DNA of 38,038 nt, taken from Bacteroidales bacterium (lineage in GTDB: Bacteria > Bacteroidota > Bacteroidia > Bacteroidales > Marinilabiliaceae). Both the position numbers and the translations under genes were made by a program. The stretch covers positions 1-38,038 of the forward strand of contig QKIO01000073.1 of assembly GCA_003251015.1 (NCBI GenBank), given 5' to 3'. Below are positions 1-38,038 of this stretch, piece by piece. The notes beneath the pieces were generated by a model that saw only the letters and a list, made by a program, of their open reading frames with translations, searched no databases and had not been told where the DNA came from. How positions within the stretch are numbered: the first letter of the stretch is position 1; each line of letters starts with the position of its first letter.

Positions 1-277
1 TTAATCAGCCATTGTCCCTTGAATCATACAACGTAAATTCGCGTCTTTCAAAATACGCAGAATGATCCAGGACGAGCATAAAAATGCCTACTTTAAGTTT
101 TTTTTTGTGGGGTGGCCTGTCTGTAATTCCTTTGAGCACAACGGTGGCGCTATGAATAGTTGCCGATTGCGGGATGCATACTTGTCCCAATAATATAAAG
201 CTTAATGCGGACTACAAACCTTAAAATTACAACTAAACGGCAATTATTTATTAGCACGTGTTATCGGCTTTTATATC

Positions 278-703
278 TTAGTTTCTAAATAATGGAAAAA
301 AAATAGACTTCAATTTTCCTTCCCCAGCATTATTATCATAGTTTGATTTAACCAAAAAATCGAAAAGCGACCTTCTTATCATATCAGGATGATTATTAGT
401 CTTGGTTACAATGTTTTCAACAATTATTTTCACTCTTCCCTTACAGTTATTTCTAAGCTGCCCATTAAATTTACTTAACTCTAATTCTTCTGCTTTAGAA
501 AGAGTTTGTTTACTTCTTAGTGCATTTATATTTGTATTAATAATGTTAAATTTGCTAATACTTTCTTTATACTCACTACTATTATATATCAAATTGAATA
601 TAATTGGCAAATCGAATCCTGTAAATTTTCCTGAACGAATCCTGTAAATTTGTGCATTATGTTCATAGTACATTTTTTCTACTTTCCGCATACCTTTGGT
701 CAT
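278..703 (-). pseudogene. C-terminal remnant of a host AAA ATPase interrupted by the prophage (host part probably ends near 613; the remainder is phage end sequence read through)
   Basis: Same strand and compatible frame as the truncated ATPase on the other flank; C-terminal pattern ...LRNNCKGRVKIIVENIVTKTNNHPDMIRRSLFDFLV resembles tails of AAA proteins of this kind. Confidence 0.6.
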
Positions 704-763
704 AAATTAGGGTACATCTGCGCTTATGCGAAATATACCCTACTAAACAATAAGTAAATGCTT

Positions 764-1495
764 TTATTCCAATCGTACTACACCAATGACTATTGCTAGC
801 CCGGTTATCTCAGTCTTAGGGATTTCAAACGGCTCATAGTCTTTGTTGTCTGAGACTGCAAGGTAGTAATCCTCATTGCTGCTCTTCTTAAGCCGTTTTA
901 TTAGTATTCCCTGTTCGGTGGTGGCTATAACATGTACTTTGTTCCACTGGATGAATTGACTCTCTCTTATGATACGACAAGCCACAACATCACCACTATT
1001 GTATTTTGGATACATACTACTGCCTTTTACACGGATCATAAAATCAGTATTAATAAAATCAGGTATTTCATAGAAGCTTTGTATATCCTGCTCTTTTATG
1101 GCAAACTCCATATTACCAAAGCCACCAATGGCCTCTAATGTTACTAAAGGAATTCCTTTTTTAAGTTTGTCAGGTGTAGTTTTAATGGCCTCATAGGCCA
1201 CAGCAGATTCTGATGCTAAAAAATTAGAATTTTTTTCCTCTTGTTCAGAATACAGCATTTCACCCTCGCCCAGCAATAGCCATCTACCTCTAAGATTTTG
1301 GTAAAAGTCTAATATCTTGGCTATTTTATCTGAGCCCACCGCGCGATCAATGTCTTTGGGGTCGAATATACCCTTCTTCATCCCTGTAACCTCCATAAAT
1401 AAAGTGCGTCCACCTCCCACAGTGTCGGCGAAATAGATGATTCTTTTTCGAACAGTGTCTAAAAAATTAGATTTTTCTTCACTATTTTCTTGCAT
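764..1495 (-). CDS. LexA/S24-like phage repressor with N-terminal DNA-binding region
   Basis: C-terminal S24 peptidase-like motifs (IRVKGSSMYPKYNSGDVVACR ... VHVIATTEQGILIKRL); leftmost gene transcribed away from the early operon, like Mu c. Confidence 0.85.
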   Translation of the reverse strand: MQENSEEKSNFLDTVRKRIIYFADTVGGGRTLFMEVTGMKKGIFDPKDIDRAVGSDKIAKILDFYQNLRGRWLLLGEGEMLYSEQEEKNSNFLASESAVAYEAIKTTPDKLKKGIPLVTLEAIGGFGNMEFAIKEQDIQSFYEIPDFINTDFMIRVKGSSMYPKYNSGDVVACRIIRESQFIQWNKVHVIATTEQGILIKRLKKSSNEDYYLAVSDNKDYEPFEIPKTEITGLAIVIGVVRLE

Positions 1496-1514
1496 AAGTC
1501 TAAAATATTAGATT
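1459..1514. promoter_or_regulatory. Candidate repressor operator pair (TCTAAAAAATTAGATT 1459-1474; TCTAAAATATTAGATT 1499-1514)
   Basis: Two near-identical imperfect dyads 40 bp apart at the divergent repressor/Ner-like junction; CTAAAAAATTAGA also at 1216-1228 inside the repressor CDS. Confidence 0.45.
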
Positions 1515-1525
1515 ATATTTGTCAC

Positions 1526-1771
1526 ATGTACAACACAAATATATCAAAAATGATAACTGCACAAATAATTAATCAGGAAGCCTATGAGCTTGGTAAGAAT
1601 ATTACCACGACTGATAGAATCCTAATTCAAAATAAATTAGGTGTCAAGGAGAATATAGTAAATGTTGTGCTTAGTGGCAAGCGTAAAGCTGAAAGAGGTC
1701 AGTCTAAGGATATCTTAGACTTAGCTCGTAAAATTGCTAAGATCAACCAACTTAAAGTAGATATTCTTTAG
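1526..1771 (+). CDS. Small Ner-like/HTH early regulator (start chosen at internal ATG)
   Basis: Short ORF divergent from the repressor and directly upstream of the transposase; ...LIQNKLGVKENIVNVVLSGKRKAERGQSKDILDLARKIAK resembles an HTH. Confidence 0.55.
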   Translation: MYNTNISKMITAQIINQEAYELGKNITTTDRILIQNKLGVKENIVNVVLSGKRKAERGQSKDILDLARKIAKINQLKVDIL

Positions 1772-1799
1772 ACAAAAGTAATTCAACTAATCCATAATC

Positions 1800-3887
1800 A
1801 TGCCTATTTACCACAACAATATACTATCTATCACACGCAAAGAGCTTGAAACCTGTGGTGTGTCTGTCTCTTATGTTGACCGTGCACTAGCAGGACAACG
1901 TAAAGGTGAGGTATATTGTTGGGAGCATCACAAGCAAGGCAAGCGAACTTACATTCATTATCATTCACTATTAGATAAATACAAAGCTTTAATCAAAGCG
2001 GTATTATGTGAAGGTTTGGAGCCTGAATTATGGATTAAGAAACATGAAGAAGAAAAGGCTCAAGCAAATATCGAGCAACTAACCGACCAAATAACAAGTC
2101 TTGTTACTTCTAACCCTAACGAAATTGAAGTGTTATCTAACACAGGCTTATTCACGCCTAGCGAAGTTCATCAGATAGCACGTGCAGCTGCTTGGTTGCG
2201 AATAATCAATGAATTTGATGTAAAGAAAGCTCGCAAATTAGGCTTTAAGAGCATCAAAGATTTTAGACAAGAAGTATTTAAACGCTGTTTAAATGAGCAA
2301 ACAGCCACCCCTCCTTTAGTAAAATTCAAAAAGGGAGTTGTAACGAGTGTTAGATGGTTGGTTGAGAAACTTGCTGTTTCATACAAAGAAGATGGTATTT
2401 CATGCTTAATCCACGGTGGCATGGGTAATGTTAACCGTGAAAAGAAAGATCAACAGATAAACGCTAAGCTTATCCAGTTGGCTTCTGAGCCTGTAAAATA
2501 TTCTTGGGAAGATTTATCGTTAATGTATAACGATTGGGCCGAAGCTTTCGGCAAAGAAATGTTAACCACATCAACGATTAAACAGCATTTAAACACGCCT
2601 AAAATCAAAAAGGTGTGGTATTACGCACGTCATGGAAAGCATGCAGCGGATAACGAATTACAACCGCTTATCAATCGGGAAACACCATCATTCCCTGATG
2701 CACTTTGGTCTATTGATGGTACTACCATGCAGTTGTACTACTTAGACGAAAACGGCAAGATTAAAAGCGACTTATACGCCTACTTCGTTACCGATGCAAA
2801 CAGCGGTGCAATATTAGGTTATTCAGTAGCATTTGCCGAAAACAGTGGTATGGTAGAAGATGCGCTTCGTAATGCCATTATTACATACGAGAACAAACCG
2901 TTCCAAATACAGTACGATAATTCATCAGCCAACATTTCTTATACCGTTCAGCACTTAATGAGCAACATGAGCCGTGTTCACTTTCCTTGTGAACCATACA
3001 AAGGCCGTTCGAAATACGTTGAGAGCATCATCGGACACTTTCAGCAGCGTGAATTGCGCAAACTTCCAAACTTCAAAGGGGGAAACATTACAACTAAACA
3101 CCTTAACTCTAAGGCTAATCCGGAACTATTAGCATTCTACAAGAAAAATCCGGAGAAATTACCTAATCGTGAGGGAGTATTAGAGCAGTTTCACAAGTCG
3201 GTGAAAGTATTCAATAACAGAGGTGAGAAACGTGACCAATACGGCCGTTTTTATGGCTCGAGTAAACTAGACCGTTACACTACAATCGAACACGAGAAAC
3301 GTGAGAAACTAAACTACTTCGACCGCTTAAGCTTGTTTATGATCGAACAGCGTGACCCGTACCCATATACAACAGACGGTATCAAACTAAGCATCAAAGG
3401 AAAGAACAATGATAAAGCTTATCACTTCATTGTTCCAGACGGTGATGGTATTGGAGACTTTATTTTCTCTAACGAGAACCTTGGGAACAAATTTAAAGTG
3501 CGCATCGATAAGGATAACCCGGACATGATTGCACTTTACAAAGAAAGCGGATCAGGCGATAAGAAGAAAAGCGTATTTGTCGACTTCGCTTACAACAAAG
3601 AACGCTATGCAGCTTGTGTGGCCGACATGAAAGAAGGTAAGAACGCAAAGTATGTGCTATTCAAACAGAAGCAAGAAGAATGGGGACAAGATTACTCTGT
3701 TCGTGAGTTAGAAAAACAAATGATCACGCTTGGTGAAATGCAAGCAACCGGAACTGAAGGTTTTGGTTGGTGGGATTCAGATAAGATTGCTACCAACGCT
3801 AACGAAGCAGAACAGGAAGATGTTGCGAACGGCATGAGTGACGGTTACAGCGAACGACAACGCAAAATATTAAACATAGGGAAATAA
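1800..3887 (+). CDS. MuA-type DDE transposase
   Basis: 695 aa; catalytic-like motifs ALWSIDGTTMQLYY (D), IQYDNSSAN (D), KYVESIIGHFQQR (E); N-terminal Mu-type DNA-binding region; followed by MuB-like ATPase. Confidence 0.93.
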   Translation: MPIYHNNILSITRKELETCGVSVSYVDRALAGQRKGEVYCWEHHKQGKRTYIHYHSLLDKYKALIKAVLCEGLEPELWIKKHEEEKAQANIEQLTDQITSLVTSNPNEIEVLSNTGLFTPSEVHQIARAAAWLRIINEFDVKKARKLGFKSIKDFRQEVFKRCLNEQTATPPLVKFKKGVVTSVRWLVEKLAVSYKEDGISCLIHGGMGNVNREKKDQQINAKLIQLASEPVKYSWEDLSLMYNDWAEAFGKEMLTTSTIKQHLNTPKIKKVWYYARHGKHAADNELQPLINRETPSFPDALWSIDGTTMQLYYLDENGKIKSDLYAYFVTDANSGAILGYSVAFAENSGMVEDALRNAIITYENKPFQIQYDNSSANISYTVQHLMSNMSRVHFPCEPYKGRSKYVESIIGHFQQRELRKLPNFKGGNITTKHLNSKANPELLAFYKKNPEKLPNREGVLEQFHKSVKVFNNRGEKRDQYGRFYGSSKLDRYTTIEHEKREKLNYFDRLSLFMIEQRDPYPYTTDGIKLSIKGKNNDKAYHFIVPDGDGIGDFIFSNENLGNKFKVRIDKDNPDMIALYKESGSGDKKKSVFVDFAYNKERYAACVADMKEGKNAKYVLFKQKQEEWGQDYSVRELEKQMITLGEMQATGTEGFGWWDSDKIATNANEAEQEDVANGMSDGYSERQRKILNIGK

Positions 3888-3950
3888 AAAAAGGCGCACC
3901 GCTAACCACAACTGTACGCCTAATTATTAATAACAATCTAAAACAAAAGT

Positions 3951-4886
3951 ATGAAAGATTACACATTAGAGCAAAAAAGGGAGCTGAGGGATAAGATTAT
4001 TACCCTTCAGGAAGCTTCGGGATTGTCGGGCAATAACTTTGCTGTACAACGTTTAGGCTTTTCAAATGGGTCTAAATTCAGCCACATCCGAAACAATTGG
4101 GATAAACCTGGAATGGTTGGACTGGAGACTTGGGAAGTTATAGAGAAGTATGTATCGCAATCAGAAGATTACACAGGTATACCTACCGCTAACCTTAAAA
4201 AGGTTTGGGAAACATGCGAACGTGCCTATTCTCTTAAAAAAGCAATGGCCGTAATTGGTGAAGGTGGCTTTGGAAAAACATTTGCCTTAGAGAAGTACAA
4301 GCAGCACATCGAAAGAGAAAAGCGTTTTCAGGTAGTTTATTTTGATGCATCTATGGTGAAAACCAACAAGCAGTTTGTTGTTGGCTTGATGCAAGCTTTA
4401 GACTGTCACAAACCAGGCACAATGGCAGCACAGTTAATGGAAATGCGCTCGGTAGTTACCAAACGTGATATTCTTATTTGCATTGATGAAGTCAGTAGCT
4501 TAGAGAGCCACAACATCACCATTATTAAAGATGTTATGACAGCCTTTAAAGACTTATGCGGTATCGTCTTTGCAGGAACTCCTTACTTCATCAACAATTT
4601 AAACCGTGGCGCAATTCGCGACCGTCACCTATTTAGTGAGACACGCGACCGCCTGTTTATGCTACCCGAGCAGCTACAGAAACCAACCGAAGAGGAAGCA
4701 CTAGCCATATTTAAAGCAAATGGTATTGTAGACAATGAAGAGCTTGAGATTGTAATGGGGCGCAAACCTGAGTTTAAAACTCACTCTTGGTTGGCTAAGC
4801 GCACATTCAGAGGTATTAAAGACTGCATCGACATGATTAAAATGACAAACATCCCAGCAATAAACTACGACAACATACAACTATGA
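3951..4886 (+). CDS. MuB-type transposition AAA+ ATPase
   Basis: Walker A-like VIGEGGFGKTFAL, Walker B ILICIDEV, position after MuA. Confidence 0.9.
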   Translation: MKDYTLEQKRELRDKIITLQEASGLSGNNFAVQRLGFSNGSKFSHIRNNWDKPGMVGLETWEVIEKYVSQSEDYTGIPTANLKKVWETCERAYSLKKAMAVIGEGGFGKTFALEKYKQHIEREKRFQVVYFDASMVKTNKQFVVGLMQALDCHKPGTMAAQLMEMRSVVTKRDILICIDEVSSLESHNITIIKDVMTAFKDLCGIVFAGTPYFINNLNRGAIRDRHLFSETRDRLFMLPEQLQKPTEEEALAIFKANGIVDNEELEIVMGRKPEFKTHSWLAKRTFRGIKDCIDMIKMTNIPAINYDNIQL

Positions 4887-5104
4887 AAAACACAACATTC
4901 ACAAACCAAACAATTGAAGTATGCAGAACCTGTGGCGGAGAAGGTGCATTACTAGAATTTTCAGCCACAATACTTAAAGACGTGGTATGCCCAACCTGCA
5001 AAGGTGAAGGCATGGTAACAGTAATCAGAAAAATTGAAGTCACTATTCTTCCCAAATCAGCTCACAAATCTAAGACATTAACACTGGAAGCAGCCGAAAA
5101 TTAA
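4883..5104 (+). CDS. Small DnaJ-type zinc-finger protein
   Basis: Two CxxCxGxG-type motifs (CRTCGGEG, CPTCKGEG). Confidence 0.65.
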   Translation: MKNTTFTNQTIEVCRTCGGEGALLEFSATILKDVVCPTCKGEGMVTVIRKIEVTILPKSAHKSKTLTLEAAEN

Positions 5105-5125
5105 TAACACATAATTAGTTAAATC

Positions 5126-5800
5126 ATGAGCATAGAAAACAAAACTGTAGGAGAGCTAACACCCGAGGAACTTGAGGTGTTGTTAGAACAAAAGCGAAAA
5201 GAGAAAGCTGCCGAACGCTTAAAAGCCAAAGAGAAGTACGAAACCGGACGTAATACATTCGTTACTCAATTAGTAGCTGAAGCTAAAGAACTGGAACAGC
5301 TATTAATTGCCTTTAAAACAAAGTGCTTCATCGGCTTTGAAGAATTTAGAGAACAGGCTAACCGATATGGCGACATCAGAACCAACAGTAAAGGTGGTTT
5401 CAGTTTACGAAACAACGAGACAGGTGCAATGGCACGTTTAGAACGCAACAAGGTGATCGAGAACGATGAGCGTTTGGATATGGCCATCCCTCTAATTAAC
5501 GAGTTCTTAGAAGATACGGTGAAAAAGCGCAGCCTTGCAGACTACAAATTCATCGCTGCATTAATGGCAAAGAATAAGAAGGGTGACTTCTCTAGGGCTA
5601 GTTTAAACATCCTTATCTCGCAGAAAACAAACTACGAAGATAATCGTTGGGTTCGTGCCATTGAGTTAATCGAAGAGAGCTTTGTAGAACGTGGCATTAG
5701 CTACTCCATAAGCTTCTTTGAGAAAGATGATACTGACAAGGATAAAGCAATTTCGCTGAATTTCTCAGCTCTTAAAGTTGAATTACCAACTAGCAATTAA
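5126..5800 (+). CDS. DUF3164 family protein
   Basis: Sequence pattern (FEEFREQANRYGDIRTNSKGGFSLRN...) and position in a Mu-like early operon. Confidence 0.8.
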   Translation: MSIENKTVGELTPEELEVLLEQKRKEKAAERLKAKEKYETGRNTFVTQLVAEAKELEQLLIAFKTKCFIGFEEFREQANRYGDIRTNSKGGFSLRNNETGAMARLERNKVIENDERLDMAIPLINEFLEDTVKKRSLADYKFIAALMAKNKKGDFSRASLNILISQKTNYEDNRWVRAIELIEESFVERGISYSISFFEKDDTDKDKAISLNFSALKVELPTSN

Positions 5801-5830
5801 ACACCATTTAAACCTTTAACAAACACAATA

Positions 5831-6310
5831 ATGAACAACTTATTTGAGTGCAAAGTAAAGTACCACAAGATAGACGAGGCTTCGGGGCAACAAAAGAAAG
5901 TATCTGAAACCTACCTTTTAGATGCAGTTTCATTCACCGAAGCTGAAGCTCGTATTCATAAAGAAATGGAGCAAATAATAAGCGGTGAGTTCACTGTTAC
6001 CAATGTTCGCAAAGCAAACTACACCGAAATCTTCGACAATGAAGATGGCGACCGATGGTTTAAGTGTAAAGTGTCCTTTTTAGCTATTGATGCCATTAGC
6101 GGAAAGGAACGCAAAGCGACCTCGCAAATATTAGTGAAAACTAATGACATTAAAAAAGCCTACGACAACATCATGGACGGAATGAATGGAATGACCATTG
6201 ATTTTGAGATCAATGCCATTGCTGAGAGCCCAATACTAGACTTCTTTAGTTTCGACCTTGAGGAAGCTGCCAAAAACATGGTAGATAAAACAAAAGCCTA
6301 CAAAGAATAA
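5831..6310 (+). CDS. DUF4494 family protein
   Basis: LFECKVKYHKIDEASGQQKKVSETYLLDAVSFTEAEARI is typical of DUF4494. Confidence 0.75.
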   Translation: MNNLFECKVKYHKIDEASGQQKKVSETYLLDAVSFTEAEARIHKEMEQIISGEFTVTNVRKANYTEIFDNEDGDRWFKCKVSFLAIDAISGKERKATSQILVKTNDIKKAYDNIMDGMNGMTIDFEINAIAESPILDFFSFDLEEAAKNMVDKTKAYKE

Positions 6311-6313
6311 TCC

Positions 6314-6356
6314 TCCTGAATGGTTCTCGGGTGGTTCGATTCCACCCACAGGAACA
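6314..6356 (+). ncRNA. tRNA-like acceptor/T-arm minihelix (candidate)
   Basis: TCCTG (6314-6318)/CAGGA (6349-6353) outer stem plus GGGTGG-TTCGATT-CCACCC T-arm-like hairpin (6329-6347) with a 7-nt TTCGATT loop. Confidence 0.35.
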
Positions 6357-6395
6357 ATGCATACGCATTTAAACACTATTTAAACAATCATTATC

Positions 6396-7091
6396 ATGTC
6401 TCAAAAAGTTATAAAACTACTAGACTTATGCTGTAAAGCCGGGGGTTGTTCTATGGGTTACCATAAAGCTGCTTTGGATTTAGGTTATAAAATAGAGATA
6501 ACAGGCATTGATATTGAGCCACAAGCAAATTATCCGTTTGAGTTTGTCCAGGCTGATGCAGTTGAGTTTCTTAAAAGCAATTGGCAAGACTACACACATT
6601 TGCATGCTTCACCACCTTGTCAGGAGTACAGTGTTTCAACTGCTCATTTAAGACAAAAAGTGAAAATTTATCGTGATAACCTGGATGAACTTCGTGAATT
6701 AATGCAAAAGACAGGTTTGCCAGGTGTTATTGAAAATGTGCCAAATGCACCCTTACGACCAGATATTGTATTACGTGGTGATATGTTTGGATTAAAAGTA
6801 TTACGCAAACGTCATTTTGAACTAGTGAATTGGTGGGCAATGAACCCTGTTATGCCAAAGAAAAATGGTTCTGTTGCCGAAGGTGATTATGTTTCCGTTT
6901 ATGGCAAATGTGGGATTAAGAAGTCAGGTAAGGGAAAGGCTGTTCAGCCAAAGTTTAAGAAGCGTACAATCAAAGAAACATGGAAATATGCCATGGGAAT
7001 TGATTGGATTACCAGGGATGAAGAATTAGCCGAAGCAATTCCCCCGGAATACACAAGATTTATTGGTCGTGAATTTTTCAGAACATCATAG
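6396..7091 (+). CDS. C5 cytosine-specific DNA methyltransferase-like protein
   Basis: LLDLCCKAGGCSMGYHKAA motif I-like, ASPPCQEYS (catalytic PCQ), GVIENVPNAP (ENV). Confidence 0.85.
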   Translation: MSQKVIKLLDLCCKAGGCSMGYHKAALDLGYKIEITGIDIEPQANYPFEFVQADAVEFLKSNWQDYTHLHASPPCQEYSVSTAHLRQKVKIYRDNLDELRELMQKTGLPGVIENVPNAPLRPDIVLRGDMFGLKVLRKRHFELVNWWAMNPVMPKKNGSVAEGDYVSVYGKCGIKKSGKGKAVQPKFKKRTIKETWKYAMGIDWITRDEELAEAIPPEYTRFIGREFFRTS

Positions 7092-7113
7092 ATATTAACC
7101 AAAAACAAACAAT

Positions 7114-7266
7114 ATGGAATGGTACGATTATTTCACACTAGCAGGATGCTTTGGAGTGATTGGGTTCATCGTTTGGGGCAGCATTAACGCCCTTAGAAAA
7201 GAAGAAACCAAGAGCACACAAACACAAAAACTATCTAGCTACGACAAACGCATCGAAAACAAATAG
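7114..7266 (+). CDS. Small single-TM protein (MEWYDYFTLAGCFGVIGFIVWGSINALRKEE...)
   Basis: Intact 50-codon ORF missing from the supplied track, ends just before the gemA-like start. Confidence 0.5.
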   Translation: MEWYDYFTLAGCFGVIGFIVWGSINALRKEETKSTQTQKLSSYDKRIENK

Positions 7267-7270
7267 CCTT

Positions 7271-7783
7271 ATGACAGCATTTCTAACCATCAAACAAAAA
7301 CGGCAGCGTTATCACCGTCTATTGTTAGCATTGGGCGAAGCACGTCACAAAGAAGTGATTGTAGAGGCTCAATTTGGCGTAACAAGCACCACCGATTTAA
7401 ACGAACAGCAGCTAGATTCTTTAATTGCAGATGCACAGCAGCGTTTAAATCGGCTTAAGACTCCAAAGCCTAACAATGCACCAAGCGAAGCCGAACAGAA
7501 GCTGCTACGCACATGGCGCAACAAGTGCCTTTTAGTTCTTAATGAGCGAGGCATTACAGCCACACCCAAAGACTGGTCGCCTGTAAATAACGAGCTTGCT
7601 AAGAAGCAATATCAATGGATATTGAGCGAAAGCCAACTGCAGAAAGGCATGGTTAACCGTAAAGGCCTGTGGGCATTTAAAACGGTAGACGATCTGAAGA
7701 AGCTCTTTAAACAGCTTGCTTCCATCCGCGATAAGCAAGAGGTGAGAGATCAAAAATTGAAAGATTTATCAGTTAAAAATTAA
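7271..7783 (+). CDS. GemA/Mu gp16-like regulatory protein
   Basis: MTAFLTIKQKRQRYHRLLLALG...TPKDWSPVNNELAKKQYQWILSESQ pattern; start moved to internal ATG after the upstream small ORF. Confidence 0.75.
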   Translation: MTAFLTIKQKRQRYHRLLLALGEARHKEVIVEAQFGVTSTTDLNEQQLDSLIADAQQRLNRLKTPKPNNAPSEAEQKLLRTWRNKCLLVLNERGITATPKDWSPVNNELAKKQYQWILSESQLQKGMVNRKGLWAFKTVDDLKKLFKQLASIRDKQEVRDQKLKDLSVKN

Positions 7784-7787
7784 GAAT

Positions 7788-8144
7788 ATGACACAAACCG
7801 AAAAAGATGCAAAGTGGATTAAAGCCGAACGCACTAAAATCATTAAGCAAATTAACGCCATTAACTCCATTATTGCAGAACAAACACTACTTCCTGACCA
7901 TGCTGTCAAGTATGAATTTGCTTTAGAACTCGGGACGATTGGAGGCCTCCAACTTAGGATTTACAACAAAGGGGAATGTGAACCAATTGCGAAGTTAGAG
8001 ATTTGGAATTTAGACTACTACTTAATGGGAAGCTCCTTGTACCTTCATAAAGAATCCATGTTAGAAGGAATAAAGGATTTAACCGGGCAGCTTCAAAAGA
8101 TCAAAGCCTTGGCAAAAAAATATGCAAAATTAAACTGTAACTAA
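7788..8144 (+). CDS. Hypothetical phage protein
   Basis: ORF in the tightly packed early operon. Confidence 0.6.
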   Translation: MTQTEKDAKWIKAERTKIIKQINAINSIIAEQTLLPDHAVKYEFALELGTIGGLQLRIYNKGECEPIAKLEIWNLDYYLMGSSLYLHKESMLEGIKDLTGQLQKIKALAKKYAKLNCN

Positions 8145-8383
8145 TGGCAAGCATATACACCCAAATAAGCAAACGTATCGGATGGAACGGCTATTGCGCC
8201 ATACCATCAGCAGGCACAGCAGCAGAATTGCTGCATAGTGTAAAATACCATCAGTGCGAAAGTGCATTTGAATTAGCCTTTAAAATTCATCGCTTTGCAC
8301 CATCACCCGAGAACGCACAAGAAACTTTAAGCATGTTTATTATTAACGAAGCCTACACAAAAGGCAAACAAATATTTAATTAA
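8144..8383 (+). CDS. Hypothetical phage protein
   Basis: ORF overlapping the upstream stop by 1 nt. Confidence 0.55.
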   Translation: MASIYTQISKRIGWNGYCAIPSAGTAAELLHSVKYHQCESAFELAFKIHRFAPSPENAQETLSMFIINEAYTKGKQIFN

Positions 8384-8384
8384 G

Positions 8385-8663
8385 ATGATCATCCAGTATA
8401 GCATAACCGTGTTTTTAACACAATTAATATTCATCGGCTTCAGGACATGGAATGTAAAAGCCGTATCAAATAACCACATCCCACAGGTCTTAATTAGTGG
8501 TGTATTCGTAAACCTTGCTTGGTTGGTAAGCATTGCCATTGGAGCGGTAAGTATGATAGAAATCATCAACAACTTTAGGCTTGAGTTTATTCCGGTGGTT
8601 ATTTGCTCCATTACAGGAGGTACTATTGGCAGTTACATTGCTATGAAAGCAAAGAAAAAGTAA
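8385..8663 (+). CDS. Small membrane protein (two to three predicted TM segments)
   Basis: Hydrophobic segments VFVNLAWLVSIAIGAVSM and FIPVVICSITGGTIGSYIAM. Confidence 0.55.
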   Translation: MIIQYSITVFLTQLIFIGFRTWNVKAVSNNHIPQVLISGVFVNLAWLVSIAIGAVSMIEIINNFRLEFIPVVICSITGGTIGSYIAMKAKKK

Positions 8664-8667
8664 GAAA

Positions 8668-8802
8668 ATGAAAGCAACATTTAACCACGAATTATGGCAC
8701 GAATGCGAAAAATGCGGTAGCGAGTTCGATCTGCGCATTACTTGCATCTGCCCATGTTGCGGAGAGACCATTAAAATCGAAAGCATTAAACCAAAGGAAT
8801 AA
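8668..8802 (+). CDS. Zinc-ribbon miniprotein (44 aa)
   Basis: MKATFNHELWHECEKCGSEFDLRITCICPCCGETIKIESIKPKE with CxxC...CxCPCC; absent from the supplied track. Confidence 0.6.
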   Translation: MKATFNHELWHECEKCGSEFDLRITCICPCCGETIKIESIKPKE

Positions 8803-8811
8803 CAATCTGAA

Positions 8812-9441
8812 ATGAAACCACAAATAATTAACATCAATACGCTCAAGAATAAGAAGTATGATGAGTTGGACATGGGAGACCATTACAACGAAATGCTTGG
8901 TATGATTGAGAGCAAAACACTCATCTTTTGCTACGGCACCAGCGGTAGTGGTAAAAGTGTTTGGATCATGCAATTAGCCAACTTCTTTTCGAGTCGATTT
9001 AGAGCAAAAGCTCTTTATTGCTCACACGAAGAAGCCTTTAAAAAGAGCATGCGCGATCGTTCCAACAACTTCAACATCGAAAGTAAGAAGCTCTATGTAG
9101 GCATGAATATCGATTTTGAAACGCTACTGGATAAAATACAACGCAATTATTACCGCATGGCCATTATCGATTCTGTACAGTACATGCAATTCACCTACGA
9201 GCAATTAAAAGAACTTAATGCCACATTTATAAAGCGCAAACTCATCGTAGTTCTTGTAAGCTTTGGGACTGCCTACAAGAAGCCTGCCTGCAGCAACGAC
9301 ATTATGCACGCCTGTGATATTAAGATTTTCTTCGATGCAGGTGTAGCAACCGTAGATAGTCGCTACTTATCAGAAACTAAGAAAGTGCGTTTATTTAAGC
9401 CACAAACAAATGCCGTTCAACAACAAACTAGCATGTTTTAA
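8812..9441 (+). CDS. RecA/DnaB-like P-loop ATPase
   Basis: Walker A FCYGTSGSGKSVWIMQLANFF; Walker B-like RMAIIDSVQYM. Confidence 0.7.
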   Translation: MKPQIININTLKNKKYDELDMGDHYNEMLGMIESKTLIFCYGTSGSGKSVWIMQLANFFSSRFRAKALYCSHEEAFKKSMRDRSNNFNIESKKLYVGMNIDFETLLDKIQRNYYRMAIIDSVQYMQFTYEQLKELNATFIKRKLIVVLVSFGTAYKKPACSNDIMHACDIKIFFDAGVATVDSRYLSETKKVRLFKPQTNAVQQQTSMF

Positions 9442-9442
9442 T

Positions 9443-9658
9443 ATGAAAGCAAAAGAAGAATTATTCGAAGAATTATTAGCAAAGATTAATGATGTAGGAA
9501 AAACTGAGAATCCACTTATCCAAATGGCTCGAATGGCCAAAATATCAGATTTCATTGAAGAAATCCAAAAGGAAGCATTTAAGGAAGGTGAAAAGGTTGG
9601 ATTTACAAAAGCAATGAACAAGTCTAATAGCATCAACATAGACATGCCTCCCAATTAA
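9443..9658 (+). CDS. Small hypothetical protein (start MKAKEELFEELL)
   Basis: ORF immediately after the ATPase, before a terminator. Confidence 0.45.
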   Translation: MKAKEELFEELLAKINDVGKTENPLIQMARMAKISDFIEEIQKEAFKEGEKVGFTKAMNKSNSINIDMPPN

Positions 9659-9678
9659 TAAATTTCTACTCCCATACT

Positions 9679-9712
9679 AAAAGCCTATTGAATTTCTCAA
9701 TAGGCTTTTTTA
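9679..9712 (+). terminator. Rho-independent terminator
   Basis: AAAGCCTATTGA-atttc-TCAATAGGCTTTTTT. Confidence 0.9.
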
Positions 9713-9741
9713 AGTTTGTATAGTAACACAATTCAAACACC

Positions 9742-10344
9742 ATGAGAGTACTTATTTTCCTAACCGTTTTACTATGTACAACAGCGGCTCACTCACAAGC
9801 TGTTTACGATAGCCTTACCAACATTCCACCTGCTAAAATTAGTTGTTTATATGGTCAGACCGCTACCATTGTAGAGCTTAGCGAATTGTACCCGGCTAAA
9901 GAGTGGAAGAATAAGATTACTGATGCTGCAGTAATTAACAAGCAGTATAAGATTGTTAAAGCAGAGCAGGATGAGAGCAGGCCACAAGTGTGGATTCACC
10001 TTATTTCACCAAGCGACACTTTATTTTATCGCTTAACAAAAACGAACATGACACACCCACCGTTCTTGGTGAATGGCTTTTTCGAAAAACAAAAACAGTT
10101 ATACCTGGGCAAAAGTCTTAAGCTGAAGATTGACTATGAATACACCGAAGTTAACAGCGGTAAAGTACAGGCATTTACAACAGCAGATACTTTTAAGTGT
10201 ACCGGGTTAAGTTACGTAAATACTGAAGGTGAATTAATACCATCGTACACCTTAACAAATACTGTAGGCAGCACCATTAATGTACCGCTTAAAGGTTTCG
10301 AAACGGTTGCTACGAATACGATAGATCGTTTTACAATTCTATAA
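9742..10344 (+). CDS. Secreted/periplasmic hypothetical protein
   Basis: N-terminal signal peptide MRVLIFLTVLLCTTAAHSQA. Confidence 0.65.
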   Translation: MRVLIFLTVLLCTTAAHSQAVYDSLTNIPPAKISCLYGQTATIVELSELYPAKEWKNKITDAAVINKQYKIVKAEQDESRPQVWIHLISPSDTLFYRLTKTNMTHPPFLVNGFFEKQKQLYLGKSLKLKIDYEYTEVNSGKVQAFTTADTFKCTGLSYVNTEGELIPSYTLTNTVGSTINVPLKGFETVATNTIDRFTIL

Positions 10345-10362
10345 TTTAAACAGCGTTTAAAT

Positions 10363-10983
10363 ATGAGTATACCTGTTTTAATTGGTGTTGTCCTTGGTAT
10401 TATTGTAGCTATAGCACAAAAATCGAATCAAAAGAAAAACACTAAAAGTACTACCAAAGAAAAGCAAGCTACAGCATTTGAGATAATGCAAATACAATCG
10501 AGAGGAGTTCAATTATTGGAAAGTCTCGAGATCATGGCCACCACCAAGAACCTTGATACGCTGCAAGGTAGAATGGATTTTGTCTTAGACTTTTATAGCT
10601 CCTTAATTACCTTGGCAAGTTTTAAGCAACGTTTCTTTAACGAAGCACAAGTAGCAATCGACACTTATAAGGAACGCTACTACGATAAGGTACTAAAAGT
10701 AGCTCAAGTGTCTTTATTGATTACCCCAAGTATGGATGATTTAAAAGCTTACTTTGCAAATTGCATTGTTATATGCTATGGTGAATTTGTAAAAGTACAA
10801 GCGGAAGAAATGAGCAGACTTAAAAGACAGAGTGCCATTGAAAAGCGCAAAGAGAATATTATTGATATTGGCTACAGTGCAAAATATCTTTTTTCATCTT
10901 ATGATTTACCCAACAACGGACACCAAGAGGCCATCGAAAAATTAAGAGAGCAATTTTATAGCAATGTAAAAGCAGCCCAATAG
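10363..10983 (+). CDS. N-terminally membrane-anchored hypothetical protein
   Basis: MSIPVLIGVVLGIIVAIAQ TM followed by a soluble helical domain. Confidence 0.6.
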   Translation: MSIPVLIGVVLGIIVAIAQKSNQKKNTKSTTKEKQATAFEIMQIQSRGVQLLESLEIMATTKNLDTLQGRMDFVLDFYSSLITLASFKQRFFNEAQVAIDTYKERYYDKVLKVAQVSLLITPSMDDLKAYFANCIVICYGEFVKVQAEEMSRLKRQSAIEKRKENIIDIGYSAKYLFSSYDLPNNGHQEAIEKLREQFYSNVKAAQ

Positions 10984-10994
10984 GCTGCCTTTAT
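10972..10994. terminator. Hairpin terminator between convergent genes
   Basis: GCAGCC-caata-GGCTGC followed by ctttatttt. Confidence 0.7.
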
Positions 10995-10995
10995 T

Positions 10996-11871
10996 TTAAG
11001 TACTCATAGGCTCTTCAAACAATACTGCACCCGAAACGCTACTCACATACTTCGGCTTATACAGCATAATATCGGTATAACCTGCATTATGATTCACCTT
11101 CACTGGCATTTCGTACTTTATCGAACCTTCGAAGGGATTGGTAGCTTCCAAATTCTTTTCTAGCCACTCGCACAGTTCCACTATCGAAGACTTGTCGGAA
11201 GTGAAGTATACATACGAATTATTCTTCAGTACGTTTAAAACATCCAAGTAGTCCGAAAGTCTCCAGTAGTTCTTGTAAGTTCCCACCTCTGTACTTAGGT
11301 ACGGTGGGTCTACAAGGAAAACCACATTGTCCAAATGCTTGTATTTGTTAAACAGCTCTTTATAATCATAATTAACGATCATTAAGCCATCTAAATAGCC
11401 ACTAACATCGTAGTTGCTGTGGCGAACACAATTGTATAAGGTTTGTTTTTCGAAGCCCTGCAAGGTGGTAGAATAGTTCATGCTAAACAGCAAGGAAGAA
11501 GACAGGGTAATATAGTCCACGAAGCCTTTCTTTTCTTCTTTGGTGATGTAATTTATAACCCGGTTCTTAATTTCGTTAGGCAACTTTTTATCCTTATGAC
11601 AATCTTTTACTATGTTCCTAATGTGTTCGAGCATGTTGTTGGTTCTGTCAGCATTTAACAACCTTTGGTGGTAGTCATCAAAATCGTTGTAAATCACTTG
11701 TGCATCAGGTCGCTCACGCTTAACGGTGTGAGCCAACAAACCACTGCCACCAAATAAATCTATAAACAAGGTTTCGTCCTTAAAGCTGTTTAAAGCCTGT
11801 TTAAATTGTTTTAAATAACGTCTCTTTTGCCCCATAAAAGGTAATGGGGCACTCGAAAATGTTCTGTTCAT
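10996..11871 (-). CDS. Dam-like (D12 class) adenine-N6 DNA methyltransferase
   Basis: PFMGQKRRYLKQF, FIDLFGGSGLLAHTVK, VFLVDPPYLS (DPPY). Confidence 0.9.
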   Translation of the reverse strand: MNRTFSSAPLPFMGQKRRYLKQFKQALNSFKDETLFIDLFGGSGLLAHTVKRERPDAQVIYNDFDDYHQRLLNADRTNNMLEHIRNIVKDCHKDKKLPNEIKNRVINYITKEEKKGFVDYITLSSSLLFSMNYSTTLQGFEKQTLYNCVRHSNYDVSGYLDGLMIVNYDYKELFNKYKHLDNVVFLVDPPYLSTEVGTYKNYWRLSDYLDVLNVLKNNSYVYFTSDKSSIVELCEWLEKNLEATNPFEGSIKYEMPVKVNHNAGYTDIMLYKPKYVSSVSGAVLFEEPMST

Positions 11872-11907
11872 TCAATAAAAATGTTTTTGATTACTTATAT
11901 TTGCAAT

Positions 11908-12040
11908 CTCTCACAACATGTACAAAAAAAGGTGCGCGAACACCGCCCAAAGGCTTAATGGCCTCCGGCGTAGTGTTCGCGCACTTTTGTGTATTGAGAG
12001 GTGAGAGTCTCAATATGAGTCGGAGGCTCTTTTACCTCCT
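11908..12040. ncRNA. Structured intergenic element with a minus-strand rho-independent terminator
   Basis: 12-bp perfect stem GTGCGCGAACAC/GTGTTCGCGCAC (11932-11943/11973-11984); 8-bp stem 11992-11999/12008-12015; GGAGG/CCTCC; U-tract on the minus strand at 11924-11930. Confidence 0.6.
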
Positions 12041-12047
12041 TTAAGTT

Positions 12048-12587
12048 TTATTTATTAGCCTCTAAAAAGGCTTTTAATTCCTTATAAGTTTCAAACTTCA
12101 CCTGAAAATCGATTACCTTATTAGGGTATGTCACATTCCAGTTTTCAATTACCGCATCCAACATCATTATGCCCTCATCCGTCCACCTTGTGCAATTGCA
12201 GGGTATTAGCTTTATTGAGTTGGTAGGGACTTGTATCTCTACTCCCTCAACTTCTACGGTGTCAGTTTCCTTGATGTAATCAAAAATGAATTCAGGAAAT
12301 GATTGATAAACAAAGCCAGCATATTGCTTAACTGCGGGGATGATTTCGACTGGCATTAAGAAGTACTTGAACAAAGGCGGGTATTGTTCGTCCTGTAACC
12401 AAGCCTGTAATTCATCTTCGCTATTAAATACATAATCAAAGTCATAACCGTCTATGTATTGATTGAAGGCAAAGAGCTTTTTGTATGAGTTTCCTAAGAG
12501 CTCAATATCCTGAAATTTATCCTTGACGATCTCTTGGTAATTGTCAGGATTATATTTTTGTGCTTGTATCAATCCTATCTTTACCAT
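12048..12587 (-). CDS. Hypothetical tail-associated protein
   Basis: Distal gene of the tail-fibre cluster. Confidence 0.55.
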   Translation of the reverse strand: MVKIGLIQAQKYNPDNYQEIVKDKFQDIELLGNSYKKLFAFNQYIDGYDFDYVFNSEDELQAWLQDEQYPPLFKYFLMPVEIIPAVKQYAGFVYQSFPEFIFDYIKETDTVEVEGVEIQVPTNSIKLIPCNCTRWTDEGIMMLDAVIENWNVTYPNKVIDFQVKFETYKELKAFLEANK

Positions 12588-13378
12588 GAGTTAATTACAT
12601 TTAAGTTGGCGTAATCAAGCTGTTCCTGTATCGTACCAGCCGGCAATTCAATAATTTCACCATGATTATGATTTCCTGAAGCATCTTCAACTCCCACTCG
12701 CATATCACTGCCATCCTGTGCATCTGAAAAATCAAGAATTGCAGCATTATTGAAATAATACTTCGCATATATACCGCTACTATTAAGGTCATCATTGCCT
12801 AGACCGTTACTGTATTTATGATTTAATTCATTATCCGATATAACACGTGAATAAATAGTCAGCTCATGTATTTGCAAGTTTGAATAATTATCTACGTTAC
12901 CTATTGTACTTGAATAATAACTAGACGTTCCAACTATTATTCTCTTAAGAATAGTTGGAACTTCTAATGAACTCATTGATATTGAAGATTGATTCACATA
13001 AGCCGTAAGTCCTTTAAATGCGCAAAATATAAGGTTATTATTATGAGAATGAGAAAAAGGGGTATTCTTCCAGTACAAATTGTATTGTCCAGATGCCACG
13101 TCTTCTTGAATAGATAGAGATATCGCTTTTGAGTTTTGATCATCAAATGAGATATAGCCTGTTTTTGCGGTAGTAATGTCTTTTACATTTTTTAGGTAAG
13201 TGGTAAATGAAAAGCCTTCATCAACTGCTAAACCTGCATCTGGCAATTTGACATTAAGTTTTATCCCGGCTCTAAACTTACCACTACTACCATAATTATA
13301 ATTCTGCTTCAACACCTTGCCACTCCCTTGTGCTCGCAGTATCTTACCGCTTGTACCATTTTGTTTTAATATCTTCAT
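12581..13378 (-). CDS. LamG/concanavalin-like tail adhesin candidate
   Basis: ...EGFSFTTYLKNV...LQIHELTIYSRVISDNELNHKYSNG pattern of LamG-type lectin domains. Confidence 0.55.
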   Translation of the reverse strand: MKILKQNGTSGKILRAQGSGKVLKQNYNYGSSGKFRAGIKLNVKLPDAGLAVDEGFSFTTYLKNVKDITTAKTGYISFDDQNSKAISLSIQEDVASGQYNLYWKNTPFSHSHNNNLIFCAFKGLTAYVNQSSISMSSLEVPTILKRIIVGTSSYYSSTIGNVDNYSNLQIHELTIYSRVISDNELNHKYSNGLGNDDLNSSGIYAKYYFNNAAILDFSDAQDGSDMRVGVEDASGNHNHGEIIELPAGTIQEQLDYANLNVINSW

Positions 13379-13379
13379 C

Positions 13380-15263
13380 TTAAGTCATTTTTGCCCAATA
13401 CCCATTCATATTTCTCTTGTACCATGCATTATTCGCTGTGTCCCAATATTCTTGTCCTTGTTCAGCTTCTTCATTGGTGGCATCTAAACTTTCATCATAC
13501 ATACCATTAGTCGCAAAGTCATGAGCTGATAAATTAGCCGTAAGAATAGGATGAGATGTACTCGTAATTTCTAAAGTTGTAGTATCTGGAAAATCAAGCT
13601 TTGTCCATCCGTTATTTTTATCGATGCAAGCGTAATATGCACCTCCTGTACTTCTTCTAAACCAAGTGCCTTTTTTACTTTTTGAATTAATTTGCTTAAA
13701 GCCTGCCGTACTCCATCCAGCAATATCTTCAAGTTCGGCAATGATTAAATCATCGTGAGCAATACCTGGTGTCAATGAATCCTGACCTCGATTTCTTACC
13801 CAGGTTGCCCAACCATCAGCGGAAGTAGTCCCATTTGAATGAGCCGTACAAAGAAAAAAATCTGAGCCAATCCGGTACTCTTGCGAATTTTCGCCTAATG
13901 CTCCGCTCAAATTATCTCCTGTGATGCTTATTTCGTCTCCATCCCAAAGCGGATTTGTTTCATCAAGATGAGCTGAAAGTGTTGGTGCTCCTAGTTTATC
14001 CAACTGTGCAATGGCTTCACTAACAACAGCAGTTCCATCTGCTAACTTCTCAACCGTTAGAATCTTTTTTTCACCAACTGCAATGTCGCTCACATCTACA
14101 TTTGTGGTTGAAAGAACCGTATCATAAGTAAAGTTTGTATAACCAATGGCATTACCATTTTCATCAACTACAATGAAACGTTTGGCGTTACCCGCTGAAG
14201 GTGTTACTTCGGATAGATTATGTAGGTGTCCATTAACACTAAATACTTTCTTTTTGATCCAACGACCATCGCCACTAACATCATCAGGTTTTAAATACAC
14301 ATCACCATCATCGGCAGTACTTTCAGTTTCGCTATACTCATAAATCGCACCAGTGGCATAGTTACCCACATCCATACCGTTATCATGAATATTTAATAGA
14401 CGAATAGCAGCTACATCAGCTTCCCATGTAGATGGTAAACCTGTTGCTGAAGGTTGAGAAGTTCCACCACCTTTGGGTATAAATTGAAGCTGTAACAATA
14501 TACCACTATCGTGTTGAACAAATGCATTATCAGCTAAGGTGTAAACAATCTCAACATAATCACCGTGGTCAGTAACGCTTGAAACTATCAGCTCACCATA
14601 AAAATTATAATCCGTACCATTATTTGTATGCTCTCCCGACTGAAGGTAAATAATATCACCCTCAGATAAATCCTTTAAAAAATTGACCTTACGTATATGA
14701 CCAAGTGCATTATACATTGTCTTATGAATGTATATGCGTGAACCATCGCTTATAGGATAATTATTAAACCGAATTTGCCCAACACTTGGAGTCGTAGGAA
14801 CTGTTATAGTGACTAATTGCCACACAAAAACAGGCAATTGTGATAAATCAAGCTTTCGCTTTCCATCTTCATCCTTTAAACCGAAACCTGCGTCAGGTAC
14901 ATCCGGGATGGTTGGAATATTGGGTATATCATCCACAAGCGCAATTGTACCCGATTTATTAGGGAAAGAATACGTCCAATTGGCTGTAATATTCTCAAAG
15001 CTAAACAAGCCGTAAAAGGCCTTGGCCATATTCCAAAACCTTGCACCAACATTACGTACATAAGTCTCATCGTGATGATGATTACCTATTGCTTCGTCAA
15101 GGCCTTCAACATCAGCAACCGGGACTTTATCGCTTTTATGCCTATAAGAATCGAAGATGTCCCAAAAGTGCTGCTGCAAGGGCTTGAGGCCTGTTTTAAA
15201 GCGGTTCTTGTGGGTTTGTACGGGTTGTATCGACATGGTTATTCTTTTATGTAGCTGAGACAA
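13380..15263 (-). CDS. Tail fibre/receptor-binding protein
   Basis: 627 aa, ...NITANWTYSFPNKSGTIALVDDIPNIP..., fibre-like repeats, position. Confidence 0.65.
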   Translation of the reverse strand: MSQLHKRITMSIQPVQTHKNRFKTGLKPLQQHFWDIFDSYRHKSDKVPVADVEGLDEAIGNHHHDETYVRNVGARFWNMAKAFYGLFSFENITANWTYSFPNKSGTIALVDDIPNIPTIPDVPDAGFGLKDEDGKRKLDLSQLPVFVWQLVTITVPTTPSVGQIRFNNYPISDGSRIYIHKTMYNALGHIRKVNFLKDLSEGDIIYLQSGEHTNNGTDYNFYGELIVSSVTDHGDYVEIVYTLADNAFVQHDSGILLQLQFIPKGGGTSQPSATGLPSTWEADVAAIRLLNIHDNGMDVGNYATGAIYEYSETESTADDGDVYLKPDDVSGDGRWIKKKVFSVNGHLHNLSEVTPSAGNAKRFIVVDENGNAIGYTNFTYDTVLSTTNVDVSDIAVGEKKILTVEKLADGTAVVSEAIAQLDKLGAPTLSAHLDETNPLWDGDEISITGDNLSGALGENSQEYRIGSDFFLCTAHSNGTTSADGWATWVRNRGQDSLTPGIAHDDLIIAELEDIAGWSTAGFKQINSKSKKGTWFRRSTGGAYYACIDKNNGWTKLDFPDTTTLEITSTSHPILTANLSAHDFATNGMYDESLDATNEEAEQGQEYWDTANNAWYKRNMNGYWAKMT

Positions 15264-16333
15264 TCAAGATTAAATATACCAGAACCTGATTGAGAATGAC
15301 ACCCTCCATCAGGCATTAAAAGAATCTCATGCGTCCCTGCATCAATCCAATCTTCACCAATTGTAACGTGTAATATTAAATTACGGTCTGGTCTAAATTG
15401 TTCAGGGAGTTGAAACAATTGCATACCTATTACCTGTCCAGTAAAATTGGTCACTATTGAGCCTTTAAATCGAATTTCATTTTTTAAGCCTAGACCAACA
15501 TAAGCGTTAGATGTATCAATAGTAACACCTTCTTGGGCAGGAGCTGTCAACTGCACCCACTCAATAGGCGCATTAATTTCGTCCAAGCGCGCTTTATTAC
15601 TTAGCGACAAAGTCTTATTCGCAGCAGCTATGGCTTCTACATCACCTAAGCGACTGAGGCTTTCATCTGCCTTTTCTTTGAGCACCTCGTTGGTATAAAA
15701 CTCCTTGAGATCACTAAATGCCACGCTCCCGGTACTGTTAGTTGTCCATTCCGCCGTGAAAGGAACGGTATCGGTATTAACTTTAATGAAGGCAGCTTCG
15801 TTTAGATTTCCGGCTGGCAAATACATCACATTTTGGTCGATAACTACGTACCCAAAACCAACGGCCGGGCGTTCGCCAAGGCATCCGGTTAAGATGTAAT
15901 TATTTTTTGAGGCGATGCGTGATAGTAGCTTTGTTTTCTCGTGACCAGCATAGAGCTCACGAATACTCGGGATACGTACAACTTCGTCACGTGGCACATT
16001 CTCTTCAGGAATTGAGCTTGTGCCTATCTCAGCGTATACACTTACTTCTTTGCGTGAGGCAATGCCTACGGTAATCGGTGTTGTATTACGCACGATTCTG
16101 AAATTAGGGCTCACCATGGTATTGCCTCCCACAAATGGCATTACTTCGCCCCGCAGAACAATAATACCGGGTGACATATGATAATAATCTCCCAACTCGC
16201 AACCACTCAGGTAATAGCTATCCCCTCCAAGGGCGCAAAGCTTTTCAAGGAAGGAGTAACTCTCTTGCATGTAGGCTAGTGTACTTGCGGTTAGGGCAAA
16301 GTCGGTATCGGGTAGTATTAGTTGTTTTTCCAT
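15239..16333 (-). CDS. Tail fibre-like/baseplate distal protein
   Basis: Position and composition. Confidence 0.5.
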   Translation of the reverse strand: MEKQLILPDTDFALTASTLAYMQESYSFLEKLCALGGDSYYLSGCELGDYYHMSPGIIVLRGEVMPFVGGNTMVSPNFRIVRNTTPITVGIASRKEVSVYAEIGTSSIPEENVPRDEVVRIPSIRELYAGHEKTKLLSRIASKNNYILTGCLGERPAVGFGYVVIDQNVMYLPAGNLNEAAFIKVNTDTVPFTAEWTTNSTGSVAFSDLKEFYTNEVLKEKADESLSRLGDVEAIAAANKTLSLSNKARLDEINAPIEWVQLTAPAQEGVTIDTSNAYVGLGLKNEIRFKGSIVTNFTGQVIGMQLFQLPEQFRPDRNLILHVTIGEDWIDAGTHEILLMPDGGCHSQSGSGIFNLDCLSYIKE

Positions 16334-16334
16334 G

Positions 16335-16814
16335 TTATAAGGTTCTTATGTCGTATCTTATTCCTATTAATTTATACTTATTGATAAGTGCTTTCATGCG
16401 GTATGTTTGACCTTCTGTTAAGGTGAATGGCACATGTACGATGGCATCATATTCGCCGCCATCGTAACTACTGTCAGGGTGTAAAACTATTACAGCTTCT
16501 GCTTGGTCATCGGGCTGAAGTACAATTTCTTTCCAATCATCATCAGGAAACAAAGCAATTACCTCGTGGCCTCCGGAGTCGCTTGTATATATTCTCCTTT
16601 CATCAACATCAAAGGCATCATTCAATACCGCTTCTATCGACCATACTTGCGAAGTATGAGCCAACTCATAATTTACTTCAGCTTCATCCTTCTTAATCTG
16701 ATTGTACAGAAATACAATGGGTGCTAACATGGCCCTTATAAAAGAGAAGATGGTAGCCGTTCGCTTTTTAATTGGCAAGAGCAGTACTATAAACTTATTC
16801 CAGTTAATTTCCAT
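16335..16814 (-). CDS. Hypothetical tail protein
   Basis: ORF in the tail operon. Confidence 0.5.
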   Translation of the reverse strand: MEINWNKFIVLLLPIKKRTATIFSFIRAMLAPIVFLYNQIKKDEAEVNYELAHTSQVWSIEAVLNDAFDVDERRIYTSDSGGHEVIALFPDDDWKEIVLQPDDQAEAVIVLHPDSSYDGGEYDAIVHVPFTLTEGQTYRMKALINKYKLIGIRYDIRTL

Positions 16815-17742
16815 CGTATGGCCTGTAATTAAAGGTTAAGTTCTCAGGAGCAATTACCATATACCCGGCTTCAGGTCTCACTTTTGCATCAATCAGCTTC
16901 CAATCGTTATTCGCGTATTTTGTTTCGGCTAATTTTACTTCAGGTATAACCACACCTTTTGTAGCTTGTAAAGCATCTTCCATTCGTACAATTTGAAACT
17001 CTCCATTAAAAGGAAGATTCTTAATATGTGACTTTACAGTATCTAAAGCAGGCTCTACACCACTACCATCCAATAACATTCCTTGGTCATCTAAAACAGT
17101 AGGATCGTACCAAATGTCAATCTCGAACTTCGCATCATCACCATCGGCAGAAATGATTTTTACATCAACACCAAAGTCTTTCGCTTTTCTTATGTAGGTA
17201 GAAAATGCAGCTAATTGCTCATCACTTAAAGCAGCTAATTCACCATTAACTAAACGAGCTACTTTAAGAAATACTGATCGCCCAATCTCATCTGCTGCAA
17301 CATATTCAACAATTTGCTTACTTTCATCAATAACATCATACTTACCTGTAATTGTATTGTATTCATCTCCATACTGAAACGCTTTACTTAGCTCTACATA
17401 CCACTGGCCGCCGTGTGTTCCTCTTTCATTTAAAGAAGCATTCACATCAGCTTTGTGCTTATCGTTATTAGATTCTAACACAAACATCGAAGAGGCGACA
17501 ATATAAAATAGAATGCTTTCGAAGCTCACTTTCGAAAATCGACTATCAAAAGCTTCCCCAACATTAAAGCCGTAATATGCAGCCATGGTTGGGTTACTCA
17601 TAAACTCAACACATATACTATTTTTTATTTCGGTTATTGATCTTGCCATTTTTTTGCTTCTAGCTGATAGCTGCGAGCTGTTAGCTTTTTGCAGCTTGGT
17701 TATACCTTTTACTATGCACTCTGGTAGTGCACTATGAAACAA
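16804..17742 (-). CDS. Baseplate J-like protein (true start probably MARSITEIKNSI near 17648)
   Basis: ARSITEIKNSICVEFMSNPTMAAYYGF... and C-terminal baseplate-like pattern; position. Confidence 0.6.
   Translation of the reverse strand: MFHSALPECIVKGITKLQKANSSQLSARSKKMARSITEIKNSICVEFMSNPTMAAYYGFNVGEAFDSRFSKVSFESILFYIVASSMFVLESNNDKHKADVNASLNERGTHGGQWYVELSKAFQYGDEYNTITGKYDVIDESKQIVEYVAADEIGRSVFLKVARLVNGELAALSDEQLAAFSTYIRKAKDFGVDVKIISADGDDAKFEIDIWYDPTVLDDQGMLLDGSGVEPALDTVKSHIKNLPFNGEFQIVRMEDALQATKGVVIPEVKLAETKYANNDWKLIDAKVRPEAGYMVIAPENLTFNYRPYDGN
17661..17688. repeat. Heptameric tandem array (AGCT every 7 bp, 4 units)
   Basis: tAGCTga tAGCTgc gAGCTgt tAGCTtt. Confidence 0.75.
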
Positions 17743-18307
17743 TAAAATCCACTTCTATTGCCCAGTAATCTATTCCTTCTAGGGTTGGTATTGCTTCCTC
17801 ATTGTCTTCTTGCGATACCGTTTCCAGTACAATTCCTTTATTACTGAAGTAACTCACCACATCACCATCTACCACATTAGGTATCTCTAGCAATTGACCG
17901 GGGCTTAATTCATCCGTAAGGGATAAAGCATTAAGCAGAGCCAATTCCATCACCGCCTCAAGGCTTCCACAATACTGCAGGGATACATCAAACAAACTTT
18001 GTCGCTCGCTTACTTTCTTACCACTTACACGCTCGAGGTCGTTACTCCAGTAAATAACCTGTATGTTCTCTTGCGGTGCAGCAGCTTCTTCCGAGTATGT
18101 CGAAGGAACAAGGTTCTTTTTAGTGAAGTAATCCGCTAATTTGCTATTCCACTGCTGTGGTAATTCTATGCAAGTTCCGGGAGCAAGTTCATCGCATACA
18201 GACAAACCGTTTTGCAGAGCTAAAACAAAAGCCGCTTCACACGAACCAAGCTTTTGAACTGCTATATCAAACACACTTTGTTTCTCGCTAACGTTGATAC
18301 TTGCCAT
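17732..18307 (-). CDS. LysM-like tail protein with two tandem related units
   Basis: Internal duplication: VSEKQSVFDIAVQKLGSCEAAFVLALQNGLSVCDELAPGTCIELP vs VSERQSLFDVSLQYCGSLEAVMELALLNALSLTDELSPGQLLEIP. Confidence 0.65.
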   Translation of the reverse strand: MASINVSEKQSVFDIAVQKLGSCEAAFVLALQNGLSVCDELAPGTCIELPQQWNSKLADYFTKKNLVPSTYSEEAAAPQENIQVIYWSNDLERVSGKKVSERQSLFDVSLQYCGSLEAVMELALLNALSLTDELSPGQLLEIPNVVDGDVVSYFSNKGIVLETVSQEDNEEAIPTLEGIDYWAIEVDFIVS

Positions 18308-18373
18308 TTTTACTGTTTAAATGCTGTTTAAATTAAAATGTCAACCCCTTTTGCGACTATTTACACCAATTTG

Positions 18374-18979
18374 CTATTTTATTAGATTAAATCGCCTTAA
18401 AATGAGATAAGCGATAATTGTCACGGCTAAACCCAAAATAATCGATAACCACATCAGAGCAGGTGGCTTTTTCACCTCTCGCTTTTCAGTTTTAGAAACC
18501 TGTTCTTTTTTGTGTGCTTTGGTGTCTTCGATGTATTGTTTTTGATAATTGGTAGTGAGTATAGAATCTTTATGCTGTTTAATACCATTCTTAGTATGTT
18601 TTACATTACTAGATTCTTTATAAATGATCCGCTCGGGATATTGAGCACCAATAGAATTGGGCTTGCTTAACACAACCGTTACTTCATTTACCACAAGACT
18701 GTCACTTGTTTCGGTTTCATCAACCACAACATCACTTACAACAACAGAAACAATGCTATCGGTCACCACTTGCACGTGATCGCTTTGAGTAGTTTCCACT
18801 TTTGCTTGTATTTGTGTGGTTTTCTTTACCGTTTTGCATCCGGTTACTAACGAAAGCATTACCATGCAGAATATCATTAGTACAAACAAGATTGCTTTTT
18901 CGAACTTCGGACTTCGAACTTCGTACTTCGATCTAATTATCATGATGAATCTTTTTAATTTGCTCAACCATCGACTCAA
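18374..18979 (-). CDS. Candidate unimolecular spanin (u-spanin)
   Basis: N-terminal lipobox LVTGCK after a hydrophobic segment, beta/coil-rich middle, C-terminal TM ALMWLSIILGLAVTIIAYLILRR; next to holin-like and amidase genes. Confidence 0.55.
   Translation of the reverse strand: MSRWLSKLKRFIMIIRSKYEVRSPKFEKAILFVLMIFCMVMLSLVTGCKTVKKTTQIQAKVETTQSDHVQVVTDSIVSVVVSDVVVDETETSDSLVVNEVTVVLSKPNSIGAQYPERIIYKESSNVKHTKNGIKQHKDSILTTNYQKQYIEDTKAHKKEQVSKTEKREVKKPPALMWLSIILGLAVTIIAYLILRRFNLIK
18903..18931. repeat. Heptameric tandem array (ACTTCGN, 4 units)
   Basis: aACTTCGgACTTCGaACTTCGtACTTCGa. Confidence 0.8.
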
Positions 18980-19286
18980 GATTCTCGGGTGTAATCTTAT
19001 CCAATAGTTTCACCATTCTGTTATTTACATTTGTTAGTCTTGTGACGGCTTTTCGTAAGCCGTCTACCTGCTTGTTCATCTCTTCATAATTAACACGGGA
19101 TGTCTCCAGTTCCTTCCGAAGATTTTCGGCCATCAACCTCCAGATGGTGATAGCTTCCTGTACATTATCAAGTTCAGATGCCTTTGCTTCTGCCGTTGCT
19201 TTCTTTTTGGTAGCACGTAAAGTCACTAACGAGACGATAAGACCGCCACCAAAAATTAGATTAAGAATGAGGTTTAAATGTTCCAT
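18933..19286 (-). CDS. N-terminally anchored coiled-coil protein (lysis-cassette associated)
   Basis: TM followed by coiled coil; within lysis genes. Confidence 0.5.
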   Translation of the reverse strand: MEHLNLILNLIFGGGLIVSLVTLRATKKKATAEAKASELDNVQEAITIWRLMAENLRKELETSRVNYEEMNKQVDGLRKAVTRLTNVNNRMVKLLDKITPENLESMVEQIKKIHHDN

Positions 19287-19296
19287 AATAGTAGAT

Positions 19297-19506
19297 TTAG
19301 CGGTTGATAATTTTTTCTAACACCGATAAGGAGCTTTGTCCTCCTGTTAATGCAGCAAACACATAAACCAAAGTAGAGTCTACCGGACATGATTTAGCTT
19401 TTAACACTACCATACCCACCAACACCAAGAAGGAACCAATAGCTATTAGTCGTTTGTGACTGGCGTCGTTACTGCTACTTAATAAGTTTTTAATTAGATT
19501 CTTCAT
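19297..19506 (-). CDS. Holin candidate
   Basis: 69 aa, two hydrophobic segments, adjacent to amidase. Confidence 0.45.
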   Translation of the reverse strand: MKNLIKNLLSSSNDASHKRLIAIGSFLVLVGMVVLKAKSCPVDSTLVYVFAALTGGQSSLSVLEKIINR

Positions 19507-19509
19507 CGC

Positions 19510-20103
19510 TTATAGTGTTTGAGATTTGATAATTCGCATGATGGCATCAAAGTGAAGCTTTGTAATTGCTCGCCTGCCTTTCTCAGACATGAGGAATTCA
19601 CAGTCTCGTTGATTGGTCATGAATAAGTTCTCAGTTAATACTGCCGGGCACCGGGTATTTTTAAGAATGTAGAAGTTAGCTTCCTTATCACTGTCACCGT
19701 CCAACAAGTCTTTTCGAATCTTAAAGCCTCTTAAATTGTTTTTAGCACTTTTTACAAATTGCTCAGCAAGCGCATCGCTTTTGGTTTCGCCTTTTGAGGT
19801 AAAAATTTCCCAACCATTGGCACTTCTAACTGAAGCTGCATTGGCATGAATAGAAACTAAGAAGCTATCTGGGTGTTCTTCGTGATACTCGTTAATGCGC
19901 TTTACCCTTTCTGCTAATGAGATATCTTCAATCTCCGGAACAATTATAACATTGTCGATGCCGAAATAATCTAACGTGTTCGCAAGACGTTTGGCAATAT
20001 CACGATTAAACTCATACTCGTATAAAATCGAACCATCAGGCCAAAGCGGACTGCATTTACCTTGTGTTTTCACACCGTGTCCATTATCAATTATTACTTT
20101 CAT
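19510..20103 (-). CDS. N-acetylmuramoyl-L-alanine amidase (endolysin)
   Basis: VIIDNGHG, VSIHANA, AVLTENLFMTN motifs of Amidase_3. Confidence 0.9.
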   Translation of the reverse strand: MKVIIDNGHGVKTQGKCSPLWPDGSILYEYEFNRDIAKRLANTLDYFGIDNVIIVPEIEDISLAERVKRINEYHEEHPDSFLVSIHANAASVRSANGWEIFTSKGETKSDALAEQFVKSAKNNLRGFKIRKDLLDGDSDKEANFYILKNTRCPAVLTENLFMTNQRDCEFLMSEKGRRAITKLHFDAIMRIIKSQTL

Positions 20104-20411
20104 TATTCTTCTGTTTTAATATTCATGATTATCTTATCCTTGTATTCATCGTAGTTGATGCCTGCACGGATAAAATGCGCTCGTATGCGCTGATCAATTT
20201 GCGACTGGCTAAACTTGCCTCTGATGTATTTTGTTAATCCAACCCCGAGAAGCGGATCTTCTTTCAATTCACCCTGACTCATTTGCAACACCAAAGCAGC
20301 TCATTGGTCGGTATTGTCTCCAACAACTAAACCGCTCACGATCTTACCGCTGCTGTCTAGCTTGGGTCTGATCATCAACTCGTAGTCTTTATCAATTAAA
20401 ATTCCGTCCAT
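20103..20411 (-). pseudogene. gp25/gp46-like baseplate wedge protein with in-frame TGA (codon 37, 20301-20303)
   Basis: ATG at 20411; MDGILIDKDYELMIRPKLDSSGKIVSGLVVGDNTDQ*AALVLQMSQGELKEDPLLGVGLTKYI... stays in one frame across the TGA. Confidence 0.7.
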
Positions 20412-20923
20412 TAGTGCGTTATTGTTGGGTCTTCAAAATCATCCTTATTAAAATCATCCGCAGTTGATGTTGGTGAACCTGTATTGCCCGAAGTTCCAAC
20501 GGCAGGGGAACCACTACCTCCAGTAACAGCTGTAATTACTCCACTGTGAACATGGTTGTTAAACTTGTCCACCAAGTCATTAAGCTTACTTTCTAGCTCT
20601 ACAATCTTGATTAAGCCACCATTCACACCACCATTAAACTGTGTTAACTCAGCTTCATCGGCATACAGTAATAAGGCCGTCGCCTCGTCACCTTCAACAA
20701 TAGCTATCAGGCAATCGGTATTCACCTTTGGTTTTATAGCTATGTTTCCAACACCTAAAAGAACCTCGTGATAGGGTAGGTCATCACTATCGTTTGCCGT
20801 CATGGTTTGCTCATCCCAATTCACTTCTGTAGCAGTCACCCACCTTAACGTGGCTTTTGCATTTTCGTTTAAATGATGTTTAAACAGCTTGTCAAAACGA
20901 TTTAATTCACTGATGTATGTCAT
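20411..20923 (-). CDS. Baseplate assembly protein (gpV/gp45-like)
   Basis: C-terminal HVHSGVITAVTGGSGSPAVGTSGNTGSPTS typical of such proteins; position. Confidence 0.6.
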   Translation of the reverse strand: MTYISELNRFDKLFKHHLNENAKATLRWVTATEVNWDEQTMTANDSDDLPYHEVLLGVGNIAIKPKVNTDCLIAIVEGDEATALLLYADEAELTQFNGGVNGGLIKIVELESKLNDLVDKFNNHVHSGVITAVTGGSGSPAVGTSGNTGSPTSTADDFNKDDFEDPTITH

Positions 20924-21885
20924 ACCGCCTGATCTCCCATTTTACAAGCTTGCCTGTACTCAGCACTTTCACGCGAGAAGGTCTTGGTTACTGTATCGAT
21001 GTAATACATGCCATCTTTCTCGGGATAATGCATACTTGTTAAATTTATCTTCATACCGTGCTGAACACGTGGAATACCAAACAATGTCACATCACCATCT
21101 AAGCCGGGTTGCTTGGCATCTTTGTACATCTTTTCGGCTTCCTTTCTCATTTCGACCTCTGTGATATTCATTCCGCTTAGCTCTTTTCTTAAGCGTTTGC
21201 CTGCGCCTTGGTCACCATACTCAACATTCAGCTTTTTGCCTTTTTTGCGAATTAGGCTGATGATTACCATCGTGTCTTCAATGGCTTTTTGCTTGAGACT
21301 TTCTCCTGCAGTTTCTTCAAGCTTCACATCTACAGGATCGATATCGCTTTTCGATTTATTAAAAGCGTGCAGTTCCTTACCTTCGAACCAACTGTATATT
21401 CCTTTCTGCTTTAAGTCTTCGAGTATCTCACTTGCTGCCTTCTTAGAGTAGCGAACATTGCCTACTAAGTGCGTATTATCGCAAACAACTTTATAACCCG
21501 GGGCAATGGCCTCCAATAATTCCTTTAAGCCACAATCCTGTTTGCTTACACTAACAACATTGCGCTTGAGCTTGTACATTTCATCCTCGCAATTAATGAC
21601 CAGGGGAATTCCGGCAGACACTTTTGTAATGTATCCCGAGAACTCTAGTTCAAGCTCACCATCGTAACCCAACCACACTTCAACCGGATCACCCTCGCGA
21701 AACCATTCGCTAATTTTAAAGCGATCGAAATCCTTTGCATTCTTCGGGGTGGTAATTTCTGCGGTATCGGTTAACGACTGCCAACTGTTTTCGATCCTTA
21801 CCTCGTTAAAGCGACGTATCCGAAAGCCTTGTCGCCCATTATGCGTAGGAAAAACCAATTCGCCATATAAAGCATGAGTACTCAT
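20920..21885 (-). CDS. Phage late control gene D-like tail protein
   Basis: FEGKELHAFNKSK, GIPRVQHGMKINLTSMHYPEKDGMYYIDTVTKTF; position after tape measure. Confidence 0.65.
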   Translation of the reverse strand: MSTHALYGELVFPTHNGRQGFRIRRFNEVRIENSWQSLTDTAEITTPKNAKDFDRFKISEWFREGDPVEVWLGYDGELELEFSGYITKVSAGIPLVINCEDEMYKLKRNVVSVSKQDCGLKELLEAIAPGYKVVCDNTHLVGNVRYSKKAASEILEDLKQKGIYSWFEGKELHAFNKSKSDIDPVDVKLEETAGESLKQKAIEDTMVIISLIRKKGKKLNVEYGDQGAGKRLRKELSGMNITEVEMRKEAEKMYKDAKQPGLDGDVTLFGIPRVQHGMKINLTSMHYPEKDGMYYIDTVTKTFSRESAEYRQACKMGDQAV

Positions 21886-22583
21886 ATTAAGTCGGTTAAC
21901 AGTAAATCTTCATCACTAATGGCATCAATACTAAACTGCATCATGTTCGGACGGCCCTGCACAGGCTTAAACGACAGGTTAAGCGGTAGAATGCGCGAGA
22001 TATGACGTTGAGCAAACAATTGTCCTTCCACTTCGATACTTCCGGCTATCTCATGAAATTTCTGTATTGCATCCATTTGCTCAGCTACCGTTCGTTGCCC
22101 AACCGGGTTTTCTTTATCCGGTAGAATAATCCCATTAATAGTAATGTTCCAATCATCAACTTCACACAGCTCCTTAAATTTCCCTGTCTTTGTCACTTTC
22201 TTTGGTCGATCAAAATCAACCATCGAAGCCAATGGCATTAACAAGTCTGAATATTCTTTTTCCCTTAGTTCTCCATTAGGCTCATAAGCCTTATACTTTC
22301 CACCCTTTAACCAAAACGAACCAAACGCTTTTTGTCCGTAACGAACAGGAGCGTTTTCATAATCCAATTCTGCCTCCAGTTCAACACCCGGATAAGGCAA
22401 GGCTTTTTTATTGTGCTCTATGAACCAAGGCAAATAAAAAGGTGAATTCACCTGATAAACCTCACTCAACAGATTACTCACAAAGCGTATATCTATGTTT
22501 GTTTTATTCTCCATACTCATAATCTCACTACTTGATATTTTATTACATGCTCGCCGCCACCATTCCGTCACTAAGCTTATCAT
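21882..22583 (-). CDS. DUF6046-like tail protein
   Basis: Sequence resemblance from memory and position. Confidence 0.5.
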   Translation of the reverse strand: MISLVTEWWRRACNKISSSEIMSMENKTNIDIRFVSNLLSEVYQVNSPFYLPWFIEHNKKALPYPGVELEAELDYENAPVRYGQKAFGSFWLKGGKYKAYEPNGELREKEYSDLLMPLASMVDFDRPKKVTKTGKFKELCEVDDWNITINGIILPDKENPVGQRTVAEQMDAIQKFHEIAGSIEVEGQLFAQRHISRILPLNLSFKPVQGRPNMMQFSIDAISDEDLLLTDLI

Positions 22584-24567
22584 TTAGTGCTCTTACAATC
22601 TTCTCAGCAAAAACTTCATACTCTGCTTTGTCAGAATTCGCACCAATGGTGAAATAGTTTTTAATATCAATCTTTTGGGTAATGTTCTTTATGGAACTTC
22701 CTCCTCCGGAACCTTGCAAACCATTACTTGTTTTATTGCCTCCGGTAGCTAACCTACTTGGTGTTAATACCGGGCTTACCTTTTCTAAGGCAAATGTTTT
22801 CTCTTTTGCCGTTTGCTTTTCAGCCTCTACAGCAACGTTTTTCTCTTTCTTTTTATCCTCCTTGGTTTCAAGCTCAATTTTACCTTCAAGGTCTAAGCTC
22901 TCACGAATTGCAGCTATCTTATTAAAGCCTTTTACCGCTAAATCACCAAGCCCGGGTATTTTCGAAAGCATGCCCAACAATTGTTGTACTGGGTATAACA
23001 CGGCATCCAGTAACACTATGCCAATCCGCTTCAAACCTCCCAATATGCCGTCTTTTTCAAAGGCTTCTGTCACACTTTCCCAATTATTCTTCAGAGCCAT
23101 TATGCCATTAATGATTAAACCCAACGGACCCATGAATAATAACACTGATGCGCCCCAGTCTTCAAAGTAGACGATACAGGCAATGATCAAAGCAATTAGC
23201 GCAGCTATCCACCCGATGATTGGGATGTTCATAATGGCAACTCCCAAAGCATTGGCAGCCGTTCCCATCATTGCAAAACCACCGGAAGCAATAGAGCTAC
23301 CCAATGTTACCAGTTTGCCAACAACAGGCATGGTTTTAAGTGTGCCAAAAAGCAACTTAACCCCTTTACCTGCATTAGCCATGTTTGCAAATACAGAAAC
23401 CGCACCGGCCAAACCATCAACAAAGGGTGTGACTTTAGAAGTAACATCAAACATTCCAATGGCTAAATCATTAAACCACGCTTTAGTTCGCGCCATGGTT
23501 TCATTGTAACCACTCATTACAATGTTAGCCTGATCAGTTGCTGTAGTTGTTCCCACAATCTTACCCTGCAACTCTTCCACAAAGTCGATGTTATCGAGAA
23601 TGGTGTTTACGGCATTTTGGTTTTCTGTACCAAATATCTGAGCTATTAAAGTGGCATCAGATTGCGCTTTCTGTAGTTCCTTTAATCGGTCAACAAAAGG
23701 AACGGTCTTGTCAGAAACCAAATCGTAATTGATCCCCAAAGCTTCAATTTTATCTAAAGCATTTTTGGGAAGCACATCTGTTCCGGCCATTTTACCCAAC
23801 ATGTTCCTTAGACCAACACCTGCCTCAGAGCCGTAGATTGTACCTTTACCAAGAGCCTGAATAACTGCATTCGTTTCGGCAAATGATAAATTAGCACTTG
23901 CAGCAGCGTTACCTGCTTGTTTAATACTTGCAGCAATTAAAGGAACTTCGGCAGAACCTTCTTTCGATGCAGCAGCCATGACATTCATCTGCTCTGTCAT
24001 CAACAAAGCTTTCTCCATGGGGTCATCAATATCACCACCAAACTGAAGCATAGAACCTGTTAAGGCATTCATTGCACCAACCGCATCGTTGTTCATGGTC
24101 TTACTTAATGTGGCAACGTTTCGCCCCATTAAATCAAGTGCTTCACTGTTTTGTGCAATGTCGGGTCCAAGCTTACCAAGTATACCTTTGTAACTGGCAA
24201 TCATGGCCGATGCATCGCCTCCAAAATCCAAAGCCGTTTCGCGACCTTTGTCGCCCATCTCCTCTAGCGCATCACCGGTAATACCTGCAATGGCTTCAAG
24301 GTCTTTTAACTGGGCATCAAATTTTGCACCCGGTTCATTCACTTTATTAAACTGATCGGCTATGTTCTGTACGGCATCGTTAATGGCGTACAGGTCGATA
24401 GCAGACATCTCTTTTAGCTTCGACTTACTTTCATCGGCTTTCTCACCAACACCTTCAACCGCTTCGGCAGCTTGATCACTTGCACCGATAATACCTTTCA
24501 TTGGTGAAGTAATCTTATCCACCAACTCAAGTATCCATTGTGTCACTGTTGTGTTGCCCATTGCCAA
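22543..24567 (-). CDS. Tail tape measure protein
   Basis: 674 aa with hydrophobic segments; TP901-type pattern; position after tail chaperone. Confidence 0.85.
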   Translation of the reverse strand: MAMGNTTVTQWILELVDKITSPMKGIIGASDQAAEAVEGVGEKADESKSKLKEMSAIDLYAINDAVQNIADQFNKVNEPGAKFDAQLKDLEAIAGITGDALEEMGDKGRETALDFGGDASAMIASYKGILGKLGPDIAQNSEALDLMGRNVATLSKTMNNDAVGAMNALTGSMLQFGGDIDDPMEKALLMTEQMNVMAAASKEGSAEVPLIAASIKQAGNAAASANLSFAETNAVIQALGKGTIYGSEAGVGLRNMLGKMAGTDVLPKNALDKIEALGINYDLVSDKTVPFVDRLKELQKAQSDATLIAQIFGTENQNAVNTILDNIDFVEELQGKIVGTTTATDQANIVMSGYNETMARTKAWFNDLAIGMFDVTSKVTPFVDGLAGAVSVFANMANAGKGVKLLFGTLKTMPVVGKLVTLGSSIASGGFAMMGTAANALGVAIMNIPIIGWIAALIALIIACIVYFEDWGASVLLFMGPLGLIINGIMALKNNWESVTEAFEKDGILGGLKRIGIVLLDAVLYPVQQLLGMLSKIPGLGDLAVKGFNKIAAIRESLDLEGKIELETKEDKKKEKNVAVEAEKQTAKEKTFALEKVSPVLTPSRLATGGNKTSNGLQGSGGGSSIKNITQKIDIKNYFTIGANSDKAEYEVFAEKIVRALNDKLSDGMVAASM

Positions 24568-25296
24568 ATATTATTGAAGCTGCAGCTAGTATGGCTGCCT
24601 TAATGTTTAAATGCTTGAGTTCGTTTAAGTACAGAAAGTCTGCGTAGAGTTTACAATAAGAATCATCATCCAAAGTGTCAGGATCAATGCTGAATTCACT
24701 ACGAATTGCAGCATCGGCCTGACGGAAGAAATCTTCTTTATCAACCTTATAGTCCTCTACGCTTTGGATAAAAAAGCTTGGGCCGGGGCTATCATTTCTT
24801 TTAACTGAGATACTGCACCCATAAAGACAATACCATCCTCTAAAGCTTCTTGATCTCCACCAACAATTAAGTTTTTCACCGCTTTGTCTGCAAAGTCATC
24901 AATCTTTCCACCTTGCGCCAATGGTAAAAGCATCTTAATCAATCCACGATCAGGACGTTTTACAATAAACTGGTATTGCTCACCTTCTTCGATAACCTTT
25001 CCGGATAAGTGATTTACCTTCTTGATAAGCTCAAAACAATCCTTATCATCTTTCATTTCAACAAGTTTCTCCAAAGGCTTCAAACGCTCCTCTAAAGACA
25101 AATCTTTCTGACGAATAACGGAAATATCTATGCCTAACTTTTTTAAGTTAATCAGATCGTCAAAAGTTAATTTGTCAATATCATAGATTGGTTCCTCAAC
25201 CACCACGGTAATAACTTTGATTTTACCATACTTCACCTTCATTTGTTCAATGATCTCAGGTGTGATATTCTTGCTTACTAGAACTAATTTTTTCAT
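24527..25296 (-). CDS. Tail assembly chaperone GT fusion via -1 ribosomal frameshift
   Basis: T_TTT_TTA at 24769-24775 (minus strand) in correct phase; -1 frame stays open through ...FFIQSVEDYKVDKEDFFRQADAAIRSEFSIDPDTLDDDSYCKLYADFLYLNELKHLNIKAAILAAASIIFGNGQHNSDTMDT* and overlaps the tape-measure start. Confidence 0.8.
24757..25296 (-). CDS. Tail assembly chaperone (G-type, 0-frame product)
   Basis: Between tail tube and tape measure; ends just after a slippery heptamer. Confidence 0.7.
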   Translation of the reverse strand: MKKLVLVSKNITPEIIEQMKVKYGKIKVITVVVEEPIYDIDKLTFDDLINLKKLGIDISVIRQKDLSLEERLKPLEKLVEMKDDKDCFELIKKVNHLSGKVIEEGEQYQFIVKRPDRGLIKMLLPLAQGGKIDDFADKAVKNLIVGGDQEALEDGIVFMGAVSQLKEMIAPAQAFLSKA

Positions 25297-25328
25297 CCTA
25301 TGCAGGTATTTAAATAGTGCTTAAACGA

Positions 25329-25763
25329 TTATATATTCCAAAGTATCTTACCCAATACCACCAATTCAGCTTTTCGGGCAATGGTTTTATCTCCTTGCTT
25401 CACAGCTACGCCACGGCCTTTAATCTTTGCCACAAAGGTGTCTTTCATTTTCATTCCATTGTAGTCGTATTCTACGACAACAGGGAACGGAGCGATCTGA
25501 TGCATACTTGCACCCGGTGGTAAAGATTTCTGCAAAGCATTCCACTCTTCAATGTATAGTGTAAAAGACGCTTTAGCCTCGTAGTTTCCTTCACCGTAAC
25601 CAATCGGATAAGCTCCCTGACCTCGGGCAACTTCAATATCCATATTGTCGTCATACTCAACGTCTGTAATTCCCTCAACATCTCTACCGAGCATATTAAT
25701 GGTTACATCGTTCCATCCGGCCAACTTGCCGAACTTGTTTATAAGTGTGCTAACTGCTGACAT
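25329..25763 (-). CDS. Tail tube protein
   Basis: Position between sheath and chaperone; VTINMLGRDVEGITDVEYDD... Confidence 0.7.
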   Translation of the reverse strand: MSAVSTLINKFGKLAGWNDVTINMLGRDVEGITDVEYDDNMDIEVARGQGAYPIGYGEGNYEAKASFTLYIEEWNALQKSLPPGASMHQIAPFPVVVEYDYNGMKMKDTFVAKIKGRGVAVKQGDKTIARKAELVVLGKILWNI

Positions 25764-25766
25764 CTG

Positions 25767-26990
25767 TTATAATTTATTGGTTAAACCAAGGTCAACATCA
25801 AACTCGTGTACCACCATGCCAACAACTAACTTACCTTTCACACGTAAAGGCGAATCTTCGTTAACTACTTGTACCGGGTTGATGTAGATTTCACTCTCAT
25901 CAATATTCCCTGCAGACACCATTGGTTGTAAAGCATTCTTCACCGACTCTTCGCAACCCGATATCCAGGTACTTTTAATCTGACCTGTTGCCGGGTCGGT
26001 AGGAACCTTAGAACGTACGCGAGGGATTAACACCCTGCGAATAATACGAGCTGCTTTGTTCCAAATGCAATTGAAGTTGAAATAAGCGTAGTCGCTCGAC
26101 TTATCTACTGCTGTAGGGCAGCCACTTAAATAGAAGCCCGGGTAATCGGCAAACGAACCGACATAAATCCAACCTTTGGCACTCAGATTCTTTTGCTCAG
26201 CTTTGGTTAAGCTTTTAAAAGCAGTACCATCACTAAGCGCAGCCGATAGCCAGCGTCCTAACGTTTCGTTACTAAGTGAATAGTTTTCTTCACCGCGTCT
26301 CGAGCGTGGTTTTTCTTCAATATCCACCGAACCTAAATCCTCATGCACCTTACGTACTCCTACCGAACCTAAAACAGTACCAAGCCCGGCACGCTTCGCA
26401 AAGGCTGCATTCAACGCTGCAATGGCAGGGTCTTGACCACCTACATAGCTAATGTTTGGTGCTGTAATCGAACGCAAATCAGGATAACCACCTTCACCTG
26501 TAGCAACAGCAGCTCCTACACCTTCCACAATTATACCGTCTATGCGTAAATGCTCAACGGCTAATTCGTCCACAAGGCCCTGTAACAAAACTGCATCTGC
26601 TAAACTAGCAGCAACCATGGTAGACAAGCCACCAATACCCAACACATTCACATCATCAATAGAGCGGATAGCTGCTATTAAAGCATCATCTTCTACCAGT
26701 TGAGCAACGGTTGTTGTTTTGTTAACCGGGATTAACCAAAATTTAGTTTCCGGTGATAAGCGAAACATTTCTGACAAGTGGTAATAAACCAACTCACCGT
26801 TTGTGCTATCGCTCGAGGTCGTAATACCTAAGTCCTCTACCGTATTAATGTCCAGTAGTTCGTATTTGGTATTGTAAGCCAAATCACCAACCAAAGTCAT
26901 ACCGCAGATAAGACAAATAACACGGTCGGTCTCAGAACCATTTCTGAGACCACCGTTTAACTTATTAATATATGCACCCTGAAAACTCAT
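25767..26990 (-). CDS. Tail sheath protein (DUF2586-like)
   Basis: 407 aa; ...ARIIRRVLIPRVRSKVPTDPATGQIKSTWISGCEESVKNAL... Confidence 0.75.
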   Translation of the reverse strand: MSFQGAYINKLNGGLRNGSETDRVICLICGMTLVGDLAYNTKYELLDINTVEDLGITTSSDSTNGELVYYHLSEMFRLSPETKFWLIPVNKTTTVAQLVEDDALIAAIRSIDDVNVLGIGGLSTMVAASLADAVLLQGLVDELAVEHLRIDGIIVEGVGAAVATGEGGYPDLRSITAPNISYVGGQDPAIAALNAAFAKRAGLGTVLGSVGVRKVHEDLGSVDIEEKPRSRRGEENYSLSNETLGRWLSAALSDGTAFKSLTKAEQKNLSAKGWIYVGSFADYPGFYLSGCPTAVDKSSDYAYFNFNCIWNKAARIIRRVLIPRVRSKVPTDPATGQIKSTWISGCEESVKNALQPMVSAGNIDESEIYINPVQVVNEDSPLRVKGKLVVGMVVHEFDVDLGLTNKL

Positions 26991-27301
26991 TATTCAGTTT
27001 CCTTTAATTCATTCATACGCTTTTCAGCAGCTTCAATTACTGTTTTGCGAGCTTTACCGGCCTGCTCAGCAGTTTTCGGCTTGTCCTCCTGTTCGTCTTC
27101 CATCTCATCACGCTTAAAGTGAGAGATAGAAAGCTCTTTGCCGTAGCGGTTGTTTTTAGAATGATTCTTCACCGCAATTTCATTCTCATCGGTAATAAAG
27201 GCCATGCCATCCGATGTAACGGCTACCTTCTTAGCCTTTGGATAACGCTCAAAAATATCGGCTGCTATTGCTTTTCTTTCGTTCTCGTTTTTAGTTTTCA
27301 T
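26990..27301 (-). CDS. Hypothetical protein
   Basis: ORF between capsid and sheath. Confidence 0.5.
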   Translation of the reverse strand: MKTKNENERKAIAADIFERYPKAKKVAVTSDGMAFITDENEIAVKNHSKNNRYGKELSISHFKRDEMEDEQEDKPKTAEQAGKARKTVIEAAEKRMNELKETE

Positions 27302-27318
27302 TATTAGAAAATTAGAGG

Positions 27319-28245
27319 TTAAACATTAGCACTTACAATAGCACCGAAACCGTAATCCACCACACGATCAATCAAACCATAAGTTTGCGTTCTGAAGGTG
27401 CTTTTAGGATCAGCCGATTCTGTATCCATAGTCTCAGGCTTGTACAAAGTCTTCACTTTCTCAATGTGCTTAACCGTATTAGGGCCATAGAAGAAAGTAG
27501 AGCCATACTGATCACCTGCACCAAGTGCAGCACCTTTGGCTAACTTGTTACCATCAGCTGCATAAGCAACGGCAGCATTGTTTTCCCAAAACTTAAAGCC
27601 CATAACAGAGTTAACTTTACCTGTAACAGGGTCAAAAAAGATTTGCTTATTCGCAAAGTAGGCAGCACTATCACGATCTAAGATTAAGTCCGTTTGATGA
27701 TTCGGACAAAGAACCATGTTAAACTCATCCTGCTTAGGCAAGTTTAAGGTCTTAATCAGCTCAAGGTATTGTACGAGGTCTGCAAAAGTCATTCGCTTAC
27801 GACCATTACCATCGTTGCCTCCGGTAGTTCTCATTACAGGCATTTCTGATGCTGTATTGTCATCCGGTGCGAGTTTCCAAATAACATGGTCACGGTATCC
27901 AATTTTAAACGCTTCCGTGTGCTTGGTGCGTACCTCTGAACGCTTGTCGTAGTTTAATGCTCGTACTTCTGAGTCATCGACCTCGGTTGGATCAGTATCG
28001 TACTTTTCCCACTCAATAAACACCTTTTTGCCCGTCATTTTCTTAGCGACAAAATCGGCTGTATTGTCCACGTAGAAACCTACATTGTTAATCAGCTTGT
28101 TGAAACGAATCCCATCAGCAGTTACCGCAGCCTTAGGAGCACTTTTTAAAGCACTCAAAAAAGCATCGTTATAATTTCTAAACTCCACTAGTAATTGTGG
28201 AGCTACATACTGGTTTAGCCAGTTACCATCTGCTATATCAGCCAT
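27319..28245 (-). CDS. Major capsid protein
   Basis: Position after protease/scaffold; capsid-like composition. Confidence 0.75.
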   Translation of the reverse strand: MADIADGNWLNQYVAPQLLVEFRNYNDAFLSALKSAPKAAVTADGIRFNKLINNVGFYVDNTADFVAKKMTGKKVFIEWEKYDTDPTEVDDSEVRALNYDKRSEVRTKHTEAFKIGYRDHVIWKLAPDDNTASEMPVMRTTGGNDGNGRKRMTFADLVQYLELIKTLNLPKQDEFNMVLCPNHQTDLILDRDSAAYFANKQIFFDPVTGKVNSVMGFKFWENNAAVAYAADGNKLAKGAALGAGDQYGSTFFYGPNTVKHIEKVKTLYKPETMDTESADPKSTFRTQTYGLIDRVVDYGFGAIVSANV

Positions 28246-28258
28246 TTAAAAGTCCTCC

Positions 28259-29364
28259 TTAAGAAATTTTATTACGTTTCTTCCAGTCTGCAAACAATGC
28301 GTTGTATGCTTCCGGGTTCTTTTCTTCTAATTCCTCTAACATCTCAGGGTTAGAATCCTGTAACTCTTCAAAAGTCTTTCCTTGGTATGTTGCACCACTT
28401 CCGTTTGCCGATGGTTTAATATCAGCCGATAATGGTTTTACCACAGCTTGTAAGCTGTCTAATACAGCCTTAGTTCCATCAAAGTCCTTTTCTAACAAAC
28501 CTTGCCACTTCGATCGGTCATCGGCTTTAATGCGCTTGTCTTTCTCAGCAGCATCAAGCTCAGCCTTTACTTTTGCTGCCTTGTCATCTTTGTCCTTTTG
28601 CTCTTGTTGAGCCTTTAAGGTGTCATATCCGGCAGCTTTTTGCGCATTTGCCAATATGCGTGCGTTTACCTGCTCTTCGGTTGAATTTACATCCATACCA
28701 AGAGCAGTAGCAGTTGCTTTTAAATCCATGTCATTTGTGTTTTGGGGAGTAACATTTACTGTAGCTTCAATAGGCGAACCACTATTCTTAATATAGCTAG
28801 CAGTTGTTTGGTCTATCTTCGTGTCACCTTTTACTTCATCAACAAAACCCCATTCCTTTGCTTTTTCAGCAGTCATCCAAAAATCACCCGATTCCCATTT
28901 TGCTTTAAAATCAGCTTCCGGCTTTTTTAGCTTGCCTACATAAGCATCGTAATAGGTAGTGGTCATGTTTTTAAGTAACTCTAGGTAGTTTTCAACCTCG
29001 GTTTCATTTCCATGAGCTCCTCCCATCGGTTTGTGAATCATGTATTGACCATTCTTCGCCATAGTAAAGTGGCTTGCTTTTACGCCAATGTAAGTTCCGG
29101 CACTGGCTACAAGCGCTCCACCTTCTCCGGTATAGCTACCAAATACATCAATTAGAATGTTCACAATTTCATTGGCCTGAAAACAGTCACCACCTCCTGT
29201 CATTTCATAAACATGACACTTAGTTATGCCTGAAGCTTTTAGCTCCTCACATTTACTTCGCATCTCTACGGCATTGTTCTGATTCCATTCCGAGATATTA
29301 CCGATTATATCAACCCTTCCGGTTGTTCCCTCAGCATAGACCTTAACTAGTAAATTTTTACTCA
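28259..29364 (-). CDS. ClpP/S49-like prohead protease with C-terminal scaffold region (start MSKNLLVKVYAEG)
   Basis: GDCFQANEIVNIL, GGALVASAGTYIGVKA (Ser), MIHKPMGG..G; charged C-terminal region. Confidence 0.85.
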
Positions 29365-29398
29365 TGTTTTTTAGTTCACATTGTAAATCGATGAGCAA

Positions 29399-29562
29399 AT
29401 ATTCAGGGATTTTTCGAGGGGATAAAATCGGCTTTTCTTCTAGTGTGAAAACCTTATGTAGAAGTGATATATATTTCTTGTAGTCAAAATATTACAACTA
29501 CATAAAACAACTTTTTTCGGGTGCGCTTTATTCAAACAATCTTTGGCTTAAAATAAAGTGTA
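29399..29562. promoter_or_regulatory. Divergent late promoter region
   Basis: 164-bp AT-rich gap between divergent capsid and terminase blocks, with 8-bp inverted repeat TTATGTAG (29454-29461)/CTACATAA (29498-29505). Confidence 0.5.
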
Positions 29563-30093
29563 ATGGCAAGCAAGAAACGCAGAAAACAACTCTCTAAGGA
29601 AGTGTACGATAAGCTTAAACGTACCGCCTACGAATGCATCGTTGTTCAAGGAAAAAGCCAAAAGGAAGTGGCTCTTCTGTTAGGTGTGACCGAAGCAACT
29701 GTAAGCAAATGGGCAATAGACGGAAATTTTAAAGAGGAACGCAACAACCGTCAACAATGTATTAGCACCGATGCAGACAACATTAAAAAGCTCTTAAGAG
29801 TAATGAGCCAACAACGTCTTCAATTGGAAGAATTAATTCTTGATGCTCAAAAGATGAGTGATACTCAAGAAGAGATTCGCCTAAGAAAAGATGCACGTGC
29901 ACTTAGTGATGAGATGGCAAAGCAAAACAAAACCTTGCTTTCGCTTGACAAAACCAATTACACGCTTGGAACATACATCGATGTAATGGACGATATCTTT
30001 AATGCACTTCGTGTATATGATGAAAGCCTTTGGGAAAAGACGGTTGATTTTCAGGCCACATTAATCCGCAAAAAAACCATTGAAATAGGTTAA
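29563..30093 (+). CDS. Terminase small subunit-like HTH protein
   Basis: IVVQGKSQKEVALLLGVTEATVSKWAIDGNFKEER HTH; followed by terminase large subunit. Confidence 0.8.
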   Translation: MASKKRRKQLSKEVYDKLKRTAYECIVVQGKSQKEVALLLGVTEATVSKWAIDGNFKEERNNRQQCISTDADNIKKLLRVMSQQRLQLEELILDAQKMSDTQEEIRLRKDARALSDEMAKQNKTLLSLDKTNYTLGTYIDVMDDIFNALRVYDESLWEKTVDFQATLIRKKTIEIG

Positions 30094-30095
30094 AC

Positions 30096-31634
30096 ATGGC
30101 AGTATCACGACAAAGAGCCGATAAACTAAAGGCAGAAGCATTTCTTAAGAAGCTTGATATTGCTCGTAATGCCAATGATGTAAATCCTTTCGAGACCAAA
30201 GCAGAACAAAGAGAGCGTATTGCCCGGGCACAAGACGACCCGCGGTACATGATCAAAACTTACTTGCCTCATTATGCCATGGCCGATTCAGCACCTTTTC
30301 AAATTCAACTTTGTAAAGATGTGGCGAGCGACCCATTGTTTATAGAGTTCGAAGAATGGGGACGTGGTTTGGCAAAGTCGGTTTATTGCAACATCATTGT
30401 TCCACTTTGGTTATGGATGCGTGGTGAAGATGTGTTTTTATGCTTAATGTCTGATAGTAAAGAACGTGCTCAGGAATTATTAGCGGATATACAAGCCGAA
30501 TTGGAAGGCAACCAATTGCTCATTCACGACTTTGGGAATCAGAAATGTGAAGGTGATTGGGAAATAGGAAATTTTAAAACCATAGACCAACGCTTTATTG
30601 GTATGGCCTTCGGTTTTAAGAAAAAGGTGCGTGGTGTTAGGGTAAAGCAACGCAGACCCAACCTATGGGTGATTGATGATCCCGAAACACCTGACACAAT
30701 TGGAAGTCCAAAACGTATGCGCAAGCAAGCCGATATGATCGAGCGTGATATTTTAGCAACCATGACAGGTTCTATCAGACGCATGCTTTATGCGTGTAAT
30801 AAGTTCGCTCGTGTAATGACTCAAACCATACTACAGGAGCGTCATCCGGATTGGCGTGTACGACAAGTAAAAGCATACAACAAAGTCACCTACGAACCTG
30901 CATGGGATTATTACACCGCAGACTATTACAGAACCCAAGAAAAGAACATGGGTGTTGTTGCTGCCTATGCAGAATACTTACACGAAACAAAACTCGAAGG
31001 TGCAATTTTTAGCGAAGATCAAATTCAATGGGCTCCAATGCCACCATTAGAAGAGTTTAAAATGATTGTTGTGCATTGGGATATTGCCTATGCCGGTAAC
31101 GAAAACAGTGACTACAATGCGGTAAAAGCTTGGGGCTTACATGGGCATAACTTTTGGTTGATCGATGGTTATGTAAAGCAATCTAAGATGAAACAAGCCG
31201 TTGCTTGGATGTGTGAGTTTAAGAAACGCTTAGGTCGTAATGTGAACGCAGTCTTTCAGTACGAATCGCAGTTTTGGAACGGTGAAGTACAACGTGCCAT
31301 CGATGAAGTGGAAGATGAATACGGCATCAATTTAAACCTTATGAAGATTCTTGTAAAAGGCAACAAGCTTATGCGCATGATCACCATGCAGCCGTATTAT
31401 CAAAACAGTCGCAATTATTACAACGAAGCATTAAAAAGCCATTCCGACACACAAATTGGAATTATGCAGCTGTGTGCAGTTGAAGAAGGGATGACAGAGC
31501 ATGACGATAGTCCCGATGCAGACCAACAAGCCATTTCAAAACTAGAACTCTATTGCACACCCGGAGGCAAAAAGAGCAATGGCGATAAGTGGTGGAAGTC
31601 CGGTAAGATGAAATCAAAATTTAACATGCCATGA
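30096..31634 (+). CDS. Terminase large subunit
   Basis: 512 aa; FEEWGRGLAKSVYCNI (Walker A-like), PNLWVIDDPETP, VVHWDIAYAGNENSDYNAVKAW (nuclease). Confidence 0.85.
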   Translation: MAVSRQRADKLKAEAFLKKLDIARNANDVNPFETKAEQRERIARAQDDPRYMIKTYLPHYAMADSAPFQIQLCKDVASDPLFIEFEEWGRGLAKSVYCNIIVPLWLWMRGEDVFLCLMSDSKERAQELLADIQAELEGNQLLIHDFGNQKCEGDWEIGNFKTIDQRFIGMAFGFKKKVRGVRVKQRRPNLWVIDDPETPDTIGSPKRMRKQADMIERDILATMTGSIRRMLYACNKFARVMTQTILQERHPDWRVRQVKAYNKVTYEPAWDYYTADYYRTQEKNMGVVAAYAEYLHETKLEGAIFSEDQIQWAPMPPLEEFKMIVVHWDIAYAGNENSDYNAVKAWGLHGHNFWLIDGYVKQSKMKQAVAWMCEFKKRLGRNVNAVFQYESQFWNGEVQRAIDEVEDEYGINLNLMKILVKGNKLMRMITMQPYYQNSRNYYNEALKSHSDTQIGIMQLCAVEEGMTEHDDSPDADQQAISKLELYCTPGGKKSNGDKWWKSGKMKSKFNMP

Positions 31635-32068
31635 GGTATATCAATAAAGAAGATTTAATAACCATCATCCAAGAACGTTTAATGGGTGAAAGTGTGGCTT
31701 TGGCTACAGGTATTGATTTAGATAACAATGCCATCTTAGATAACATCGAAGAAAAGGCCATTGATTTAGTCGTGTCCTACATCTCCGGAACTTACGATCA
31801 TGAGCAAATCTTTGGTGCAGAACCAACTCGTAATGGTGTACTGGTTCAAATCATAGCAAGCATTGTGGTTTATCGAAGTGTTCGCCGAAATGCAGCGCGT
31901 AAAGTTCCTGAAGATTACATCCAGTTATACAACGATGCGAAGAAAGACTTAGAACGCATCCAAAGTGGCGTAATGAATTTAATCGATTGCCCTAAACTCA
32001 CTAAGGAAGATGGCACAAGTGCAAGCCCTGTTTTTGGCAACAATACCAACGATAATTATTTTATTTAA
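31631..32068 (+). CDS. Mu gp36-like (DUF1320) head-tail protein
   Basis: MRYINKEDLITIIQERLM...; position between terminase and portal. Confidence 0.6.
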   Translation: MRYINKEDLITIIQERLMGESVALATGIDLDNNAILDNIEEKAIDLVVSYISGTYDHEQIFGAEPTRNGVLVQIIASIVVYRSVRRNAARKVPEDYIQLYNDAKKDLERIQSGVMNLIDCPKLTKEDGTSASPVFGNNTNDNYFI

Positions 32069-32079
32069 ACAGCATTTAA

Positions 32080-34620
32080 ATGAGTAAGTACAACTTTGTT
32101 CAACGTATCGGAAGTGCAGCAGGTAAAGCCATTGTAAGCCGTTTAAAAAGCAGCACCTTATATGCAGAATACTATAAGCGACAAGATAAAGCTAAGTATG
32201 AGCGACAGTCTACGATTTATAAACGCAAGGAATTAAAAGACTGGACCAATGCTGTAACAATGGCAACCGACCCCGAAAACCCAAGGCGAGGTGAATTAAT
32301 GCGCTTTTATCAATCTTTGAAACTTGACCTTCATTTAGCATCGGTAATAGATACACGCATTCTTAGGGTTCAGCGTTCATCATACAAAATTGTTAACGAA
32401 AAAGGTGAAGAAAACGAAGCCTTAAAAGAACTGTTAGAACGTCCTTGGTTTGATGACCTCGTACGTTTAATCATTGGTAAAACTTTCCAAGGCACAACAC
32501 TTATCGAGCTGTTCGATCTTGATGAGACAGGTGAGTTAAGTCGCGTGAGCGAAATCCCACAATCAAACTTCATTCCTCAACAGGGAATTATCATCAACGA
32601 AGAGTACGATGATAAAGGCACAAGTTACCGGGAAGGAACTTACAAAGATTTCTATGTTCAAGTTGGTAATGATTGGGAACTGGGTATGCTAAACCAATTA
32701 GCCATGATTGTACTGGCTAAAAAGTTGGGACTTGGTTCTTGGATGAGCTACATTGAGAAGTTTGGTGTACCTCCTTTGTTTGCCATCACCGAACGCATGG
32801 ACAACACTCGTAGAGATGAGCTATTTGCAATGCTGCAAGATTTCAGAATGAATCACTTTGCCGTATTACAAGGCAATGAGAAGATTGAAGTACCAAACAA
32901 CTACAATGTTGATGCTTACAACTCCTTTAAAGCCTTAATCAACGACATTTGCAACAAGGAATTAAGCAAGGCAGTTCTTGGTGGTACTGCAATGGTTGAT
33001 GAAAAGAGCTTTGTTGGTTCTGCTGAGATTCAAGAACGAGTAGCCCAAGACCGTCACGAAGCGGATAAATTGACGTTTAAACACTTCTTCAACACGCAAA
33101 TTCGCCAACGTTTAGCAAAATTGAGCAGCGTATATGCTGAGTTTGCAACGCACACTTTAGTGTGGGATAATCAGGAGACCTTAGACATCACCAGTTACAT
33201 CGATGCTGTTCAAAAGCTGTCTTCATCGTTCGAATTCGATATTGAAGAAGTACGCAACCGTACAGGCTTGCCGATTACAGCAATGAAAACGCTTAATCCA
33301 GTAACTAATACTGACGATCCCAACGCTCAAAAAAAAAAAGAACTTGAAGCAGACTTTAAACGATTAGGCAATGCTCCTTATATGGCATTAGTAAACGCAT
33401 GGGATGTTTTTGCAGCCACATGGGATGCAGCCATAGATCGTTTAGCCAATCAAATCTACAACGGTGAAGTAAAACCCACCGACCTTGATAAGGATTTAGT
33501 ATTAAAGAACTATGCTGCCTTTAATAAAGAAGCTGAGAAAGCTTGGGGCAAAGGTTACTACAACGAGAAGTTAACCCGGGACTTCCGGGAAAACTTTTTG
33601 AGGTTTGCCGGAGCTAAATCCCACGACTTAATGAAGCATTTAAACGGTTTAAACACCAAAGAAACATCGAAAGACGACTTCATTAAACAAGCAAAAGCGA
33701 TTGTTCAAAAACACAATGCCCAATATTTAGAAACTGAGCTTCGTTTTTGTGGTAGTTCGGTGAGTGCAGCTCAAGCCTATGCAACATATTTAGAAGATGT
33801 CAACCAATATCCAAACCTTAAGTGTCGCACCATGGGGGATGATGATGTTCGTGAAAATCACGCAGCAAACGAAGGCCTTGTAAAGCCTGTAAAAGAATGG
33901 AAAGCTTTACCACCATTCGACCATAACTGCCGATGTTGGTTAGAACAAACTACCGATCCACCATCAGACGGTAGAACCTTAAAAGGCATTAAATTCAGTA
34001 ACAATCCCCACAACACTGGAGAAGTTTTTACACAAGACCAAAGCTACTTCATGAACGTTGCACGCAAAGACCAGGGGATTATTCGTGACAATACAGAACG
34101 AATGAAAAGCTTCATGCCATACAATCAAACCATTGATGTAGGCGACAACAAAGTATTTGTCAATGACTTTTCTGACTTAGCTGATACAGAACTATGCATT
34201 GATGCAGCCAAGAAAATTGCACCTATAATAGAAAAGAACATTTACATTTTGCCCCACATAAACCCAAGTGATAAATCTTCTGTTAAAAATCCTGAAATCG
34301 GAGTAGGAAAACCCGGCGTTTTGGCCGATTTAAAATCATGGGATCCAAAGAAGACTACCAAAACGGAAAATTTTGTAAAAAACAATGTTTATGCCGCCAA
34401 TAAACAAGGATGTGAGTGGGTAATCTTGGATTTAACAGATGCCATTGAAGAAAACTCTTTGGCTATTGCTGCACGAAAATTAAGAGGTGATTTATCAGAT
34501 AAAAGTAAGATGAATCAAAGAATTAAACAGGTTGTAATTATCAAGGATGATAAGGTCTTAAAGGTATCTCGAAAGCAGATTAATAGCAATGATTTTATGA
34601 CCTATTTCAAGATAGACTAA
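32080..34620 (+). CDS. Portal (DUF935)-MuF minor head fusion with C-terminal nuclease/toxin-like domain
   Basis: N-terminal DUF935 pattern; MuF-like ...CRTMGDDDVRENHAANEGLVKPVKEWKALPPFDHNCRCWLEQTT; C-terminal NPEIGVGKPGVLADLKSW...KQGCEWVILDLTDAI...IKQVVIIKDDKVLKVSR resembles CdiA-CT/BECR-fold nucleases. Confidence 0.75.
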   Translation: MSKYNFVQRIGSAAGKAIVSRLKSSTLYAEYYKRQDKAKYERQSTIYKRKELKDWTNAVTMATDPENPRRGELMRFYQSLKLDLHLASVIDTRILRVQRSSYKIVNEKGEENEALKELLERPWFDDLVRLIIGKTFQGTTLIELFDLDETGELSRVSEIPQSNFIPQQGIIINEEYDDKGTSYREGTYKDFYVQVGNDWELGMLNQLAMIVLAKKLGLGSWMSYIEKFGVPPLFAITERMDNTRRDELFAMLQDFRMNHFAVLQGNEKIEVPNNYNVDAYNSFKALINDICNKELSKAVLGGTAMVDEKSFVGSAEIQERVAQDRHEADKLTFKHFFNTQIRQRLAKLSSVYAEFATHTLVWDNQETLDITSYIDAVQKLSSSFEFDIEEVRNRTGLPITAMKTLNPVTNTDDPNAQKKKELEADFKRLGNAPYMALVNAWDVFAATWDAAIDRLANQIYNGEVKPTDLDKDLVLKNYAAFNKEAEKAWGKGYYNEKLTRDFRENFLRFAGAKSHDLMKHLNGLNTKETSKDDFIKQAKAIVQKHNAQYLETELRFCGSSVSAAQAYATYLEDVNQYPNLKCRTMGDDDVRENHAANEGLVKPVKEWKALPPFDHNCRCWLEQTTDPPSDGRTLKGIKFSNNPHNTGEVFTQDQSYFMNVARKDQGIIRDNTERMKSFMPYNQTIDVGDNKVFVNDFSDLADTELCIDAAKKIAPIIEKNIYILPHINPSDKSSVKNPEIGVGKPGVLADLKSWDPKKTTKTENFVKNNVYAANKQGCEWVILDLTDAIEENSLAIAARKLRGDLSDKSKMNQRIKQVVIIKDDKVLKVSRKQINSNDFMTYFKID

Positions 34621-34627
34621 AATACAA

Positions 34628-34684
34628 AAGGTTGATGCCGGAAACATCAACCTTCGAGCACAGATTGAGCAACGCTCGCTCTGT
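34628..34684 (+). ncRNA. Two tandem hairpins in intergenic region (candidate regulatory/attenuator RNA)
   Basis: AAGGTTGATG-ccggaaa-CATCAACCTT; ACAGA-tt-GAGC-aac-GCTC-gc-TCTGT. Confidence 0.45.
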
Positions 34685-34702
34685 AATACAAATATACGAC
34701 AT

Positions 34703-35317
34703 ATGGCACGAAAAAACAAGGTACCTGAATTTATGCAGATAGCTAGAGAACTGCAAAAGAATGCTTCACGCTACGCAGCAAGTGAGGCAGTTAAGTTCTT
34801 TAAAGAAAGCTTTGTGAAAGGTGGTTTTACAGATGCTTCATTTCAAAAATGGCAACAAAGCAATGGCCCATTAGCAGGCAAAAGAACCATGTACAACAGA
34901 GGTTCACTAATGCGCTCCATTAAAAAGCAAACTGTTACCATGGAGAAAGTCGTTGTCATTGCCGATTCACCTTATGCTGCTATTCATAATCAAGGCGGTT
35001 ATATTGTTGTAACTACACGAATGAAGAAATATTTTTGGGCGAAGTTCTACGAGTTAAGCGGTAGTGTATCGGTCAATAAACAAGGTGCGGTTTCTTTAAA
35101 CAAAAAGAATGTTTCAATAGGTAAGAAAGCAATGTTTTGCCGTGCAATGGCATTAAAGACTGTTGGCTCAAGAATAAAGATACCACAACATCAATTCATG
35201 GGACACAGTAAAGCTTTAATGAACAACTTCGACTTATGGTTTGGCGAGGTGATAAGAAAACAGGTAGAACAACAGTTCAACAACAATTCAATTCAGATCA
35301 ATTTAAAAGACGTTTAA
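34703..35317 (+). CDS. Mu gpG-like virion morphogenesis protein
   Basis: ...FTDASFQKWQQSNGPLAGKRTMYNRGSLMRSIK...; position after MuF. Confidence 0.75.
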   Translation: MARKNKVPEFMQIARELQKNASRYAASEAVKFFKESFVKGGFTDASFQKWQQSNGPLAGKRTMYNRGSLMRSIKKQTVTMEKVVVIADSPYAAIHNQGGYIVVTTRMKKYFWAKFYELSGSVSVNKQGAVSLNKKNVSIGKKAMFCRAMALKTVGSRIKIPQHQFMGHSKALMNNFDLWFGEVIRKQVEQQFNNNSIQINLKDV

Positions 35318-35340
35318 ACACTATTTAAATAATACCTCTT

Positions 35341-35889
35341 ATGGAAGCATGGACAGACTTATATAAGGAAGTAGCACAACGCATACAAGACCGCATCCCC
35401 GAAATACAATGGGTCGACTTGTGGCACGAACAAGTTTCGTATTTATCAGAAGACATACCTTTCCCAACACCTGCGGCATTCATTGCTTTTAGATTAGATA
35501 ACTGTGAGGATTTAAGCCAGTTAATTCAAAAGTGCGATCTGCAAGTCGACATTTACTTATTCTTCGAAACATTTAGTGATTCCTACCTTGGTTCTTTCAA
35601 TCAAGATAGTGCTACAGAATACTTAAGAATCCTAACAAAGCTACACACTTGCTTTCATGGTATAAGTGGAGAACACTTTTTCCAAATGAGCCGTGTCGCT
35701 ATGGGTAGAGAAGAATCCGGAGGTGCTGGTAACTTTTACCGTATTTCATTCAACTGCAACGTAGAAGACGCTAGCGCCCAAGCCGAGTTTAACCAAAATA
35801 CGGTTAACCAAGTAACTGTTGTTAATGAGCCAATTGAAAGACCATCAACAACAGACACAGAACCACTATTTATTATAGAACAGTATTAA
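35341..35889 (+). CDS. Hypothetical head-tail completion protein
   Basis: Last rightward structural gene; position. Confidence 0.5.
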   Translation: MEAWTDLYKEVAQRIQDRIPEIQWVDLWHEQVSYLSEDIPFPTPAAFIAFRLDNCEDLSQLIQKCDLQVDIYLFFETFSDSYLGSFNQDSATEYLRILTKLHTCFHGISGEHFFQMSRVAMGREESGGAGNFYRISFNCNVEDASAQAEFNQNTVNQVTVVNEPIERPSTTDTEPLFIIEQY

Positions 35890-35939
35890 GAAATAATAAC
35901 GAAATGGTGTTAAGTCTTTGAGCACCTATCGTTATGCTA

Positions 35940-36158
35940 TTAATTACTTTTTGCCTGCTTTAGTAGTTTATTATAGTAGGCGAGATTCTCTTTATTATAA
36001 TAAATTCGCGAATAAATATACTTCTTATCAAGGTAGAAGTACTTCTGTGATAACTCTTGTAAAACGTCGTCCATACGTAGGCGCTTTACGTCATACAATT
36101 CGTAGAACTTATCTACAATTGCTCTGTCTCTAGCTTCTTTTAATTCAGGATTGCGCAT
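35940..36158 (-). CDS. Small HTH-like/Mor-like regulator candidate
   Basis: 72 aa basic protein (RAIVDKFYELYDVKRLRMDDVLQELSQKYFYLDKKYIYSRI); iterons upstream. Confidence 0.4.
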   Translation of the reverse strand: MRNPELKEARDRAIVDKFYELYDVKRLRMDDVLQELSQKYFYLDKKYIYSRIYYNKENLAYYNKLLKQAKSN

Positions 36159-36214
36159 ATTAAATAGGTCTTATGCAAAAATAGAAACCTTCAGGATAAA
36201 TCCATAAACAAAAA

Positions 36215-36250
36215 TTGTAAGGTAATTTGTAAGGTATCTTGTAAGGTAAC
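36215..36250. repeat. Three 12-bp iterons TTGTAAGGTANN
   Basis: TTGTAAGGTAAT TTGTAAGGTATC TTGTAAGGTAAC, exact 12-bp period. Confidence 0.85.
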
Positions 36251-36278
36251 GGTTGATTTTATAGCTTGTACTTATAAA

Positions 36279-36316
36279 AACGTCAATACACTTTGAATAG
36301 TATTGACGTTATTTTT
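36279..36316. terminator. Bidirectional-looking terminator hairpin
   Basis: AACGTCAATAC ... GTATTGACGTT followed by atttttat, preceded by aaaaa. Confidence 0.75.
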
Positions 36317-36532
36317 ATGATCTTTATGCCTAATTATATCAACCACTTAACTAGGGCTTAAATGGTTTTAATTTTTGGCTGCATTATTATAACACAATTC
36401 AATGAATATTCAAACTACTTACACCATTCGTTCTAGTCTAAAAATGGCTAAAAATGGATTGCAATCCTTATTAATCAACACTTTAAACCATTTTTGTTCG
36501 AGCAACAATATTTACATCATTCGTAGTACCCC

Positions 36533-37837
36533 TTATATGAAATCTAATGACTGGTTTTCAAATGTTGATTTTAACCATGTAGTAGTTATAGTTTTATCAA
36601 ATTCCAATTCTTTAACTAGTCCCACTTCAGGAGTGATACTTAAAAATTGCACATCATTTTTTATTTGATTGTAACTCTGCAAAAAACTACAAGTAGGTTC
36701 CCATTTTTTGTAATATGGGATTGATTCACTTTTTACATCTGCATCTAAAAATGAGATAGTCTTAACATTATCACTAAACACATAACCTTTAGCTTGATTA
36801 TGAAAATCAACAACACTTGAGAAAGGGCCTATTGGGATTATTTTAACATCTGGAATTACACCAGTCACTTTTTTAAAATGATTTAGTTTTGTTTGTAAAT
36901 AAAACTTTGCCATCATATCTTCTACAAAAAATACTGCATCTGGAGAAATATCTTCTTGGTATGCAATCTCTCCAATTGCTCTAGCTGGAAAACAGTTTTC
37001 ATGCACTACAATGTTACCATGTACATCATACTCTAGGAAAATAATATTCTTACAATTCTTAATTAAACTAACAGAATGGGTAGAAAATATTGTTACTATA
37101 TTTTTCTCTATTGATATAGTTTTAAGAAAATTATATAAACTAATCTGAACTTTTGGATGTAATGCCAATTCGAATTCATCTATAAGTAAAAGTGAATTCG
37201 ATTGCATTGATTTCAAACCTATTAATAGATTTAGAATTAATATTTCACCAAAACTAAAATTCTTTTCTGAATAATATTGGTTCTTATTTCCGACCTTCCC
37301 TTCTTTTAAAAGATATGCAATATTATTCCGATGATTAGCAAATACTCCACGTGCTTTAGCGTCTATGCTTATTGTTCTTAACTCAGAAAACTTTTCTGTC
37401 AAGAATATTGTGTTCATTGCATCAATTAGCCACTGGTCTGCTTTTCTAATTTTATGTACATTTAATTCTTCATTATGTACATATAGCCTAGCTCCTGTTG
37501 GTGGAAAAAACATAACATTATTAAATCCAAATTCTTTCAATATTTTACTATTGCCTTTGGGTTTAGGTGTCCACCTTGTTTTTCTATAGGCATATTCAAC
37601 TTTCTTATTATTTACAGTGTAAGTTACATTACCCTTAAACTCATCAATTGTTCCATTAATTGAGGTTTTCATATTATCTCTAAAGGCATTTCCATATCCA
37701 ATTCTATGAATACAACTCAATAACGTTGACTTTCCAATTCCATTGACACCTGTAAGAAGATAAACACCTTTCTTTTTGGGGATATTAAACTCTAATCTTT
37801 TAATATTCTTTATGTTATTAATAGTAATGTCAGCCAT
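36533..37837 (-). pseudogene. Host AAA ATPase (ATP-binding, ABC/OLD-like), 5' part, probably truncated by prophage insertion
   Basis: LLTGVNGIGKSTLL (Walker A), FSFGEILILNLLIGL (signature-like), SLLLIDEFELALHP (Walker B), IFSTHSVSLI; stop codon lies at the phage junction. Confidence 0.75.
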
Positions 37838-38038
37838 TTTATATTCTATTATGCCTTATTATTTTCTCTAATTATTCTGCGCGGTAATTGCCGATAACGG
37901 CTTTGTTCATGAAACGTAGGGCAAATTAATAGCACTACAGCTCCTTAGCCCAACTGAGCCAAAGGAAAAGTTTTCGAGTTTAATTATTTTAGTTAATCGA
38001 ATCATTTTGCTTTGGCGAACATGAAGATAGCACAAAAG

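Follow-up and report, generated by a model that had tools for sequence, protein, structure and literature searches.

In phage Mu, the DNA-modification gene mom is controlled transcriptionally by C and Dam and translationally by Com (references in PMC4461284), and the com-mom region is not known to carry an antisense structured RNA. Short phage RNAs that lie in cis, antisense to a regulated transcript, include lambda OOP and c4. The locus described here resembles com-mom in that a modification gene sits at the late-region end of a Mu-like phage, with extra control (in our case inferred), and Mom itself (PF25680) neighbors the element in some related loci. However, the gene in the window (the whole analyzed stretch, 38,038 bases) encodes an N6 adenine methyltransferase (phrog_56) rather than Mom. 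As for OOP and c4, a short RNA would come from the strand opposite a phage transcript. Unlike them, the element is a covarying double-pseudoknot fold, offers two partners for one segment, and is distributed phylum-wide. Like intrinsic terminators, it has a GC-rich hairpin and a U-tract on the late strand; unlike them, it also has long-range helices that covary and, on the opposite strand, a promoter box.

We consider it very likely that the element is the gene for a phage-encoded structured RNA, with the caveat that transcription is inferred, as there are no expression data. The family is probably new and without a relative in Rfam, whereas its regulatory logic may be a variant of known antisense control. 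Neither the window nor sets of 14 and 12 loci gave a gathering-threshold match in Rfam 15 (6S-flavo, Flavo-1, and Bacteroidales-1 included), and the sub-threshold matches were miRNA-type or other probable chance hits. ARAGORN found no tRNA or tmRNA in the window, and no description of such an RNA was found in the literature searched. A riboswitch or leader attenuator should lie in the 5′ UTR of a sense gene, and this is not the case, the next gene in the plus direction being convergent. The position expected of a cis-antisense RNA, opposite the leader of a candidate target gene, is found in all resolved loci. One earlier partial sighting is possible: the GUCCY-hairpin motif of Bacteroidetes and Proteobacteria (PMC2864571, Table 1), which is only listed in the main text, with doubtful RNA status, and has no Rfam entry. 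Its name recalls the GUCCU at the rod tip of one of the two architectures described below (architecture 2), but its consensus and alignment were not compared with ours.

The element in a Mu-like prophage

The window, whose contig is also an IMG/VR entry, is a Mu-like prophage of Bacteroidota (a transposable phage), with genes for a MuA-type transposase, MuB-type ATPase, terminase, portal, protease, sheath, and tape measure. In the early region, a further DNA methyltransferase (phrog_363) is encoded at 6396-7091 (plus strand), and an AAA_21 ATPase (PF13304, AbiEii-type annotation), possibly a defense gene, lies at the right end (36533-37837, minus strand). The element occupies a 176-nt gap (11872-12047) flanked by two minus-strand genes, the final one of the late operon and that for the N6 methyltransferase. 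A 66-aa open reading frame across the gap (11844-12044, plus strand) was taken to be a chance occurrence because its sequence is not conserved among relatives. The features are as follows.

10996-11871, minus strand: DNA adenine methyltransferase (phrog_56; N6 MTase), the modification gene after the element (family match and relatives)
11896-11903, plus strand: -7 promoter box TATATTTG (Bacteroidota TAnnTTTG)
11908-12050, plus strand: structured noncoding RNA, inferred extent (z = -7.6; covariation; match to model R1)
RNA ends, plus strand, inferred: start at about 11907-11908; end at about 12050, perhaps as far as 12080
11908-11914, plus strand: 5′ strand of helix PK1 (CUCUCAC), presumed RNA 5′ end; pairs with 12001-12007
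11922-11930, minus strand: U-tract after the rod, which would make the rod a late-operon terminator
11928-11988, plus strand: rod, arms 11928-11947 and 11967-11988 (about 16 bp plus an inner CGCC/GGCG)
11948-11954, plus strand: apical 5′ arm (CAAAGGC), partial partner of segment a and its near-complement family-wide
11961-11967, plus strand: segment a (GCCUCCG), rod tip; pairs with segment b to form helix PK2 (covariation)
11992-12015, plus strand: P2 hairpin (8 bp), loop containing the PK1 3′ strand; architecture 1 members only
12001-12007, plus strand: PK1 3′ strand (GUGAGAG), within the P2 loop
12021-12027, plus strand: segment b (CGGAGGC), partner of a or a′
12028-12034, plus strand: conserved U-rich stretch (UCUUUUA) immediately 3′ of b
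12035-12039, plus strand: segment a′ (CCUCC), alternative partner of b (b/tail complementarity across loci)
12048-12587, minus strand: last gene of the late operon, convergent with the RNA; no family match
12057-12072, plus strand: terminator-like hairpin AGCCT/AGGCT followed by TTTAATT, a possible RNA 3′ end, inside the end of the late gene

A preliminary description, made from the sequence alone, had proposed the pairings, and all of them were confirmed when positions were rechecked. The rod arms (11928-11943/11973-11988) are 94% complementary and include a 12-bp perfect core, and the gap also holds the 8-bp hairpin (11992-11999/12008-12015), a GGAGG/CCTCC pair (12022-12026/12035-12039), and two long-range matches: CTCTCAC (11908-11914) with GTGAGAG (12001-12007) and GCCTCCG (11961-11967) with CGGAGGC (12021-12027). 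The fold of 11880-12060 is far more stable than expected by chance (z = -6.5 on the plus strand and -8.3 on the minus strand; none of 200 shuffles was equally stable). Model R1 matches the window at 11896-12037, with the caveat that the window sequence was in its training set.

The same description had placed a -7-like box upstream on the plus strand and a U-tract on the minus strand, and had called the late gene a tail-fiber gene. The box TATATTTG held, but begins one base earlier than it had been placed. The U-tract is also present: on the minus strand the rod is followed by CTTTTTTTG, so that a GC-rich stem and U-tract, as required of an intrinsic terminator, are both there, and termination of the late operon is compatible with the data. 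The tail-fiber label is not supported, as the protein has no family match.

Covariation, functional strand, and a possible alternative pairing

Close DNA relatives of the element were found neither elsewhere in its own genome nor in phages or plasmids, and the only match to the exact rod pattern among viral contigs was the window's own contig. Homologous gaps were instead reached through relatives of the methyltransferase in IMG/VR and GTDB genomes. In many cases the gap was about 165-190 nt, with the same architecture but a different sequence, and well over 100 phage loci of Bacteroidota share that architecture. The shared order, on the window's plus strand, is the TAnnTTTG box, PK1 5′ strand, A-rich linker, rod with segment a at its tip, PK1 3′ strand, segment b, U-run, and second complement a′. 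Architecture 1 (the window type) is distinguished by P2, an additional hairpin whose loop contains the PK1 3′ strand. In architecture 2 (the Flavobacterium type), P2 is missing and PK1 is longer, and a′ is often located in the loop of X, a small 3′ hairpin. Conservation is strong at the level of the fold and weak at the level of sequence.

Covariation, scored on plain MAFFT alignments, was 0.416 for architecture 1 (37 loci) compared with 0.200 when shuffled, and at most 0.149 when partners were slid; for architecture 2 (33 loci) it was 0.291 compared with 0.129. In neither case did any of 500 shuffles reach the observed value. Within the 37 architecture 1 loci, 30 of 38 pairs show changes on both sides, including all seven pairs of PK1 (somewhere in the alignment) and 12 of the 16 pairs of the rod helix; such changes also occur for the P2 hairpin (helices 4 and 5). 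Cells of the a:b helix are paired in 98.8% of cases in architecture 1 (37 loci) and 99.7% in architecture 2 (33 loci). PK1 strands rarely fit across loci (the longest duplex averages 10.3 bp vs. 6.4 bp across loci). Absence of covariation in the long-range helices had been named in the preliminary description as a refutation, and the opposite was found, as both covary across dozens of loci.

The strand on which the structure acts was assessed with 75 representatives sharing <80% identity, found by a search that treated G-U and A-C alike. In a:b there are 64 G-U and only seven A-C cells (p about 1e-12), and thus the plus strand is the functional RNA. PK1 shows no strand preference (14 vs. 21). 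The raw count for the rod (55 A-C vs. 18 G-U) could be read as evidence for the minus strand, but we set this aside: 29 of the 55 A-C cells fall in or beside segment a, where the excess is discounted because a must match b there. Outside that segment the rod has no clear preference (26 A-C vs. 15 G-U). Given this lack of preference in the rod and PK1, some of the structure may have its function on the minus strand. Separately, the pairing of segment a with the apical 5′ arm is interrupted in most loci by a conserved A-C mismatch, which leaves it weaker than a:b.

The promoter box is also retained. Its frequency was determined using an architecture 2 core pattern that did not include the box, run over viral contigs, where it has at least 120 matches; 14 of 120 were excluded as false (10 with GC > 0.5 and four without structure). 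An exact TAnnTTTG lies 36-62 nt upstream in 102 of the 106 structure-bearing matches, and a one-nucleotide variant in the other four. The PK1 5′ strand begins 0-6 nt downstream from the box. No clear -33 box is present in the window copy, but relatives show an excess of TTG 19-20 nt upstream of the -7 box (13 and 7 occurrences, with about two expected at each position). Given covariation of both long-range helices together with the retained box, the stand-alone plus-strand RNA that the preliminary description considered possible is well supported, with expression unproven. On the minus strand, at least six T occur in the 9 nt after the rod in 57 of the 75 representatives; because this U-rich stretch is found in most loci, the rod may also stop late transcription.

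Segment b has a second potential partner. At least five consecutive Watson-Crick pairs can form between b and its own tail (a′) in 80% of loci, compared with 14% for shuffled tails and 48% for tails of other loci; the modest contrast with the latter arises because GGAGG/CCTCC is common. Where b departs from GGAGG, a′ is often altered to match. As b can be bound by a′ instead of a, the RNA has two possible 3′ folds that exclude each other (calculated duplex energies are -20.0 kcal/mol for a:b and -8.8 kcal/mol for b:a′). That b alternates between the two in the cell is a possibility that we infer, not an observation. The preliminary description had noted neither this competition, nor the spread of the element through the phylum, nor its association with DNA-modification cassettes.

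Distribution and neighboring modification genes

A MuA-type transposase was found on 28 of 40 contigs tested. Model R1 located the RNA in 33 methyltransferase loci that the first scan had missed, mostly further upstream. In many of these, it lies ahead of genes encoding a conserved HTH protein of 80 aa and a thymidylate synthase-like protein. Hankyphage-type loci, with their short gap before the methyltransferase, were first assumed to lack the RNA; this was rejected, as the covariance model places it further upstream. The 80-aa protein (phrog_17790) heads the modification cassette directly after the RNA promoter in L071, L064, L305, and other hankyphage-type loci, and its C-terminus has a weak match to Mor/late transcriptional activators (E about 6e-4 to 4e-3, below the Pfam cut-off). 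Searches of genomes with the architecture 2 pattern gave zero of 295 and four of 393, two of the four being convincing, so copies there are sporadic.

Some carriers are described phages. The RNA is found in an unannotated gap of Flavobacterium phage fF4 (MN850656.1, about 31112-30984, minus strand), and the paper on that phage remarks that the last genes in prophages of this kind usually include one for DNA modification. It also lies in an unannotated gap of hankyphages p00 (BK010646.1) and jmh43_hp (PV107405.1), at 40546-40693 on the minus strand. The hankyphage paper (PMC12135933) reports directional RNA-seq of Bacteroides thetaiotaomicron jmh43 with and without repressor silencing, and a term search of its text returned nothing on an RNA at that place. 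Because it is present in a phage with published stranded RNA-seq, the RNA is directly testable.

Among 181 distinct loci, the gene directly behind the promoter lies on the opposite strand wherever it was resolved. These neighbors are N6 methyltransferase (85), thymidylate synthase-like (41), ABC ATPase (17), C5 methyltransferase (12), Mom (8), and ParB-type methyltransferase (6). Nine loci had no match to those references; the three that were tested (L296, L188, and L295) have a D12 methyltransferase, five others are D12-like by sequence, and one is unresolved. The neighboring cassette is thus almost always one for DNA modification, with at least six unrelated enzyme types. The N6 methyltransferase is overrepresented, as many loci were gathered by way of that gene, which does not apply to the pattern-based set, and the ABC ATPase was classed as modification-related from context only. 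This ABC-type ATPase (228-231 aa; phrog_11143; e.g., L174, L206) fills the modification slot in its 17 loci, and its role is inferred from position. Thymidylate synthase-like neighbors are very frequent in the pattern-based set (L172, L181, L196, and others), suggesting nucleotide hypermodification in many of these phages.

Possible roles of the RNA

Structure, functional strand, promoter box, and synteny with modification genes are shown. That the RNA controls the modification cassette is inferred, and we regard the case for and against as roughly balanced, as transcription, the switch, and cassette control itself have not been shown. In the proposed mechanism, an RNA of about 140-165 nt would be made from the plus strand, starting beside a host-type (-33/-7) promoter, with its rod closed by the 5′-end helix PK1 and the rod tip (a) pseudoknotted to the 3′ segment b. 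Its gene occupies the space separating late operon and cassette and runs on the opposite strand, its promoter lying at the first cassette gene. Late transcription must cross the RNA gene to reach the cassette, from which we infer that the cassette would be kept off outside late infection. Silencing would occur via convergent transcription and via base pairing of the antisense RNA with the leader of the cassette, and the rod, as a terminator on the late-mRNA strand, may aid it. Against cassette control, the constant synteny could reflect common descent of a fixed slot instead of a functional connection, and an antisense regulator would not need so conserved a pseudoknot.

The strongest rival, which we consider less likely, is a trans-acting phage RNA (protein-binding, decoy, or anti-defense) that does not regulate its neighbor and occupies the modification slot since both serve anti-restriction or late functions. 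It is supported by the RNA having its own promoter box, by a fold conserved strongly and a sequence conserved weakly, and by retention of the same fold beside unrelated enzymes. However, a free-standing trans-acting gene would be expected to move, whereas nearly every copy is at the head of a cassette, and copies in genomes are sporadic (the zero of 295 and four of 393 noted above). Unlikely, in our view, is an attenuator or switch in which a:b versus b:a′ decides whether plus-strand transcription stops near b or reads on, as antisense RNA, into lysis or tail genes. In its favor are the two conserved partners of b, the U-run right after b, the X hairpin that holds a′ in its loop in many architecture 2 members, and the two duplex energies given above; against it, there is no sense gene downstream in the plus direction, and a:b could form before a′ is transcribed. 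We give very little weight to the element being solely a strong bidirectional terminator or insulator of the late operon. The rod does have a U-rich stretch on both strands (more so on the minus), but this function needs neither a promoter box nor covarying long-range helices. A DNA-level element (a recombination, replication, or packaging signal) folding as single-stranded DNA would fit a large palindrome at a module boundary where neighboring genes change, but is all but ruled out by the excess of G-U over A-C in a:b, which fits one-strand RNA pairing, and by the retained box. An integron attC site was rejected, as there is no cassette context and the motif does not fit.

Returning to cassette control, a bolder reading, also inferred and offered only as a possibility, is that phylum-wide bistable RNAs gate phage DNA modification through b swapping between a and a′. 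If this is true, the state of the RNA would set the start of viral DNA modification, whichever enzyme the phage carries. The finding adds a complex, widespread RNA family to phages that include the common gut hankyphages, and points to a shared layer of RNA control over unrelated DNA-modification enzymes, control that has so far been worked out mainly for Mu mom.
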